NCBI GenBank assembly: GCA_022226935.1
Contig: CP092081.1
Location: 192,902-256,901 of the forward strand
From: Nitrospira sp.
GTDB lineage: Bacteria; Nitrospirota; Nitrospiria; Nitrospirales; Nitrospiraceae
DNA: 64,000 nt
Direction: 5' to 3'
The notes below the pieces were generated by a model. It was not told the origin of the DNA and ran no database searches. It saw only the letters and a program-made list of their open reading frames with translations. This document shows, in pieces, positions 1 to 64,000 of this stretch. The first letter of the stretch is position 1; each line of letters starts with the position of its first letter. Made by a program: the position numbers and the translations under genes.

Positions 1-1182
1 ATTGGTCCCGACCAGCAGATAGGAGCCGGTTTCCATCGAGCCGCCGCAAATCACCGGTTGACCGATCGCGCGATAACAGTCCGGCAGTTCCGCACTCCCG
101 GGTCCGAAGGCGCGCGTGGCGCCTTTGCGGTGCACCAGCCACTCCCCGTCTCCGTACCGTTCCACCTTCGCAATGTTATGCGTGACATCGTAGATCAGCT
201 GCATGCCGAGCGCATGCGGCGTCGAATCGAACACGGCTGCGAAGGCTTCGCGGATTTGATGCGTGATGACCTGGCGATTGGCAAACGCGGTGTTGGCGGC
301 ACAGTTCATGGCGCCGAAATAATCCTGCCCCTCGGGTGAACGAAAGGGCGCGCAGGCGAGTTGCTGATCTTTGACGGAGATTCCGTAGCGGCGCATCGCT
401 TTCTCGAATATTTTAAGGTAGTCGCTCGCGACTTGATGGCCGAACCCGCGTGAGCCGCAATGGACCATCACCACGATTTGGTCGCGGCCGGTCAAGCCCA
501 TCGCGGCGGCCGTGCCTCGATCGAAGATGCGCTTCTCTGAGACGACCTGCACTTCCAGATAATGATTGCCTGATCCCAGCGTCCCGAGCTGGTTGATGCC
601 CCGCTCGATGGCGTAATCCGTGACATGCGCCGGAGCAGCGCCGTCGAGGCAGCCCCGCTCTTCGATCCGCTCCAGGTCCTCTTCCCACCCATAACCCTTG
701 GCGACGCACCAGGCCGCGCCCTTGCGCATCACCTCGCGAAACTCGCGCCGGTTCACATTCACGAAGCCGCGCGATCCTACGCCGGCCGGCACGCGACGAA
801 ACAATTCGGTCATCAGCAGTTCCAGTTTCGGCTGCACCTCAGCGAGTGTCAGGTCTGTACGGATCAGCCGCATGCCGCAGTTGATGTCATAGCCGACACC
901 GCCGGGAGAGATGATGCCATCTTCCGGATCGAATGCCGCGACGCCGCCGATGGGAAACCCATACCCCCAATGGCCGTCGGGCATGCACAACGCATAGCGA
1001 TGAATGCCGGGCAGACAGGCGACGTTGGTGACCTGATCGAAGACGCCGCGATCCATGGCGCCGAGAATGGCCGGACTCGCATAAATTCTCGCGGGAACCA
1101 GCATGCCCGCCTTCTCGGAAGGCGGAATTTCCCACAGGTAGTCGTCGATGCGGTTGACCTGCATGCCGGTGTTGAGTGTCAT
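1..1182 (-). CDS. rtcB: RNA-splicing ligase RtcB, cut by the left edge
   Basis: RtcB joins RNA 2',3'-cyclic phosphate (or 3'-phosphate) ends to 5'-OH ends, using GTP and Mn2+, in RNA repair. The frame is open from an ATG at 1182 to base 1, giving 394 codons with no stop; the family is about 480 residues, so roughly the last 90 lie outside the window. Visible signatures are CMPDGHWGYGFPIGG near residue 68, DINCGMR, LGSGNHYLEVQ and VHCGSRGFGHQ, which carry the metal-binding Cys and His residues. The guanylylated His near the C terminus is beyond the edge and cannot be checked. The archease gene lies 48 bases upstream on the same strand, the usual pairing. Confidence 0.97.
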   Translation of the reverse strand, partial: MTLNTGMQVNRIDDYLWEIPPSEKAGMLVPARIYASPAILGAMDRGVFDQVTNVACLPGIHRYALCMPDGHWGYGFPIGGVAAFDPEDGIISPGGVGYDINCGMRLIRTDLTLAEVQPKLELLMTELFRRVPAGVGSRGFVNVNRREFREVMRKGAAWCVAKGYGWEEDLERIEERGCLDGAAPAHVTDYAIERGINQLGTLGSGNHYLEVQVVSEKRIFDRGTAAAMGLTGRDQIVVMVHCGSRGFGHQVASDYLKIFEKAMRRYGISVKDQQLACAPFRSPEGQDYFGAMNCAANTAFANRQVITHQIREAFAAVFDSTPHALGMQLIYDVTHNIAKVERYGDGEWLVHRKGATRAFGPGSAELPDCYRAIGQPVICGGSMETGSYLLVGTN

Positions 1183-1230
1183 CGGTTCACCTGACAGTCG
1201 CACAAAGGTTGCAGAGAATCCTGTCTTTCA

Positions 1231-1671
1231 TCAGACATCCAAGACCACCCTGGCCTTCCAACCGGTCCCGGTCTGCGTCACGGCATACAGATGTTTGGTG
1301 ACGCCTTTGACGTCGGATCGAAGGTCCTGCGTCGTTTGATCCACCGGCGCTCCGACCAGTTCGGCCTGGAGGTGCCAGGCGGAGTGATCAGGCATTGCGC
1401 GCACCGCCAGGGTGGCATGATGAAAGACGACGGCTTGCGCATCTTTCAGGTAGACGAGCCGGTTCAGCCACTCGAAGAGCAACGTATCAATGTCCGATTC
1501 TTCCATGTCGATGGTCTGTCGCCAGGTCTGTGTAACGGTAGCGGGATCGGCCAGGCTCTGGATGAGCGCCTGTGTCGCGGCATCGAAGAGTGCCGGAAGA
1601 GAATCGCCCTCGGCCTCGAAAGCCATGTCGGCGACGGCAATCTCATCGAGGAATCGGAAGGTGCCCGGCAT
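1231..1671 (-). CDS. Archease, RtcB activator
   Basis: The 146-residue product matches the archease family in length and sequence: FRFLDEIAVADMAFEAEGDS at the N terminus, the acidic ESDIDTLLFEWLNRLVYL helix region, and a C-terminal DVKGVTKHLYAV strand. Archease speeds the guanylylation of RtcB and allows multiple turnover and wider nucleotide use; two acidic residues help to place metal ions. The N-terminal Asp and the Asp at the end (VVLDV) are present. The gene ends 48 bases before rtcB and starts 5 bases after the upstream sdhB stop, so the three are probably cotranscribed. Why an SdhB gene leads the unit is unclear. Confidence 0.93.
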   Translation of the reverse strand: MPGTFRFLDEIAVADMAFEAEGDSLPALFDAATQALIQSLADPATVTQTWRQTIDMEESDIDTLLFEWLNRLVYLKDAQAVVFHHATLAVRAMPDHSAWHLQAELVGAPVDQTTQDLRSDVKGVTKHLYAVTQTGTGWKARVVLDV

Positions 1672-1676
1672 GGGCG

Positions 1677-2651
1677 TCAGACGCGCGTGGCCCGCCGTCG
1701 TGCCGCAGCGAAGATTGCCCGGACCTGTTCGATCCCTGGAATGGTATGTCCGAACGGCAATGGGACTTTGCCTTTGAAAAACATGCGGACACCGAGCGGC
1801 ATGACGTCGAGCACGCGTTGCAGGTTAAACCCGAGAACCTTGAGCGGCATCAAGGCCTCGTTCAAACGCCCTTCCTGGCGGACAAGATCGACGAACCCGG
1901 TAATATGCCGAGCGCCCTCGGCCGTGGTCAGACCATGCCGCAGCGAAGACCGGCGCAATCGAATGATTGCCTCCATGGGCTGAACATCTTTCGGGCAAAC
2001 TTGCACGCACATGTTGCACCGCGTGCAATCCCAGATGCCGTCGGCCTCCTGAAGTGCGGCAAGCCGCACCTGTTTGGCATCCGACGGTTCGCGCGGGTCC
2101 GCCACGAAACGCGCCGCTTTGGCGAGCGCTGCCGGACCGAGAAAGCCGCGAGAGACTTCATGGGAAGTGCAGGCGGCAACGCAAGCCGCGCACATGATGC
2201 AGGCATCGACGTTGTGAAACTGGTAACTGTCCGGCAGCAGACGCAGTTGCCCTGACGATCCGTAGCGTTTGGTCGGGTGCGTGATCGGGGTGAGCCAGGG
2301 CGTAACCGCCCGGATCTTTTCCCAGAAGGGCGCCATATCGACCACCAAATCCTTGATGACCGGAAGATTCGGCAACGGAGCGATGGTAATTCTGCCATGC
2401 CGTTCGAGCTCCTTCCGGATGGATGTGCGGCAGGCCAGCTTTTGTGTGCCATTGATCAGCATGGCGCAAGAGCCGCAGATGGCGGAACGGCAGGAATAGC
2501 GCAACGCCAAGCAGCCGTCGAGTTCATTCTTGATACGAATCAAGGCTTCGAGCACCGTCATGCCTCGTCCGATGTCGAGGCGGTACTCTTCCTGATGCGG
2601 GTGCTGGTCGGTTTCGGGATTGAAGCGCTGGATGGTAAAGGTGAGGCGCAT
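1677..2651 (-). CDS. sdhB: Succinate dehydrogenase/fumarate reductase iron-sulfur subunit (SdhB/FrdB type)
   Basis: Electron-transfer subunit of succinate:quinone oxidoreductase, 324 residues. The N-terminal ferredoxin-like domain binds [2Fe-2S] through CRSAICGSC plus a later Cys (LACRT). The C-terminal domain has CIMCAACVAAC and CTRCNMCVQVCP, the ligands of the [4Fe-4S] and [3Fe-4S] centres. Typical SdhB is 230-260 residues; here about 80 extra residues follow the last cluster (from about residue 240), basic and partly hydrophobic, ending in a run of Ala and Arg. No SdhA, SdhC or SdhD gene is in the window, so the flavoprotein must be encoded elsewhere. In an organism with a reductive TCA cycle it could act as fumarate reductase; the sequence alone does not decide the direction. 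Confidence 0.9.
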   Translation of the reverse strand: MRLTFTIQRFNPETDQHPHQEEYRLDIGRGMTVLEALIRIKNELDGCLALRYSCRSAICGSCAMLINGTQKLACRTSIRKELERHGRITIAPLPNLPVIKDLVVDMAPFWEKIRAVTPWLTPITHPTKRYGSSGQLRLLPDSYQFHNVDACIMCAACVAACTSHEVSRGFLGPAALAKAARFVADPREPSDAKQVRLAALQEADGIWDCTRCNMCVQVCPKDVQPMEAIIRLRRSSLRHGLTTAEGARHITGFVDLVRQEGRLNEALMPLKVLGFNLQRVLDVMPLGVRMFFKGKVPLPFGHTIPGIEQVRAIFAAARRRATRV

Positions 2652-2682
2652 ATCAACGTGAGACGTGAGACGAACGACGTGC
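2652..2682. repeat. GTGAGACGTGAGACG-type repeat cluster a
   Basis: Short cluster of 7-9 base units (CGTGAGACG twice, then GAACGACG) just upstream of the sdhB start. It belongs to the GTGAAACGT-like family that recurs at many gene borders of this window. Confidence 0.5.
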
Positions 2683-2730
2683 CGTCAGCAACAGGCGCCC
2701 CTTCGCCATTGAGAGGCTGTTCACCATGGG

Positions 2731-3924
2731 TCAGCCCAGTTCGAAAATTTTCGGATAATTCGTCAGATTCCGGCAGCCGTCCTTCGTCACGAGCACCATG
2801 TCTTCGATGCGTACGGCGCCCAGACCGGGATAGTAGAGGCCCGGCTCCACGGTGACGACATGACCTTCCTGGAGCAATGAACCGGTTCGGCTGATGCGTG
2901 GCGCTTCATGAATGTCCAATCCCACGCCGTGCCCCGTCCCGTGGAAATACCCTTGCATACGACCGTTCACCACCCCGGTCTTGTAGCCGGCCTTCTCAAA
3001 CCGATCACAAATGCCCTGGTGGATGACTGCGCCATCGGCGCCGTCGCAAATTTTGGTGATGGCTTCTTCTTGCGCGTCCTTCACGGTCCGGTACAGCTTC
3101 GTCAATTCTGGTGAAGGCCGTCCGCGCACCACTGTACGCGACATGTCGGCAAAGTAGCGGGAATCGGCCGAGCGTGGAAACACATCGAAAATAATGCTGC
3201 GATGCGCCGGCAACGGGCCGCTGCCTTCGTCATGGGGATCGCAGGCCTGCTCCCCACCGGCCACGATGGTATGCTGCGCGACGCAATCACATTCCATCAG
3301 GGCCACGTTGATCAGTTTCTTCACGCGTTCCGATGTCAGGACTTCCCCGTCGAGCCACAGGACATTGTCGCGAATCTCGGCGCGACGTAGGCTCTCGTGG
3401 GCAGCGGCCACGGCCTGTTCGGTCGCGCGCTGGGCTGCCTCGATGTGCCGGACTTCTTCGGCTGTTTTCACCACCCGGCTTTCATAAAAGGGGTCGCGTT
3501 TCGTGCGAAGCCGATATCCGAGCTCCTGGAGTCGTTGCGCATGGAGAAACGGAAACGTCGGCGGCACCAGAATCTCATGGACGCCGGCGTCGTGCAGCAC
3601 GAGATGGATGACATCGATAGTGCCGGGATCCTTGACGCCCTGTGACTTCGCGCGCCGCTCCAGTTCGGAATAGGACACGACACGATCGACCGTCGCCTGA
3701 TGCCGCGCGCGATCCACTTCCAGGTCGCTCATGATCATCAGCCGCTCACCCTTGACCTCAAGATAGATAAAGGGATCAGGCGCGATGAATTTCGTGGCGT
3801 AGTAGAGATTGGAATCGGTTTCGCTGGCCGCGATGAAGAGGGTCGCGCCGGTCTCGGGATTCGTATTGTGGTCGGTGGAGTGGCTCATGAGGTTGAGGCG
3901 ATCAGATAACTCGGATGCTATCAC
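2731..3924 (-). CDS. M24 family metallopeptidase (Xaa-Pro aminopeptidase type)
   Basis: About 397 residues, cytoplasmic, with a creatinase-like N-terminal domain (to about residue 165) and a pita-bread catalytic domain. The dinuclear metal ligands are visible in order: Asp in IIFDVFPR, Asp in YFADMSRT, His in GTGHGVGLDIHE, Glu in VTVEPGLYY and Glu in VRIEDMV. This set fits Xaa-Pro dipeptidase or aminopeptidase P, which cleave bonds next to proline. The start used is a GTG at 3924 with GGAG close upstream; an ATG at 3888 (giving MSHSTDHN) is a possible alternative. It begins 15 bases after the stop of the AsmA-type gene and is probably cotranscribed with it. Exact substrate cannot be told. Confidence 0.9.
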   Translation of the reverse strand: MIASELSDRLNLMSHSTDHNTNPETGATLFIAASETDSNLYYATKFIAPDPFIYLEVKGERLMIMSDLEVDRARHQATVDRVVSYSELERRAKSQGVKDPGTIDVIHLVLHDAGVHEILVPPTFPFLHAQRLQELGYRLRTKRDPFYESRVVKTAEEVRHIEAAQRATEQAVAAAHESLRRAEIRDNVLWLDGEVLTSERVKKLINVALMECDCVAQHTIVAGGEQACDPHDEGSGPLPAHRSIIFDVFPRSADSRYFADMSRTVVRGRPSPELTKLYRTVKDAQEEAITKICDGADGAVIHQGICDRFEKAGYKTGVVNGRMQGYFHGTGHGVGLDIHEAPRISRTGSLLQEGHVVTVEPGLYYPGLGAVRIEDMVLVTKDGCRNLTNYPKIFELG

Positions 3925-3939
3925 GCGCTCCGGAGGTGG

Positions 3940-6900
3940 TCAAGGCGAGGCCGGAGCCGGTACAGCGGGAACGTCGACGGACGGCGCTGCAGAGGGCGGC
4001 GTCTGAATTTCCAACGACGGATCGAACAGCGGCTCCTTCTCCTCTTGCGGCGCGAGAATGTCGATCGGCAGCATGACCGTGTTCTTCAGCAAATCGAAGG
4101 CGAGTTGCGCCACGCCGGTCAGACCGGTGGTAAAGGACTTCATCGGCAGGTAGGTCACCTGCGGATCGTCGATCGATCCCTTGACTTGGAACAGGGCCGT
4201 CGCCAGGCCTTTGCGATCCCCCGCGACCAATCGCCCGAAGAGCGGAATCGATTTCAAAAACTGCGAGTAGGATCCGAACGGGCTCACCGCCCAGATCATG
4301 TCGAGCTGATCGGTGGGCATGTCGTAGGTGCCGACGGCCGAAATCTTCAGGACGGCACTGTCTAAGATAATGTTCTGTGTTTTGACGAGCCCATTTTGTA
4401 CCGTGAGAGTGGCGCTGGCGCGATTGTACTGCAGGCCTTCCTTTTCCAGATCGACTTTCCCTTGGAGTACGGCTGGTAGATTCAGGATGGAGAGAATTTT
4501 CCAGATGGCGCGTTTCTCTGTTTTGAGAATGCGCCCGTCCTGCAGCACGAGTTCCACTTTGCCGTTGAGCGTGGGCAACACTCCATGAGGATTGCGTCCA
4601 TGCCCACGCAGCGCCCCCGTCAGTTTCATGTCGCCGGTGACGGGTTGATCATGCGCACCCAGCAACTGCAACAGTGCCTCGGCGGGAATGCCTGTCATAC
4701 GGACGGAGGTTTCCGTTTCGGCCGGTTCTCCTTTCGGAAGCCGCACGACCATCCGTCCTGCCGCATGCCCAGTCCCCGATTGCGCGACGACACGATCGAG
4801 ATCCAACATGCCATCTTGAATGGTCAACCGGCCGGACAATCCACCGAACCGCAAATGTTTGTAGAGGCCTTTTTCAATGGTGGCTGTGGCGCTGACCTGA
4901 CTGGTCGAGGCGAGCGTTTCCAAGAATTCCCGGATCGGCGAGCGATGGCCTTTCGGAATGAGCAGATCCAGGTCCATTTGCGCCGACTCGATTTTGACGG
5001 CAATCACCGGCTTGGTCGTCCAATTCTTCAGGGCGCCCGAGAGGCTTACATCGCTGTCTTTGATGCGGAACGACAGCTGTTTGATGTCGGCGATGTTTTT
5101 GGAAAACTTCAAGCGAAGGTAGATGTCTTCCACCGCCCCGTCCACGCCCTTGAGCGTCATCAGGCCGTTGGTGAGCGCCAACCAGCCGCCGGCGCGCCAG
5201 TTTTTCCACTCGGCATCCGTACCCTTCACGTCCATGGACACTTCCAGATTGCCGGCTTCGAACCCGCTGCGATACACCCAGTCGGGAAGACTGGAAACCG
5301 ATACCGTGCCCGTGGCGAGCGACGCGTCGATGGAGAATTGATCGCCGAGAATGATGCGGCCCTTCAACGGCAGCCGCAAGGGAGGCACCACCAGTTCAAG
5401 GCGCGAAATCACGAGGCCGATGCCTTTGCTGACGTCAGCGTCCAGTTCCAGGGACGCCGGTGAGCCCAACGGCTTTTCGCCCAACGTTGGAAGCACGAGT
5501 TTGGCTTCATTCAGGCCGATCTCTCCGCGCAAATGCGGCGCGCCTGATGGACCCGAGAGCTGCACTCTGGCAGTGACCATGCCGTACAGCAGGTCGTCGG
5601 GAAAGGTGCCTGCCGACACCATCTGCCGCAGCTGCGAGGCGCTGCCCTTCGCGCGGATGACGAAATCCTGAAACAGGCTCGGCGTGCCTCCGCTGATCAT
5701 CCCGTTGAATTGCAGCTGCGCGTCCCCCACATTGGCCGTGACTTGGTCGAACTGCGCGCCGCCGGTTTGTGAGAACACGATACGGCCATGCATCGCCGTG
5801 AGACGTTGCGGCAGTGACGGATTCATGAGGCTGACCTGTTCAGCCAGCACCTCCCCGCCCGCGAAGGTAATGCCCTCCGGTTTGTCCAAGGGACCGACCA
5901 GCCGGAACGTCGGATGGGTCTGGCCTTCGATGTCGCGTGACTGCGCGAGCAGCGACGTGAGTTTGTCCGCGCGAATGGTCTTGGTTAAAAACTTCACCAG
6001 GTCGGCGGCGCTCATGTCGCCGCTCACATCCAGTTCCATCCAGGGTCCGTCGTCCAGGAACGACACCAGGGCTTTACCGTCGGTGATCTGCAGTGAGCCG
6101 TAGGCGCCCGTCACCTTGCCGACGCGGATGCGCCCCGGCTCCACTGAGATGGTTGCGGCCAGGTTCTGCGTCGGCACACGATCGTTGCCGATCAGGGCCA
6201 TGCCCTTTTCGATCCGGAAGTCACCGGTCAACGACAACTGCGGGCTGGGCGCGGTGGCGCCCGTCAGGGTTGCGGAGAGAATTTCGACGGTGCCTCCCAA
6301 TTGGCGCTGCTCGACGATGGCCGGCAGTTGGGCATGAATCCACTGCGCGGGAATCCTCGCGAAGAGCGACCGGAGATCGATCGACGGTGCCGCGAAGGTG
6401 ATGGAAAACGTCGGTTGCGACGTCAGGAGCCCGGCCAGATTGGCCTTCCCCGTCACCGCCAGTTCATCCACGTGGGCTGCAATCTCGGTCAACACCACGT
6501 CGTACCCGGCGACGCCAGGCGCAACGCGAATACGGCTTTGGAGGCTGGCGCCGCCTTGCAGTTGCGGAGGAACCGGCCTGGGGCCGAAGAAGTCGGCGGC
6601 TTCCCGCAGGCGAAGGTTCGTGGTCTCGATCTCGCCGTCGAATTGAAAGGCCGGGCGGACGGAGTACGGTCCCTCGGCCGCCAGCGTCGAAGAGGATTCG
6701 CTCAATCCGATCGTGCCGGTCAGGGAAAAGGAGGAGGGCGCGCCATTCGCCGGCAGCGCGGCGGAAATATGCAGGTCTCCTTCCGCCTTGCCCGGATACA
6801 CCTTGAGCGCCATCTCGACCGTTTCGAGCTGCGTAGTCCGGACGCCATCCGGCCGCGCCTCGTCCGTCACCGTGATGTGCCCCTTCTGAATAGTCGCTTC

Positions 6901-7353
6901 ACGGATCTGCAGCAGGCGGCTGAACATCTGATAGGCCGACTCGTCCTTGGCCGCCGACGGCAAACCGGCCAGCACATTCCAATGGCCCGAGCGGTTGCGA
7001 ATGAGCGTGACGGTCGGTTCGTTCAGGAAGATGCGCTTGGCGACGACCTGCTTTTTGAGCAATGGAAGCAGGCGCAGGACGATATCGATTTCCTTGGCGG
7101 AGAAGACGACGTGCGTCGGGTCATCGTGGCCGTAAATGCCGACGTTGGTCAGTTCCAGGCGAATGCTGGGCAGCACGACCAGTTTGATGCGATCGACTTC
7201 GATCTTACGGCGAAGGCTGGTTTCGAGTTGTTGAAGGAAGAAGTTTTTGAGGATGTCGACGCCGAACAGTTCGCGCGAATAGAAGAGGACCAGTATTCCC
7301 GCGACCACCAGGCCGAGCAGCGACAGCACCACCGTGCGGGGACGAACCCTCAC
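3940..7353 (-). CDS. AsmA family envelope protein (large, inner-membrane anchored)
   Basis: About 1137 residues. One transmembrane helix lies at residues 8-25 (VVLSLLGLVVAGILVLFY) and the rest is a long periplasmic domain made of repeated beta strands. The N-terminal part after the anchor (LRRKIEVDRIKLVVLPSIRL) and the C-terminal part (AVGTYDMPTDQLDMIWAV through FQVKGSIDDPQVTYLP) are typical of AsmA/YhdP/TamB-like proteins, thought to move or control phospholipid between membranes. It ends in a Pro/Ala-rich tail. The start chosen is a GTG at 7353 preceded by AGGAGG four bases upstream; an upstream extension of 20 codons has no such site. It is divergent from the MFS gene. Confidence 0.87.
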   Translation of the reverse strand: MRVRPRTVVLSLLGLVVAGILVLFYSRELFGVDILKNFFLQQLETSLRRKIEVDRIKLVVLPSIRLELTNVGIYGHDDPTHVVFSAKEIDIVLRLLPLLKKQVVAKRIFLNEPTVTLIRNRSGHWNVLAGLPSAAKDESAYQMFSRLLQIREATIQKGHITVTDEARPDGVRTTQLETVEMALKVYPGKAEGDLHISAALPANGAPSSFSLTGTIGLSESSSTLAAEGPYSVRPAFQFDGEIETTNLRLREAADFFGPRPVPPQLQGGASLQSRIRVAPGVAGYDVVLTEIAAHVDELAVTGKANLAGLLTSQPTFSITFAAPSIDLRSLFARIPAQWIHAQLPAIVEQRQLGGTVEILSATLTGATAPSPQLSLTGDFRIEKGMALIGNDRVPTQNLAATISVEPGRIRVGKVTGAYGSLQITDGKALVSFLDDGPWMELDVSGDMSAADLVKFLTKTIRADKLTSLLAQSRDIEGQTHPTFRLVGPLDKPEGITFAGGEVLAEQVSLMNPSLPQRLTAMHGRIVFSQTGGAQFDQVTANVGDAQLQFNGMISGGTPSLFQDFVIRAKGSASQLRQMVSAGTFPDDLLYGMVTARVQLSGPSGAPHLRGEIGLNEAKLVLPTLGEKPLGSPASLELDADVSKGIGLVISRLELVVPPLRLPLKGRIILGDQFSIDASLATGTVSVSSLPDWVYRSGFEAGNLEVSMDVKGTDAEWKNWRAGGWLALTNGLMTLKGVDGAVEDIYLRLKFSKNIADIKQLSFRIKDSDVSLSGALKNWTTKPVIAVKIESAQMDLDLLIPKGHRSPIREFLETLASTSQVSATATIEKGLYKHLRFGGLSGRLTIQDGMLDLDRVVAQSGTGHAAGRMVVRLPKGEPAETETSVRMTGIPAEALLQLLGAHDQPVTGDMKLTGALRGHGRNPHGVLPTLNGKVELVLQDGRILKTEKRAIWKILSILNLPAVLQGKVDLEKEGLQYNRASATLTVQNGLVKTQNIILDSAVLKISAVGTYDMPTDQLDMIWAVSPFGSYSQFLKSIPLFGRLVAGDRKGLATALFQVKGSIDDPQVTYLPMKSFTTGLTGVAQLAFDLLKNTVMLPIDILAPQEEKEPLFDPSLEIQTPPSAAPSVDVPAVPAPASP

Positions 7354-7436
7354 TGACCCTCCTCTAAGTAGAACAAGAACGCAGTGTACTGGATGCACGC
7401 GTGGGAAATCCATACGAGGCGCGGCCTGAAGGGCGT

Positions 7437-7492
7437 AAAACGTGAGACGTATCCGTACCTTGCCTTTCAGATTTCACGTCGTGCGTGTACGA
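7437..7492. repeat. GTGAGACGT/TTTCACGT repeat cluster b
   Basis: Between the divergent AsmA-type and MFS genes: AAACGTGAGACGTAT and, inverted, TTTCAGATTTCACGTCGTG. Same family as cluster a. Any promoter for the two genes must lie in or next to it. Confidence 0.45.
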
Positions 7493-7541
7493 GGCTATAA
7501 TGCGCCGGCCGCCGGACGGCGGGACACTGGGGGAATCACGA

Positions 7542-8786
7542 GTGAGGTTCGACACATCGACGGCACGACCGCGTTGGGGCATTCTCGCCTTGCTGTTTGC
7601 CATCAGCGCAGTCACGTACATGGATCGGGTCAACATTTCCGTCACAGCCCGGCAGATGATGCCTGCCTACGGCATTACCGACCAGGACATGGGCTACGTC
7701 TTCTCGGCGTTCGTCTTCGGCTACGCGCTGTGCCAAATACCCGGCGGTCGCCTGGGCGATCGCTGGGGCGCGCGTGTCGTGTTGGCCTGCGCCTTGGTCT
7801 GGTGGTCGATTTGTACGGTGTTGACCGCCGTTGTCGCGACCCTGCCGCTGGCGAGCCTGGTCGGGACTGTGGGAGCGCTGGTCATCGTACGGTTTCTACT
7901 TGGCGTGGGCGAGTCGGTCGCGCTGCCGAATTTCAATCGTGCCGTGGCCGACTGGGTGCCGCCTGGACAACGGGGGCTCGGCATCGGCATTGCCATCGGC
8001 GGCATCGGCATCGGCGCCGCCATCACTCCTCCCCTCGCCTCCTGGGTGATGGTGAACTATCACTGGCAATCGGTGTTTTACCTCTCGGCCCTGATCGGCC
8101 TCGTGGTGGCGGTGTTGTGGGTGTTCTTCTCGCGGGATGGGCGGAGCGGCGCAGTGGCGAAGTCAAGAACAATCCCGCCGCCGGTCCCCTGGCGAACTAT
8201 CTTCCGCTCCCGGTCGCTCTGGTGGCTCGTCGCGAGTTATGCCTGCCTCGGCTACGTCGCCTATATCTACATGAGCTGGTTTTATCTCTATTTGGTGAAC
8301 GTGCGCGGGATCGATCTTTTACGCGGTGGGTGGCTTGCGGCGGGACCCTTTCTCGCCATACTCATGTTCTGCCCACTGGGGGGATGGGTGACGGACAAGC
8401 TCGTGCCGGCTCTCGGATTACGCAAGGCCCGACTCTCTATCGGCATGACCGGTATGGCATTGGCCGGCGGGCTGATCGCAGTTGGCGCCTGGGTGGAATC
8501 CCACACCCTGGCGATCGGCTGCCTGTCGCTCGGCGCCGGGTGGCTCTACTTTACCGTGGGCGCCTACTGGAGTGTGACGACGGATCTGTCGAAAACCCAT
8601 GCGGGCACATTGTCGGGCGTGATGAATACGGGGGCCAACTTAGGCGGCGTGATTTCGCCGAGCCTGACGCCCTGGCTGGCCGATCAGTGGGGTTGGACGG
8701 CCTCGCTGCTGGTGGCCGCCGGCATCGCCCTCTGCGGAGGCTTCATGTGGATGAAAGTTGATCCGGAGGAGGGATTGAGGGAATGA
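7542..8786 (+). CDS. MFS transporter, anion:cation symporter-like
   Basis: About 414 residues with twelve hydrophobic segments. The hallmark loop between helices 2 and 3 is present as GGRLGDRWGARVV, and helix 1 contains AVTYMDRVNISV, typical of the ACS family (hexuronate, glucarate, phthalate and related organic anions). Start: a GTG at 7542 places helix 1 about ten residues in; a GTG at 7485 would add 19 residues without obvious homology. The 3' end (8667-8765) is repeated almost exactly at 9550-9648, on the far side of a toxin-antitoxin module, so the gene's end appears to have been used as an insertion point while the gene itself stayed intact. Substrate unknown. Confidence 0.88.
   Translation: MRFDTSTARPRWGILALLFAISAVTYMDRVNISVTARQMMPAYGITDQDMGYVFSAFVFGYALCQIPGGRLGDRWGARVVLACALVWWSICTVLTAVVATLPLASLVGTVGALVIVRFLLGVGESVALPNFNRAVADWVPPGQRGLGIGIAIGGIGIGAAITPPLASWVMVNYHWQSVFYLSALIGLVVAVLWVFFSRDGRSGAVAKSRTIPPPVPWRTIFRSRSLWWLVASYACLGYVAYIYMSWFYLYLVNVRGIDLLRGGWLAAGPFLAILMFCPLGGWVTDKLVPALGLRKARLSIGMTGMALAGGLIAVGAWVESHTLAIGCLSLGAGWLYFTVGAYWSVTTDLSKTHAGTLSGVMNTGANLGGVISPSLTPWLADQWGWTASLLVAAGIALCGGFMWMKVDPEEGLRE
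8646..8786. repeat. Direct repeat, left copy (3' end of MFS gene)
   Basis: Last about 140 bases of the MFS gene. The core 8667-8765 (99 bases) matches 9550-9648 with one mismatch by eye; similarity fades outside the core. The offset is 883 bases. Confidence 0.9.
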
Positions 8787-8834
8787 TGCTACGGGCTTGA
8801 TGAGGCCACTCCAACGGATGGAGCGCTATACGGT

Positions 8835-8866
8835 TTGCCACACCGCTATCTTTCTGATACAGTATC
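8835..8866 (+). promoter_or_regulatory. Likely promoter and operator of the MazF-type toxin-antitoxin module
   Basis: TTGCCA at 8835-8840, a 17-base spacer and TACAGT at 8858-8863 resemble a sigma-70 promoter. The perfect inverted repeat GATACAGTATC (8856-8866) overlaps the -10 region, a usual place for antitoxin binding and autorepression. The surrounding 8840-8905 stretch is clearly AT-richer than its neighbours. Confidence 0.5.
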
Positions 8867-8903
8867 ATTCAATATTACATTTACATGGTAGAATGAAGTT
8901 TTA

Positions 8904-9140
8904 ATGAGTACCATTACTGTGACATTACCGGATGAACTACTGAAGCATTGCACGCGCTATGCTCAGTCACTCCACTTATCGAGGGCGGCATATATTCGTC
9001 AATCCTTGGAACGCATGAACCGCGAAACTGAGCGACAGATTCGCGCTGATCGTCTCACTCAGGCCTCGCACAAGGTGCGCGGCGAGAGTATGCGCATCAA
9101 TGCGGAGTTCGATGCCATCGAGACGGACCCGCATGCGTAA
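8904..9140 (+). CDS. Antitoxin, ribbon-helix-helix type (MazE-like partner)
   Basis: 78 residues. The N terminus (MSTITVTLPDELLKHCTRYA followed by LSRAAYIRQSLERMNRE) has the beta strand, helix and helix pattern of a ribbon-helix-helix DNA-binding antitoxin. The C-terminal half is charged and would wrap the toxin. Its stop codon overlaps the toxin start by 8 bases, so translation is coupled. It is expected to neutralise the toxin and repress the promoter at 8835-8866. The gene lies inside the segment flanked by copies of the MFS 3' end. Confidence 0.85.
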   Translation: MSTITVTLPDELLKHCTRYAQSLHLSRAAYIRQSLERMNRETERQIRADRLTQASHKVRGESMRINAEFDAIETDPHA

Positions 9141-9477
9141 ACGCGGGGAGATTTGGCTTACCGACTTGAGTCCGCGACGTGGGACCGAGCCCGGGAAAAC
9201 CAGACCGGTGCTCATCGTTCAAGCTCAAGCGCTGCTCGATGCAGGGCATCCCTCCACGCTGATCATCCCTCTCACTACCCAGCTCGTCGATGATGCTGAA
9301 CCGCTTCGTATCCGTATCATGGCTCAGGGGAAACTTCGAAAAGACTCCGATTTGCTGCTAGATCAAGTCCGCGCAATCGACAACCAACGATTGACTGATG
9401 GTCCATTGACCCGCCTCGCAGCGACCCAACTCCGGACCGTATCCCACGCTCTTAAAGTAGTGCTAGATTTAGCGTAA
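9133..9477 (+). CDS. MazF/PemK-type endoribonuclease toxin
   Basis: 114 residues from the ATG at 9133. The family signatures are RGEIWLTDLSPRRGTEPGKT, RPVLIVQAQ and, later, LLLDQVRAIDNQRL. MazF toxins cut single-stranded mRNA at short sites; the conserved Arg of GTEPGKTRP and the Asp-Gln-Val-Arg strand belong to the active region. The start is set by the family's usual beginning (MRKRGEIW) and by overlap with the antitoxin stop. The product is complete and looks functional. Together with the antitoxin it forms a two-gene module that seems to have entered by duplication of the MFS gene end. Confidence 0.9.
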   Translation: MRKRGEIWLTDLSPRRGTEPGKTRPVLIVQAQALLDAGHPSTLIIPLTTQLVDDAEPLRIRIMAQGKLRKDSDLLLDQVRAIDNQRLTDGPLTRLAATQLRTVSHALKVVLDLA

Positions 9478-9527
9478 GTCCGCCGGCACGTGCGGGCTGG
9501 ATACCTGTTCTCTTCCCACTAAGTGAA

Positions 9528-9669
9528 GCGCCGTAATTTGCCAAGTCTCACGCCCTGGCTGGCCGATCAGTGGGGTTGGACGGCCTCGCTGCTGGTGGCC
9601 GCCGGCATCGCCCTCTGCGGAGGCCTCATGTGGATGAAAGTTGATCCGACTGAGGGGATGAGGGAGTGA
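9528..9669. repeat. Direct repeat, right copy (MFS 3' end duplicate)
   Basis: Non-coding duplicate of the MFS gene end, including the TGA at 9667-9669. Core 9550-9648 differs from 8667-8765 by one base; the flanks show more substitutions and one single-base gap. It bounds an insert of about 740 bases (8787-9527) holding the toxin-antitoxin genes. The rest of 9481-9817 shows nothing recognisable. Confidence 0.88.
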
Positions 9670-9817
9670 GGAGCGAGTTGTGTTGAGAACGGTGGCCTGC
9701 AGGATGGGGTGGAATTGTCATCCTATGGGCTTAGGATTTTTCCGTCAGAGACCAGACACGGCGCCGAGAGGAATCGATGTCGCCAGTTTTCGCCAGATAG
9801 AAACGAGCGTTTTCCGC

Positions 9818-11347
9818 TCACGCCCGGTTCACTTCCGCCGGTTGCGGCACGCCTGAGCTATCGAGCTGATAAGCGTAGGCTTCCTTCATCTGGACGTTGC
9901 CGCTGTCGGTGTAGACGAAGAACCGATGTCCATCGGTGCGGGTTTTGACGAGGCCATACGCGGTGCGGCTGAAGCCGAAGAAGGGCCCTCGTTTCTTGGC
10001 CGCCTTGTCGTCCTGCAATCGGCAGAGGCCTTCGGTTGCGAAAAAGGCCACCAGTTCGGTCGCGAAGATGAGCGGCTCCGGCACGCGCGACCATTTGCCC
10101 AGGGCACCCATGAGCGTGGCGCGCGGATGGATGTATTCTTTGCGCGCGCTTTCGTCGCCGCAGGACACCACGCTCACGATCGGCGACACAGCTTGAATGA
10201 ACGCGCCGGAAAAATCGGCCGAGCCATGGTGCGGCACCTTGAACACTTCCGACCGCACGTTGAGGGTGCCCTTGTTGTGTTCGCGGGCGAGGAATCGGCT
10301 GGCTTCGTCGTTGAGGTCTCCTGAAAACAAAACGCTGAAGCCGCCGTAGCTCAGGCGGAGCACAATCGAATGGCCGTTGATGGTGTGAGAGGCGGAATGG
10401 CCGGTGAAGCCTTCGTCGCTGTCGTTGAGCGAGTCGTGACCGATGCGCGGTCCCTTGGGCGGTTCGCCGAGAAAGCGCAGCGCCGGTTTCCCATCCACCT
10501 CCGTGGTGATTGGGCCCAGCACCTCGATGCGCAGGTCGTCCCGATTGAAAAACTCGAAGGCGTGGTCATCACCGAGTTGCAAGCGCCGGAAGCTGACCGG
10601 GCTGCGGCTGTTGTAGGTGGCGAGGGTCTGTTTCCATTCCCGGAACGGCTCGTTCATCTCCTTGTCGTCCACCTCCAGCAGATTCTCTTCCAGGCCGGTG
10701 AGGTAGAGTTGCCCGTTGACCGTCTTGGTCGGCCCCAGCAGCTTCGTGTCGGGCACGGTTTTGTTGTTCATCTTGCTGGGGCGTTTGACGAGACCGTTAT
10801 GATAGACGCGCTGCGGCTGCATGAAGAGCTGTTTGCGTTTGACCTTGTTGGTTTCGGATGTGAGGATCTCGCTGAGCCCGGCGAAGTGATCGGCGTCGCC
10901 GTGGGTGACGACGATGCAGTCGATGGCCTTCGGCTGCTGGAGGCTGGTGTTACGGAAGCGCCCGGCGAGGTAGCGCGCGAACATCTGGTTGTCGCCGCCG
11001 TCGATGAGGATGACCTTGCCGTCGGGAGATTCGATGACCATGCCATCGCCCTGCTGGACATCGACGAAATTGACCTTCAAAACCTTGTTGTCCGCCACAG
11101 GCCGGACCAGATCGGTCACCTTGATGCCGGAAGATTTGGTTGGTTCGATGTAGCCGGTGACGGATTCCGGGAGGATGCTGCCGTCGGGCTTCTCGCGAAA
11201 GAATGTGATCGTGACTTCGAGGTAGGTAGCCGCCTGCTTGACCACGGTGATTTCATCTCCCCACGCGATCGTGCGGATGCAATTTTTGCGGCCCCGCTCT
11301 TTCCACACATCGGCCAGATCGACATTGAGCACAGCTTGGTCAGGCAT
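9818..11347 (-). CDS. Metallo-beta-lactamase fold hydrolase, ComEC/Rec2-like
   Basis: About 509 residues from the ATG at 11347, which has GAGGGAAA upstream; an upstream ATG at 11401 lacks such a site. The N-terminal 90 residues look like an SH3-type beta domain. The catalytic domain begins with LKVNFVDVQQGDGMVIESPD, ILIDGGD and THGDADHFAGL, the zinc-binding motif in the form seen in ComEC C-terminal domains and stand-alone ComEC-like hydrolases. A later VLFSGDLNDEASRFL and KVPHHGSADFS complete the site. No membrane helices or signal peptide are present, so it is probably soluble. In related proteins the role is DNA or nucleotide hydrolysis, or defence; here it is unassigned. Confidence 0.85.
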   Translation of the reverse strand: MPDQAVLNVDLADVWKERGRKNCIRTIAWGDEITVVKQAATYLEVTITFFREKPDGSILPESVTGYIEPTKSSGIKVTDLVRPVADNKVLKVNFVDVQQGDGMVIESPDGKVILIDGGDNQMFARYLAGRFRNTSLQQPKAIDCIVVTHGDADHFAGLSEILTSETNKVKRKQLFMQPQRVYHNGLVKRPSKMNNKTVPDTKLLGPTKTVNGQLYLTGLEENLLEVDDKEMNEPFREWKQTLATYNSRSPVSFRRLQLGDDHAFEFFNRDDLRIEVLGPITTEVDGKPALRFLGEPPKGPRIGHDSLNDSDEGFTGHSASHTINGHSIVLRLSYGGFSVLFSGDLNDEASRFLAREHNKGTLNVRSEVFKVPHHGSADFSGAFIQAVSPIVSVVSCGDESARKEYIHPRATLMGALGKWSRVPEPLIFATELVAFFATEGLCRLQDDKAAKKRGPFFGFSRTAYGLVKTRTDGHRFFVYTDSGNVQMKEAYAYQLDSSGVPQPAEVNRA

Positions 11348-11464
11348 GCAATTTCCCTCGCAGACTGTTGATGGAAAGCGGCGATAGAATACGCCGTTCA
11401 TCGGAAGAAATCACGCGGGTCTGCCCCCTTGCCGATGGAATCACCAGCCTGCTACATTTGCCCC

Positions 11465-11986
11465 ATGACCATGCAATTTCAGAAAAAAGATCCACGCGCC
11501 ACGATCATCACACCGTTCGGTGAAATCCGGATTCGCTTTTATCCGGACGATGCCCCCCGCCATGTCGAGAACTTCATCAACCTGGCGAAAATGGGCTTTT
11601 ATGACGACACCACGTTTCATCGCGTCGTGCCGGGCTTCATCATCCAAGGCGGTGACCCGCTGAGCAAAACGCCGGATCGCCTGCTGCACGGCACCGGAGG
11701 CCCCGGCTACTTTCTCAACCCCGAACCCAACGATCGGCCCCATAAGCGCGGCGCGATCTCGATGGCGAAGATGCCCCGCGACGGCAACAGCACCCGCGAC
11801 TTCAACGACAACGGCTCCCAGTTTTTCATTTCTCTGCAGGACAACGGCGGCCTCGATCGGCGCTATTCGATTTTCGGAGAAATCATCCGGGGCATCGAGG
11901 TCATCGACATGATCGCAAAGATGCCCTGCGACGAGCGCGACAATCCGTTGGAGCCAATTCGCATGAAGGTGACGGTGAAGGAATAG
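11465..11986 (+). CDS. Peptidyl-prolyl cis-trans isomerase, cyclophilin type
   Basis: About 173 residues with no signal peptide, so probably cytoplasmic. It catalyses isomerisation of X-Pro bonds in protein folding. The active-site motif TFHRVVPGFIIQGGDP contains the catalytic Arg, and NGSQFFISLQDNGGLDRRYS and FGEIIRGIEVIDMIAK complete the cyclophilin fold. The starts at 11465 (MTMQFQKK) and 11471 are both possible; upstream codons to 11429 do not fit the family. It stands alone, divergent from the MBL-fold gene. Confidence 0.95.
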   Translation: MTMQFQKKDPRATIITPFGEIRIRFYPDDAPRHVENFINLAKMGFYDDTTFHRVVPGFIIQGGDPLSKTPDRLLHGTGGPGYFLNPEPNDRPHKRGAISMAKMPRDGNSTRDFNDNGSQFFISLQDNGGLDRRYSIFGEIIRGIEVIDMIAKMPCDERDNPLEPIRMKVTVKE

Positions 11987-12047
11987 CCGCCCTGTACTTC
12001 AAGGCGTGAGCATCTGCCCACGAGTCAGCCACTTGATTTAATCCACT

Positions 12048-12458
12048 GTGACCATACTCCTCCCCTTGCCAGGTAGGTCGCTGATATCCAGTTTGGGACC
12101 GTACCTGCTGTTCCTGACTCTCTTATTGTCGGCCTGCGATGGTCATCGGCAGCGACTGATGACAGAACAATATCCCTCGTATCCCGAGAACGTGCGGTGG
12201 GCGATCGATAAAGGGAACATCCTTCGCGGCATGACGGAAGATCAGGTATACCTCGCGCTGGGCTCACCGGTATGCAAAAAGGACGTCGTGGATGAGGGGC
12301 GGACGGTCAGGGTCTGGCTTTACCCGCCGATCGGACGCAACGCCTGCGTCACCAGCGCCTTTCGTGTCTACTTCGAACAGGGCGCCGTCACCACCTGGGA
12401 TCGCTACACTACACCGACGAGATATACGGACCCCGCCGGCGGCATGCCCGCCTACTAG
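12048..12458 (+). CDS. Small lipoprotein, SmpA/BamE-like
   Basis: 136 residues from a GTG. A hydrophobic signal segment ends in LLSACDG, a lipobox with Cys about residue 30, so the mature protein is probably a lipoprotein. The body (ILRGMTEDQVYLALGSPVCK, then VWLYPP) matches the short SmpA/OmlA/BamE fold, in which a Gly-Met-Thr turn precedes the first helix. BamE assists outer-membrane protein assembly, but many paralogues have other roles. The stop codon TAG lies at the first bases of a dispersed repeat element (CTAGCAGG...), so the original C terminus may have been changed by the element. Confidence 0.75.
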   Translation: MTILLPLPGRSLISSLGPYLLFLTLLLSACDGHRQRLMTEQYPSYPENVRWAIDKGNILRGMTEDQVYLALGSPVCKKDVVDEGRTVRVWLYPPIGRNACVTSAFRVYFEQGAVTTWDRYTTPTRYTDPAGGMPAY

Positions 12459-12585
12459 CAGGCTGTCCAGAAAGGCCGCCCACGGCTTCCGGGTCGCGCA
12501 TCTGCCTCCGACGTTCCGAAAAATTACACCTCAGTCGCCGTGCTTCCCGCGGCCTTGCTGGATGGTCTTTCTGAACAGCCTGTCA
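12456..12585. repeat. Dispersed inverted-repeat element (CTAGCAGG family), copy 1
   Basis: Imperfect termini in opposite orientation: CAGGCTGTCCAGAAAGGCC at the left and GGCCTTGCTGGATGG followed by TCTTTCTGAACAGCCTG at the right. Length is about 130 bases. It supplies the TAG of the lipoprotein gene. Copies elsewhere in the window lie at 12920-13040, 13160-13285, 47382-47412 (half) and 53375-53505. Confidence 0.7.
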
Positions 12586-12680
12586 CTCCAAGCGGGGCTC
12601 GCTAACTTACGCGCCGACCTTGCCTTCGTCCTTGACGTGTGGGGTGTATGACAATACGCTGATTGATCGGTCATCGGTAA

Positions 12681-12890
12681 GGAGGTGCTGCTTTAGCTGC
12701 GGATATCAGCCTTCGGCACGGTTTTTCGATGGCTGATGCGATCGTCTATGCAACGGCTCGGGACCAGGCCGCGGAGGTCGTGACGGGTGATGCGGATCTC
12801 AAAGATCTGCCTGGCGTGGTCTACGTGAGGTCGCCCTTCTCCGCCGCAGCCTGCTCCAACAGGTCATCCAGCGAGGCCGCAGCGAGCTGA
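12681..12890 (+). pseudogene. Fragment of a VapC-type PIN-domain toxin
   Basis: Reading the frame that opens after TAA at 12678 gives AALAADISLRHGFSMADAIV, then a YATAR, VVTGDADLKDLPGVVYV pattern. This is the C-terminal half of a PIN-domain RNase toxin, including the conserved Asp residues of MADAI and TGDAD. The N-terminal half with the first catalytic Asp is missing, no antitoxin gene is present, and the 3' end runs into repeat sequence and stops at 12888-12890. It is a remnant, not a working toxin. Confidence 0.65.
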
Positions 12891-13420
12891 TCGACGCGAG
12901 AACGACAGCTCGCGTTCACAGGCAGACTGTTCAAAAAGCCCGTCCAACAAGGCCGCAGGCGAGAGAAAACCGGAGGCGTACCATTTGGCTACGTTGAGGA
13001 TGCATTCGAGGGAGAATGAACCTGGAAATCTGTTTCAGAAAGCTTCCCGCAGAACGGTCAAAACGACTGTCCACCTAGGCCGCAGCAAGTGAAAGAGCGA
13101 GGCATAGCCGTGCGCTACGTGGAGCGATCTGAGAGACGCGAGAAGAACACCACGGTTTCCGTGCAGGTTGCTCAAACAGGTCATCCAGCGAGGCCGCAGC
13201 CGATGAAAGCACCGGAGGCGTAGCCCCTGGTTAGGTTGAGGATGGTTTCGCGGGGAGAACGAAGCTGGGGACCTGTTTCAGGAGGTTCCCTGCAGAACGG
13301 TCAAAACGACTGTCCACCTAGGCCGCAGCAAGTGAAAGAGCGAGGCGTAGCCTTGCGCTACGTTGAGCGAATTGAGCGAAGTGAGAACGACGGTGGCGGT
13401 CGTTTTCACCGTTCTGCCCT
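12850..13420. repeat. Array of diverged repeat units with a 240-base higher-order period
   Basis: About five units share a core like CAAAANGNCNGTCCANCNAGG followed by CCGCAGC, and then a GAGGCGTA...GTTGAG block. Two kinds alternate. One kind (12920-13040, 13160-13285) has CCGGAGGCGTA and ends near CTGTTTCAG. The other (13050-13155, 13290-13420) has GGTCAAAACGACTGTCCACC, and its two copies, 240 bases apart, are nearly identical over about 60 bases. No gene is visible in 12891-13418. Confidence 0.7.
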
Positions 13421-14681
13421 AGAAGAAGGCCATGCTGGCATAAGTTACGGTAGAATTATACTGATCCGTGATCCCGCGATCGTATCGCAGCACCTGCCCC
13501 GTTTCCGCCTGAATCAACCGCAGCATCGAGTAGATCGGCGAAAAGCCGGAGATGCGGCGTTGATCGTTTTCTTTCTGAATGAACTTGGCGAATTCTTCCG
13601 GGTCGCGATTCTCGACATGTTTGAGCATCTCGAGATCGGTCTGCATGCAGCGATGGAAGGAGAAGTCCGTGGGCGGAGCCGAGTCGCCGTAGCGCATGCC
13701 GATGTGGGCGAGTTCCGCACCGACCACAACGCAGTACGATTTGCCGGTGGCGGCGAGCGCTTCTTTTAAGGCCTGAAGAAACGTCTCGACCTGCTCCCGG
13801 ATCTGCGGATCGCGCAGACTATCCGCTGAGAACGCCGTGAGGATCGGAACAATCGTAAACGCCTGGTCTTGGCCGAGAGTTTCTTGCAAAAACGGCAGCT
13901 GAAATTCCAATGCATGTTCATTGTGATGTGCCAATTCGTCGGTGAAAGCGGCGGGGATGTGTGCGCGTAGTTGGTCAGTGACCGTACGGTCGACTTTCAC
14001 GAGCCCCAATGGTGTCTGAAAATCTTTGTCGGTTACGGCCACCGGGTGTTCGAGTCCGGAGTAAGCGGTGCCGATCAGCACGTAGAGATCCGGCTTCTGA
14101 GCGTCCTGCAATTCCTTATAGGCCCAGGCGTAGATCGGTCCGGCTTGTTTCATCTCGTAGGTGGGCGCAACGAGCGCCTTGATGAGCTTGCCCTTGTGCT
14201 CGGAGGCCTTCACCTCCGGCCCTTCTTTTGACACGAAGAAGTTGTTGATCTGGGCGCGCAACTTGGCGGGATCGGCTTCATAACTGCGGCCGGCAAATTG
14301 CGGCGAACGAGAGGGCGCCTGTCGATAGGCCGCCAACGCTTGCTGCTTGGCTTGCTCGGTACGCTCTCCCTCCAGGAAGAGTTTGGTATCCAGATCGGCC
14401 AGTAACTGCTCGACCTTATTCGGCATGAGGAATTCACCGAAGCGCTTCAGATAAATCGCTCCGATGTCCTGCACGCTGTGCTCTCCGTCGAGGTGCTGCA
14501 CGATGAAAAAATAATTCAACGGCAGGACCAGGCGCTCCTTGCTCAATCCAGTGGGATCCCAGAGCACGATGAACTGCTCCTCCCCTTCCTTGATCGGCGA
14601 AAATTGTAGATTGCGCAGCAGCGGATACTGCTTGGGATCTTTGGCAGTCATGGTCGGTGTGGATTCCATAGTGAGGCGCAT
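13419..14681 (-). CDS. Memo-like (AmmeMemoRadiSam system protein B) with an N-terminal extension
   Basis: 420 residues. The C-terminal region from about residue 128 (FAGRSYEADPAKLRAQIN) follows the Memo family, including FQTPLGLVKVD and NEHALEFQLPFLQE. Two usual metal-site histidines are replaced: the PHAG motif reads PTYEM and the later SH motif reads GTAYSG, while the EHxLE histidine stays. The SSDLSH motif reads GAELAH. The first 100 residues resemble a PqqD-like or winged-helix domain. No radical-SAM or AMMECR1 gene is next to it. It may be a non-catalytic or differently metallated relative. Starts at 14669 or 14651 are also possible. Confidence 0.75.
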   Translation of the reverse strand: MRLTMESTPTMTAKDPKQYPLLRNLQFSPIKEGEEQFIVLWDPTGLSKERLVLPLNYFFIVQHLDGEHSVQDIGAIYLKRFGEFLMPNKVEQLLADLDTKLFLEGERTEQAKQQALAAYRQAPSRSPQFAGRSYEADPAKLRAQINNFFVSKEGPEVKASEHKGKLIKALVAPTYEMKQAGPIYAWAYKELQDAQKPDLYVLIGTAYSGLEHPVAVTDKDFQTPLGLVKVDRTVTDQLRAHIPAAFTDELAHHNEHALEFQLPFLQETLGQDQAFTIVPILTAFSADSLRDPQIREQVETFLQALKEALAATGKSYCVVVGAELAHIGMRYGDSAPPTDFSFHRCMQTDLEMLKHVENRDPEEFAKFIQKENDQRRISGFSPIYSMLRLIQAETGQVLRYDRGITDQYNSTVTYASMAFF

Positions 14682-14699
14682 TGTAACGGAGCAAACTTC

Positions 14700-14900
14700 T
14701 CAGGCGCAACAGGGAGCAAGCGTGAAACGTGAAGCGTAACAGGTGAACCGCAGAAGGTGAACCGTAAAACATGAAATGGGAAAAAGCTGTATGTCGTCGT
14801 GAAGCGTATCTCGTTTGGGATCGGAGCTGATAGCTGAGTGCCCCTTGGGCGAACGACGCTTCACGAAGAACGAACGACGAGAGACGAACGACGGCACGGG
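14700..14900. repeat. GTGAAACGTGAAGCGT-type repeat cluster c
   Basis: Upstream of the Memo-like gene: GCGTGAAACGTGAAGCG, AGGTGAACCG twice, GTGAAGCGTATCTCG, CTTCACGAAGAACGAACGACG and GAGACGAACGACG. This fills most of the 233-base gap before the membrane cluster; no gene is seen in it. Confidence 0.6.
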
Positions 14901-14914
14901 CAGCAGCCCGGTGC

Positions 14915-15670
14915 CTACTGATTCGGCGGATGGGTGCTGCCGCGGCGGCTGAGGACAATCAAGGTGGCGACGGTCAAGAGCAACAACCACAACGTGGGGC
15001 GTCCATAGGAGGCGTCGGAGAATTCGATGAGATCGGTCAGCCGGCCGATCAGGAGCGACATACGCGCCATCACGGTGTAGCCGAAGGCGGCGCCGAAGGA
15101 AATCATCAGGAACAGAATCCCGGCGCGGGCGACGGCTTTGCCGGGTCCGGAATGTTCCACGGAGAAGAAGAAGTAAAACAGTACGGACACGACGCCGATC
15201 AGGATGATGATGCCATTCAAATGGCTGGCCGGATTGAGCAGCGAATAGTCGAAGGTGATGCCTCCGCCCGGCGCGATGCCCAGCAGAGGCCGCACCGTAT
15301 CCTCGATCTGTTTCAAAATGAACGACGAGATGGTTCGCGGAATCGCCAAACCTGCTCCCACGCCGACGATGAACGCGAAGGCATAACGCGACAGCCAGGC
15401 CGCCTTCGGGACATACCGGGTGAGCATGAGCATCCCGATGCCGACCGGAATCAGCAGTGACCATTCCCCCTTATCAAGGATCGGCCGGACGATCAGGGTC
15501 ATGATAACGGTGTCATAGGTTTTGACGATCGTATAGCCGAGCGAGACGCCGACATAGAGATGTTCGGCGAGCTTGAAGAGCGGATTGTCCTCGTATAGGA
15601 ACGAGAGGATAAAGAGGGTCAAGCCTGTGGCGATCCAGGCGCCGAGTATGACACCGAACGATAGTTCCAT
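14915..15670 (-). CDS. Multi-pass membrane protein of the MutL-type cluster
   Basis: 251 residues with about six or seven hydrophobic helices (for example LGAWIATGLTLFILSFLY at the start and LWLLLLTVATLIVLS at the end). A Gly-rich loop (GIAPGGGITFDYS) lies between helices in the middle. I do not recognise a characterised family. It starts 5 bases after the stop of the preceding gene and is the last gene of a unit of seven same-strand genes that begins at 22048. Its role is probably structural or transport within a membrane complex; this is inference from position. Confidence 0.75.
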   Translation of the reverse strand: MELSFGVILGAWIATGLTLFILSFLYEDNPLFKLAEHLYVGVSLGYTIVKTYDTVIMTLIVRPILDKGEWSLLIPVGIGMLMLTRYVPKAAWLSRYAFAFIVGVGAGLAIPRTISSFILKQIEDTVRPLLGIAPGGGITFDYSLLNPASHLNGIIILIGVVSVLFYFFFSVEHSGPGKAVARAGILFLMISFGAAFGYTVMARMSLLIGRLTDLIEFSDASYGRPTLWLLLLTVATLIVLSRRGSTHPPNQ

Positions 15671-15675
15671 AGCGC

Positions 15676-16521
15676 CTAGGACCCCATCCCGTCCTGCCGG
15701 CGCTGTTGCCGCCGCAAGGAGAAGTAAAAGATGTTGCAGATGGCGACGAGCACGATGATGGCCAGGTGTGTTGCCGACTGAGCATCCATGCCGGCAACCG
15801 CCTTTCCCTTCTGACCGATCAAGGTTTCATATTCCGCCGCTCCGCGCAGGCCGCCGATCAACCCATTGATCTGCCCGCTGCGTAACAATGGATAGAGGCC
15901 AGGTGCAATGACGCCGGTGCAGCCGCCGCCGAGCTCGAACTTATATTTGTCTTTGCCAAAGACATACCAAGCTTCGACGCCGGGATTACCCGCGCCCAAG
16001 CTAATCGCATAGGTGACGTCGCGCAGGTTCTGCACCCCCGCCAATACCGGCAGGCCCTTGGTCGCTTTGCCGCCGTAGTCGGCAGGAAAGGCGTTGTAGA
16101 GATCCTGCCCCATGTTGAGAATGACGGCGCTGCCGCCGGGACTCCAGCCCAGGAACACGTAGTCCTTCCCGTTCTCCTTGCCCGCTTCCTTGGCCGTTTG
16201 CGTCAGAATTTGATCGGCGAGACCGGTGCCGGACACCCAGAGCGTCATCGCCACGACACGGAGATTTTTCTTGAATGCGTGACGCAGAACCGCGATGGCC
16301 TGCGGATAGAGTTCCGGTTTGGACGCGGGATCGAAATCGAGCGACAGGAGAAAGACCGATCCTTCGGGCAGCCCTTCGATGTAGTCGTAGACGCCGCGCA
16401 CCTCGGACGAAATCTTGATGGGCAATCCGACCGGGAAGAGCAGCGGCACGAGCGTGCAGAGGCCGATCACCAGGAAGATGATCCGCCGGTCGATACGCAA
16501 CATGCGCTCGGCGAAGGTCAC
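15676..16521 (-). CDS. Membrane-anchored unknown protein of the MutL-type cluster
   Basis: 281 residues with a hydrophobic helix near each end (IIFLVIGLCTLVPLLFPVGL at about 14-33 and THLAIIVLVAICNIFYFSL near 255) and a domain of about 200 residues between them. That domain starts with YDYIEGLPEGSVFLLSLDFD and includes WSPGGSAVILNMGQD and a Gly-rich GGGCTG segment, giving an alpha/beta look. It is translationally close to the next gene (5 bases). Not recognised from a characterised family. The position suggests a subunit that reads or holds a ligand next to the membrane. Confidence 0.75.
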   Translation of the reverse strand: MTFAERMLRIDRRIIFLVIGLCTLVPLLFPVGLPIKISSEVRGVYDYIEGLPEGSVFLLSLDFDPASKPELYPQAIAVLRHAFKKNLRVVAMTLWVSGTGLADQILTQTAKEAGKENGKDYVFLGWSPGGSAVILNMGQDLYNAFPADYGGKATKGLPVLAGVQNLRDVTYAISLGAGNPGVEAWYVFGKDKYKFELGGGCTGVIAPGLYPLLRSGQINGLIGGLRGAAEYETLIGQKGKAVAGMDAQSATHLAIIVLVAICNIFYFSLRRQQRRQDGMGS

Positions 16522-16534
16522 TTCGTTCCCTCGT

Positions 16535-16672
16535 GGAGTACGTGAAACGTAAAAGGTGAAACGTGAGACGAACGTGAAATGCTAAAGGGAAGAAGTATGG
16601 TCTGATTTCGTCGCTTCATTCTTAAAATGTTTTACCTTTCACATTTCACGTCTAACGTTTCACGTCCTATTC
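16535..16672. repeat. GTGAAACGT-type repeat cluster d, inside the membrane cluster
   Basis: ACGTGAAACGTAAAAGGTG, AAACGTGAGACGAACGTG on one side, and the inverted TTTCACATTTCACG, TCTAACGTTTCACGTCC on the other. The two halves are complementary in part and could fold into a hairpin in the 145-base gap between two genes of the unit. Confidence 0.6.
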
Positions 16673-17317
16673 TTTGCCTCCGCCCAAATACGACCGTTCG
16701 ACGCCGAAGATGATTTTGAATGAGAGCGCGACAGCGCCTAAGCTCACGCCGATCAGAATGGCTCGCCGTACGGAGGCGTTCAAGACATTCAGAATCCAAC
16801 TCGACAGGTCGCCACTGAGCGGCAGGATGTATTCGCCGAGCGGCACGCGTCCCATCATCACAATGACGGCCGCCACCAACAGCACGGCGGCTTCGCGGCT
16901 ACGCGCGCGAAACGAGCGGTACGCGGCAGAGGCGATGAAGAAGGCCAGGATGGCGAACATGGTGCCCTGCAGCGGCACGAGCGTATAGGAATAGACCCAG
17001 CCGAAAGACGTCAGCGCCCCATCGATGCTTTCCTTGCCGTTATTCCAGAGTCCCACGATGATCGTGCCGAGCATGCCGACATAGAGCACCAGGCTATAGG
17101 CCCATCCCGCTTCCTTCCGCCGGATCTTGGCCGCATGGACATGGAACAGGCTGGTGATGCCGAGCACGAGCGCGAAGCCGCCGATGATCTGCAGCCACTT
17201 GGTCACGGTCGTGAGCAGTTGTTCGGACGCCGGGTGCGGCACGTAGTATTGCGCGGCCATGACGAGTCCGGTGATCATGGTGATGAGCAGCGGCAGTTGT
17301 CGGCGGAGAAAAATCAT
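16667..17317 (-). CDS. Multi-pass membrane protein of the MutL-type cluster
   Basis: 216 residues, about six hydrophobic helices, beginning LPLLITMITGLVMAAQYYVP. The start ATG overlaps the stop of the upstream gene by 4 bases (ATGA), so translation is coupled with the DUF6754-like protein. A short loop WNNGKESIDGALTSFGWVYS joins two helices. Not recognised beyond its membrane nature. It belongs to the same seven-gene unit. Confidence 0.75.
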   Translation of the reverse strand: MIFLRRQLPLLITMITGLVMAAQYYVPHPASEQLLTTVTKWLQIIGGFALVLGITSLFHVHAAKIRRKEAGWAYSLVLYVGMLGTIIVGLWNNGKESIDGALTSFGWVYSYTLVPLQGTMFAILAFFIASAAYRSFRARSREAAVLLVAAVIVMMGRVPLGEYILPLSGDLSSWILNVLNASVRRAILIGVSLGAVALSFKIIFGVERSYLGGGKE

Positions 17318-18552
17318 TTGAGATCCTTGAACAGGTCCAGCAGCGGCTGCGCCCAGCCGTTTCCCGTGATCACCGCGACGGTAGCCAATAGTGTCCCGAT
17401 CCCGATCACGCTCAGAATAAAGGCCTTGCCGAGATCCTGCCCGCGCAGCGTACCGATCTGGATTGGTTCCTTTGAGAGATAGGCGCTGGCGGCGTAGAGT
17501 TCCTCGCCGATCAGGGTGTAGTCACAGGTCGTCACGAAAAACGGTAACTGATGGTCAGAATCGGTGCCGGCAATTTGAATGGCCCCCGTGCTCGCGCCGG
17601 TTTCGGTCAGCAAGAGCGATTCGGCGAAGTATGACCCCATGAAGAAGTTTGCCGCCGGTTTCCGCCGGAGCATGATGCCGTCGACGGCCGCGGTGTAGCT
17701 GAATTGGTCGCTGGTGATGAAAAAGTTTGCGTCGTCCTTGAACAGGTCCGGTTTTCCCGCTTCCATGTAGGCCTGTTTCGTAATCTCCTGGCAGACCGCC
17801 ATCGTGATCGGCTCCCGATGCGGCACCAGCAATTCCGTTTCGTAGGAGGCGGCTTTCTTGGCGACGCGTCCCAGGATCACGGCGGCAGCAATCGTGGAGG
17901 GATCGTTCATGTCATGCGCGCCGGTCATGTAGAGCACCGGCTTGCCTAATTCCGTGGCCCGCCCGATGGCTTCATCGACCGCATCCAAACCGGGTATGCG
18001 CCGAAGGAAGATATCTTTTCGCTTGGCCAGGTTGATGGCGTAAAACACGATCGCGCCGAACATCAGCGCCAGCACGAGGTTGTTCACCTGGTTCCAGTTC
18101 ATCCAGTTCGGTTCGGCGGAGGCGACGACCGGCGGCGCAATTAATCGTTCCTGCCCGCTGACCGATGCAACGGTGACGGCATAGGGCTGGCCGGATTTTA
18201 CTTCGAGGCCTTTGCCGTTCTTGATCAGAAACAGATGATCGTTCGGATCACCGGATCTCGTCCACCAGGCCGACTTGCCTTCGCGCACGTAGCGGGTATT
18301 GGCAGGAAATTCTGCGACCACCTTCCACGCCGTGGGGTCCTGGGGAAGGCCGCCTTCATGGACCAGGATCTGATATTTGGCGGTGGCACTGTCGGTTGCG
18401 GAGGAAGCCCAGAGGACTGTGAGACTTCCGCCTCCGTCGCTGGGAGTATCGATCACGCGAAGCTGCTGCGGCATCGTCTGCGCCGGGGTAAGCGACGGGA
18501 GCAGCGCCGGCAGGCAGATCATAACGATGAGGATGAGGAGGCGATGCAGCAC
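17314..18552 (-). CDS. Exported/membrane protein resembling DUF6754
   Basis: 412 residues from a GTG with GGAG ten bases upstream. Parts in order: a signal-like hydrophobic segment (residues 3-24); a fibronectin-III-like extracytoplasmic domain to about 135; a transmembrane helix (NNLVLALMFGAIVFYAINLA, about 153-172); a soluble domain of about 200 residues starting at IFLRRIPGLDAVDEAIGRAT; and a final hydrophobic helix near 370-390. I believe the soluble part is the family called DUF6754, from memory. The motifs VLYMTGAHDMNDPSTIAAA and FVTTCDYTLIGEELYAASAY are the most distinctive. Its start lies 5 bases after the preceding stop and its stop overlaps the next start. Confidence 0.7.
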   Translation of the reverse strand: MLHRLLILIVMICLPALLPSLTPAQTMPQQLRVIDTPSDGGGSLTVLWASSATDSATAKYQILVHEGGLPQDPTAWKVVAEFPANTRYVREGKSAWWTRSGDPNDHLFLIKNGKGLEVKSGQPYAVTVASVSGQERLIAPPVVASAEPNWMNWNQVNNLVLALMFGAIVFYAINLAKRKDIFLRRIPGLDAVDEAIGRATELGKPVLYMTGAHDMNDPSTIAAAVILGRVAKKAASYETELLVPHREPITMAVCQEITKQAYMEAGKPDLFKDDANFFITSDQFSYTAAVDGIMLRRKPAANFFMGSYFAESLLLTETGASTGAIQIAGTDSDHQLPFFVTTCDYTLIGEELYAASAYLSKEPIQIGTLRGQDLGKAFILSVIGIGTLLATVAVITGNGWAQPLLDLFKDLK

Positions 18553-18557
18553 GCGGG

Positions 18558-19685
18558 TCAGGCTCCTTCGATCACTTCGATATTGGCGCGGGGCACCACG
18601 GTCGTCGTTCCGTCCGGAAAACGGACTTCCAGTACGCGGACTTCGCTTTCGGTTGGAATGGCACGCAACTCCGACGGCAGCCCTGAGACCGCGCCGATCT
18701 TTCCGAACAGCGGATCGCGGATAACCCGCACCGGATCGCCGAGTTGAATGCCTTCCCGCTCGGCCTGCGCCACCTTCGTGACTGCAGCCGGGCCGCTGTG
18801 CGGAATGATAATTTCGGGACGAATGACGCCGGCGCGGATCTGCGTGGCTCCAGAGATCGACGCCTTCTGCCCGGCATGGGCGGAGAGCAACGCAAACGTC
18901 TTGGGCGCCATGGGAATCGTGCCGAACCCTTCCGTCAGAATCAATGTGAAGCCGACTTGCTCCGTGCCGGTGATCGCGACACCCAGATCATATCCGAGCA
19001 GGGCGCGCAGGTCCTTGTCGTGGATGCCGCCGACGACCAGGCCGACGATGCCGAGTTCTTTTGCGCGCGCCATCGTGGCCGCCGGGAGAAAGGCGCCTCC
19101 GACCACCACCTTGCCTTTCATCGATGGATTGAGCTGTTCCGGCAAGAGGGGTTGATCAGGTGCCTTCACGCCCATCACCAGTTCGCCGCTGGTCTCTCCT
19201 CCGATGCCGAAGATGCCTTGCACCAGGCTGCAGGTGCTTTCCACCGTCACACCTTGATCAGGATGTACTTCGGCCACGGCGCCGTCGATGTAGCCGCGGA
19301 GCTCCAACACCCGTGGCGGTTCACGCAACAGGATTTGCCCGGTGATCGTGGAGACGGACTCTACCTTGCCGGTGATCGGCGAGCGAATTTCTGTCTTCAA
19401 CCATTTGATGAAGGGTTTGTTCTCGGCGAGGACATCGTCTTTCTGGACGGAGTCTTGTTCTTTCTTGACCAGGTAGTCGTTGATTTCATCCGGTGCGATA
19501 CCGAGCTGATTGGCGAGGTTGAGCGGCACGACCTTTCCCGGCAATTCGGCGCGAGCCACTGCCGTATCCGCCCGCACACTGTCGCCGACCTGGACCAAGA
19601 CGGAGCCCGGCAAAGGCAGAATGCGCCGGCGGCGGACGGTGGTCCGCTCGGTGACGGTGAGGCCTGGGGTATAACTGTGCGCCAT
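18558..19685 (-). CDS. Barrel-sandwich (biotinyl/lipoyl-like) protein of the MutL-type cluster
   Basis: 375 residues, no signal peptide. The N terminus has two hammerhead-like strands (LPGSVLVQVGDSVRADTAVA and SPITGKVESVSTITGQILL) as in biotinyl/lipoyl, RnfC and NqrA domains, but no Lys in a biotin or lipoyl motif. A Gly-rich central part (VVVGGAFLPAATMARAKELG, IVGLVVGGIHDKDL) follows, and the C terminus has a KOW-like stretch (GDPVRVIRDPLFGKIGAVSG). It sits between the MutL-type ATPase and the DUF6754-like gene, and is probably a soluble or peripheral adaptor of the complex. No function can be assigned. Confidence 0.75.
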   Translation of the reverse strand: MAHSYTPGLTVTERTTVRRRRILPLPGSVLVQVGDSVRADTAVARAELPGKVVPLNLANQLGIAPDEINDYLVKKEQDSVQKDDVLAENKPFIKWLKTEIRSPITGKVESVSTITGQILLREPPRVLELRGYIDGAVAEVHPDQGVTVESTCSLVQGIFGIGGETSGELVMGVKAPDQPLLPEQLNPSMKGKVVVGGAFLPAATMARAKELGIVGLVVGGIHDKDLRALLGYDLGVAITGTEQVGFTLILTEGFGTIPMAPKTFALLSAHAGQKASISGATQIRAGVIRPEIIIPHSGPAAVTKVAQAEREGIQLGDPVRVIRDPLFGKIGAVSGLPSELRAIPTESEVRVLEVRFPDGTTTVVPRANIEVIEGA

Positions 19686-19826
19686 AATCGGTTGCTGAAC
19701 ACGCCCTAGAGCTTCGTTCTCAGTTGCTCGCTCCCCTCACTACAACTCCCGGTACGACTCGGGACTCTCGCGCCTTGCGGCCTTGCTGCAGAGCGTTCCG
19801 TGCCATCAGCCATTCGCTGGCAGCTA

Positions 19827-21677
19827 TCAGTTCCCCTTTGGATACAACCCGACCGCCTGGTACCACTTGGTCAACATGGCGACTCGGGCAGCCTGCTCCG
19901 TGGGCAATTGTAACGGCCGGCCGCGCCCGTCCAGCATGAGACCCACGACACCGCCTTTCACCGTTCGCGTGAACGATTGTCCCGGCCCCTCGCCGAGATC
20001 CGCCTGTTTCGAAGGCTGCAGCGTCACGGTCGCCTGTTGATCGCGGGTCAGACTGAATAACTTGAGATCGCCGAACGCCAGCGTGCCTTTTTCGATGCGT
20101 CCATCCGGCAGTGCAACTTCGTAGTCAGCGCACCGCTCCCCGTCCTTCCCCTGCCCGATCGGCGCAATGCAGGTGCCGAGATACACCATGCAATCGCGGA
20201 CGAAGACATCGGTGGCCGCCTGTTCGTTGACGGTAGAGAGCACGCCGAGATGCGGCATCATGAAAATGCTGTCCACCGAGAGCGTCGTGACGCCGAGCGG
20301 TTCGTAAGCATCGACCATCATCAACATGGATTGGATGCGGCGCGGTGCGTGGGACAGGATGCCGCCGCTCCCGACGATCAAATCCAACTTCAACAAATCG
20401 ATGAGGGTCTTGCCGGAGGTGCGTTGCTCGAACACATCGGAGATGGTGCGTTCCTGTTGGACGCCCTTCAACCCCGTCGCCAGCGACTTGTGATGGATCA
20501 ATGCCAACCGCAGCGCTTCGCGCGCAATGGCATGTTCGATCTGCAACTCATCGAGCGATTGCGGGATAGTCGTGGGGCGCACCATTTTATTCTTAATGCG
20601 ATTCCTGAGGGTCTGCTCGTCGATGGTGAACGGCACCCAGCGCATGATGTTCTCCAGCCCCGCTTCGGCCAACACGTTCGAGATGCTGTACGACATGCCG
20701 AGGTTCGCGCTGACCGTGCGGTTGAAAAGCCCGCCGAACACGGAGAACACGTCGGTCGTCGCGCCGCCGATGTCCACGCCGATCAGGTTGATCCCCTCGC
20801 GCTTGGCGATGGTCTCCATGATGACGCCGACTGCGGCCGGCGTCGGCATGATGGGCGCGCCGGCCATCTCAATGAGTTTCTTGTAGCCCGGGGCCTGTTG
20901 CATGACGTGTTCAAGAAACAGGTCATGGATCTTATTGCGCGCCGGCGCGAGGTTTTCCCGCTCCAATACGGGCCGGATGTTGTCGGCGAATTCGAGCGCC
21001 GTCTTCTCGCCGAGAATCTTGTTGACCTGCGGCTGCGCATCTTTATTACCCGCGTAGACGAGCGGCAGCCGGTAGGTGCTGCCGAAGCGCGGACGAGGTT
21101 CAGCTGCGGCGATGTATTCGGCCATTTCCACGACGTGGGTCACGGCGCCGCCGTCGGTGCCACCGGACATGAGAATCATGTCGGGCCGCATGGTGCGAAT
21201 CCGTTCGATCTTTTCGTAGGGCAACCGCCCGTCGTTGGAGGCCAGCACGTCGATGACGATGGCGCCGGCGCCGAGCGCGGCGCGTTGGGCGCTTTCCCCC
21301 GTCATGTTCTGCACCACGCCCGTGACCATCATCTGCAAGCCGCCGCCGGCACTGCTCGTCGAGACGTAGATGTCCACGCCTCGCTTCGGATCGCCTTGCG
21401 CTGCTTGATTGGGGGTGATGATACGGTCGCCGTCCAGGATCGTCCGGCCGGAGAGTTCTTCGATTTCAGCAATGGCATTGAGCACGCCGCGGGTTACGTC
21501 TTCGAACGGAGCCTCGACAGTGGTGGGGGCCTCGCCGCGGTAGGTTTGGCGATATTCGTTGCCGACCTTCTCGATCAGAATGGCTTTGGTGGTCGTGCTG
21601 CCGCAGTCGGTCGCGACGATGACGTTCAGGGGATGCGTCGGGTTTGATGTCGCGGGGGACTGCTGCGCTGCCGTCAT
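19827..21677 (-). CDS. MutL-type ASKHA ATPase (glutamate mutase L family)
   Basis: About 616 residues. Two phosphate-binding motifs of the actin/hexokinase/Hsp70 superfamily are visible: ATDCGSTTTKAIL (residues 22-34) and GVDIGGATTDVFSV (near 300). LMSGGTDGGAVTHVVEMAEY is also typical of the MutL family, named from genes beside coenzyme-B12-dependent glutamate mutase. No mutase or B12 gene is near, so the name says little about role. This is unrelated to DNA mismatch repair MutL. The start is the ATG at 21677, overlapping the stop of the upstream small gene (ATGA). It is likely the ATP-driven or activating part of the cluster. Confidence 0.88.
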   Translation of the reverse strand: MTAAQQSPATSNPTHPLNVIVATDCGSTTTKAILIEKVGNEYRQTYRGEAPTTVEAPFEDVTRGVLNAIAEIEELSGRTILDGDRIITPNQAAQGDPKRGVDIYVSTSSAGGGLQMMVTGVVQNMTGESAQRAALGAGAIVIDVLASNDGRLPYEKIERIRTMRPDMILMSGGTDGGAVTHVVEMAEYIAAAEPRPRFGSTYRLPLVYAGNKDAQPQVNKILGEKTALEFADNIRPVLERENLAPARNKIHDLFLEHVMQQAPGYKKLIEMAGAPIMPTPAAVGVIMETIAKREGINLIGVDIGGATTDVFSVFGGLFNRTVSANLGMSYSISNVLAEAGLENIMRWVPFTIDEQTLRNRIKNKMVRPTTIPQSLDELQIEHAIAREALRLALIHHKSLATGLKGVQQERTISDVFEQRTSGKTLIDLLKLDLIVGSGGILSHAPRRIQSMLMMVDAYEPLGVTTLSVDSIFMMPHLGVLSTVNEQAATDVFVRDCMVYLGTCIAPIGQGKDGERCADYEVALPDGRIEKGTLAFGDLKLFSLTRDQQATVTLQPSKQADLGEGPGQSFTRTVKGGVVGLMLDGRGRPLQLPTEQAARVAMLTKWYQAVGLYPKGN

Positions 21678-22048
21678 CGAGCCGGCGCTCCTACGGAAGC
21701 TGCGGCCTTGGCTTCGATGAGCGCGGTCAAGCGTTGCAGAGAGTCTCGTCGCTCCAGCAGGCGGGCGATCTGCGCGAGTTCGCTGCCGCTGAAGACACAT
21801 TCGACGAGAGGCGCCAGGAAGTGCAACGCCTGGCTGCCGAGAAAATTCATGGGGCCCATCGATTCGAGAAAGAGCATGGCCGGTGCCGTCATACGCCGCG
21901 CCACGATGGCCTCGGCAATCCGTTCGAGCAACATGAGTTCTTCCGCCGTAAAGGCCTGCTGCTCGGCACGCAGGGCGAAGGCGTGACGGAGGCCTTGCCG
22001 GATATTCTGCGCCTGACGGGATACAAACCCGGATGAGAAGACAGCCAT
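21674..22048 (-). CDS. Small helical protein, first gene of the MutL-type cluster
   Basis: 124 residues, predicted mostly alpha-helical (AEELMLLERIAEAIVARRMT, LAQIARLLERRDSLQRLTAL). Its stop overlaps the MutL-type start by 4 bases, so the two are made together and may bind each other. A segment FLESMGPMNFLGSQALHFLA is hydrophobic and could contact a membrane or a partner. No family recognised. As the first gene it probably carries the unit's promoter in 22049-22110. Confidence 0.75.
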   Translation of the reverse strand: MAVFSSGFVSRQAQNIRQGLRHAFALRAEQQAFTAEELMLLERIAEAIVARRMTAPAMLFLESMGPMNFLGSQALHFLAPLVECVFSGSELAQIARLLERRDSLQRLTALIEAKAAASVGAPAR

Positions 22049-22417
22049 AAGTGCTTGTCAGATCAGCTTAAACGATTGGTTCGGCATTATATGAAGGGGG
22101 CGAGGGAGAGTCAATCAATGGGACAATCATCATCCTCTGTTCGACGGGTCCGGCGCGCGAACCATCCCCACAGGATGCATCGTCACAGACCGATGCGAGG
22201 AGAGGACATGATTATACCCTGAGAGAAGTTCTGTCTCCATGAGGACCAATGCTGAAGAGCACAAACTTGCCGGAGGGAAAAGGTCGGACGGACAGGAATC
22301 CTTAGGCAAACCCCTGAAATTCAGTAGACAAGGAACAGTCAATCGCTGCTCTTGTCGTCAGTCGTTCTCCAGCCGTTCGATCGTACCGAGGCAGGTCTTC
22401 ACTGTGCCGATGAGCTG
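22049..22417. other. Intergenic stretch without recognised features
   Basis: 369 bases between hflX (which ends at 22418) and the start of the MutL-type unit. Short open frames here have no family features. No tRNA, repeat-cluster member or strong terminator seen. Confidence 0.5.
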
Positions 22418-23803
22418 TCATTGCCCGAGCTTCTTTTTAATCGCCGTCAGATTCTCGGGGGTTGATCGCACCCGTAGCGTCAGCCCCTCGGCATCATAGG
22501 CTTCGGACAAGACTCGCATCCGGGCGCGGATCTCCGCCACGACCTTTTGGGCGGTAAACGGAATGTGCAACTCCTCGTCGAGCATATCGCTCTCAAAGTA
22601 CCCCATGATGCGGTCACGGAGCGCCTGCAGATCGTCCTTGTTTCTCGTTGAAAGTAAGAACGCATCGGGATATTCCGCCTTCAGGGTCGCGAGCTCATCC
22701 GGCCCGAGCCGATCCCGTTTATTCAACACCAACAGGCTGGGGACATCCGTGGCGCCGACTTCGCCCAACACCTTCCGCGTGACATCGAGTTGGGATCGAA
22801 AGGACGGATCTGAGGCATCGACGACAAACAGCAGGAGCGAAGCACTGGCTGCTTCATCCAGTGTCGACTTGAACGAGGCCACCAGGTCATGCGGGAGCTT
22901 CTTGATGAACCCCACCGTATCGGACAGCAGCACTTTTGGACGCGTCTCCGGATACAAGGGCCGGATCGTCGTATCGAGCGTGGCAAACAGCTTGTCGGCC
23001 ACGAGCACCTCGCTGCCCGTCATCGCACGCATGAGCGAGGATTTCCCGGCATTGGTGTATCCCACGAGCGCGACCGTCAATTCGTGTTCCCGTCTGGCGC
23101 GGCGCGTTTGATGCTCGTCCCCGATCGCCGCCAATTCCGCCCGCAGTTCTTTCGTGCGATCGCGAATTCTGCGCTTATCGAGCTCGAGACTCGTCTCTCC
23201 GGCCCCCTTGCCACCGACTCCCCCGCCTTGCCGTTCGCTGCCCCCGCCGGTTTCGCGCAACCGTGGCGCAAGATAATTGAGCCGCGCGATCTCCACCTGC
23301 AACCGCGCCGCTCTTGTGCGCGCGTGCCGGCTGAAAATCTCGATGATGACCCCGGTACGGTCGAGCACCGGCACGCCGGCGGCACGCTCAAGGTTTTTTA
23401 ATTGAGACGGCGACAGATCACAGTCCACGATGACGATCTGCGCCTGTTCGCCTGGGCCTGGGGTCGCCTCAACACTGTCATCGGATTCGTCCTCGTCTGA
23501 TTCTTCCGGAACGTCCAACTCCGCCGCCTCGGGCTTCGACCCGGCCTTGTGTCCCGGCCGTCCAAATGCCTCGATTTTTCCGGACCCGCCGGTCCATTGC
23601 GCCAATTCGGCGAGCTTGCCTTCTCCCAGGACTGCCGCATAGCGATCGGAACTGCGCTTTTGCGTGACCCGGCCCACGACGCGGTACCCGAGAGTCGTCA
23701 CCAGACGGGTGAGCTCTTGCAGCGAACTGTCCACGTCCTCGACCGTCACGCGGGGAGTGCGGATCGCGACAAGCACGGCATTCGATTGTGAGGGCTTCGA
23801 CAT
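22418..23803 (-). CDS. hflX: Ribosome-associated GTPase HflX
   Basis: About 461 residues. HflX is an OBG-HflX GTPase that splits or rescues stalled 70S ribosomes, mainly under heat or antibiotic stress. The HflX N-terminal domain ends in the glycine-rich linker GGGSERQGGGVGGKGAGETS and a coiled-coil; the G domain has GYTNAGKSS (G1), DTVGF (G3) and NKRD (G4). An acidic insert of about 40 residues, rich in Glu, Asp and Ser, lies at residues 85-125 and is not usual. The start used is the ATG at 23803 with GAAAGG upstream; an in-frame start at 23878 is possible. Confidence 0.95.
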   Translation of the reverse strand: MSKPSQSNAVLVAIRTPRVTVEDVDSSLQELTRLVTTLGYRVVGRVTQKRSSDRYAAVLGEGKLAELAQWTGGSGKIEAFGRPGHKAGSKPEAAELDVPEESDEDESDDSVEATPGPGEQAQIVIVDCDLSPSQLKNLERAAGVPVLDRTGVIIEIFSRHARTRAARLQVEIARLNYLAPRLRETGGGSERQGGGVGGKGAGETSLELDKRRIRDRTKELRAELAAIGDEHQTRRARREHELTVALVGYTNAGKSSLMRAMTGSEVLVADKLFATLDTTIRPLYPETRPKVLLSDTVGFIKKLPHDLVASFKSTLDEAASASLLLFVVDASDPSFRSQLDVTRKVLGEVGATDVPSLLVLNKRDRLGPDELATLKAEYPDAFLLSTRNKDDLQALRDRIMGYFESDMLDEELHIPFTAQKVVAEIRARMRVLSEAYDAEGLTLRVRSTPENLTAIKKKLGQ

Positions 23804-24078
23804 CACAGACCTTTCATTGAGCACATATTCTTGAGTTTCGCGCATCTTAACAGGAAACGGCTGGTTCAGGTCCATCACCTCTTAAATCCTCGCTGTGAGG
23901 AGGCACGTCCCCCGCTTTGTGACAGCCGAGCCCGCCACCGCTTTCACAAGCAGGTTATGTCTATGAATCGAGGGCGAGTCTTCTCTCCTCTCCAAATCGA
24001 GAGTGAAGGACGAGTGCAACAATGAGAAGGGTGCCGGTTAGGGTGAATTGAGAGAGAACTGAGGAGCGGCGTACGCCG

Positions 24079-25077
24079 TTATCGGACCGGCAGTCCCAAA
24101 CGGTTCCACCGGACCGTCTTTGAGGTGAGATCAATCGAGAAATAGATGACTTCCGCCTTGCCCAGAATCTTGCCCTTGGGAACGTACCCCCAGAATCGGC
24201 TATCCAGACTGTCCTCACGGTTATCACCCAGTACGAAATAGGATTCTGGAGGAACAGTCACCGGGCCGAGATTATCTCTGGCATCCGTCGCCTGAATGTG
24301 TGTGTCGGTGTGCTGGATATAACTTTCAGTCAGAACGGTCCCGTTCAGATAGATCGCCTGATTACGCACCTCGATGACATCGCCGGGAATCCCGATGACC
24401 CGCTTGACGAACAGTTTCGTCTCGTCTTTGGGATAGTTGAACACGATCACGTCACCACGTCTCGGCGTCGCATCGCCATAGGCTCTCTTGTTCACGACAA
24501 TATGATCGCCTGGCACGAACGTCGGGAGCATAGCACCGCTTGGAATCTTGAGACTACGCGACCAGGACTTCGCCTCAGTGGCAAGGTCTTGAAACGACTC
24601 AGCCCAAAACGCCAAACGAGCAGTATTCAGCAAGGATCCTTCGAGTCGATCCCTGTTGGCATCATAACTATCGAGGATCCACTGCGCTTCACTCGTGCTG
24701 AAGAGAGAACCGTAATATCCGGCCAAGCGGGCTTCTAAAAACCCAGGCGGGGCCAGATCGACCAACATATACTTCATCGCCTTCAGGAGGGATTGCTTCA
24801 GAGTCTCCAGCTCGGACGCGCTCAACGTACTCGCGAGGGCCTCCTTGAGCTGTAGCTTCTTGCTGATGTCCCCGACATCCGATTGTTTGCTCAGCGCGTC
24901 CACCAATGCGCCGTTTGCAACATCCCGTTGAGCCAGCTCATGGTACACGGCCGCAGGAGGTTCGAGTTGCGTTGCGTCCGTCCGAGTATGGCTGTGCGCA
25001 TCAAACGACAAGACAACGGCGGGCAGGGAGCAGATGGTCAAAATGATCAGAAAATAGCCGTGAGGGCGGAAGGACAT
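24079..25077 (-). CDS. lepB: Signal peptidase I with a long N-terminal spacer
   Basis: 332 residues from the ATG at 25077. Signal peptidase I removes signal peptides at the outer face of the inner membrane with a Ser-Lys dyad. Ser180 sits in KIPSGAMLPTFVPGDH, Lys225 in FVKRVIGIPGD, and GDNREDSLDSR is the box E motif. One hydrophobic helix at residues 8-24 is the likely anchor. Between it and the catalytic Ser lie about 150 mostly helical residues, whereas the usual enzyme has the catalytic part soon after the membrane helix. The product seems active; the spacer may be a fused partner domain. Confidence 0.93.
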   Translation of the reverse strand: MSFRPHGYFLIILTICSLPAVVLSFDAHSHTRTDATQLEPPAAVYHELAQRDVANGALVDALSKQSDVGDISKKLQLKEALASTLSASELETLKQSLLKAMKYMLVDLAPPGFLEARLAGYYGSLFSTSEAQWILDSYDANRDRLEGSLLNTARLAFWAESFQDLATEAKSWSRSLKIPSGAMLPTFVPGDHIVVNKRAYGDATPRRGDVIVFNYPKDETKLFVKRVIGIPGDVIEVRNQAIYLNGTVLTESYIQHTDTHIQATDARDNLGPVTVPPESYFVLGDNREDSLDSRFWGYVPKGKILGKAEVIYFSIDLTSKTVRWNRLGLPVR

Positions 25078-25368
25078 ACTAGGAACTGTATCCCTGAATG
25101 GGAATACGGTCAACGAAAGCAGTCAGAATGGCGCAGACAGAACGCTTGCCTCTCGCAGCAGATGTGGCAACAGGTCGTTCCCTCCTCCCGGGGATTGTCA
25201 CATGGCGAAGCTGTTTCGTGGGCCTGAGCCCGCCTCCAATCGCATGAGTCCCGGCAACCTCAGCCAGCAGTCTGGTTGTCAGATAACTTTCTCACCGACG
25301 CGACATTTCTTCTACCCTACGCGCCCCGGCGGAGAGGTCGATCTCCGAAGCCAACAGCCACTCCCTTA

Positions 25369-28300
25369 TCACGCCGCCAATGCGGTCGCCCGCACAACTT
25401 CCAGAATATGAATCAGGTCGTCGAGCTCGCCCGGCTTGAACAGGCCGTCCGGGCCATGAGGACTCAGGTCGGTGAAGGGCGATTCGTAGAGCCTGGCGGG
25501 CTCCATGAGCCCATACTCGGTCAAGTGATCCACAACTAGGTTGATGAACTCAAGTTGGTTGCCAGTGAACGTCTTGCCCGTGATGAATCCCGCAAGTGCC
25601 TCTTTGGCTGCGCTTCGATCCATTCCGACCAGCGATCGCACGAAGAGGCCCAGGCCTTTGGCGTTCACCGCGGCCTGACGGATATCGTCCAGCGGAGCAG
25701 CGCCGCTCTCTGCAAGGACACGCTCCAATTCGGAAAGGTCTGTGACGGTGAGCGGTTGGTTCATGCGCAACTTAGCGATCACCGCATGGTCGAGGTGTTC
25801 GCGCAGGAACGCTCGAACTTTGGCTAATAACTTAGTCTGGTCGGTACCTACCGAAAAACTGGGAAGAACAACTTCCGTCTCGCTGCCCATGAGATCTTCA
25901 AGGTCGGTGTAGACGGGCTGCCGGCGGCGCTTTTCGATAAACTGGACCAACTCGCGCAGCCGGCGACGCATCGCCTCCAGCATCGGCACCGTCACGTCCT
26001 GCCACCATTCATCACTCTGTATATCCTGGATCAGGGCCAGCTGCTCGCGGACCATCGGAATGACGGCCTTTTCCTCCAGCAATCCCACAATCTCCCGGAC
26101 GCGGTCGCGCAGGCGGGCGAATTCAGGCTCGACACGCAGCAACGCCAACTGCAGCCTCAGAACCAAGAGGTCGAATCGCTTCGCCTCTTCATTCTCGGAA
26201 TTGAGTTCGGTAGGCAGACCTGCCACTTCGTGGGAAAGCTCAGCCAGCGCGGCAGGCTCCAGGATGGCCCATGCCCCGGGGTTGGCATACCGTTCAACGA
26301 GACGACGGTGGGGCCGGACGACAAAGTTATTGATGTTCATCGCGGCCACCTCCCCTTGCAGCACCGTAGCAAGGGATTGACGCACCGCCGTTGTCGTTGC
26401 CGGATGGCCATATAGCGCCCGCGCCTCCGGCATACCAGGTATAGACACCTCTTTCGCCTGACCGTCAATCGTGGCAATCAGTTCCAAGCGTGTCTGAAAG
26501 AGGCGCTTGCCTAAGGAGGCCGGCGCCGCACCCTCAGTCCCTGGGATGTCCTGGCTAAAGAACTCCAGATTCTGGCAGTAATCGAAAATGTAGAAGGACT
26601 CCTTGTGCCGGCCTGGCCCGAAGAGATCAGCACAGAGGCGCGTACCACGCCCTACCATCTGCCAAAACTTCGTCTTGGATCGGACCAGCTTGAAGAAAAT
26701 GAGGTTCACGACCTCGGGAATGTCGATGCCCGTATCCAGCATATCGACTGAAATCGCGATATGCGGTGCCTTGTCCTTATTCGAAAAGTCATCGATCAGG
26801 CTCTGCGCATATTCCGTCTTGAACGTAATGACCCGAGCGAACGCACCTTTGAAATGCGGATAGTTGGCATTGAAACGCTCGGCGATAAAGTCGGCGTGGG
26901 GCTGATTTTTGGCAAAGATGATCGTCTTCCCAAGACGATCGCCGCCGGCGATCGTGAGCCCACGGGTCATGACATGTTCCAGCACCTTGTCGACCGTGTC
27001 CTTATTAAAGAGCCAACTGTTCACCGCTTCCGCCTCGACACGATTCGGGACCGTGCCGTCGTCGCTCCATTCCAGGGCGTCCCACTGGTCTTTTTCGTCT
27101 TCCGAGAGCTCGTCGTACTTGATCCCCTGGCGCGGAAACCTGAGCGGCACCGAGACCGCTCGCGGCGGGACAAGAAATCCGTCGCGCACCGCCTCCTCCA
27201 ATGAATACGAGTCGGTCGGCACACCGTTTTCAAGGTCGAAGAGGCTATAGGTGTTCCGGTCCACTTCGTCCTTGGGCGTCGCGGTGAGGCCGACGAGCAA
27301 TGAATCAAAATAATCAAAGATGGCACGGTACTTCTGGAACACCGAGCGGTGTGCCTCATCGATGATGACCAGGTCGAAATGTCCCACCCCGAATCGCCGC
27401 TGACCGTCCGCCGCCTCGTCAATTAGTCCCATCATGGTGGGATAGGTCGAGACGTAGACACGCCCCGCCGCGTCCTTCTCGGTCACCAGGTTCACAGGGG
27501 AGGCATCCGGCAGGTACCGTTTGAAGGCGTTTACCGCCTGATTGACCAGCGCCACACGGTCGGCGAGGAATAGTACACGCTTGACCCAGTTGCACCGCAT
27601 CAACAGGTCCGCAAGCGCAATCACCGTGCGTGTCTTCCCGGCGCCCGTCGCCATCACGAGCAGCGCCTTCCGCTCGTGATCGCGCTCGAACGCCTCAGCA
27701 ATACGGCGGATGGCTCGCGTCTGGTAGTGGCGCTCGACGATTGTCGAGCTAATCGGCGCAGCTGCCGGCGAGCGGCGCGTCTCCCGCCGCTGAATCGCCA
27801 GTTCCAGTTCCGCCTTCTTGTAGAATCCCTGCACCCGGCGTGGTGGATAGCGGGTGTCGTCCCAGAGCCAATGCTCGTAGCCGTTGGAATAGAAGATCAG
27901 CGGCCGCCGGGCGAACTGCCGCTCAAGGCAATCCGCATACAGCTTCGCCTGCTGCTGCCCTACCCGGGGATCGCGGCGAGTACGCTTCGCCTCCACCAGT
28001 CCTAGCGGTTTTCCGTCGTCACCCCAGAGTACGTAATCTACATAACCCTTGCCTTCCTCGTTCGGCATGCCGTCGACCTCGAATTCCCGATCGCGTAATT
28101 GATCGAGCGGCCAGCCGGCTTCCTTGAGGAGCAGGTCAATGAAGTAGTCACGGGTCTCGGTCTCCGAGTAATCGTGCTGATCCGCCTGTGCAGAGGCCGC
28201 CTTCTTCGCCTCCGCGATCTCGGCGCGCAAGCGTTGTAGCTCGGTGTCGAGTGCGGTCTTGTCGGCAAGCAGGTCCGCAAGGCACTCGTCTTTCTCCCGC

Positions 28301-28782
28301 AAGCGCGTTTCCAGTGCCTGCAGCTGCTCGGCCGTCTGGGCCGTCGCCGGTGCAGGTCGCGGGAGTGCAGCGGGATCGAAGGTGACTCCGGGGTCAGGCC
28401 GACCGGCACGACCATAGGTATGCGCAAACCAGTAGGCCACATGAAACAACTCGCGCGCCGCAGCGAGCGCATCTGCCTCGGGTACAGGGCGATGGTTATG
28501 CACGGCCCGGTTGCCGAGGGTGTTGATCACCCGCGCTTTGCTGAAGACGGCCTCACCGGCCGCCTGCTTGAAACTCGGGTCGTGAATCAGGGCGGAGAGG
28601 TTGTCCTGGTACGGGAGGCGGAGGGCGGCATCATGCTTGTAGGCCCAAGCGACGGCCAGCTCCAGCGCACGCCGGGCGTAAAAGCAGGCCGTGCGAGGAT
28701 CGCTGTGAATCGCCGCCTCCGTCTTTGACGCAGCCTCAAAGACGGCAGGCCATTCGCCTTGAAGAAAGATGAACTGGCTCAT
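25369..28782 (-). CDS. hsdR: Type I restriction enzyme, R subunit (EcoEI-like HsdR)
   Basis: 1137 residues. A DUF4145-like N-terminal domain (residues 10-110) is followed by a short coiled coil, then a PD-(D/E)XK nuclease with VDYVLWGDDGKPLGLVEAKR (about 247-266). The SF2 translocase has MATGAGKTR (Walker A, about 377), IIDEAH (Walker B, about 474), GLTATP, DMLDTGIDIP and MVGRGTR. The C-terminal 350 residues resemble EcoEI-type R subunits that bind the HsdM/HsdS core. The gene is intact and is last in the operon hsdM-hsdS-unknown-hsdR. If hsdM is truly broken, this enzyme cannot work with its own methylase, since type I nucleases need the M2S core to bind DNA. Confidence 0.95.
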   Translation of the reverse strand: MSQFIFLQGEWPAVFEAASKTEAAIHSDPRTACFYARRALELAVAWAYKHDAALRLPYQDNLSALIHDPSFKQAAGEAVFSKARVINTLGNRAVHNHRPVPEADALAAARELFHVAYWFAHTYGRAGRPDPGVTFDPAALPRPAPATAQTAEQLQALETRLREKDECLADLLADKTALDTELQRLRAEIAEAKKAASAQADQHDYSETETRDYFIDLLLKEAGWPLDQLRDREFEVDGMPNEEGKGYVDYVLWGDDGKPLGLVEAKRTRRDPRVGQQQAKLYADCLERQFARRPLIFYSNGYEHWLWDDTRYPPRRVQGFYKKAELELAIQRRETRRSPAAAPISSTIVERHYQTRAIRRIAEAFERDHERKALLVMATGAGKTRTVIALADLLMRCNWVKRVLFLADRVALVNQAVNAFKRYLPDASPVNLVTEKDAAGRVYVSTYPTMMGLIDEAADGQRRFGVGHFDLVIIDEAHRSVFQKYRAIFDYFDSLLVGLTATPKDEVDRNTYSLFDLENGVPTDSYSLEEAVRDGFLVPPRAVSVPLRFPRQGIKYDELSEDEKDQWDALEWSDDGTVPNRVEAEAVNSWLFNKDTVDKVLEHVMTRGLTIAGGDRLGKTIIFAKNQPHADFIAERFNANYPHFKGAFARVITFKTEYAQSLIDDFSNKDKAPHIAISVDMLDTGIDIPEVVNLIFFKLVRSKTKFWQMVGRGTRLCADLFGPGRHKESFYIFDYCQNLEFFSQDIPGTEGAAPASLGKRLFQTRLELIATIDGQAKEVSIPGMPEARALYGHPATTTAVRQSLATVLQGEVAAMNINNFVVRPHRRLVERYANPGAWAILEPAALAELSHEVAGLPTELNSENEEAKRFDLLVLRLQLALLRVEPEFARLRDRVREIVGLLEEKAVIPMVREQLALIQDIQSDEWWQDVTVPMLEAMRRRLRELVQFIEKRRRQPVYTDLEDLMGSETEVVLPSFSVGTDQTKLLAKVRAFLREHLDHAVIAKLRMNQPLTVTDLSELERVLAESGAAPLDDIRQAAVNAKGLGLFVRSLVGMDRSAAKEALAGFITGKTFTGNQLEFINLVVDHLTEYGLMEPARLYESPFTDLSPHGPDGLFKPGELDDLIHILEVVRATALAA

Positions 28783-28810
28783 AGCGAGAGGGACCAGCCT
28801 CCCTGTGCAA

Positions 28811-28854
28811 TGTCACAGCAGGTGTCATAGCTTGTCACAGCTACCTGTCACAGC
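28811..28854. repeat. Four TGTCACAG iterons upstream of hsdR
   Basis: TGTCACAGC or a one-base variant starts at 28811, 28823, 28833 and 28846, i.e. 10-13 bases apart. The array lies in the 102-base gap between the unknown RM gene and hsdR, where a binding site controlling hsdR would fit. This is inference. Confidence 0.55.
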
Positions 28855-28884
28855 TCACTGCGCCCTGTTCCGATTCCAATTGAA

Positions 28885-29733
28885 TCACCTTCCTCGGTAC
28901 ACAACCTCTGCACTCAGCTGATTGGTCAAGTAGGGTATAAAACCAGCCAATAGGATGGACATCGCCACCATGTCTCGCATTTCAATGCCCCGCAAGGCGC
29001 TAGAGGGTGTTCCCGCATGGCGAATGCCCGGGTAGTCTGATGCAAATCCGTAAAGATTCTTGAGCGCCGATTTCATCGCGTTGTGGGGCCAGGTGTTCAG
29101 CTGATTGCAGATACCGCCGAGCTCGGTTTCCGTAATGCCAGCGCATGTACGCCCCAGCGCCTCCACAAGGTTGATCTGCTTTTGAATACAAGTTTTGATA
29201 CGGCCGGCGGAGCAGTCGTGCCGCAGGTCCCGGACGGCGTTCTCGAAGTCCTTCATAAGTGCGTCGAGATGTGGGTCTTGGCTCGTCATCGTGCGAAGGT
29301 CTCGCATCAGGCTCGCAAAGACGCCGGGAAGAGTCGGGCACAATAGGCATGGCCGTCGCAAATCGTAGCGAAGGCTAAACTTGTCAATAAAGGTAGCGAG
29401 AAGATTAAAGTAGTAGTTCGCGAGTTCGTCCCCAGCCAACTCTTCTAGAGCGGAATGGGCCGCCTCAAAGAAGGATACCAGCGCACGCTCTCCGGAGAGA
29501 TCGTTTATGCTTGTCCTTTCAAACTCCCTCCGGCTCAGCACTGGGTCATCGATAATATCTACAACAGACACCGGTGAGAGGGTTTTCTTCAGAGCCTTTG
29601 CTAATTCGCGATAAAGATCACAGAATATGTCTTCAGGTACGATCTCACTCTTTTCTCCAAGTCGAAGGTCAATAAGCGGCTGCCATATCTCTCGCCAGGT
29701 TTCTGACCACACACTAATAAACTCGCCCCGCAT
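28885..29733 (-). CDS. Unknown protein inside the type I restriction operon
   Basis: 282 residues from the ATG at 29733, which has GAGGAGAG upstream and begins 2 bases after the hsdS stop; translation is probably coupled. All-helical in look, no signal peptide, no nuclease motif seen. The C-terminal region (LYGFASDYPGIRHAG, then RDMVAMSILLAGFIPYL) resembles the RH-containing C-terminal helical domain of abortive-infection or HEPN-like proteins; I hold this weakly. It lies between hsdS and hsdR, a place where extra defence genes such as HEPN or anticodon nucleases occur. It may be an accessory toxin or regulator of the restriction unit. Confidence 0.7.
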   Translation of the reverse strand: MRGEFISVWSETWREIWQPLIDLRLGEKSEIVPEDIFCDLYRELAKALKKTLSPVSVVDIIDDPVLSRREFERTSINDLSGERALVSFFEAAHSALEELAGDELANYYFNLLATFIDKFSLRYDLRRPCLLCPTLPGVFASLMRDLRTMTSQDPHLDALMKDFENAVRDLRHDCSAGRIKTCIQKQINLVEALGRTCAGITETELGGICNQLNTWPHNAMKSALKNLYGFASDYPGIRHAGTPSSALRGIEMRDMVAMSILLAGFIPYLTNQLSAEVVYRGR

Positions 29734-29735
29734 GC

Positions 29736-30932
29736 TCAAATCTCTCCTCGGAACGCACGGTGTTGCAGCGATATGAAGAATTCGTCCAACCGCGACTGAG
29801 CTACCTTCTGCACATCAGCTTGTACGCCTACCTCCGCGACCCGCCGAACGAATTCACGCTGAAATTGGATTGGAGGGAGAGGAAGGTTGATTTTTTCGAT
29901 TCGGAAAAGAGCCAGCTTCCCGATCGTCACTTGGCCTATATGCGAATTTATTTGTCCCTGTGCATAATCACTTTTAAGGAATTCAGCCAAATAATCAGCC
30001 TCGTATACCCCTGAAGAACGCGGCACGAGCTTCGCCGCATTTTCTGTCAAATTCGCGCCATCTAATGACCGTGGGACAGGAGCAACAAGACCAATCGAAC
30101 CAGCTATCGAAATGATCACGTCACCCGTGTTAACTATGTAACGGGCAATCTCTGCTTGAATATCGGGTTTCAAGAAAACAAGCGTAGATTCGTCGACACG
30201 CCCCGCCTTTAGGTCAACCACCCTGATATACCGAAACGGAGTTGGAACCTCCGAGTATTCCTTCCCTTTGGGAAGGCGCTTGCCACCCCTAACTTCGCAG
30301 ATGTCAGCTATCGATACCGCAGACCATCCCTTCGGATTCGTGGCTGGGTCGCCGAACATGTCGAGAAAAATGGATTGGGTGAGGGTATCGAGCTTGGCGA
30401 TGGCGGCTCGGCGCTTGGCACGCAGCTCATCCGCCTTGTCGAGGATCTCCGCAATCCTGCGCTGTTCGTAAACGGGTGGAATGGGAACACGAAGATTGCC
30501 GAGCTGTGTGAGACTCAGGTTGCTTATAGTTCCGGTAACGGTGGAACCACGCATCTGGGCTTGCGCGGCGGGACTTTCCAGCCAATGTCTGAGGAACGGC
30601 ACGTGGATTGTTCCACGCGTTCGGACAATAGCAACCGCTTGATTACAGTTCAGCCAAGGGGCATCGTTGGGAACCACGCCTACCCTTCCTATCGTACCCG
30701 CGATAGATACTAGAACGTCAGATGGCCTGATTCGGGATCGCGACAGTACGTCATCTGTCTTCCTATCTATGAAAAGGGTGCCCTCCAAATAGTTCACCGT
30801 CCCAGCCACGATATCTTGCACCCTGAGAAACGGAATTCCAGAACCCGCAAAGTCACAACCAACACTCGTTGGGGTCGTTCCCTTGGTAATCAACTCGCAA
30901 CAATCTTCAAGACGAGCCGATGGCCAACTCAT
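29736..30932 (-). CDS. hsdS: Type I restriction enzyme, specificity subunit HsdS
   Basis: 398 residues with the usual layout: target recognition domain 1 (about 1-150), a conserved helical spacer (VYEQRRIAEILDKADELRAK, about 155-175), target recognition domain 2 and a closing helix (FISLQHRAFRGEI). The spacer is partly repeated in the end region (FQREFVRRVAEVGVQADVQK), as usual. HsdS sets the two-part DNA site for both methylation and cutting. The start overlaps the hsdM stop by 4 bases (ATGA). The gene looks intact. The recognised sequence cannot be read from the protein. Confidence 0.94.
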   Translation of the reverse strand: MSWPSARLEDCCELITKGTTPTSVGCDFAGSGIPFLRVQDIVAGTVNYLEGTLFIDRKTDDVLSRSRIRPSDVLVSIAGTIGRVGVVPNDAPWLNCNQAVAIVRTRGTIHVPFLRHWLESPAAQAQMRGSTVTGTISNLSLTQLGNLRVPIPPVYEQRRIAEILDKADELRAKRRAAIAKLDTLTQSIFLDMFGDPATNPKGWSAVSIADICEVRGGKRLPKGKEYSEVPTPFRYIRVVDLKAGRVDESTLVFLKPDIQAEIARYIVNTGDVIISIAGSIGLVAPVPRSLDGANLTENAAKLVPRSSGVYEADYLAEFLKSDYAQGQINSHIGQVTIGKLALFRIEKINLPLPPIQFQREFVRRVAEVGVQADVQKVAQSRLDEFFISLQHRAFRGEI

Positions 30933-32478
30933 CCCAGCATCCCCCCCAGCTCCTTCATGCCCCGCTGGATCTCCTCTTCCAGCTTCACCAGTTCGGCGAG
31001 AATTTCTTTCGGTGGGCGGTGCTCGATTGCCTCGTGCACCACTTCCTTGTAGCGGTTGAGCGAGAGGTCGTAGCCCTGCGCGGCGATGTCGGCCTTGGGT
31101 ACACAGAAACTCTGTGCGGTGCGGGGCCGTTCTCGCTCGGCGCCCGTGCGTTGGTTACAGCGTATCAACAGGTCCGGTAGATTGTTCTTCCCCTGCTCGG
31201 CCTCAGTGAGTGGCACGCCGGGTGTGGGCCCGAGCTTGTCGTCGGGCAGGAGCGGCTGGCGTTTGTCGTCAAGGCTCCAACCATCTGCCGCGACATCGTA
31301 GAACCACACGACGTCCGTGCCGCCGGAGTTGGTCTTGGTGAAAACAAGGATCGCGGTCGAGACGCCCGCGTAGGGTTTAAACACACCACCGGGCAGCTTG
31401 ATCACGGCGTCGAGCTTTTGGTCTTCCACCAGGATGCGGCGCAGTTCCTTATGGGCCTTGCTGGAGCCGAATAAGACGCCGTCGGGCACGATGACCGCCG
31501 CCCGCCCGGCTTGAGCAGCCGCAGAAAGAGCGCGAGAAATAACAGCTCGGTCTTCTTGGTCTTGACGATCTGGAGCAGGTCCTTGGCGGTGTTCTCATAG
31601 TCAAGGCTCCCGGCGAAGGGTGGATTCGCCAGCACGAGCGTGTATTTCTCTTCCTCGCCGGCATGATCCTGCGCGAGCGAGTCGCGGTAGCGAATGTCCG
31701 GGTTTTCCACGCCGTGAAGCAACATGTTCATGCTACCGATGCGCAACATGGTGTTATCGAAGTCGAAGCCATGGAACATTCCGTGATGGAAGTGCTCTCG
31801 TTGTTTGAGGTCGTGCAGGAGTTTTGGGTACCGCTCGCGCAAATACTCCCCTGCGGCCACGAGAAAACCGGCCGTCCCGCAGGCCGGATCGCAAATCACG
31901 TCGGTTGGCTGCGGCGCAGTCAGTTCCACCATGAGCCGGATGATGTGGCGCGGCGTGCGAAACTGGCCGTTTTGCCCGGCGGCTGCAATCTTGGCCAGCA
32001 TGTACTCATACACATCACCCTTGGTGTCGCGCTCCTCCATCGGGACGTGGTCGAGCAGGTCCACCACCTTCGCCAGCAGCGCGGGCGTGGGAATAGTGAA
32101 ACGCGCATCCTTCATGTGATGTGCATAGGTGGAGTCGCCGGTACCCAGCTGACGTGCAAGATCGCTCCTCAGGTACGGAAAAAGATGCTCGCCGACCAGG
32201 ACATACATCTCGGCAGGAGTAACATGCTTGAAGCGTGACCAGCGGTAGTCTTCGAAAGAACGGCCCTTCGCATCCTCCCCTTCAGGAAAGACTCGTCGCG
32301 CCAAGGGTTGCTTCAGCCGGTTGGCCTTGTTTTCTTCCAGCGTCTGGAGGTCGTCGAGGCGACGGATGAAGAGCAAATAGGTGATCTGTTCGATCACCTC
32401 GAGCGGGTTGGAAATGCCCCCTGACCAGAACGAATCCCAGATACGATCAATTTGGCTGCGAATGTCACCAGTCAGCAT
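30929..32478 (-). pseudogene. hsdM: Type I restriction methylase HsdM, split by a one-base frameshift
   Basis: The N-terminal part (from 32478, ATG with AGGAA upstream) holds the HsdM helical domain, DPACGTAGFL (SAM binding, about 198) and NPPF (catalytic, about 284), and breaks just after LLKPGG. The C-terminal part continues in another frame from VPDGVLFGSSKAHKELRRIL to 30929. The joined span is 1550 bases, one short of a multiple of three. The break sits in a G/C run at about 31495-31510; adding one base restores a full-length HsdM of about 516 residues. It is either a real disruption, a phase switch or a sequencing error. The protein would not methylate DNA as written, with the restriction gene still intact. 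Confidence 0.85.
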
Positions 32479-32616
32479 GAGATTCCTGAGCCTGCACTCC
32501 TAATCGAGTCACTGCACAGACGTGTTTTTCCGCGCGCAGAATACCCGTTTCCCGTCTTTTTATCACCCGCATTTTTACGGGCAAGACTGGCTGGCGGGTG
32601 CCTAGGTTCTGGGGAC

Positions 32617-32700
32617 GTGAACCGTCAATCGTGAAAGGTGAAACGTATTCCCGAAAAGCCGCATCTCGTCGTTCGCGAAGCGTCGTTCGCTGGAATCGGG
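32617..32700. repeat. GTGAAAGGTGAAACGT-type repeat cluster e
   Basis: GAACCGTCAATCGTGAAAGG, TGAAACGTATTCCCG and CGTCGTTCGCGAAGCG. It lies between hsdM and the first Asn-Pro repeat gene, just before the gene's 3' end. Confidence 0.5.
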
Positions 32701-32715
32701 AAAGCCATGAGCCCC

Positions 32716-33090
32716 TCACCACTTCCGTCCTGCCCCTCCCCCCAACGGCGCAAACGGCACCGTCGGACTGAACTCGTTGATCGGGTTCAACGGATTCTCC
32801 GGGCGATAGCGATTCACCGGATTGAAGGGATTGTTGGAGTTGAATTGGTTGATCGGATTGGCGGGGTTGCCGGGATCGTAGCGGTTGATCGGGTTGAAGG
32901 GATTCGCCGGATCGTAGGCATTGATGGGATTGAGCGGGTTGGAAGGCTGGTACTGGTTGATGGGATTGAAGATGTTAAAGCCCCGCTGGTATTTCTCATC
33001 GAACCCTTGCTCCGCCAGGCCATTCCCGATTGACGCCAACCAGACTAGCCCGCCGATGATCGCCGCAGTCCGCACCTGAGCCTGTCGCAT
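32716..33090 (-). CDS. Secreted Asn-Pro repeat protein, copy 1
   Basis: 124 residues from the ATG at 33090, which has GGAGGGGGCC upstream. A signal peptide (AAIIGGLVWLASIGNGLAEQ) is followed by eight or nine imperfect units of about 10 residues of the type NPINxYxPxNP, then a short tail. The repeat is rich in Asn, Pro, Phe and Tyr, with no Cys or metal motif. I know no characterised family. Its paralogue lies at 33933-34313 in the same direction, with a BrnT/BrnA module between. The product is probably extracellular or periplasmic, perhaps an adhesive or structural fibre. Confidence 0.75.
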   Translation of the reverse strand: MRQAQVRTAAIIGGLVWLASIGNGLAEQGFDEKYQRGFNIFNPINQYQPSNPLNPINAYDPANPFNPINRYDPGNPANPINQFNSNNPFNPVNRYRPENPLNPINEFSPTVPFAPLGGGAGRKW

Positions 33091-33165
33091 GGCCCCCTCC
33101 CTTGTGCCTGTTTCTATCCTGCCAGGCAGCCTACACCATGACCGTGACATCCGGGGTCACAAGAA

Positions 33166-33200
33166 GACGTGAAACGTGAAAGGTTAAACGTAACAGACAA
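33166..33200. repeat. GTGAAACGTGAAAGG-type repeat cluster f
   Basis: GACGTGAAACGTGAAAGG followed by TTAAACGTAACAG, just upstream of copy 1 of the Asn-Pro repeat gene. Confidence 0.55.
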
Positions 33201-33310
33201 TAGGTATCGTTGGGACAGGGAGCGGAGACATCTAGAAGTATTGAGGGTCGCCTAGACTTTGCTCAGCAGCGTGAGGTTCTTGACCGTATGTCCACTGCGC
33301 TGCAAGACCA

Positions 33311-33604
33311 TTACGCCGCCCTGGACGCGGCCTTCTCCAACAATTCGTGGATGAGACTCTGGTACGGCTTCCCCTGCGCATCTGCCATCTTCCGGAGTTG
33401 GTTCAGCAACTTGGGAGAAAGACGAATCGCGATGAGTTGCTTCGCCATGCCGCTAGAAGGCCTTCCTACTCGCCGCATCCGTTTTAAATCCTCGTCAGTC
33501 GCTTCCGGGATATCGGAGAAATCAATCTTCGAATCCGGCATATGCCGCACGTTCTTTCTTACTCGCCTGCCTTGCGCTAATGATGCGGATGGTTTCTTTT
33601 TCAT
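33311..33604 (-). CDS. brnA: BrnA-type antitoxin
   Basis: 97 residues from the ATG at 33604, preceded by GGAAGGTGG. The N-terminal part is basic and partly unstructured; SDIPEATDEDLKRMRRVGRP matches BrnA, and the C-terminal AIRLSPKLLNQLRKMADAQG is a ribbon-helix-helix DNA-binding unit (LIHELLEKA). BrnA neutralises BrnT and represses the operon. The start overlaps the toxin gene end by 83 bases, longer than usual; a shorter start at 33541 would leave a 20-base overlap. It is read downstream of the toxin gene, as is usual for this family. Confidence 0.88.
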   Translation of the reverse strand: MKKKPSASLAQGRRVRKNVRHMPDSKIDFSDIPEATDEDLKRMRRVGRPSSGMAKQLIAIRLSPKLLNQLRKMADAQGKPYQSLIHELLEKAASRAA

Positions 33605-33812
33605 GTGCCACCTTCCGTGCTGTATAGACCACGAAGAGAATCCTGCCTATTACAGATTGTCCTATACGTTGACGTCGCACTTCACGTGTTGAGTGCTTGG
33701 GGTCTTCACCATCTAGCGCATCGGAATCCGCGAACACTGTCGTGGCTTCCTCAAAGGAAACACTGTGCTTTTCGAAATTGGTAATCGCCTTCGTGATATC
33801 CCAAGAAAACAC
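33522..33812 (-). CDS. brnT: BrnT-type ribonuclease toxin
   Basis: About 96 residues from the GTG at 33812, where the family pattern starts (FSWDITKAITNFEKHSVSFE). The rest follows the RelE-like BrnT fold: EEATTVFAD, HSTREVRRQRIGQS, GRILFVVYTARK and IRIISARQASKKERAAY. The Arg, Lys and Glu residues linked to RNA cutting lie in the last two motifs. An ATG at 33857 would add 15 unmatched residues. The toxin inhibits translation by cutting RNA. The pair sits between two copies of the Asn-Pro repeat gene. Confidence 0.88.
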   Translation of the reverse strand: MFSWDITKAITNFEKHSVSFEEATTVFADSDALDGEDPKHSTREVRRQRIGQSVIGRILFVVYTARKVAHEKETIRIISARQASKKERAAYAGFED

Positions 33813-33932
33813 GTTTCTGTATATACATGAATTGCGGCAGCGGCACAAGAACCGCACTGCCGTGGGAGATTACAGGGAGCAGAAAATTGAAAACGACATG
33901 AGTGAACCTGATCGGGGCCGTGGGGTTCCCCC

Positions 33933-34313
33933 TCACCGCTTCTTCCCCATCCCTCCCACGCGATCCAGCGGCCCAAACGGCACGGTGGGATTGAATTCAT
34001 TGATCGGATTCAGCGGGTTTTCCGGGCGATAGCGATTTATGGGATTGAAAGGATGGTTGGGATTGAATTGATTGATCGGATTGGCGGGGTTACCGGGGTG
34101 GAATTGGTTGATCTGGTTGAAGGGATTCGCCGGATCGTAGGCATTGAGGGGATTGAGCGGGCTGGTGGGCTGGTACTGGTTGATGGGATTGAAGATATTA
34201 AAGTCGCGCTGGTACTTCTCGTCGAATCCCTGCTCCGCCCCGCTGCTCCCGATCGATGCGAGCCAGAGCAGCCCGCCGACGATCGCCGCTGTCCGCATCT
34301 CTCCCTTCCTCAT
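33933..34313 (-). CDS. Secreted Asn-Pro repeat protein, copy 2
   Basis: 126 residues, same plan as the protein at 32716-33090: signal peptide (MRTAAIVGGLLWLASIGSSG), a conserved AEQGFDEKYQRDFNIFNPIN junction and tandem NPxNPINxYxP units. The two copies agree over nearly all their length, with changes mostly at the variable repeat positions, so they come from a recent tandem duplication. The ATG at 34313 agrees with the start of copy 1. It ends 120 bases before the brnT start. Confidence 0.75.
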   Translation of the reverse strand: MRKGEMRTAAIVGGLLWLASIGSSGAEQGFDEKYQRDFNIFNPINQYQPTSPLNPLNAYDPANPFNQINQFHPGNPANPINQFNPNHPFNPINRYRPENPLNPINEFNPTVPFGPLDRVGGMGKKR

Positions 34314-34387
34314 GGCTGCGTCCTTGTGCCGGTTTCCATCCTGTCAGGCAGCCTACACCACGACTGTGACATCCGGAGTCACAAGAA

Positions 34388-34430
34388 GGCGTGAAAGGTG
34401 AAACGTTACACGTAAAAAGTAACGGGCACC
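34388..34430. repeat. GTGAAAGGTGAAACGT-type repeat cluster g
   Basis: GGCGTGAAAGGTGAAACG followed by TTACACGTAAAAAGTAACGG, upstream of copy 2 of the Asn-Pro repeat gene, in the same relative place as cluster f upstream of copy 1. The duplication probably carried it along. Confidence 0.55.
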
Positions 34431-34567
34431 GTTCGGAGCGGAAGCGGAGAGATATGGACGCGTTGAGGATGGTGTAATGAGTAGCAGCTGATGATCCTCC
34501 AGCGCAGTGATGCTCGATACCTTCCTCAGGACCTTGCGCCAACAGGGCGACCCGTCGAAACAAGAAA

Positions 34568-34909
34568 CTACGCTGCTCGGCTCTTCTTGCTACGGCCTTC
34601 GCCCCGAATGGTGTCGGCCAGATCGCTGGAGCTCGCCCCGAGAAGCAGGAGCGAACTGACCAGGAGATCCATGGACACGGACGGATCGCCCGCTTCCATT
34701 TTGGCCACTCGCGATTGACTGGATCGAAGGCGTTCAGCGAGCTGGACTTGTGACAAACCCTGTTTATTCCGTCGATCCCGCAGGCTCCGGCTGAGAGCCA
34801 GCTTCATGTCGATGAGCGCCGCATCCGCGTCTGACAGGCCCAGAAACTCTTTCACTGACCCGACGGCCCATCCGGCCGCTTCCAGCTTGGCTCGTTTTGT
34901 GTTCTTCAT
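34568..34909 (-). CDS. HigA-type antitoxin (XRE helix-turn-helix)
   Basis: 113 residues. The N-terminal part (LGLSDADAALIDMKLALSRS) and the XRE HTH (LRDRRNKQGLSQVQLAERLR, then SSQSRVAKMEAGDPSVSMDL) match HigA-like antitoxins of the type that follow a HigB/Gp49-like toxin. The basic C terminus ends in KKSRAA. It begins 13 bases after the toxin gene stop and is expected to bind the palindrome at 35297-35316. The HTH looks complete. Confidence 0.88.
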   Translation of the reverse strand: MKNTKRAKLEAAGWAVGSVKEFLGLSDADAALIDMKLALSRSLRDRRNKQGLSQVQLAERLRSSQSRVAKMEAGDPSVSMDLLVSSLLLLGASSSDLADTIRGEGRSKKSRAA

Positions 34910-34922
34910 CGTGATGTTCCTC

Positions 34923-35267
34923 CTACGATCCTATCATTCGGTCATAATCTCTAAGCTGACGTCGGCAGGTCTCAATGACCGATAGAGGCGTCTGTTGAGT
35001 CTTCTTCTTAAACACGTTGAGAATGACGACGGCATCAGCATCTGCTCTGTCTATAATACGAAACATGCCGCCCTCATCGGTGATCCGTAACTCATGGCAT
35101 TCTGCTCCAATGACAGGCATGGACCGTGAGTGCGGAAGTCCAAGGGACTCTCCCTCTTGCAATAACCTCAACAGATATCCCGCTTCAAGTCGCGCGGCTT
35201 GGGAAAAAGGCGGCGTCTTGACTTCACTCCGAAGCCAGACAAGGGGTTTGTCTATCCTGCCTATCAG
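34923..35267 (-). CDS. HigB/Gp49-type toxin, no standard start codon visible
   Basis: The frame open to 35267 reads IGRIDKPLVWLRSEVKTPPF, then SQAARLEAGYLLRLLQEGES, LPHSRSMPVIGAECHELRI and VVILNVFKKKTQQTP, a full phage-derived Gp49-like HigB. The conserved N-terminal part needs a start before KPLVWL, but only CTG at 35267 or ATA codons (35264, 35255) occur there; the frame's first TTG, at 35171, would remove about 30 conserved residues. The promoter and operator upstream look intact. Either a rare start is used or the ATG mutated and the toxin is silent. The family blocks translation by ribosome-dependent mRNA cutting. Confidence 0.7.
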   Translation of the reverse strand: MIGRIDKPLVWLRSEVKTPPFSQAARLEAGYLLRLLQEGESLGLPHSRSMPVIGAECHELRITDEGGMFRIIDRADADAVVILNVFKKKTQQTPLSVIETCRRQLRDYDRMIGS

Positions 35268-35293
35268 TCACACAACGATGCGTTCGGCGAAAG

Positions 35294-35322
35294 ACCATAT
35301 GTCATATCTGACATATAGTCAA
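35294..35322 (-). promoter_or_regulatory. Promoter and operator of the HigBA-like module
   Basis: On the minus strand TTGACT (35317-35322), a 17-base spacer and TATGGT (35294-35299). The spacer and -10 contain a perfect 8-base inverted repeat, ATATGTCA-TATC-TGACATAT (35297-35316), where the XRE antitoxin would bind and block transcription. Confidence 0.7.
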
Positions 35323-35397
35323 TCAAATGAATGTTTGTACGGACACGATGGGCTGCAGACACTGCGTCACGGATCATTCAAATGCACTGCCGTTCGT

Positions 35398-36411
35398 TCA
35401 AGGCTTCGACGCTGCAGACGCGGCGACGAGCTCGCTGGTGACTGTCCACGCTTCCTGGATCGTGGCGATCTGCTGAATGAGCAGCTCGCGCATGGCGGAA
35501 CGGATCTGGTCGCTCGAGGTGGGCGGGAGCAAGAACTCCGGATGTTTCTGGATGATTTTGGCCCAAGACTGCTGCGCAGACGCCTGGTAGCCGTCTTCCT
35601 TCAGTTTATAGCCGAAGAATTTCGCCATCCAATAGGAATAAAAGAGTCCGAATCTGGCTCGCTCCGATGGTTTCAGGATGCCGAACAGGTTCGAGAGGCT
35701 GAGCAAGAACCTCTGGATGCCATAGAGCAACTGGCTGAATCGTTCAGAGCGGTTTGTGACTTCCCCCAGCAGGTATGAGCGAAAGTCCGACTGTTCTTCG
35801 TCATAAGCCACATAGTCGTCGAGGAATCCTAGCCACGATCGGAGCGCCTTGTCTTCCACCCAGTCGGCAAACTGGGCCAGAAAGATGGCGAACCTGATGC
35901 TCGCTTCCGAATTGACCGGCGGCGGAACCACGTTTCGAACTCCTGCGATACCCACGCGCCGGGCCAAATATTCGATGGTGACATAGTCATAGTATCGGAC
36001 GAACTGCTGCGCGCCTTCCGACCAGAGCAACATCGACAGCTCCCGGCGCGCATCGTCCCGGATCAGCTCCAGCGGCAGATAGCCCGTCTCCACCGCTAAC
36101 TCCAAGAGCATGAGGTGTGCAAGCGCATAGTCCAGAGAATCGCGAACGGCGATTTCCTCGCGATCGTGAACATCGTTCCCCTCCCCATGCGATCGGAGAA
36201 TGTGCTGCAATTTCCTGTCTCCAGACGGGTCCCGTTCCCCGAACGTGAGCGCGAGTGCCCGAAGATCGATGGGCCCAGTCTGATCGAGCAGAGGGCGAAT
36301 CCGCGATGGCGGCTTCAAAAAGGTCCGCGCATGATCGCCCATCGCCCGCCAGGGTCCTTTGCGCAAGCTGACGTACCGAGCCGTGTGTTCTGATTCTTGT
36401 TGTTGAGGCAC
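35398..36411 (-). CDS. Unknown helical protein paired with a hydrolase
   Basis: 337 residues, rich in helix and aromatic residues, no signal peptide and no motif that I recognise. It begins 2 bases after the stop of the hydrolase gene, so the two form one unit. Distinctive parts are SERARFGLFYSYWMAKFFGY near residue 245 and QIRSAMRELLIQQIATIQEA near 305. The paired arrangement, the location between toxin-antitoxin modules and a surface protease, and the lack of metabolic neighbours suggest an accessory or defence role; this is speculation. Confidence 0.65.
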   Translation of the reverse strand: MPQQQESEHTARYVSLRKGPWRAMGDHARTFLKPPSRIRPLLDQTGPIDLRALALTFGERDPSGDRKLQHILRSHGEGNDVHDREEIAVRDSLDYALAHLMLLELAVETGYLPLELIRDDARRELSMLLWSEGAQQFVRYYDYVTIEYLARRVGIAGVRNVVPPPVNSEASIRFAIFLAQFADWVEDKALRSWLGFLDDYVAYDEEQSDFRSYLLGEVTNRSERFSQLLYGIQRFLLSLSNLFGILKPSERARFGLFYSYWMAKFFGYKLKEDGYQASAQQSWAKIIQKHPEFLLPPTSSDQIRSAMRELLIQQIATIQEAWTVTSELVAASAASKP

Positions 36412-36413
36412 GG

Positions 36414-37160
36414 CTATCTCGCTCTCAATCCCTGGCCGACATAATCCACGACGGCGGATTGCCAGGTCTTTGGTTTCACCATGGTGCTGTGGTCGAAGTT
36501 CGTGAGGATTGACGGCTTCTCATCGCCGTCCCACTGGATCAATTCGTCGTACTCATGCCCCACGACTTGATCGTCGAGTCCGAGGATGACCCGGATCGGA
36601 GGCCATTGTTGGCGGGCGTAGGCGCTTGCGGACCAGGACTTCAGCATTCGGAGCTGCGGATTCTTTGGCTTGAGCGCATCCCCGATAGGTCCGCCGGACC
36701 AGCCGAGCCACGAGGCGAGAGGACTGCCGTTGAGCGGGCTGCCGAACAGCGTGATGCTGTGGATGCAGCCATGCATAGTTTTCGGCTGCTCCGACCAGGC
36801 GCAGAGTAATTGGCGGATACCGAGCGTGCCCAGCGAATGCCCGAAGAGGGCGAGTTTTTCATAGCGCTGATTGTAGGGACGCTGGCCGGTCGCGGCCTTG
36901 TTCCACTCGGTGACGATCAGTTTCGAGATATCGAGGTAGGTCTGAACAGTCGTGGTGTCGTAGCCCAGGAAGAGAAAATCCCAGTCGGCGAAATCCTCAT
37001 CCTTGTCGGCTTCTTTTTCGAAGAGATCAGGGAGGGTCCCCCAGGTGGTGAGGTAATTCCCTTTGAAGCCATGAATGAACAAAGCCAGTTTCGTATTGGC
37101 CTGATCGGTCCGCCTGAGGAGCGCCCAGGCTGCGTCATTGCGAGGGAGAAATGTTCGCAT
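36414..37160 (-). CDS. Alpha/beta hydrolase (lipase/esterase type)
   Basis: About 248 residues from the ATG at 37160. ALFIHGFKGNYLTTWG holds the oxyanion-hole motif, KLALFGHSLGTLGIRQLL the nucleophile elbow with Ser, and LFGSPLNGSPLASWLG a lid-like loop; the catalytic Asp is probably in GLDDQVV and the His in NFDHSTMV. The protein resembles eukaryote-like lipases or PGAP1/SERAC1-type hydrolases. No signal peptide, so it acts in the cytoplasm, perhaps on membrane lipids. It is the first gene of the pair with the unknown protein at 35398-36411. Confidence 0.8.
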   Translation of the reverse strand: MRTFLPRNDAAWALLRRTDQANTKLALFIHGFKGNYLTTWGTLPDLFEKEADKDEDFADWDFLFLGYDTTTVQTYLDISKLIVTEWNKAATGQRPYNQRYEKLALFGHSLGTLGIRQLLCAWSEQPKTMHGCIHSITLFGSPLNGSPLASWLGWSGGPIGDALKPKNPQLRMLKSWSASAYARQQWPPIRVILGLDDQVVGHEYDELIQWDGDEKPSILTNFDHSTMVKPKTWQSAVVDYVGQGLRAR

Positions 37161-37340
37161 GACTGACTCTGCCGGATGGGACGATGCGCCAAGAATAGAC
37201 CAAGCAGAAGAAGCTGTCAAAACAGGGTTGCAGGCCGCCTCCTATCATCGCTCCGGAAGAATGATCAGGATTTGATGCAATCGCGCGTCTTCATGGATGA
37301 GCCCTCCTCGACGCGGCACCCACTTTCCCGCCCGTAAGAA

Positions 37341-37369
37341 TCGTCCGACGTGCAGCATCTGTCGGACGA
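37341..37369. promoter_or_regulatory. Inverted repeat upstream of the protease gene
   Basis: TCGTCCGAC (37341-37349) and GTCGGACGA (37361-37369) are perfect complements around an 11-base loop. It could be an operator or a hairpin in the leader. The rest of 37161-37501 shows only the ribosome binding site AAGGAG near 37490. Confidence 0.45.
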
Positions 37370-37501
37370 ATCCTTCCCATTTTCGCATTGACCAATCTAC
37401 GTAGTTATGTCAAAACCGCTCGCCGCACAAACAGCCGGCTTGAGTGCCTAGCGGCACGATCGTCCTGCGACAACTCAACCAACGATCTCAAAGGAGACCC
37501 C

Positions 37502-39463
37502 ATGGCTCAAGACATAGAGCGCGTGAGACAGATTAAGACGGCCGCTGAAGATGACCTTCTGAGCAGGCCCGGTGTCACCGGTGTGGATGTGGGGTACAAG
37601 TTCGTGAATGGCCAGAAAACGGATGAGATCGTCATTCGTATTCATGTGGCAGACAAGAAGGAGGTTCCCCCGGATCAGAAAATTCCCGACACCATCCAGG
37701 GCGTGAAGACGGACGTCATCCAGAAGCAGTTTCGGCCGGCGGGAGATCGTGGCTACTACAACCCGATACTCGGCGGGATCGATATCGGCCCATTACGTGC
37801 CGTGGACTTAGAGTCCATCGCCGGCACCCTGGGCGCCATTGTCGTCGACAATGATACGCAGGACAGAATGCTGTTGAGCAACTACCATGTCCTCTGTGTG
37901 AACGAGGGATGGGACCAATGGGGCGATGTGGGACGGCGCATCACACAACCGTCGTTCGGTGGTATCCTCGTCGCGACCATACGGCGAGGAATTCTCAATA
38001 AAGATGCGGATGCGGCGGTCGCTCGTCTCGACAACAGTACAAGGTATACCTGCGGGATACAGGACATTGGCGCCATCACAGGAACCGCGGCTCCGGAACT
38101 TGGTATGGCCGTTCGCAAACGAGGGCGCAGCACTGGATTGACCTACGGCACCATTCATGGTTTGGATTCGACGGCAAAAATCACCTTTGGCCACGGCGTG
38201 GGTACGATCATCTTCAGGAACCAGATTGAAGTCTATCCCGACACCACCCGGAACGCTCAGTTTGCCGATCAGGGGGACTCGGGATCCGTCATCGTCAATG
38301 ATGCAGGCCAAGCCGTGGCCCTCCTGTTTGCGATCGACGCGGACTCCAACGGCACAGGCACAGCCACCCCCATCCACACGATATTGGAAAAGTTGAACGT
38401 CCGCATGGCCATTGAGGGCATCGGTGGCTTTGATCTGTCGTCCGCGGAAGACCGGGCCTTCGCGTTTGATTACACCGGCACAGGCAAATTGAATCACCTG
38501 GTCTTCTACCGGCCCGGGACAGGCATCATGTTCATCTTGAAGAAGGAGGGCGCCGGTGGATTCACACCCGTCTACGAGAGCCATTCCGGCATTGGCACCT
38601 ACGATCTCTCTGTTTCGGACGACCAGGCGTGTGCCTTCGACTATGATAGTGTCGGCGCAGCGAATCACCTCGTCTTGTACCGGCCGGGAACCGGCGCGGT
38701 GTTTATCCTCAAGAAGGATGGTGTGGGAACGTACTTCCCAATTTTCAAAGACACGCCCGGTGGCAGCGGCATTGGCGGCTATGATCTGTCGTCGCCGGAC
38801 GACCGCGCGTTTGCATTCGACTATGCCGGGACGGGCAAGTTGGATCACCTGGTCTTCTACCGGCCGGGAAAGGGCATCGTTTTTATTCTGAAGAAGGACA
38901 GCCCCGGCACGTTCTCGCCCGCCTATCAGAGCCATTCCGGCATCGGTGGGTATGATCTGTTGTCCTCGGACGACCGGGCGTTTGCATTCGACTATACCGG
39001 CACAGGCAGATTGGATCATCTGGTCTTCTATCGCCCTGGCAAGAAAATTATCTTCGTTCTAAAGAAAGACGGTACCGGCGGCTTCACACCCGTCTATCAC
39101 AGCCAATCTGGAATTGGAGGCTTTGACCTTTCTGATTTGAACGACCACATGTTTGCCTTCGACTACGACGGCATCGGGACAGCCAACCACCTTGTGTTGT
39201 ACCGGCCCGGGACCGGCGCGATCTTTATCATCAAGAAGGACGGTACGGGAAATTATTATCCCGTGTACCAACAAAATCCAGGCGGAAGCGGCATCGGCGG
39301 CTATGATCTGTCGTCGTCTGACGACCGCGCGTTCGCATTCGACTACGCCGGGACGGGCAAGCTGGACCACCTGGTGTTCTACCGGCCTGGGAAGGGCATC
39401 GTGTTCATTCTGAGAAAGGACGGCCCCGGCAAATTCTCCCCCGTCTACCAGGCGACCCAATAA
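37502..39463 (+). CDS. Trypsin-fold protease domain with six C-terminal beta repeats
   Basis: About 653 residues from the ATG at 37502, which has AAGGAG ten bases upstream. Residues 1-300 resemble Nal1-like or chymotrypsin-fold peptidases: LLSNYHVLC (His), DADAAVARLD (Asp) and QFADQGDSGSVIVND (Ser). Residues about 305-653 are six units of 57-60 residues, each GIGGYDLSSxDDRAFAFDYx followed by GKLDHLVFYRPGKG and a closing FILKKDG strand. Units 4-6 repeat units 1-3 as a block. Together the six could form a beta-propeller for binding. No signal peptide is visible, so the location is unclear. Substrate unknown. Confidence 0.8.
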   Translation: MAQDIERVRQIKTAAEDDLLSRPGVTGVDVGYKFVNGQKTDEIVIRIHVADKKEVPPDQKIPDTIQGVKTDVIQKQFRPAGDRGYYNPILGGIDIGPLRAVDLESIAGTLGAIVVDNDTQDRMLLSNYHVLCVNEGWDQWGDVGRRITQPSFGGILVATIRRGILNKDADAAVARLDNSTRYTCGIQDIGAITGTAAPELGMAVRKRGRSTGLTYGTIHGLDSTAKITFGHGVGTIIFRNQIEVYPDTTRNAQFADQGDSGSVIVNDAGQAVALLFAIDADSNGTGTATPIHTILEKLNVRMAIEGIGGFDLSSAEDRAFAFDYTGTGKLNHLVFYRPGTGIMFILKKEGAGGFTPVYESHSGIGTYDLSVSDDQACAFDYDSVGAANHLVLYRPGTGAVFILKKDGVGTYFPIFKDTPGGSGIGGYDLSSPDDRAFAFDYAGTGKLDHLVFYRPGKGIVFILKKDSPGTFSPAYQSHSGIGGYDLLSSDDRAFAFDYTGTGRLDHLVFYRPGKKIIFVLKKDGTGGFTPVYHSQSGIGGFDLSDLNDHMFAFDYDGIGTANHLVLYRPGTGAIFIIKKDGTGNYYPVYQQNPGGSGIGGYDLSSSDDRAFAFDYAGTGKLDHLVFYRPGKGIVFILRKDGPGKFSPVYQATQ

Positions 39464-39509
39464 GCCTCGTGAGCAAGGCACGATTGCCTCTGCTGTGATC
39501 CGCCGTGCT

Positions 39510-39536
39510 GCCGGGCCGTTACTTAGACGGCCCGGC
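39510..39536 (+). terminator. Hairpin after the protease gene
   Basis: GCCGGGCCG (39510-39518), loop TTACTTAGA, and CGGCCCGGC (39528-39536), a perfect 9-base stem. No T run follows, so it may slow or end transcription only in part. Confidence 0.45.
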
Positions 39537-39721
39537 CGGTGCCATGCCTGATTCTTCCACATAAGACTGGCCGGCCGAAATCTTCACGGTTCGTCAGCTC
39601 CATCACTTCACCTGCCCCAAATGCTTCCATTTCACCGACGCGCTCTTGCGTAGGGTCCATTACAGGAGTACCCTTTTGACGATTCATTTCATCCGCCCTA
39701 CTTTACCCAAGGAGGCCTGCC

Positions 39722-40906
39722 ATGGGACGCGTTCGACTCCTCATCCTCACTCTGCTGTTCCTGGTTGTATGCACCTCGATCGCCTCGGCTGAATTGCTCG
39801 CGCTGCTCAACTATGAGAGCAAGCCGAACCAGCCGGTGCGGCGCGAAGGGATCGCGATCATGGAGATCGATCCCGACTCATCGGACTTCGGCAAGGTGCT
39901 GATGGATGTGCCGCTGCCGCCGGATCTTGTCGCGCACCACATTTTCTTCAACCGCGACCGGACCAAGGCCTACATCACGGCGCTGAACAAGAGTCTGCTG
40001 CACGTGGTGGACCTGACGCGTTTCCCCTATCGCTTGCGCGCCATCGAGGTGCCGGACTGCCAGGTGTTGGAAGACCTGGTGGTGTCGGAGGACAATCGCA
40101 CCTGGTACCTCACCTGCATGGGCTCCAGCTCGGTGATTATGGGTGATGCGGTGACCGACCGGCCGATGAAAACCGTGCGCACCGGGAACGGCGATCCCGT
40201 GTCGGTGCTCTACCCGCATGGCATTGCGATTCACAACGGCATCGATCGCGTGCTGATCACCAGCACCGTGAAGCCCGACATGTCCGATGCCGGCGATTCG
40301 ATCACGGTGATCGAGGCCAGCACCGGCGCGGTCCTTTCGACGCATCGCGTGGCGTCCAAGCCCGCTCCCGCAAAATCCGCCCCGGTCGAGGTGATGTTTG
40401 CGCCGAACAGCCAGCCCCCCGTGGTGCATGTCACGAACATGATGGAAGGCACCTTGTGGGCCGGAACCTGGGACCCGACGACGAAATCGTTCACCTTCGC
40501 GCAGATCGATGACTTCGGCCCGCGCCAACAGGGCATGCCGTTGGAGATGCTCTATAACGCGAAGGGCGATCGTTTGTATGTCACCACGGCGAAGCCGGGC
40601 TTTGTAAACGTGTACGACAATTCCAACCCGCGCCAACCGACATTTCTCCAGGCCATTCCCGCCGCCCCCGGCGCTCACCATTCGGTGCTGTCTCCCGATG
40701 AGCACTATCTGTTCGTGCAGAACAGCCTGCTCAATCTGGACGGCATCAGCGACGGATCGATCACCGTGATCGATCTGAAACAAGGCGGCCGCGTGATGGG
40801 CAGTATCGATACGTTGAAGGCGCAGGGGTTCAACCCCAACTGCATCATGCTGCTGCCGAATCATTTTCGCGAGAGCAACTTGCGGGCGAGATTGATTCTG
40901 GAGTGA
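39722..40906 (+). CDS. Exported beta-propeller protein (YncE/YVTN-like)
   Basis: 394 residues with a clear signal peptide (LLILTLLFLVVCTSIASAEL). The body has repeated strand blocks with Val, Asp and Thr/Ile, as in YVTN or selenium-binding-type propellers; for example AHHIFFNRDRTKAYITALNK and LEMLYNAKGDRLYVTTAKPG. A final GAHHSVLSPDEHYLFVQNSL is also typical. It probably resides in the periplasm and binds a ligand or protein, perhaps with a metal bound by the His pairs (AHH, GAHH). The start is fixed by AAGGAGG in 39708-39716. Not part of an obvious operon. Confidence 0.75.
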   Translation: MGRVRLLILTLLFLVVCTSIASAELLALLNYESKPNQPVRREGIAIMEIDPDSSDFGKVLMDVPLPPDLVAHHIFFNRDRTKAYITALNKSLLHVVDLTRFPYRLRAIEVPDCQVLEDLVVSEDNRTWYLTCMGSSSVIMGDAVTDRPMKTVRTGNGDPVSVLYPHGIAIHNGIDRVLITSTVKPDMSDAGDSITVIEASTGAVLSTHRVASKPAPAKSAPVEVMFAPNSQPPVVHVTNMMEGTLWAGTWDPTTKSFTFAQIDDFGPRQQGMPLEMLYNAKGDRLYVTTAKPGFVNVYDNSNPRQPTFLQAIPAAPGAHHSVLSPDEHYLFVQNSLLNLDGISDGSITVIDLKQGGRVMGSIDTLKAQGFNPNCIMLLPNHFRESNLRARLILE

Positions 40907-40948
40907 CGCGGCGAAGACAGGACGCTGGAGCGGCGCGATGACCGTTCG

Positions 40949-42295
40949 TCAGGACGGCTGAGACTCCGAGGGTTGCGCGACGTCGGCCTGATACCGCACG
41001 GGGCTTGGCACGGCAACGGGCTGTGCCCGCCCCGCATCGAGCAAAATCGCGACCAGCATGTCGCTCATGACGTTCACGCCGGAGCGCGCGCGGGCGATGA
41101 TCCAATCCACCGTCATGATGAGCGGAATGGCGGCGGCGATGACCGTGTCGGGCAGGCCTGCGGCCGATAGGACCAGCGGCAAGACAATCATCCCCGCCTC
41201 GGGAATGCCGGCCACCCCCGCCCCCGCAATGATGGACGCGGCCACGATGAGGAACTGACTCACCATCGGCAGGTCATACCCCAGGGCCTGGGCGAGAAAC
41301 AGCGCCGCCATCGCTTCGTAGAGGGTGATGCCGTCATTGTTGAGATTCGTCCCGACACAGGCGGCGAGGCGTGATGATTGCGCCGACACGTTCATGCGAT
41401 GGAGGCAATGCAACGTGACCGGCACGGTGGCGAGGCTACTGTTGCAGGACATGGCCGTCATGATCGCATCGGCCCCTTCTCCGAGATAGACCTTTGGCGA
41501 CTTCTTTCCCACGAACCAGGCGACCAGCGGATAATAGATCAGCGCATGGATCGTGAGCCCCGCGAGCATCGCGACGAGAAAGATCCAGAGAATGGAGAAA
41601 ACGCCCACGCCCGACTTGCCGACGACCTGCGCCACGACCCCGAAGACGGCGAACGGCACCGCAAGGATGATCCAGCCGAGGATGCGCACCAGCCGTTCAT
41701 ACACCCATTCGACGAACCGCACGATGGCCAGATCGTCCTCACCCTTCCGGGCCGACCTCATATGCAGCTTCCGAAGCAGCGCGCCGAGGACCAGGGCCAG
41801 GAGCACGACGCCGATGATGTTGTTGGTGGAAAACGGCGCCAGGATAGTCCGGGGAATATAGGCGGCCAGATCTTCGATCGGCGTCTGCGACGTGGCTACT
41901 TTGGCCGGAGCTTTGGACCCTGGCACGAGCTGCAGCAACTGATCGATATGGCCTTGCCACGATAAACCCGGCTGCCAGGTATTCATGATCACCAGCCCGA
42001 TCGTCATCGCGACAGACACATTGACCAGGCAGATGACCAGCAGCCTCGTGCCCTGACTCAGCGGGAGACTGGTGCGGATGAGCGCATCGAGAATGGCGAA
42101 GAAAATCAGCGGAATGGCCAGCGTCTTCAGCAACTGGACGACGACCATGCCAAGCTTGCCCAACTGCGCGTTCGTGATGCCGCCCAGATAAGGTTCCTGA
42201 CCGAAGATCACCCCGAGCAGACCGCCAAGGATTACGGCGATGAGCACCTGGGTATACAGGGGCATGGAGGGGCAAAAGGATTTGGAGTTCGTCAT
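40949..42295 (-). CDS. Dicarboxylate/amino acid:cation symporter (DAACS/SDF family)
   Basis: About 448 residues from the ATG at 42295, which has AGGAAA upstream. Eight to nine hydrophobic segments; helical-hairpin motifs include SCNSSLATVPVTL (HP1 Ser-rich region), NLNNDGITLYEAM (TM7) and AGVAGIPEAGMIVLPLVL (HP2), typical of GltP, GltT and DctA. It imports C4-dicarboxylates or acidic amino acids with H+ or Na+. The final part before the C terminus contains VDWIIARARSGVNVMSDMLV. Substrate not certain from sequence. Confidence 0.93.
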   Translation of the reverse strand: MTNSKSFCPSMPLYTQVLIAVILGGLLGVIFGQEPYLGGITNAQLGKLGMVVVQLLKTLAIPLIFFAILDALIRTSLPLSQGTRLLVICLVNVSVAMTIGLVIMNTWQPGLSWQGHIDQLLQLVPGSKAPAKVATSQTPIEDLAAYIPRTILAPFSTNNIIGVVLLALVLGALLRKLHMRSARKGEDDLAIVRFVEWVYERLVRILGWIILAVPFAVFGVVAQVVGKSGVGVFSILWIFLVAMLAGLTIHALIYYPLVAWFVGKKSPKVYLGEGADAIMTAMSCNSSLATVPVTLHCLHRMNVSAQSSRLAACVGTNLNNDGITLYEAMAALFLAQALGYDLPMVSQFLIVAASIIAGAGVAGIPEAGMIVLPLVLSAAGLPDTVIAAAIPLIMTVDWIIARARSGVNVMSDMLVAILLDAGRAQPVAVPSPVRYQADVAQPSESQPS

Positions 42296-42646
42296 GGTTT
42301 CCTGCAAACGGGCAAGGATACCTGTTTCGCGGCGGGAAAGCACCATCCGGGAACGTGAATGGTGAAACGTGAATAGTGAAGATCACACATGCGAGAGAAG
42401 TGGGCGACTCTATGACCGGCAGATCGCTCAGGAACATGATTGATCCTCTTCGCCGAGCGGCCCGCTTATATCGAACATCCGCTGTGATTAAGACCGTGCC
42501 CCGCAGGTCAGTGCTACCGCGTGATAGCAGATATCGACCACTTGATGTTTCAGCGACCGTGCCGGTTCGCACGCAGGCAGGTACACATTTGGCCCATTCT
42601 CTATCGGGAGAGCCACGGCGCAAAGATCGGTGGCTAGTGGACGCGG
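42296..42646. repeat. GTGAATGGTGAAACGT-type cluster h, rest empty
   Basis: Cluster h at 42351-42380 (GAACGTGAATGGTGAAACG, TGAATAGTGAAG). The other bases to 42646 show no gene or RNA. Confidence 0.5.
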
Positions 42647-43630
42647 TTACGCCTTGCTGATTCGTAAGGCCTCATCGACCACGGCCTGATGCAGACTCTC
42701 CGGCTTGAGGACCTTCACCCCGCTGCCGAAGCTCAGGATCCAGCCGATTAATTCTCGGGTATCGGCAACTGAAAGGGTCATGCGCAGGCCGCCGCTTTTT
42801 GCCCGTTTCGTTTCTTGCGTGGCATGCCAGACGCGATCCTTCACCCAGGCCGAGGTGGTCTTATTGAATTCGAGTTCCACCTCGATGCGCGGGCCACGCA
42901 TGACTGTGAGCGCGTCCTGCACGAAGGCATCGAGATCGAAATGCAGCGGCATCTGATAGGGATGATCGGTCGGAGTGACGGACTTGATCCGCTCCACCGC
43001 GAACATGCGCGGCTCGCGCCGCAGATGGCAATAGGCGATAAGATAGAGGCCGCCCGTGGCGTACCAGAGCCGATAGGGATCGACCTCGCGCCTGGTGGTG
43101 CGGCCGCGCGACGCGGAGTCGTACCGGATCTGCACGGTGGTGGCGTCGGCGATGGCGCGGGTGAGCCGGTCGATGGTTTCGCGATGTTGCCGGTAGCGTT
43201 TGTGTGGGCCGAGCCCGACGCTGAACGTGCCGTCGAGTTGTTGCACCAGCGCCACGCCTTGCGGAGGCAGCGCGGCCGCTGCTTTGCCCAATGCGGATTG
43301 GAGCGAGGTGTGAAGTTCGGTACCTTCGAGCGGTGAGATGAGGCGGCGGCTGAATGTGAGCGCCATCAACTCCGACGGCGAAAAGCGCAGGCCGGGGACA
43401 TTGCGGAATCCTTCCAGCAACCGCCAGCAAGTGTGCCCATTGATGCGCTCCGTCACCAGCGGGTAGCCCGCTTCTTCCAGCGCGGCGAGGTCGCGCCTGA
43501 GGGTGCGAGGATGGCGAGTGGAACCGGGAGCCAGCGACTCCGCCAGCTGCTCCAGCGTGAGGCCCTGCCGCGAGGCTTCCAGCTGCTTCAACACCACTAA
43601 CAGACGCACGGCCTGATCGTTACGCGCCAT
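42647..43630 (-). CDS. WYL-domain transcriptional regulator
   Basis: 327 residues. An N-terminal winged helix-turn-helix (LEQLAESLAPGSTRHPRTLR, residues 20-50) is followed by a WYL domain (RREVDPYRLWYATGGLYLIA, about 180-200) and a C-terminal WCX-like domain. WYL domains sense nucleic-acid or other ligands; proteins of this layout regulate DNA-damage, defence or metabolic genes. It may control the neighbouring transporter, but no binding site was found. Confidence 0.9.
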   Translation of the reverse strand: MARNDQAVRLLVVLKQLEASRQGLTLEQLAESLAPGSTRHPRTLRRDLAALEEAGYPLVTERINGHTCWRLLEGFRNVPGLRFSPSELMALTFSRRLISPLEGTELHTSLQSALGKAAAALPPQGVALVQQLDGTFSVGLGPHKRYRQHRETIDRLTRAIADATTVQIRYDSASRGRTTRREVDPYRLWYATGGLYLIAYCHLRREPRMFAVERIKSVTPTDHPYQMPLHFDLDAFVQDALTVMRGPRIEVELEFNKTTSAWVKDRVWHATQETKRAKSGGLRMTLSVADTRELIGWILSFGSGVKVLKPESLHQAVVDEALRISKA

Positions 43631-43717
43631 CGCTCCTCTGCTCCCAGCCCGGTCGATTGCGGCGCCAGTCTACCAGGATGGTGCGAGGGAGAGAAGATCC
43701 GGCGGCGCGGAGAACCG

Positions 43718-43806
43718 TATCTCGTGAAACGTGTCTCGCAGGGTCCCCGAGGAGGCATTCCGACCGGACCGAAACGTTTCACCTTTTACGTTTCACGCTT
43801 CACGGA
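43718..43806. repeat. GTGAAACGT-type repeat cluster i
   Basis: CTCGTGAAACGTGTCTCG and, inverted, GAAACGTTTCACCTTTTACG, TTTCACGCTTCACGG; the two orientations could pair. It lies between the WYL regulator and the beta-grasp gene. Confidence 0.6.
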
Positions 43807-43825
43807 CGCCAACGGCGTCTCCCGC

Positions 43826-44104
43826 TCAGGTGGGAATGTCGGTCGTGCCGTCGTAGGAGGCCCGAGATTGATGCGCGATCTTGAGCGTGTCGCCGTCTTT
43901 CACTAGCGAATCGAGCGAACCGACCTTGCGATTGACGGTTACCAGCAATTCACCCCGCACGACGAACGGCGCCAGCGCATCCATCAATTCCGCATTGCCT
44001 TCGATCAACATCTTGATGGCCGTCGGTCCCTCTACTTCCACATCCAACTCCGGCTCGGTTACCCGCTGCAGTAGAGTCGGTCCGATGATCAATACCTTCA
44101 CCAT
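43826..44104 (-). CDS. Small beta-grasp protein (MoaD/ThiS-like) without the C-terminal Gly-Gly
   Basis: 92 residues from the ATG at 44104, which has AGGAGGA upstream. The fold pattern VKVLIIGPTLLQRVT...DVEVEGPTA, IKMLIE, RGELLVTVNRKVGSLD and LVKDGDTLKIA matches ThiS/MoaD sulfur carriers, including the Leu-Val-Lys-Asp-Gly-Asp turn. The product ends SYDGTTDIPT and not in Gly-Gly, so sulfur carriage by thiocarboxylate is not expected unless the end is cut. No MoeB/ThiF-type gene is next to it. A role as a regulator or adaptor is possible. Confidence 0.7.
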   Translation of the reverse strand: MVKVLIIGPTLLQRVTEPELDVEVEGPTAIKMLIEGNAELMDALAPFVVRGELLVTVNRKVGSLDSLVKDGDTLKIAHQSRASYDGTTDIPT

Positions 44105-44139
44105 TGGCGAACTATCCTCCTCTTCAGGTGCTACGTCAA

Positions 44140-44262
44140 ACATGAGACGTGAAAGGTGAAACGATCTCGGATCTCGTTTCACGTTTCCGATGACGTTTTC
44201 GAATTCAGGTTTGACGTTTCATGCCTTCTCGTTTCACGTTTTACGTTTTTCGTTTCACGTCC
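44140..44262. repeat. GTGAAAGGTGAAACG and TTTCACGTTTTACG cluster j
   Basis: The longest of these clusters: CATGAGACGTGAAAGGTG on one side and CTCGTTTCACGTTTTACG, TTTTTCGTTTCACGTCC on the other, with a second GTTTCACGTTTCCG between. Complementary halves could fold. The right end enters the 3' end of the cytochrome gene. Confidence 0.6.
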
Positions 44263-44500
44263 CGTTTGCCCGCGCGTGGCAATGCAGGCAATCCTGCCGC
44301 TTGGGATGCTGCGCCGGCAAGGGGCGGACGGCTTGAGGCGCGTGACAGGTCGTACATTGGCTCTCCACCGTCATCGCCTGGTGCGTGCTATTGGCCGGCA
44401 CCTTCGGGTTGCGGTCACGCGGCGACGGCAGCAAGGCCACGCCCCCGACGACGAGGAGCGCCAGCACTACAAAAATCAGATCCACTTTGCGAAAAGTCAT
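44255..44500 (-). CDS. Small membrane-anchored diheme c-type cytochrome
   Basis: 81 residues: an N-terminal transmembrane or uncleaved signal helix (LIFVVLALLVVGGVALLPS), then two CXXCH haem motifs, CTTCH and CLHCH, in the last 35 residues, with extra His residues nearby as possible axial ligands. Its start overlaps the stop of the oxidoreductase gene by 4 bases (ATGA), so the two are made together. It likely takes electrons from that enzyme, or passes them onward at the periplasmic side. Confidence 0.85.
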   Translation of the reverse strand: MTFRKVDLIFVVLALLVVGGVALLPSPRDRNPKVPANSTHQAMTVESQCTTCHAPQAVRPLPAQHPKRQDCLHCHARANGT

Positions 44501-47358
44501 TGGCCGGCTCCTGATCGTATTGCTGCCTGTTTCGCGCTCGCTTCCTGCTGCGCCCCCGCTTCATAAGCCTCGTTCAACACTTGGGCGACATGTTTCACCG
44601 CCGCGCGCCCTCGCAGGCCGTTGTTGAGTTGAATCATGCAGGCCGGGCAGCTGGTCGCCACCGTGTCCGCGCCGCTTTGTTCGATGTTCCGGCGCTTCCG
44701 CTCGAACACCTTCTGTGAAGTCTCGTAGTCCTTCACGAGATACGTGCCAGCCCCGCCGGCGCACCGGTCGGCATCCGTCATCTCGACATAATCCGATCCC
44801 GGCACCTGCTTGAGCAATTGGCGTGGTTCCTTGGTGACGCCCGCCGCCCGCAAGTGGCAGGAAGAATGGTAGGTCACCCGACGGCCTGAGCCTTCCGCCG
44901 CCCCCATGGGCGGATGCTCCGGCGAACGCGCGACGAACTCTGTGATGTGCACCACCTTTTTCGCCAACGCATCTGCCGCCTGCTGCTCTGGTCCGGCTTC
45001 GAAAAACTTCTTGTACTCCTTGAGCATGAGCGTGCAGGAGGCGCAGCCCGTCACGACCTGATCGTATCCCGCCAACGACTGCAGGTTGAACCTCGCGTTG
45101 TCTTTCACCAGGTCCACATGGCCGTAGGTTTCGATCGGCGTTCCGGAGCAGCGCTGCGGCGGAAGTTCAGGTTTCACATTATGTTTCTGCAACACGCCGA
45201 TCACCGCATCCCCCACCCCGTCATCAAAATAGTTGGCCGCGCAACCATGGAAGTAGGCGACGCGTGGACCGGCTGCCGCCGGGTTCGGTCGTGTGAGTTC
45301 CGGATAGCGGTCCCGTAGATGCTGCGGGGCCAACTTGGGCAGCACCATGTCGGCCGGCAGTTTGGCCGTGGGGGCAATGCGCTTCAGCAAGGGTGCGGCC
45401 ATCCGTTCGAGCAAGGCGCGAGGGCCGGGACGATCCCAGAGGCGCTGTGTCTTCGCTAGAATCTTAAGTATCGCTTCAAATATTGGCAACTTTGATTGAA
45501 GCGCAAACAGCCACCGGCTTCCTTGATTCGGATGCTCCGCGCGCCGCTGGAGAATGAGCTCCGAGACATCGACCCCCGCCGGGCAAATCGTGCGGCAGGA
45601 TTTGCAATTCAGGCAGGCTTCCACCACCCGCTTCGAATTGAGATAGGAATAGTCCTTGGCCGTGACGATTTCATACCAGCCGCGCGAACTCATGTCTTCC
45701 GACTGAAACACATCGTAGACCGGGCAAACCGAATTACACTTCGCGCAGGTTGCGCAGGATTTGGACAACCGCTGATAGTCGATATGGTCGGTGAAGGGCG
45801 CGTCGCTGATCTTGATCCCGGGGTTCATCACGTTCGCAGGGTCGATGGTGCGCTTGACCTCCACGAACAATTGATAGAGCTCCTCGCCGAACATCTTGCG
45901 CACATATTCGGCGCGCACCCGTCCATCGCCATGCTCACCACAGATCGATCCGTCGAAGCGAGACAGCACGGCCTGATGGATCTCATGGTAGGCCTGCACC
46001 ATCTTGTCGAAATCCTGGCGGTCGTTCACGTCGAGCAGCGGGGTAATGTGGGCATTGCCGTTGCCGATATGGCCGAAGATCGCCACCGGCACATGCTGGC
46101 CCTCAAAGAAGGTTTCCAGATAGCGGATGAGGTCGCTGATGCGCTCGGCGCGAACCACCACGTCATCCACGAAGTTGATCGGCTTCTTACGCGGATCAAA
46201 CCGGTAGAGCGTGGGATAGAGAGCTTTCCTGGCTTTCCACAGCTGGTCCCGCTGCTCCTTGTCGTAAGCGATGGTCAAGTCGCCGCAGAGCTGGTACCGG
46301 CGGCAGATCGCAGCCATACGGTCGGCACGTTCGCGCAAGTCGGCCTCGCCCTCACTGCTGTCCAATTCAGCCAGTAGGGTCGCGGCGGCATCGGCGGGAA
46401 TGCCGTGCGCAGCCCGGCCGATCAGGTTCAACGTGTTGGCATCCATCACCTCCAGCGCGCTCGGGCGGAGATTCAGCAGATGCGGCACCGCCTCCCCGAC
46501 TTCTTCCAGACGGCGGAAGTGAATCAACGCGGTCAGGGTGCCTTGCGGCTTGGGCACAAGCCGGAGCGTCGCCTCGCTCACGATGCCCAACGTGCCTTCG
46601 CTGCCCACGAATAGCTTAGGAAGATCGAAGAGGCCCTGACTCAACCCATCGGCCAAGCCGAAGAGATTGTAGCCGCAACTGTTCTTGCTGACGGTGGGCT
46701 TCTTGCTGTCGATCAAGGTGCGCTGCCGTTGCACGAGGTCGAGGATCGGTTTCAAAGTCGGATGCGCATTCAACAGGCCGGTGAGCGCGGGATCGTCCAA
46801 TCCCATCGGTGCAGCAGAAAGCCAGGCTCCTGACGGCAGACAGACCCGCAGCGCTTGCACATTATCTTTCACCGAGCCGTAGATGAGCGTATGGGGGCCG
46901 GATGAATTGTTGGCCACCATGCCGCCGAGTTTGCACATGTCTCCGCTGGAAGGGTCCGGGCCGAACAAGAGGTTGCGCCGACCGAGTTGCTTGTTCAACT
47001 CCGCCAGCACAATGCCCGGCTGCACCCGCGCCCACCGCTCCTCCTCATTCAATTCGAGGATGCGGTTCATTTTGGACACATCGAGGATGATGCCTGATCC
47101 GACCGCGGAGCCGGTGAGATTGGTCCCAGCGGCACGCGGCGTGAGAGGGATGCCCCGCTCCACGGCAAACCGGACGACGGTGTCGATATCCGCCTCGTGC
47201 TCCGCCAACACCACGGCCTTGGGCGTCATGCGATAGATGCTCGCATCGACGGCATAGGCCGTCAGCGTCGGCACATCGTCTTGGACCTTTGCATGTCCAA
47301 GGAGGTGCCGAAGATCGCTGGCGACGGCGGAAGAGGTGTTGGGTAGGATGAGGGTCAT
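44497..47358 (-). CDS. Fusion FAD-linked oxidoreductase / Fe-S / CCG-domain protein (GlcD-GlcF-like)
   Basis: 953 residues. Residues 30-220 are an FAD-binding PCMH domain (LTPRAAGTNLTGSAVGSGII, MVANNSSGPHTLIYGSVKDN); the C-terminal FAD domain has IFGHIGNGNAHI and ICGEHGDGRVRAEYV. Two [4Fe-4S] motifs follow (CATCAKCNSVCP near 534, CLNCKSCRTICP near 581), then two Cys-rich CCG domains (HGCAANYFDDG near 706, and the later CHLRAAG and CCAGGAG-like RCAGGAGTY). It resembles a fusion of GlcD/Dld with GlcF, oxidising a 2-hydroxyacid such as lactate or glycolate. It is coupled with the diheme cytochrome. Substrate not certain. Confidence 0.88.
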   Translation of the reverse strand: MTLILPNTSSAVASDLRHLLGHAKVQDDVPTLTAYAVDASIYRMTPKAVVLAEHEADIDTVVRFAVERGIPLTPRAAGTNLTGSAVGSGIILDVSKMNRILELNEEERWARVQPGIVLAELNKQLGRRNLLFGPDPSSGDMCKLGGMVANNSSGPHTLIYGSVKDNVQALRVCLPSGAWLSAAPMGLDDPALTGLLNAHPTLKPILDLVQRQRTLIDSKKPTVSKNSCGYNLFGLADGLSQGLFDLPKLFVGSEGTLGIVSEATLRLVPKPQGTLTALIHFRRLEEVGEAVPHLLNLRPSALEVMDANTLNLIGRAAHGIPADAAATLLAELDSSEGEADLRERADRMAAICRRYQLCGDLTIAYDKEQRDQLWKARKALYPTLYRFDPRKKPINFVDDVVVRAERISDLIRYLETFFEGQHVPVAIFGHIGNGNAHITPLLDVNDRQDFDKMVQAYHEIHQAVLSRFDGSICGEHGDGRVRAEYVRKMFGEELYQLFVEVKRTIDPANVMNPGIKISDAPFTDHIDYQRLSKSCATCAKCNSVCPVYDVFQSEDMSSRGWYEIVTAKDYSYLNSKRVVEACLNCKSCRTICPAGVDVSELILQRRAEHPNQGSRWLFALQSKLPIFEAILKILAKTQRLWDRPGPRALLERMAAPLLKRIAPTAKLPADMVLPKLAPQHLRDRYPELTRPNPAAAGPRVAYFHGCAANYFDDGVGDAVIGVLQKHNVKPELPPQRCSGTPIETYGHVDLVKDNARFNLQSLAGYDQVVTGCASCTLMLKEYKKFFEAGPEQQAADALAKKVVHITEFVARSPEHPPMGAAEGSGRRVTYHSSCHLRAAGVTKEPRQLLKQVPGSDYVEMTDADRCAGGAGTYLVKDYETSQKVFERKRRNIEQSGADTVATSCPACMIQLNNGLRGRAAVKHVAQVLNEAYEAGAQQEASAKQAAIRSGAGQ

Positions 47359-47381
47359 GCTCTATGTACGCTGCCGCATTC

Positions 47382-47412
47382 TAGCAGGATGTTGAAAAAG
47401 TCTGCCAGCATC
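47382..47412. repeat. Half copy of the CTAGCAGGATG element
   Basis: CTAGCAGGATGTTGAAAAAG followed by TCTGCCAGC, close to the terminus of the elements at 12456 and 53375. The other end was not found; it lies 24 bases upstream of the FAD oxidoreductase start. Confidence 0.55.
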
Positions 47413-47548
47413 CATCTCGCCGTCTGCAGTCTTCGTGGTCCATTGAACAGCGACCGCTGAGCATTACACATTCGCGGAACAGTGGCGCCGGTGAGTTGTT
47501 GCCTGGCGCGCGATCCGCTAAGATGCGCCTCAGTCCGGCGAGGCTCTC

Positions 47549-48514
47549 ATGTCTGCCCCTACACTATACATTTCCCGCCTGCTCCCGGATCCGGTCATGA
47601 CCGCCGCGCGGCGGCAGTTCCATCTTCTCAACGACCCTCGCGATGCCTCGCCCTCCTGGGATGCCGTGAAAACCGGTCTCCGCAAGGCCGACGCCGCGAT
47701 CTGCACATTGACTGATCGCGTGGATGCCTCCCTGCTGGCCGAGGCGACCCGCCTCAAAATTTTGGCGAATTATGCCGTGGGGTACAACAACATCGACCTC
47801 GCCGCCGCAAAGGCGCGTGGGATTGTGGTGACCAACACGCCGGATGTGTTGACCGACTCCACGGCGGATCTGACCTGGGCACTGCTGTTGGCCGTGGCAC
47901 GGCGTGTGGCGGAAGGAGACGCCTACGTACGATCCGGGGACTGGTCCGGCTGGGCACCGACGCAGATGTTGGGGACGGATGTGTCGGGGAAAACGTTAGG
48001 CATCGTCGGTATGGGCCGCATCGGGCAGGCCGTGGCACAACGGGCGACCGGTTTCAACATGCGCATTCTGTATACCTCACGCACTCCCATGGCTCCCGAC
48101 CAAGTACCGTCTCAATGGGAATCCCGCGCCTTCCCCGATTTGTTGCAGGAAGCCGATTTTATTAGTCTGCATGTGCCGCTGACTCCAGTCACCCATCACC
48201 TGATCAGTGCGCGCCAACTGGCGTTGATGAAACCGACGGCGTTCCTGATCAATACGTCACGAGGCCCGGTCATTGACGAGGCCGCGCTGGTCGATGCGCT
48301 CCTTCAACGTCGCTTGGCCGGTGCGGGGCTCGACGTCTTCGAACAGGAACCGGCCTTTCATCCGAGCCTGCGTGAACTCCGGCAAGTCGTGCTCCTGCCC
48401 CATTTGGGTTCCGCCACGCTGGCAACGCGGGTGCGCATGGGCATGATCTGTCTGGAAAATATTGCGGCAGTCATGGCCGGAAAGCCGGCGCCGAATCAGG
48501 TCCAGCTCGCATAG
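47549..48514 (+). CDS. D-2-hydroxyacid dehydrogenase (glyoxylate/hydroxypyruvate reductase type)
   Basis: 321 residues. NAD(P)-binding motif GIVGMGRIGQAVAQRA (near 150) and catalytic residues: Arg in NTSRGPVIDE, Glu in FEQEP and His in LLPHLGSAT. YAVGYNNIDLAAAKARGIVV is the substrate-side motif. The enzyme reduces glyoxylate or hydroxypyruvate to glycolate or glycerate. It is divergent from the FAD oxidoreductase, whose likely substrate is a 2-hydroxyacid, so the pair may serve opposite steps. Cofactor choice is not obvious from the sequence. Confidence 0.93.
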   Translation: MSAPTLYISRLLPDPVMTAARRQFHLLNDPRDASPSWDAVKTGLRKADAAICTLTDRVDASLLAEATRLKILANYAVGYNNIDLAAAKARGIVVTNTPDVLTDSTADLTWALLLAVARRVAEGDAYVRSGDWSGWAPTQMLGTDVSGKTLGIVGMGRIGQAVAQRATGFNMRILYTSRTPMAPDQVPSQWESRAFPDLLQEADFISLHVPLTPVTHHLISARQLALMKPTAFLINTSRGPVIDEAALVDALLQRRLAGAGLDVFEQEPAFHPSLRELRQVVLLPHLGSATLATRVRMGMICLENIAAVMAGKPAPNQVQLA

Positions 48515-48568
48515 CGAGATAATCGAAGGATGGCGCTGTGGCTGGCGAAGAGCCGTGAGGAACTGGCC

Positions 48569-50491
48569 TTAGTGGCCGGCAATCGGCAGAGGACTGGTCG
48601 GAGTCGACGCGGGAAGTTCCCTATGGGCGGCCCCATTGGTGGACTGCAGTCGCAGCGCTTCAACCCGGCGAGGCACGTCGTGAAACGACGGAATGGATTG
48701 ATACATAGTGAGCGCTCGATCGCGAGCGCCTGTCGTTTCGTAGAGTAATGCGAGTTCGTACCGGACCAATTGCGCATTGCCTCCCCGGCAGCGCGAGTCG
48801 GAAATCAGCTTCTCCAACAATTGGATGGCTTGATCCGGGCGCCCCTGTTCCTTACAGCAAAGCGCCATCATCAAGCAGGAATCCACAAAGAAGCCTGAAT
48901 CTTTCATCGACAGGATAAACTCTTCCTTCGCTTCTTCGCAGAGGCCCATATCCTTGTAGGCCATGCCCAAGGCATAACGGGTTTCCGCATCCACCGGCTC
49001 CGCGACTGGTGAAACAGGCGCCGCCGCCGGTGGGACTTGTGGCGGGATAGCCTCGGCAACCGGCGCGGTTTCGAGCACCGGCGCGGGAGGAGAGACAGGT
49101 GGCGGCGCAACCTGCGCAACAACCGGCTCAACCACCGGAGGCGGCACGACCGCAGCTTCGACCGTCGGCGCGGAGGCATCCACCAGTCTGAAAGGCGTAT
49201 CCGCCACCGGCTCTGGAGCCATGACCACAGGCTGAGGTTCTGGCTCGGGCGGGGGTACTTGGGCCGTCTCCACCGCTGCCGCAATGGGTTCCGGTTCTGG
49301 TACCGATCCAGCATTGGGATCGAATGCGGGCGCCAGTTTGCGCGCAATGGCACTGCCGGGCGCCAAGGCCTGCACCTTTTCAAACAGCTCAGCGGGCAGC
49401 GTCGGCATGCCCGGCTCCGGGTGCTCCAACAAAATTTCGACCGCCCGGCCGAAATGCTGCGCGGCCGTGGCGGGATCACCTTTTTCCTGATAGAGCTCGC
49501 CCAGCAATTCCAACATGGGGACGGACGCCGGCTCCACTTTGAGATAGTCGGCAATCAACGATTCGGCCATGCCATAGTCCTGCGCGCGGAGGGCCGCACC
49601 GGCCAGAAACCGATATTCCCCCAAAGCTACGACCAGATTGCCCTGCAGGAGGTGCATCCGGGCCAGCAATTGGCAGATCTCCGGATTGCCGGGCTCGCGA
49701 CTCAGCAGCTGGGTCAACATGGCCTCCGCTCCGGCATACTGGCCCTCTTCGATACGGCGCGTGGCTTCAGCCATGAGATCGCTCGCGTCGCCGGGTTTGG
49801 CTGCGGTCGTGGCCGGTTTGGCCAGGCGTGCTGCACTGGGCGTCACACTGCCGCCCGTTTCGATCATGGAGGTGATTTCTTTGGCTTCGGCATTCTCCGG
49901 GTCCAACCGGAGGACCGCCGTATACATCGCTTTCGCCTGCTCGTATTGTTGCGCGGCCGACTGCTCGCGGCCAAGCTGGAGATACATCCGCACCGCTTCG
50001 TCGACGAGCCCTTCCTGCACGCAGAGCTCTGCGACGCGCAACTGGGCATCGAGATTGGACGGATCTTGTGAGACGATCTTGCGGTAGATCTCGAGCGCTT
50101 CTTTATTTCGTCCGTCTTTGAAGTACTGCTTGCCGAGGGTGAGATAGTCCTGCACGGCGCTGCTCAGCAGCCCCCGTTCGGCGTTCAGATCACCCAGATG
50201 GCGATAGATTTCGATCCTGGCCGGATCGACCTTGAGTATTTTCTTATAGGCGGCGATGGCCTTGAGGACGGAGCCTTCGGAGCGGAATGCGCTGGCGGCT
50301 TGTAGAAAGGCCGTGACGGCATCTGCGGTGGCGTTGCGTTTGAGCTGAAGATCGCCGATGGAATTAAAGACGGTGCCGTCGTTAGGCGTGTCGGTGGTGA
50401 GCTTCCGCCATTCGGCGATGGCGGCATCATACTGCCCTTTGGACGCAAAGAGCTGCGCGTTCTGAAGCACTGTACGGCGGTCGACAGCCAA
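48569..50491 (-). CDS. Tetratricopeptide-repeat protein with a Pro-rich linker
   Basis: 640 residues from a TTG with GAGGAG upstream. The N-terminal two thirds are TPR units (for example AIAEWRKLTTDTPNDGTVFN, IAAYKKILKVDPARIEIYRH, LEIYRKIVSQDPSNLDAQLR). A linker of about 110 residues rich in Pro, Val, Ala and Glu (about 395-510) is followed by two more TPRs (YALGMAYKDMGLCEEAKEEF). No signal peptide. It is probably a cytoplasmic scaffold; related proteins are near pilus or chemotaxis systems, such as the one at 57-64 kb, but no direct link is shown. Confidence 0.85.
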   Translation of the reverse strand: MAVDRRTVLQNAQLFASKGQYDAAIAEWRKLTTDTPNDGTVFNSIGDLQLKRNATADAVTAFLQAASAFRSEGSVLKAIAAYKKILKVDPARIEIYRHLGDLNAERGLLSSAVQDYLTLGKQYFKDGRNKEALEIYRKIVSQDPSNLDAQLRVAELCVQEGLVDEAVRMYLQLGREQSAAQQYEQAKAMYTAVLRLDPENAEAKEITSMIETGGSVTPSAARLAKPATTAAKPGDASDLMAEATRRIEEGQYAGAEAMLTQLLSREPGNPEICQLLARMHLLQGNLVVALGEYRFLAGAALRAQDYGMAESLIADYLKVEPASVPMLELLGELYQEKGDPATAAQHFGRAVEILLEHPEPGMPTLPAELFEKVQALAPGSAIARKLAPAFDPNAGSVPEPEPIAAAVETAQVPPPEPEPQPVVMAPEPVADTPFRLVDASAPTVEAAVVPPPVVEPVVAQVAPPPVSPPAPVLETAPVAEAIPPQVPPAAAPVSPVAEPVDAETRYALGMAYKDMGLCEEAKEEFILSMKDSGFFVDSCLMMALCCKEQGRPDQAIQLLEKLISDSRCRGGNAQLVRYELALLYETTGARDRALTMYQSIPSFHDVPRRVEALRLQSTNGAAHRELPASTPTSPLPIAGH

Positions 50492-50614
50492 GGAGACTCC
50501 TCACCAGACGTTGAGAGTCCACGCTAACAGTCAACCTATGTATTGTCAAACAAATGGATAAAAGACAGACACCGCAAACGCGGCGTCCAGAGCGGGTGTT
50601 CTCTGAGGAAACCG

Positions 50615-50643
50615 GCGGCCCCTCGATGAGGCAGAGGGGCCGC
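50615..50643 (-). terminator. Terminator after cspA
   Basis: GCGGCCCCTC (50615-50624), a 9-base loop and GAGGGGCCGC (50634-50643): a perfect 10-base stem. Read on the minus strand it follows the cspA stop by about 25 bases and is followed by CGGTTTCCTC, a weak T run. Confidence 0.7.
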
Positions 50644-50668
50644 GGATTACGTATGACTCCGGCCCAAT

Positions 50669-50887
50669 TTAGTTGGCCGGCGCGAGATCCTTCAACACGT
50701 TCGCCGCCTGCGGACCCTTGGCGCCCTGAACGATGTCGAACTCGACGTTCTCGCCCTCTTTCAAGGTCTTGAATCCATCGCCCTGCAGCGCGGAGTAATG
50801 CACGAAGACATCGTCTCCGCCATCGAGCCGGATAAATCCGAATCCCTTACGATCATTGAACCACTTCACGGTGCCCTTAGTTTTCAT
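50669..50887 (-). CDS. cspA: Cold-shock protein CspA family
   Basis: 72 residues. Nucleic-acid binding motifs KGFGFI (RNP1) and VFVHY (RNP2), KWFNDRKG at the N terminus and the final ANV strand are as in the CspA family. It binds single-stranded RNA and DNA and removes RNA structure. The ribosome site AGGAGG lies just before the ATG. The long leader from a candidate promoter near 51067-51095 (about 170 bases) fits cold-shock mRNAs, but no direct evidence of thermosensing is seen. Confidence 0.97.
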
Positions 50888-51066
50888 ACGGTCCTCCTTT
50901 TCTCAACGCACGGACATAAAGAGCGCATCAGCTCGTCGGCTGAGTCGCATGGCATGGAATGATGACGATAAAAGGAGAAACAACAGCGACGAGCGCGGCA
51001 GCTCTTGCGGGGGCGTTCAGACAAAATTCAACCCGAACCATCTTGACCTGCTGAAAAGTGCGCAGC

Positions 51067-51095
51067 GATGTACCATGGGGTGAAATGCTTGTCAA
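51067..51095 (-). promoter_or_regulatory. Candidate cspA promoter
   Basis: On the minus strand a perfect TTGACA (51090-51095), a 17-base spacer and TACATC (51067-51072). The -10 match is weak. Position would give a leader of about 170 bases. The rest of 50888-51196, between cspA and lptF, shows no gene. Confidence 0.4.
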
Positions 51096-51196
51096 GCGGA
51101 TCTTTTGGCCCTGGCCTATCTGATCTGTTTACAAGGCACGCAGACTCTTCTATAGTGCAGCATCCAATTCTCCGATGTAGGACCCCGACCGCTCTC

Positions 51197-52282
51197 GTGC
51201 TGCACACCATCCTCGATCGGTACATCTTCCGCGAACTCCTTTCGCCCTTTTGCATCAGCTTAGGCGCCCTCTGCTTCGTGATGCTCACGAAGGAGTTGCT
51301 CCGTCTGGTGGAGCTGCTGGTGACGAAGGGCATCGGCTTTCTGTCGGTGTTGAAAGTCTTCGCGCACTTACTCCCCTCGTTTCTCGTGCTCACCCTGCCC
51401 ATCGCCGGCATCATTGCCTCGATTACGGCGTTCGGCCGGCTCTCGCTGGACAAAGAACTGGTCGCCATGCGCGCGGCCGGCTTCAGCCTGTTGCGACTCT
51501 CCCAGTCGGTATTTCTGTTTGCGGCGCTCGTTTGCGGTCTCACGCTCATGATGGCGCAATACGGGCAGCCGTGGAGCAATGTGAATCTGAAGAAAGTGGC
51601 CCTGAACCTGCTACGGGACGAACTGGTCCTGGAACTCGACCGCGGCGTGTTCAACGAAGCCATCCCCAAGATGGTGATCTACGTACCGGATGCGCAGGAG
51701 GGGCAGGACAACCGGGGCATCTTCGTGGCGGATGAACGGAACCCGGCCGACCCGCGCATCATCGTCGCACAGCAGTACCAAGTGATGACCGACTCAGCGA
51801 GCAGCCAGGTCGCGCTGCGGCTCATGAACGGCGTCATCCACAGCCGTCCTCAAAACCCCGAGGAGTATCAGAAGATTTCGTTTACGGCCTATGATCTTAA
51901 ATTGAGCATCAACGCGAGCCTGTACGGAGCTGAAGAACGCACGCCGATGGAAGTGATTCGCGCGAAACTGGAGAGTTCCAACTGGACGGACACCAACGCC
52001 TTGCGGCGGCTCATGGAATATTATAAAGACCTGGCGTTTCCGGCCGCGTCGCTGGTGTTCTGCATTCTCGGCGTGCCGGTCGGGATCGTGTCGAAACGCT
52101 CGGGCAGCATCGGCGGATTTGCCGTCGGCGTGCTCGTCGTCATCGCCTACTATGTCATCAATGTCGCCTGCGAGTTTCTGGTGACCACGCTCTGGATCTC
52201 TCCGTTCGCCGGTGCCTGGTTACCCAATGTCATCTTCACGATTGTCACGATTCTCTGGTTTTATCGCGTGAGCCGGCAGTAG
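51197..52282 (+). CDS. lptF: LPS export permease LptF
   Basis: About 361 residues from the GTG at 51197 (VLHTILDRYIFREL). Two N-terminal transmembrane helices (LSPFCISLGALCFVMLTKEL), a third before the periplasmic jellyroll domain (about 120-270), and three C-terminal helices (FPAASLVFCILGVPVGIVSK, then IGGFAVGVLVVIAYYVIN) follow LptF/LptG. LptF and LptG form the membrane channel of the LptB2FG ABC transporter that extracts LPS from the inner membrane. Earlier starts to 51068 do not fit. The lptG start follows in 4 bases. Confidence 0.92.
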   Translation: MLHTILDRYIFRELLSPFCISLGALCFVMLTKELLRLVELLVTKGIGFLSVLKVFAHLLPSFLVLTLPIAGIIASITAFGRLSLDKELVAMRAAGFSLLRLSQSVFLFAALVCGLTLMMAQYGQPWSNVNLKKVALNLLRDELVLELDRGVFNEAIPKMVIYVPDAQEGQDNRGIFVADERNPADPRIIVAQQYQVMTDSASSQVALRLMNGVIHSRPQNPEEYQKISFTAYDLKLSINASLYGAEERTPMEVIRAKLESSNWTDTNALRRLMEYYKDLAFPAASLVFCILGVPVGIVSKRSGSIGGFAVGVLVVIAYYVINVACEFLVTTLWISPFAGAWLPNVIFTIVTILWFYRVSRQ

Positions 52283-52286
52283 CCCC

Positions 52287-53378
52287 ATGACCATTCTCTT
52301 TCGATACATGCTGCGCGAGTACGTGAAGATTTTCGGCATGTGCTTTTCCGGGCTCATGACGATTTATCTCGTCATCGACTTTTTTGAGAAGGTTCGCCGC
52401 TTCCTCCGGTATGACGCGCATGCGCTCGATGTGCTGGCCTACTTCGTACTGAAGATGCCGGCCATCTCGTATCAGATTGCCCCACTGGCAGTCTTGATGG
52501 CGACTTTGTTGACCATCGGCCTGCTCTCGCGCAGCCACGAAATCACGGCCATGCGCAGCTGCGGCATCAGCCTCTATTGGATCACCTCGCCGTTTATTTT
52601 CCTCGGGACAGTCCTGGCCATGGTGTTGTTCCTGTTCAGCTCCACGGTCATTCCCCTGGCCCTGGCGAAGGCCGAGCAGATCAAGACGACACAGATCGAG
52701 AAACGCGTCACGCCGGTCTCGTTGAAAGCGGCGCAGCCGTGGGTCAGTCTGGGTGGCCAAACACTCCTAAACATCGACACGATCGATCCGGGGGGCGCGG
52801 TGTTGCGCAACATCCGGCTCTATCGATTGAGTCCGACTTTTCAATTGGAAGAAATCGCGGAGGCCAAACGTGCCGTCTATTCTCCGCAGGGTTGGGCGCT
52901 GCACGACGGCATGACCCGGTCATTCCGGCAGGACGGCACGGTGGTGGTGAGCAGCTTTCAGACGCAACCGCTGGCGCTCCCCCACATTCCCGACGACTTT
53001 ACCACCTGGGCCGAACTGGACTCGGAAACGATGACCCTGCGCGAGATTCGCGCCTATGTCGATCGCCTCCATCTGGGCGGGACGATGCTCCCCCGGTTAT
53101 TGACCGATTATTACGGCCGGATCGCCTTCCCCTGCGTTACGCTGATCATGGTGATCGTCGGCATCGCCCTGAGCCTCCGGCGCACTGGTGTCCGCGGAAG
53201 CGGCATGGCCATGGGCATCGGGCAAGCGATGGCGGTAGGGTTCTTCTATTGGTCCACGCATTCCGTCGCCATTGCACTGGGCCGCGGCGGCGCACTGTCG
53301 CCGATGCTGGCCGGATGGATGGCCAATATGGTGTTCCTGACGTTCGGTTTATATCTGCTCATGAAGGTGCGCTACTAG
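52287..53378 (+). CDS. lptG: LPS export permease LptG
   Basis: 363 residues, same plan as LptF: N-terminal YMLREYVKIFGMCFSGLMTI, a coupling region (RSHEITAMRSCGISLYW), a periplasmic jellyroll and C-terminal helices (IAFPCVTLIMVIVGIALSLR). It partners LptF for LPS export. LptB, LptA and LptC are not in the window. Its stop TAG forms the first bases of a CTAGCAG repeat element, so the C terminus (KVRY) may have been altered. Confidence 0.93.
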   Translation: MTILFRYMLREYVKIFGMCFSGLMTIYLVIDFFEKVRRFLRYDAHALDVLAYFVLKMPAISYQIAPLAVLMATLLTIGLLSRSHEITAMRSCGISLYWITSPFIFLGTVLAMVLFLFSSTVIPLALAKAEQIKTTQIEKRVTPVSLKAAQPWVSLGGQTLLNIDTIDPGGAVLRNIRLYRLSPTFQLEEIAEAKRAVYSPQGWALHDGMTRSFRQDGTVVVSSFQTQPLALPHIPDDFTTWAELDSETMTLREIRAYVDRLHLGGTMLPRLLTDYYGRIAFPCVTLIMVIVGIALSLRRTGVRGSGMAMGIGQAMAVGFFYWSTHSVAIALGRGGALSPMLAGWMANMVFLTFGLYLLMKVRY

Positions 53379-53505
53379 CAGAATGCTGAAACAGTCCGCC
53401 AGCGGCGTTCTCGCATCGTTCAGGTCCTCAACGTATCCTGGGGGTACGCCTCCGGACCTTTACTCGCTGCGGCCTTGCTGGACGGTCTTTTTGAGCATCC
53501 TGCGA
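53375..53505. repeat. Dispersed inverted-repeat element (CTAGCAG family), full copy
   Basis: Left end CTAGCAGAATGCTGAAACAG followed by TCCGCCAGC; right end GCTGGACGGTCTTTTTGAGC followed by ATCCTGC. The two ends are imperfect inverted repeats of about 26 bases. The inside has the GGTACGCCTCCGG and CGCTGCGGCC blocks that recur, inverted, at 12.9-13.3 kb. The remaining bases to 53686 hold no gene. Confidence 0.8.
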
Positions 53506-53686
53506 AAAAACCTCCCCACTACGCATCTTCGCGATCACAATATTTTTTCGCAGGTTCCTGAATGCCTGACGTTGCATAGCGGGCCGCGACCGACGAGTGG
53601 CAGTCCTTCAGCATTGACTGTGACGCCCCCGTGCGGTAAGTAGACAGGCCGCACACCTCACCATCATGCGGCAGCGAAAGGGTTGT

Positions 53687-54943
53687 ATGTCGACGAGGGT
53701 CGTCATCACGGGTCTGGGAGTCGTCTCCCCCATCGGCATCGGGGTGCCGCAATTCTGGAAAGCGGCGCTGGAAGGGCGTTCGGGGATTTCCGCCATTCCC
53801 GCCTTCGATCCCTTTCCCCTGGAGGGCTATCGGTCGCGTATCGCGGGGCGCATCGTCGATTTCTCACCGGACCAGTACCTTCCCTCCGGGCAGGGCGATC
53901 GGGTGGATCGCTACGCCCAATTCGCGCTCGTGGCCGCCAAGGAGGCGCTGGCTGATGCCGACTTCAAGATGGAGCGCGAAGACGCGCACCGCGTCGGCGT
54001 GATCGTCGGCGCCGGTATGGGCGGGATGGTGATGGGCGAGCACGAGATTACCCAACTCTATGAACAGAAACGTCCTCACCGGGTGCACCCAAATTTTATT
54101 CCGGCCATCACGCTGAATTCCGCCTCCGGCATCGTAGCCATGGCCTATGGGGCGAAGGGTCCGAACCTCACGATTTCCACCGCCTGCTCGTCGAGTGCCC
54201 ATGCGCTGGGACAAGCCATGCACGCCATTCGCGCCGGCACGGCCGATGCCGTCATCGTCGTCGGCGCCGATGCCAGCATCACCCCACTGGTCTTCGCAGG
54301 ATTTTGCTCGCTTCGGGCCCTCTCCACGAAGTATAACGATGCCCCGGAGAAAGCTTCGCGCCCCTTTGACCGTGGACGGGACGGGTTCGTGATGGGGGAA
54401 GGCGCCGGCGCCCTGATCCTCGAATCGTTGGCCCATGCGAAGAAACGCAAGGCCCGGATGTACGCGGAAGTGGCAGGGTATGCCGCCACGAGCGAGGCCC
54501 ATCACATGGTCATCCCTCGTGAAGACGGCGAGGAAGTCGCCACGACCATGCGGCTGGCCCTCAAGGATGCGGGCGTGACGCCGGCGCAGGTGGATTACAT
54601 CAACGCTCACGCCACATCGACCGCGGTCGGCGATGCGGTAGAGGTGAAGGCTATTCGCTTAGTATTCAAGTCACGCGCGGACAAACTCGCCGTGAACGCG
54701 ACCAAATCACTGGTGGGCCATACACTCGGCGCGGCCGGCTCGCTGGCCGGAGTGGTCTCTGCCCTCACGCTCACGAGCGGGCAAGTTCACCCCACGCTCA
54801 ACCTGGACGATCCCGACCCGGCTTGCCTCCTGGCGGGCCTGTCCAAGGATCAACAAACGCGCAAGGCGAAGGTGGCGCTGATCAACGCATTTGGATTCGG
54901 CAGCAACAACGCGGCTGTCGTCTTACAAGCTGTCTCCTCCTGA
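53687..54943 (+). CDS. fabF: Beta-ketoacyl-ACP synthase II (FabF type)
   Basis: 418 residues from the ATG at 53687, with AAAGGG upstream. Condenses malonyl-ACP with acyl-ACP in fatty-acid elongation. The active-site Cys lies in ISTACSSSAHALGQAM, with His in NAHATSTAVGD and VGHTLGAAGS; the final NAFGFGSNNAAVV is typical. A KASII-like gene beside an ACP and lpxD may provide the hydroxyacyl chains for lipid A, though a housekeeping role is equally possible. The ACP gene follows 64 bases downstream. Confidence 0.93.
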   Translation: MSTRVVITGLGVVSPIGIGVPQFWKAALEGRSGISAIPAFDPFPLEGYRSRIAGRIVDFSPDQYLPSGQGDRVDRYAQFALVAAKEALADADFKMEREDAHRVGVIVGAGMGGMVMGEHEITQLYEQKRPHRVHPNFIPAITLNSASGIVAMAYGAKGPNLTISTACSSSAHALGQAMHAIRAGTADAVIVVGADASITPLVFAGFCSLRALSTKYNDAPEKASRPFDRGRDGFVMGEGAGALILESLAHAKKRKARMYAEVAGYAATSEAHHMVIPREDGEEVATTMRLALKDAGVTPAQVDYINAHATSTAVGDAVEVKAIRLVFKSRADKLAVNATKSLVGHTLGAAGSLAGVVSALTLTSGQVHPTLNLDDPDPACLLAGLSKDQQTRKAKVALINAFGFGSNNAAVVLQAVSS

Positions 54944-55007
54944 GGCCTGTCCGATAGAACAGCGTTCGACGGGCGACGCACCAGATAAGACACGAAGGAA
55001 CTCGGGC

Positions 55008-55355
55008 ATGGCCAACACAACAGACGTTTCCGGCAAGATCATTCAGGCGCTGGCGGACTATCTGAAGCGGGATGCGGCCTCGATCAAGCCGACGCATCAC
55101 TTACGGGACGATCTTGGCTTGGACTCGATGGCAGTTATTGAAATGTTGTATCGCATCGAAGAGGTCTTCAACCTGCAGATTCCCGACCAGGATCTAGTCG
55201 GCCTCACCACCGTCGGCCATGTCATCGACTACGTGGAAGGGCGAGTCGCACCGGCACCGGCCAAGAGCGTTGCAAAGAGCGCGGCAAAGACCGCAGCGAA
55301 GACCGCAACCAAGAAGCCGGCTGCGAAACCCTCGACCAAGAGCAAGAAAGCCTAA
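55008..55355 (+). CDS. Acyl carrier protein with a Lys/Ala-rich C-terminal tail
   Basis: 115 residues from the ATG at 55008, which has AAGGAA upstream. Residues 1-80 are a normal ACP: LGLDSMAVIEMLYRIEE carries the Ser that takes phosphopantetheine. From about residue 82 a tail of some 33 residues made of Lys, Ala, Pro, Thr and Ser (KSAAKTAAKTATKKPAAKPS) is attached, as in histone-H1-like proteins. Standard ACPs stop near 78 residues and are acidic, so the tail changes the charge. Between fabF and lpxD it likely serves lipid A or a special acyl chain. Confidence 0.85.
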   Translation: MANTTDVSGKIIQALADYLKRDAASIKPTHHLRDDLGLDSMAVIEMLYRIEEVFNLQIPDQDLVGLTTVGHVIDYVEGRVAPAPAKSVAKSAAKTAAKTATKKPAAKPSTKSKKA

Positions 55356-55359
55356 CAGG

Positions 55360-56442
55360 ATGAGTACCGCACTAAGGCGCACCCCGCTGACACTCCGGGA
55401 CCTTCACGAATATGTGGGTGGCGAGCTGATCGGTTCACCGGATGCCACTGTCACTGCTGTGGCCAGCCTGGAGCAGGCGGGACCAGGCGATCTCGCCTTT
55501 GTCACCTCCGAGCGCCATCTGAAATCTCCACAGACGGCCACCATCGGCGCGCTGCTTGTCGGACGGCGCATCGCGGACTGCCCTTCCCCGCAAATCGTGG
55601 TGGAGAACCCCGCCTATGCCTTTGCGCGGGCGGCTCAACAGTTTTTCGCGCGACCGACCCGAGCGCGCGGCATCGCGGAGGGCATTACGCGCGGTAACGG
55701 CGTCACGATCGGGACCGATGTCTCCATTTGGCCTGGCGTGATTTTAGGTGACCGTGTGACCATCGGCGCGCGGGTGACCCTCTATCCGGGGGTCTTCATC
55801 GGTGACGACAGTGTCATCGGCGATGACAGCCTTCTCTATCCCAATGTGGTCGTGCGGGAAGGATGTCGGCTCGGCGCTCGCGTCATCATCCACAGCGGGA
55901 CGGTGATCGGCAGCGACGGCTTCGGCTATGTGCAATACCAGGGCCGCCACCAGAAAATCCCTCAGCTGGGCGGCGTGTTGATCGAGGACGACGTGGAATT
56001 GGGTGCCAACGTCTCCGTGGATCGCGCGACGTTTGGAGACACCATCATCAAGCGCGGCACCAAGATCGATAACCTCGTGCAGATCGCTCACAACGTGGTC
56101 GTCGGCGAACACAACATTTTGGTCGCGCAGGTCGGCATTGCGGGAAGCACCACCCTGGGACGTTACGTGATGGTGGGAGGCCAGGCTGGTCTCGCCGATC
56201 ACTTGCAGATCGGCGATCAAGTCATGATCGCGGCAAAATCCGGCGTCACCAGAAGCCTGGAGCCGAATCAAATCGTCTCCGGCGCGCCGGTGATGGCGCA
56301 CGCCACGTTTCTGAAAGCCCAGGCGGTCATTCCTCAACTGCCTGAACTTCGCCAACGGGTCCGCGAGTTGGAAGAACGTCTCGCAAGCCTCGAGCAGGCC
56401 GCCAAGCCTGCCGCGAAATCTCCCAAGTCTCGCCGAAAATAG
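55360..56442 (+). CDS. lpxD: UDP-3-O-acylglucosamine N-acyltransferase LpxD
   Basis: 360 residues from the ATG at 55360, 4 bases after the ACP stop. LpxD adds the second hydroxyacyl chain to UDP-glucosamine in lipid A synthesis, using acyl-ACP. The N-terminal domain (LTLRDLHEYVGGELIGSPDA) is followed by a left-handed beta helix of hexapeptide repeats, with catalytic His in NLVQIAHNVVVGEHN. The C-terminal helix (LPELRQRVRELEERLASLEQ) and Lys-rich end are also typical. The downstream part is complete. Confidence 0.95.
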   Translation: MSTALRRTPLTLRDLHEYVGGELIGSPDATVTAVASLEQAGPGDLAFVTSERHLKSPQTATIGALLVGRRIADCPSPQIVVENPAYAFARAAQQFFARPTRARGIAEGITRGNGVTIGTDVSIWPGVILGDRVTIGARVTLYPGVFIGDDSVIGDDSLLYPNVVVREGCRLGARVIIHSGTVIGSDGFGYVQYQGRHQKIPQLGGVLIEDDVELGANVSVDRATFGDTIIKRGTKIDNLVQIAHNVVVGEHNILVAQVGIAGSTTLGRYVMVGGQAGLADHLQIGDQVMIAAKSGVTRSLEPNQIVSGAPVMAHATFLKAQAVIPQLPELRQRVRELEERLASLEQAAKPAAKSPKSRRK

Positions 56443-56459
56443 CTGACTCGCTGATCCCG

Positions 56460-56984
56460 TCAAGGTTTCAGCAACGTCTTCCAGAAGAACAGCTTGGCCC
56501 AGAAAAACCCTGCCCAAGGCAGGAAGCAGGCTGGGATTGGATGCACTGCACCGTACAGCACAGCGACGGTGGATCCGAACAACAGCAAGGCCAAGCCAAC
56601 CATATACGCGCCCGGAGCCCATGGGGATCCGCCGGGTGACTCCTGACTCTTCCCGCTTTCCCGTTTCGGTTTTCCGCTTTTCGTGAGCGCTGGTTGCCGC
56701 ATGCGCTCGGCGAATACTTCAGGACGATTGGCCAAGATCCAGCGATGGTACGTGGTCTGTACCCATCCGAGTAGCCCACCCAGTAGCAACAACCCGGAGC
56801 TTTCGACAAAGGTTGCCCACGAATAGGTGTCCGTCGCGATGAGTTGGTACCCCAACCCGCCGACGCCGCCGAGCATGGAAATCAGGCCGAGAATGCCGGC
56901 CGGAAAGAGCATGTACGCTTTGATATAGGCCGTCGCGCGCGCGTCGTGCCCTTCCTGTTGTTTGACTGAGACGAGTTTTGGCAT
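56460..56984 (-). CDS. Hypothetical membrane protein
   Basis: 174 residues with four hydrophobic segments (MLFPAGILGLISMLGGVGGL, then WATFVESSGLLLLGGLLGWV, MVGLALLLFGSTVAVLYGAV, and a last one near the end). A basic and Gly/Pro-rich loop of about 35 residues lies in the middle (KSGKPKRESGKSQESPGGSP). No family recognised. It faces lpxD tail to tail. The 260-base gap to the next gene shows nothing. Confidence 0.7.
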   Translation of the reverse strand: MPKLVSVKQQEGHDARATAYIKAYMLFPAGILGLISMLGGVGGLGYQLIATDTYSWATFVESSGLLLLGGLLGWVQTTYHRWILANRPEVFAERMRQPALTKSGKPKRESGKSQESPGGSPWAPGAYMVGLALLLFGSTVAVLYGAVHPIPACFLPWAGFFWAKLFFWKTLLKP

Positions 56985-57245
56985 GGGCGTGATGGTCGTA
57001 TAATCCGAACCTCAACCGCAAGAGAAATTGTACGGATTAACCAGATATGTTTGGTTTGTACCGCCCATGTAAGCGGAGTCGCACCGCCTGTCCACAAGAA
57101 CTGTGGACGGACTGTGCGCAACCATGTGGATGGAACGCATTTCCACGGACTACGAGGGCGCGCAGAGCAACTGCTCAAGGATTAGGCGTGGGAAAAACCA
57201 CTCTTGTAGCAGGACTGTAACGCGATCCGTGAGTGGCCCCTGACG

Positions 57246-59333
57246 CTAGGCCATCGGCAGGATATCAAAAATAGCTGCCCGTTCAACTCGGCCGACGTCC
57301 ACCCATTGCTGGGCCAACGGAATCAGCGTCGCCAAGCGTTCTTCCACCGCAGCCAGCCGCTCGCGAATGACAGCCGGCTTGTGTTGCGCGGTCACACGGA
57401 GAAATGTTCGCAGCCCTTGAAGAAAGACACTGATATTCTCTGCGGATACTTTCTCGGACGCCTCGAACAACACATCGATTTCCTCAAAGATAGGCTCGAG
57501 AGCCTGTGGGGGTAAGACGCGTTCTTCGCTCGCCCGAGCAATACGGCCGAGGGTCGCGACGACCGAGGGAACACGAGCCTGCATGTGGCCGAGAAACCGT
57601 TCATCCAACTCATCCAACTCCTGCAGCAGGCGCCCGATGGTTCGCGCGTCCACCGCGGTGGCGCCCTCAGCCAGCTCGCGTTCGGCCCGCTGAATGACCG
57701 TCTCCAATACATCACGCACTGGCTCAAGCGAGCGTCCACGCGCGAGATGCAGTTGCCGTAAGGCATCGAGGATAGATGACCCTGCCATGGGGCGCGAAGG
57801 ACTGGACCGGAGCGAAGCGATCCCAGAGGCGGTCCCGCTGGAGACCTCCGGTTCCTGAGATTCCGGCTGAGTGGCTTGCTTAAGGGTCGGCTGCTCTTGC
57901 TCTATCGTCTCCCCGGCTCGTGCAGGATCCTCTTCAATCGGTCGAAGCTCCTGGACCGTTTTGCTGATCTCCAACAACCCCTCTCGAAGGGATGCTACAT
58001 GGTGCGCGGCAACGGCCCGTTCGTGCCTGGCGGCCGCCTGCAGAAGCGGAAACAAACGGGTCGCCATCGTTTCCACTGCCGTCAATCCGACCGTGGCTGC
58101 GGAACGGGCGAGATTGTTGACGCTTTGCCATAAAATCGAGGCCAATTGCGCACGGCGCGCCTGCTCACTGGTAGCATCCAGACGTTCCAATGCCGTTTGA
58201 ATCTGATTGAGCCATTCCCGTGCTTCCAGGACGAACAGGCCTAAGATCTCTCGGCGTACAGGGACTATCGGTTCTGGCGCCTCCGCTTCAGCCGGCACCT
58301 GGGCAGGTCCCCGTGCTACGGCCGGCTGATCTACGGCAGCCTGTATGACTCCGGCAATGGCGTCGAGGCTTTCGAGCAGGGCGGCAAATTGGTCGGAGAC
58401 GTTTGTTAGTGCAGCAGGAGCGGTTGGTGCAGACTCAGCAGATTCGAATGTGACACGGTCCAACGCCGGTGGCTCGACAGTATCCACCACCGACACATGG
58501 GGCAAGAGACTCAAATCAAGTAGGCTGGGAGGTTCTGAAGCCGCCGCATTTTCTGTGCTCGTGATACGTAAGACAGGCCGCGATGGGTAGCGGGCCGTGA
58601 TACGTACTACCACTCCCTCTTCTCCGCTGCTGAGCCGCACCCTCGTGCCGAGTGGATAGACCGACAATTGTTCGACCAACGCCTTCATGATTTCTCGAGG
58701 AAACGCCGTACGTTCCGTCGTCAGCAATTCGCGCACGGCCTCGTGCGGCAGCAACCGGCGCCGATAGGGGCGTGGACTCACCAGGGCGTCGAAGATGTCC
58801 ACCAAGCCGATGATTTGCGCCAACTCGTTGATCTCTCGTCCTTTCAAGCGATGAGGATACCCCTGCCCTTTCCCCCGCTCATGCGCTTGCAGTACAACTT
58901 CCGCCAACCATGCATACTCCGTCCCCACACGCCTGACGACCTCGGAGCCGAGGCGTGGATGTTGTTCGACCAAGGTCCGCTCTTCGGCTGTCAGGCGCCC
59001 CGTTTTCGTGAGGAGCTGTTGCGGTACGGCAAAAATTCCGATGTCGTGCAACAAGCCGGCTACGGCGAGCCGATGCAATTCGACGCCGTAGTATCCGAGA
59101 CCGATCCCGACCTTCGTGGCCAGGATGCCGACATTGATGAGGTTGGTCACAAGCGGAGGCCCGCTGGGACTGGAGAGCGCTGCAACGACCAACTGATCAC
59201 TGCCCTGTAACGATTCGACGATGGCGTCTGCGAGATGGGACACCTCGGTGAGATCTACAGCTTCCTGCCGTTGAACGGAGGCAGCCAGCTTCGCCAGTAT
59301 CTCCTCTGCTTGCCGGTAGTGGTTCTGTTCCAT
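57246..59333 (-). CDS. HD-GYP-like protein with a degenerate active site and Hpt-like domain
   Basis: About 695 residues from the ATG at 59333. The HD-GYP part (about 60-230) has GLLHDIGIFAVPQQLL, then EQHPRLGSEVV, HERGKGQGYPHRLKGREIN. The canonical HDxxK reads HDIGI without Lys, and HHExxDGxGYP reads AHERGKGQGYP, so one metal His and the Asp are replaced. HD-GYP enzymes cleave cyclic di-GMP; here activity is doubtful. Residues about 360-490 resemble an Hpt domain, but its HTLKGSA motif reads VNNLARSAA, with no His. The rest is helical. Last gene of the chemotaxis-like unit. Confidence 0.8.
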   Translation of the reverse strand: MEQNHYRQAEEILAKLAASVQRQEAVDLTEVSHLADAIVESLQGSDQLVVAALSSPSGPPLVTNLINVGILATKVGIGLGYYGVELHRLAVAGLLHDIGIFAVPQQLLTKTGRLTAEERTLVEQHPRLGSEVVRRVGTEYAWLAEVVLQAHERGKGQGYPHRLKGREINELAQIIGLVDIFDALVSPRPYRRRLLPHEAVRELLTTERTAFPREIMKALVEQLSVYPLGTRVRLSSGEEGVVVRITARYPSRPVLRITSTENAAASEPPSLLDLSLLPHVSVVDTVEPPALDRVTFESAESAPTAPAALTNVSDQFAALLESLDAIAGVIQAAVDQPAVARGPAQVPAEAEAPEPIVPVRREILGLFVLEAREWLNQIQTALERLDATSEQARRAQLASILWQSVNNLARSAATVGLTAVETMATRLFPLLQAAARHERAVAAHHVASLREGLLEISKTVQELRPIEEDPARAGETIEQEQPTLKQATQPESQEPEVSSGTASGIASLRSSPSRPMAGSSILDALRQLHLARGRSLEPVRDVLETVIQRAERELAEGATAVDARTIGRLLQELDELDERFLGHMQARVPSVVATLGRIARASEERVLPPQALEPIFEEIDVLFEASEKVSAENISVFLQGLRTFLRVTAQHKPAVIRERLAAVEERLATLIPLAQQWVDVGRVERAAIFDILPMA

Positions 59334-59516
59334 GCGTTCTCTCTTCAACTCCGCACCGAGTCAGGCTGATCCATCTCCTCGGACCAGCGATTACGCCGGA
59401 TCTCACCCGAACCGATTGATGGCGCTTGCGAGATCGAGCCTCAGGTGAGCATGATTCCCGATTCAACTGGCCCGCTGCGGAAGGTCTGCACCGGACTACC
59501 GAGGCGCCCCACATCG

Positions 59517-60464
59517 TTAGGTCGAGGGGGCGAGCCGGCTCATCATGTCAAACTCTTTTTGCCCGTCCGCAATCCACTCTTCGACCATACTGGCAACGGC
59601 CAGAATGCGCGTCTCGACGGATTGGAGCCGTTGAGCCGCAATGTCGATGCGGCGTTGGACGACCAACGTGAGGAAATTCTGCAGGCCGGTCAGGAATGTG
59701 ACGAGCGGCGTGGCATTCGTCTGCTTGGCAATCTCTTGAAGACTTGCAATCATCTGTAATGCAGCATCGAAACCGGCATCGGAAGTCAGGACTGCGAGCC
59801 CACCGGCTCGAAGCCGGCTGAGCTGGAGCGCAATGCCAGGCAAGTCCTGGCGGAGTGAGCCGAGATATTGTGCATCCGTATGTTGAATGGTCAGCAGCAG
59901 CTCCTGAAACTTTGCCGCAGTGATCTGGCCGGCTCCGATCCTCGCCTCGTGTTCCAGACGTTGCAACGCCTGCGGGATAAGACTGCGGGACATGCCACCC
60001 TGCGCGGCCTGTTCATCCTGTAGCTGATGCAGTGCATTCAACAGGGGAAGAAAATCCAACATCGGTTCAGGCACCGGCGCCGCCTCGGGCAACGGATCGA
60101 TGTCGAGGGTAATTCCGGTGGCCACTTTCACGGACGCGATGACGGTCCGAAAATGCTCTCGGACCGTGCTGAAGTCTTGCTTGGTTGCCGTGGTCCGGTC
60201 TTTGATCGTGTCGATGAACGGCAGGAGTGCGAACGTGGCGCGTTCGACGTCGGGCAAACTGACAGTGGCTGCGGAGCCGCCGAGGCTGGTAATACCCCGC
60301 ACGACCGCATCGATCAATTGGGTATGCCGATCCGAATCGGGCAGACTCTCGAGTTCGACCAGGGCCGCGTGGATCTGCACGAGCCACTCCTGCGCTTCCT
60401 GTCCGAACAGCTCAATGAGCTCTTTCTGGAAATCGTCCTGGGTTTGCTCTGGTTCCGTCGACAC
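59517..60464 (-). CDS. Hpt-like protein lacking the phospho-histidine
   Basis: 315 residues, helical. The N-terminal region (LFGQEAQEWLVQIHAALVEL, then GITSLGGSAATVSLPDVERA) parallels the Hpt-like region of the HD-GYP protein in the same unit, and Hpt domains of CheA or PilL in general. The phospho-accepting His of HTLKGSA is replaced by Thr (ITSLGGSA). The two proteins share a further segment of similarity, so they come from duplication. It may be a scaffold or a decoy for receiver domains rather than a phosphate carrier. Confidence 0.75.
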   Translation of the reverse strand: MSTEPEQTQDDFQKELIELFGQEAQEWLVQIHAALVELESLPDSDRHTQLIDAVVRGITSLGGSAATVSLPDVERATFALLPFIDTIKDRTTATKQDFSTVREHFRTVIASVKVATGITLDIDPLPEAAPVPEPMLDFLPLLNALHQLQDEQAAQGGMSRSLIPQALQRLEHEARIGAGQITAAKFQELLLTIQHTDAQYLGSLRQDLPGIALQLSRLRAGGLAVLTSDAGFDAALQMIASLQEIAKQTNATPLVTFLTGLQNFLTLVVQRRIDIAAQRLQSVETRILAVASMVEEWIADGQKEFDMMSRLAPST

Positions 60465-60522
60465 AGCGGCGTCCTGCCTCTAACCCATGCACTCGCCCGC
60501 TATGGGACAAGTGACGGCTCTG

Positions 60523-61998
60523 TTAACGTTTGGCGTTTCCGAGTTGGGAAGCGAGCCCCGCGATTTCTCCCAGCTTTCGCGCCAGATCTTCAAATCGTCG
60601 CGTAGACTGTTCGGCCGTCGACTCGGCATCGGCCACCCGTTTCGTCAGTTGTATGGAGTGGTCCCGCTCGGCACTCAATTCCTGCTCCATGTCCTCCACT
60701 CGTGCCGCCTTTTCTTCCATCTGCTTGTATTGCGCAAGAAGAGCGGCCGCAGCCTCTCGCTCAGCGGTGAGTGCCCCTTCGAGTTCAGCAACCTGAGCGC
60801 GAGCTTTCTCGCCCGCCTCTTCCAATACCGGCACCATGGCCGCACTCTTTTCCAAATGCGCCCGTTCGTTCCGCAGAGCCATCGTCTCTTCCCGCTCGCT
60901 CGCCAGCACCCGTTCGAGCTCCCGCATGCGGTCTTCGACATGCTCCAGGCCGGTAATCTGGTTGACCAGTTGATTGGCCGCTTCACGCTCGGCTTCGAGA
61001 TGGGCTTCCAATTCCACGATACGCGCCCCCAGACGAACGCCCTCCGCAGCTTGCTGCGCCAGCTGTTCGGCACGGTGCCGCTCTTCAATCAAGGCCGCCT
61101 CGACCTCGCTCAGCCGATGCGCCTGCCTGGCCAGGTCTTCCAACTGTTGGGTCATCGAATCCCGGTGGGCTCGCTCTTCTGCCAGGTCATGTTCAAGCGC
61201 CTGCATTCGGGAGGATAGGTCCGCCATCTGTTCACGTTGTTCCGATACCATCAGTTGATGCTGCTCCCGCTCCTCTTCACTGTGCCGACGCTCAGCTCCC
61301 AGCTGCGATTCCAGTTCGACAATCCTGGCATCCCGCTCGGCCAGCATCGACTGGTGCCGGTCATCAGCCTGCATCACAAGGCTTGGCTGAACAGCCTGAA
61401 GGGTTGGAATGCTCTCCGGCTGACCTTCATGCCTTCCTACCGGTACGGCCGGTGCCTCGTCCAGAACAATTGCCATCGGTTCAGCCGGTTGTTGCCCCTC
61501 ACGCTGGACCACCAAGATTGGCGGGAGCTCTTCCTGTACCGATGAGACGGGCGCTGGCGCGGCCTCGGCCATGACCGGGGGCTCAGCAATCGGAATATGA
61601 ATCGGTTCAGCAACCGGCGCTGGTTTGTGGGGACGCTTGGTGAGCAAATCCAGCACACGATCCTTTAGGGAGGATCCCTGAAAGGGCTTCTTCAGCACGC
61701 CGTCGGCCTTGCAGGACTCCGCCTGTCTGGATACTTCGTCGTTGACAATACCGCTGATGAGCAGCACGGGAAGATCGGCCAGATTGGCTTGCCCGCGAAT
61801 GAATGCGCAGACTTCGTAGCCGCTCTTGTCGGGCATGATGACGTCGGAGACGATCAGATCAGGACGATCCTTTGCCAACATCGCCAGGGCTTCCGATCCG
61901 TTGGCCGCCAGCGTGACGCCCATTCCGGCCTCAGTCAACAGTCGTTCGGCCACCTTGCGAACCGCAATGCTGTCGTCAGCAATCAAAATCTTTGGCAT
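60523..61998 (-). CDS. Response regulator with a long coiled-coil C terminus
   Basis: 491 residues. Residues 1-120 are a receiver domain: ILIADDSIAVRKVAERLL, acceptor Asp in LIVSDVIMPDKSGYEV and Lys in GVLKKPFQGSSL. A Pro/Ala-rich linker follows (about 125-205), and from about 210 to 490 a long coiled coil rich in Glu, Arg and Ala (RDARIVELESQLGAERRHSE, SAMVPVLEEAGEKARAQ-like heptads). No output DNA-binding domain. It probably works as a phosphorylation-controlled scaffold. It begins 28 bases after the CheW stop. Confidence 0.88.
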   Translation of the reverse strand: MPKILIADDSIAVRKVAERLLTEAGMGVTLAANGSEALAMLAKDRPDLIVSDVIMPDKSGYEVCAFIRGQANLADLPVLLISGIVNDEVSRQAESCKADGVLKKPFQGSSLKDRVLDLLTKRPHKPAPVAEPIHIPIAEPPVMAEAAPAPVSSVQEELPPILVVQREGQQPAEPMAIVLDEAPAVPVGRHEGQPESIPTLQAVQPSLVMQADDRHQSMLAERDARIVELESQLGAERRHSEEEREQHQLMVSEQREQMADLSSRMQALEHDLAEERAHRDSMTQQLEDLARQAHRLSEVEAALIEERHRAEQLAQQAAEGVRLGARIVELEAHLEAEREAANQLVNQITGLEHVEDRMRELERVLASEREETMALRNERAHLEKSAAMVPVLEEAGEKARAQVAELEGALTAEREAAAALLAQYKQMEEKAARVEDMEQELSAERDHSIQLTKRVADAESTAEQSTRRFEDLARKLGEIAGLASQLGNAKR

Positions 61999-62026
61999 GT
62001 CATTCCCCTACGCGATGTCGGAGGCA

Positions 62027-62503
62027 TCAAGCAAGGCGCTGTGATGCGACCCCTAAAGTTGCCAGGTTGATGAGAGGCAGTTGTTCGTCGCCTGCGACAC
62101 AGGATCCGGCGATGTCCGGATCGAGGCCGTTTTGATACTGCACCTCTGAGCGCGGCACCACATGCAGCGATGGCACTTGAGCATCGATACAAATGGCAAG
62201 AGGACCGTCGACATGTTTGACGATCAGGCACAGCGACTCCTCTTCGCCCACCGTGCGGTTGAATTTTGCCGCAAGATCGAAGACCGGAAGGCACGACTCC
62301 TCATGGCGAACCAGCGAGGTGACAAACGGCGTGTCACTGGGAACCGCCGTGGTGCCGGGCCATGGCAGGACACCACCGATTTCCTCGGTCCTGGCGGCTA
62401 GCCGTTTCCCGGCGACTGAAAACACCACCATATTCTGGACTCGTGCGTGCGTCGCACCCGACGCCGTACTGTGTGACTGCCTGCGTAATTGACTACGTAG
62501 CAT
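62027..62503 (-). CDS. CheW-like adaptor, first copy
   Basis: 158 residues. The CheW fold is seen as MVVFSVAGKRLAARTEEIGG (strand and loop), TSLVRHEESCLPVFDLAAKF and the C-terminal GSCVAGDEQLPLINLATL. CheW links receptors to a CheA-type kinase. The N-terminal 25 residues are basic and Ser-rich. It starts 15 bases after the second adaptor gene. No receptor (MCP) gene is in the window. Confidence 0.88.
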   Translation of the reverse strand: MLRSQLRRQSHSTASGATHARVQNMVVFSVAGKRLAARTEEIGGVLPWPGTTAVPSDTPFVTSLVRHEESCLPVFDLAAKFNRTVGEEESLCLIVKHVDGPLAICIDAQVPSLHVVPRSEVQYQNGLDPDIAGSCVAGDEQLPLINLATLGVASQRLA

Positions 62504-62518
62504 GCTGACCCTCGATGC

Positions 62519-63091
62519 TTAGCTCACAGGGCTCGTGGACATCGACACCGTCTCATCGACAGTCGCCACCGGCACATGCAGCCGGGAGTCACTCTCTCCA
62601 GGCTTGCGTTCCGCAAATCGGATCGCAAACATCTCCAATGCGTGCGGTCTGAGCGGAAGCTCGAGCACCCAAAAAGGATTGGCGATCAGCGCGACGGAGG
62701 AGGTGTCGACGAAAAATCCCAACAATCGCTCCCGTTCCTTGCCCCGGAACTGAGGGGGTAACGGATGAATCAGCGCGCGCTCGACGTCCAGCAGCCCGAG
62801 CACCTTGTCGACCGCAAATGACCGCGACCGTTCTTCATTGCCGTACAGAATCAGTCTGGTATCGGGTGAAGATCCTTTGGAAACGATCTTGAGTCGAACG
62901 GACAGATCGGTTCGTTCGTAATCCATACCGGCCCACGTGACGAGCCCGTCAGAGCCGGCCGAGGCGGGCATCACGATGCCGTGAACCCATTGCGCGGGAA
63001 AAGCTATGGAGGAGCCACCGATCAACGCGACAAGAAATCTGACCGCTTGGCCGCTCGATAGGGTGACTGCCCGTTGTCCGCGAAGACCCAT
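62519..63091 (-). CDS. CheW-like adaptor, second copy (divergent)
   Basis: 190 residues. Weak CheW pattern: RFLVALIGGSSIAFPAQWVH at the start, RSFAVDKVLGLLDVERALIH, then VALIANPFWVLELPL near residue 140. An insert of about 30 residues (TDLSVRLKIVSKGSSPDTRL) and a longer end set it apart. Its start is 47 bases after the CheA-type stop. Probably an accessory adaptor of the same complex; certainty is lower than for the other copy. Confidence 0.7.
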   Translation of the reverse strand: MGLRGQRAVTLSSGQAVRFLVALIGGSSIAFPAQWVHGIVMPASAGSDGLVTWAGMDYERTDLSVRLKIVSKGSSPDTRLILYGNEERSRSFAVDKVLGLLDVERALIHPLPPQFRGKERERLLGFFVDTSSVALIANPFWVLELPLRPHALEMFAIRFAERKPGESDSRLHVPVATVDETVSMSTSPVS

Positions 63092-63138
63092 ATGTGTCCT
63101 TCATTCTGCCAGGAACAGCAGGAGTCGGCAAAACCTTG

Positions 63139-64000
63139 TTATTTTTCGGCCCGCGCCTCGACACCGGTCCATTTGCGCACTTCTTGAATCAATGCCCGTT
63201 CTTCGACCGGTTTAGCAATGTAACCCGATGCGCCGACACTGACCGCCATCTGGCGATGCTTCTCGCCCGCCCGTGTCGTCATCACGAGAATCGGAATCGC
63301 CTGAGTTTGAGGTCTCGCCCGAAGGGCTTGGATGACTTCGTAGCCGTTCAACTTGGGCATTTCGAGATCGGTGATAATCAGTTGGTAGGCTTGCACCATC
63401 GCTTTGCGGCATCCCTCTTCGCCGTCCGTCGCCGTTTCGACGGTATACCCCGCGGCTTCGAGCATGCGGCCTACGAACTTTCTGATGCTGAGGGAATCGT
63501 CTATCAACAGGAGCGGTAGCGGCGAGGGGGCATCCGGCCGCACGTCGCTGTGTCCCGTCGCGTCTTCAATCAACGACGCCGCCGGAGCCTGCGCGATCGA
63601 CATGGGTTCATGGTACTCGCGCGCGGTCAGGCGGCTGACATCCAACACCAGCACTACACGTCCCTCGGGATCGATCGTGGCGCCACCGAACACGGAGCGT
63701 TCATACGGTTTCAGTCCACCCAGCGACTTGATGACGATTTCCTGCCGGCCCAGCAATTCGTCCACTGCACAACCGAGCGCGCCGGTCGACGTGCGCACGA
63801 TCACCACGGGAGACACTCCGTCTGTTATCCCCGCCTCGCGTCGAATGAGGCTGCCGAGCGGATAGACCTCGATGGCCTCGTCGCCAATTTGGGCTACCTG
63901 CCGATCACCCATCTGTTGCAGCGTTGACGCCGTCGACATGGTCACTTCGCGCACACTCGGCAGAGGAATCGCATAGCGTTCCTTTCCGACCCGCACGAGC
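63139..64000 (-). CDS. CheA-type hybrid histidine kinase, C-terminal part (cut by the right edge)
   Basis: The frame is open through the right edge, so the kinase core and Hpt domains lie outside. Visible: the CheW-like regulatory domain (YAIPLPSVREVTMS through GQEIVIKSLGGL-like RQEIVIKSLGGLKPYER) and, after a linker, a receiver (LLLIDDSLSIRKFVGRMLEA, acceptor Asp in LIITDLEMPKLNGYEV, Lys in GYIAKPVEE). This layout matches ChpA/PilL or FrzE-like hybrids. It is the most upstream visible gene of the unit, so the promoter is outside. Confidence 0.9.
   Translation of the reverse strand, partial: LVRVGKERYAIPLPSVREVTMSTASTLQQMGDRQVAQIGDEAIEVYPLGSLIRREAGITDGVSPVVIVRTSTGALGCAVDELLGRQEIVIKSLGGLKPYERSVFGGATIDPEGRVVLVLDVSRLTAREYHEPMSIAQAPAASLIEDATGHSDVRPDAPSPLPLLLIDDSLSIRKFVGRMLEAAGYTVETATDGEEGCRKAMVQAYQLIITDLEMPKLNGYEVIQALRARPQTQAIPILVMTTRAGEKHRQMAVSVGASGYIAKPVEERALIQEVRKWTGVEARAEK

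Follow-up and report, generated by a model that had tools for sequence, protein, structure and literature searches.

How does a toxin-antitoxin gene pair come to lie behind a transporter gene whose 3' end is repeated on the far side of the pair? The question is raised by a locus of a nitrite-oxidising bacterium of the genus Nitrospira (N. defluvii group) with a single-contig chromosome of 4.23 Mb (G000), from which a stretch of 64,000 nt, called the window in the following, was analyzed. A sequence-only reading had described the locus as the insertion of a single MazF-type module, had likened it to elements that are added at a gene end and carry a replacement end, and had named a lost integrase gene as one explanation. 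Comparison with related genomes revealed that the module is actually one cassette of a multi-cassette array. We assign a probability of about 0.6 to the reading of a modular cassette array that is anchored in the 3' end of the MFS gene. Under this reading, cassettes would enter the array by RecA-dependent recombination and would be exchanged via the copies of the gene end, and toxin-antitoxin pairs would bring about retention. Searches of an open-access library yielded no paper on this locus or on such arrays in Nitrospira.

The duplicated gene end and the gene pair in the window

The MFS transporter gene (7542 to 8786, forward strand; start codon uncertain; PF07690, 1.3e-66) is intact, as the sequence-only reading had stated. 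Its 3' end from 8654 to 8786 recurs on the same strand at 9537 to 9669, with identity at 122 of 133 positions (92%). Within this repeat, the core from 8667 to 8765 and its copy from 9550 to 9648 are identical at 98 of 99 positions, with a single mismatch at 8742 and a start-to-start distance of 883 nt. These values had been given exactly, and the size that had been estimated for the duplicated stretch, about 100 to 140 nt, was right. The second copy comprises the gene end only and is in frame up to its own stop codon (TPWLADQWGWTASLLVAAGIALCGGLMWMKVDPTEGMRE). Copies of this gene end, including that of the gene itself, are termed END here. Chance or low complexity as the source of the duplication is ruled out by the expectation for such a 99-mer pair within the window, which an independent-base model puts at about 4e-47. 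An assembly artefact is likewise ruled out by the presence of arrays in single-contig chromosomes (G000, G020 and G001, which is Ca. N. defluvii FP929003); draft contigs tend to end within END (G014 and G027).

The two copies are separated by an antitoxin-like gene and a toxin gene and by no other gene, which bears out the earlier description. A leader (8787 to 8903) contains a promoter-like match at 8835 to 8863, with the consensus being matched at chance level (one found, 0.8 expected). It is followed by the antitoxin-like gene of 78 aa (8904 to 9140), the toxin gene of 113 aa (9136 to 9477) and a tail (9478 to 9536), the junction of which is similar to the one that this cassette has in G023 and G025; all of these parts are on the forward strand. 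The toxin belongs to the PemK/MazF fold family (PF02452, 5.1e-24, 85 bits at a cut-off of 23.1) and matches MazF, PemK and EndoA structures with values down to 1.6e-14. The 78-aa protein is CopG- or ribbon-helix-helix-like by sequence, with a weak DUF6290 match below the cut-off (21.6 versus 27), and its gene overlaps the start of the toxin gene. We regard the pair as a predicted PemK/MazF-type toxin with a putative antitoxin. Structured RNAs were not found in the region with Rfam. Downstream of the second copy lies a convergent gene for a protein with a metallo-beta-lactamase fold (9818 to 11401, reverse strand; PF00753, 1.1e-12), which is also the neighbour in relatives and forms the right bound of the site in about half of the genomes. 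Elsewhere in the window, a 535-nt direct repeat (32712 to 33246 and 33929 to 34468; 81%) contains two copies of a gene for an NPxNPxNP-type repetitive secreted-like protein.

Cassette arrays behind the same gene in related genomes

The region was searched against 29 genomes of the same genus, with one genome per species and many of them draft MAGs, and the loci were then fetched. The MFS gene is present in 27 genomes, and in 14 or 15 of these its 3' end occurs two to five times, at a spacing of about 0.7 to 1.6 kb. Extra copies were found in G000, G001, G002, G005, G008, G012, G016, G018, G019, G020, G023, G025, G027 and G028; G014, with non-identical copies on its two contigs, is probably the fifteenth array genome. 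Two comparisons that had been proposed earlier gave positive results: empty sites with one END occur in several genomes, among them G003, G006, G007, G010, G013 and G017, and in relatives the same point has also received other insertions. The sequence-only reading had also held that two copies of the gene end in strains without the toxin-antitoxin pair would contradict an insertion. Such genomes literally exist (G002, G005, G012, G016, G018 and G020), but other cargo lies between their copies. The left gene is constant at the site, and the right neighbour varies among genomes. In the rest of the family, a family-wide protein search found a second match in just 1 of 123 genomes with the gene, which is doubtful and on a separate contig. 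Beyond the family, the same architecture is present at the orthologous gene of two Nitrospirales genomes (L105 and L107). At three further loci (L035, L037 and L038), a large operon without a subsequent END lies 3' of the MFS gene or array and before the next conserved gene; it contains a gene of about 1060 to 1137 aa with smaller neighbours and is RND-efflux-like by its arrangement only.

Cassette boundaries were drawn from similarity, and the segments between the copies clustered into types that share leaders and junctions. A cassette comprises 0.7 to 1.5 kb of cargo, which in most cases is a type II toxin-antitoxin pair, and 100 to 240 nt of the MFS end, to which the cargo is joined. Type A carries the CopG-like/PemK pair of the window (7 genomes), type B MazE/MazF (5 genomes, plus remnants fused behind type C in three), type C DUF433/DUF5615 (3 genomes), type D a NUDIX gene (6 genomes, plus one case without a second END), type G DUF2283 and a 107-aa partner without family (3 genomes), and type H a remnant of a CopG antitoxin. 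The cargoes of type E, UPF0149 with SEC-C, and of type F, an OYE-family oxidoreductase, are also found in the gene that follows the last END. The orders of the cassettes differ: A-E-B-D in G023, C-A-HG-D in G028, B-F-E in G005, A-B in G001, B-G in G020, A-D in G019, and C-D in G012 and G018. Because the NUDIX, UPF0149 and OYE cassettes are not toxin-antitoxin pairs, addiction cannot account for all retention. The farther END copies lie from the gene, the more decayed they tend to be, with those on the side of type D being mostly 70 to 84% identical to the gene end, and this is expected if new units enter beside the gene.

Two copies of the type A pair were found outside of the MFS locus, one in G003 and a partial one in G005 (L061, 3377 to 3950 with 4509 onward; L062, 20 to 1336 with 1336 to 1626). 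Both adjoin CRISPR arrays, which have two repeat types of 29 nt and about 37 nt, and in L062 the partial toxin-antitoxin copy directly abuts the last CRISPR repeat.

The anatomy of one insertion can be read from the distant pair of L105 and L107, the latter representing the empty site for the insertion in the former. L105 matches L107 on both sides (8500 to 9272 with 7714 to 8486, 89%; 9925 to 10633 with 8402 to 9109, 84%), and the extra 737 bp consist of a DUF4160/DUF2442 pair and an 85-nt duplicated end. In the alignment, the downstream copy keeps the native tail LKHE, and the gene now terminates with LKPI. The comparison thus shows that the cargo was inserted together with a single gene end, and that the incoming tail became that of the host gene. 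In the window, the tail of the second copy, DPTEGMRE, is native-like, i.e. similar to those of the nearest relatives (DPTEGMRE in G007, DPTERMRE in G014 and DPTEGLRE in G013), and the MFS gene itself has a tail of the incoming type, DPEEGLRE, which resembles more distant species. This suggests that the gene of the window also took a borrowed tail and stayed whole, and that its native end was pushed downstream. The idea of an addition at a gene end that carries a replacement end was therefore supported both by the tails and by the pair of filled and empty sites. On the whole, the alignments show that cassettes vary in presence and order, that the junctions are at the end copies, and that an incoming tail is taken while the native end is displaced downstream.

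Similar arrangements were observed at a few other places. In another Nitrospirota genome (L108), the end of a DUF188 (YaiI/YqxD) gene (4883 to 5350) is copied about 1.8 kb downstream (6976 to 7137) with a gene for an OprB-like porin in between, which is the same architecture with another gene and another cargo. In G000, a sequence close to the 3' part of a GNAT gene's end (contig C1, 2901513 to 2901607) is repeated across a selD-like gene (2903250 to 2903346; 78%). As this weak case was the only candidate besides the MFS locus in about 1.26 Mb of G000, such arrays are not general in this genome. In a more distant Nitrospirota genome, an opposite-strand MazF-like gene lies behind the MFS gene (L081, 5187 to 6093), between two 74-nt direct repeats (78%) that are seemingly not the MFS end.

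Cassette movement and the underlying recombination

Between subclades, cassettes are 88 to 92% identical, whereas the respective MFS genes are 78 to 81% identical. The values are 91.6 versus 79.0% for type E in G011 and G023, 92.0 versus 81.2% for type B in G020 and G023, 88.3 versus 78.9% for type A in G008 and G025, and 88.8 versus 78.4% for type D in G017 and G018. Within one subclade the two identities agree (92.4 versus 92.3% for type A in G025 and G028). The between-subclade excess implies that cassettes move horizontally, and these identities indicate exchange between species. The type A copy of the window exceeds its MFS gene in identity only slightly (about 82 versus 77%), so its arrival would be older, or from an unsampled source.

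Several features of the END copies bear on the type of recombination. The left boundaries differ by cassette type, yet recur within most types, and END positions 4 to 100 do not follow the flanking cassette on either side. Mismatches between the extra copies and their own gene end are distributed evenly along the END interior. END copies are homogenised within genomes: for 12 of 34 copies the nearest neighbour is in the same genome, versus 1.6 in shuffles, and none of 2000 shuffles reached this number. G018 lacks two array segments of G028, and at the join the END is a mosaic. No integrase was seen in the array segments of the 27 genomes, which were covered by inspection of the ORFs and, for representatives, by family searches. 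Taken together, the variable boundaries, the even mismatches, the homogenisation, the mosaic join and the absence of an integrase indicate homologous recombination. A lost integrase gene is not needed as an explanation. The length of the repeat, the mosaic crossovers and the homogenisation of the copies fit homologous recombination better, with a recombinase acting in trans being less likely.

Under the reading of a RecA-dependent cassette array, a fragment consisting of gene end and cargo, either circularised or linear, would recombine with the gene end by one Campbell-like crossover. In E. coli, linear DNA has been documented to circularise and then to undergo a RecA-dependent single crossover (PMC3240628). 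The transporter would survive the entry because the fragment includes the stop codon, and 3' ends would be favoured since such a fragment leaves the gene whole. Later exchange would proceed by crossover and conversion between END copies and would be fed by DNA uptake, which is plausible because 26 of 29 genomes have ComEC. A cassette would be deleted if the direct repeats around it recombined (loop-out), and toxin-antitoxin cargo may be kept because its loss harms the cell; in integrons, harm on excision of toxin-antitoxin cassettes has been reported (PMC11023631).

Alternatively, the arrays might be CIME-like remnants, such that a site in the MFS end is acted on by a site-specific recombinase of the tyrosine or serine type, whose gene is located elsewhere or has been lost, with the gene end as attL and attR. 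CIME/IME accretion typically gives tandem units that are bounded by gene ends and carry a replacement end (PMC5704250, PMC3146451), and about 16 integrase-like genes score over the cut-off elsewhere in G000. However, none of these is located within about 150 kb of the locus in the complete genome, in line with the earlier statement that no integrase is present, and none was found beside any END in 27 genomes. A constraint on END at the DNA level, as for an att site, was rejected because excess synonymous conservation was not found in END and the mismatch profile is even; the variation of the left boundaries with cassette type also argues against this alternative. Positions 12 to 44 of END are most alike between copies, but real gene ends are equally alike there, so protein constraint explains this similarity. 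A fixed crossover core was not found in these tests, which a very short core would escape, and homogenisation can mask the position of a crossover. Neither a phage nor a plasmid was found as carrier of END, with plasmids being searched by similarity and viral contigs by exact pattern only. All in all, we consider a recombinase acting on the MFS end to be unlikely.

Homology-facilitated illegitimate recombination (HFIR) would let one incoming end pair with the gene end and the other join, without homology, at a point farther upstream within the gene end of the recipient, which would duplicate this end; the array would then evolve mostly by descent, loss and conversion. Random left boundaries and the borrowed tail would be accounted for, the process has been described in naturally competent species (PMC3240628), Ku is over the cut-off in 17 of 29 genomes, and a gene-end repeat around a single gene also exists at the DUF188 gene of L108 and, weakly, at the GNAT gene of G000. 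However, a cassette type can have the same junctions in distant species, which implies that the finished unit moves whole, so that HFIR would cover founding events only. Ku and NHEJ were also rejected as a correlate, as the occurrence of Ku does not match the distribution of the arrays. As an account of the arrays, HFIR thus appears quite improbable. The use of END copies as attC-like sites by an integron integrase has a negligible probability and is largely refuted, because IntI, although over the cut-off in G002, G016, G021 and G028, does not co-occur with arrays (it is not over the cut-off in G000, G001, G020, G023 and most array genomes, and G021 has a single END), and because END copies are ends of coding genes, even though a cassette array rich in toxin-antitoxin pairs is reminiscent of sedentary chromosomal integrons (PMC11023631).

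Implications and relation to known systems

It is clear that small toxin-antitoxin pairs of bacterial chromosomes are transferred from one bacterium to another, but the vehicle is usually not visible. The MFS locus suggests an integrase-free route, by which a cassette with a spare end of its host gene can land harmlessly behind this gene, stack with others, and be exchanged through the end copies. If true, this would be a platform for cassette capture without a recombinase. The array architecture is found again at the orthologous gene of a distant Nitrospirales lineage and perhaps at other genes. A wider proposal is that integrase-free arrays use the 3' end of a protein gene as a reusable recombination site, accumulate by RecA-type recombination, consist of cassettes with a functional replacement end, and are stabilised by toxin-antitoxin addiction; we put it forward tentatively, at somewhat less than even odds. 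Any genome can be searched with a simple rule, i.e. for a gene end that is repeated 0.5 to 2 kb downstream with cargo in between. The locus could also serve as a natural test case for the idea that addiction guards DNA between repeats against loop-out.

Four known systems were compared with the arrays. The minimal mobile elements (MME) of Neisseria (defined in PMC3082526) comprise various gene cassettes at one chromosomal site, which spread by homologous recombination without an enzyme of their own; the arrays share the varied cassettes at one site and the lack of an own enzyme, and probably also the spread by homologous recombination. However, in MME two conserved flanking genes provide both homologous arms and no duplication is needed, whereas in Nitrospira every cassette comes with a copy of the gene end, the cassettes form stacks, the right neighbour varies, and the second arm is the copy of the left gene's end. 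CIMEs and tandem islands at gene ends (PMC5704250), such as the ssrA islands of Dehalococcoides (PMC3146451), also consist of tandem units bounded by 3'-end copies, some of them without an integrase, and the copy beside the gene restores the gene, as in the arrays. They differ by a fixed short repeat (20 bp in the ssrA islands) and by related islands that have a recombinase. The Nitrospira arrays have repeats of 100 to 240 nt with variable extent and units of 0.7 to 1.5 kb; neither a fixed att core, of which a very short one could escape notice, nor an integrase, whether in a unit or in a related element, was found.

Sedentary chromosomal integrons (PMC11023631) resemble the arrays in having ordered small cassettes and toxin-antitoxin pairs with their own expression, for which a stabilising role has been proposed, but the arrays lack an associated integron integrase and their repeat is the end of a protein gene. 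Insertion-duplication by a single crossover and HFIR (PMC3240628) likewise produce an insertion with a duplicated homologous arm; in contrast to these laboratory events, the arrays recur at one gene in many species, and finished cassettes are shared. By analogy, the Nitrospira array may be viewed as MME-like transfer crossed with a tandem array of the CIME or integron type.
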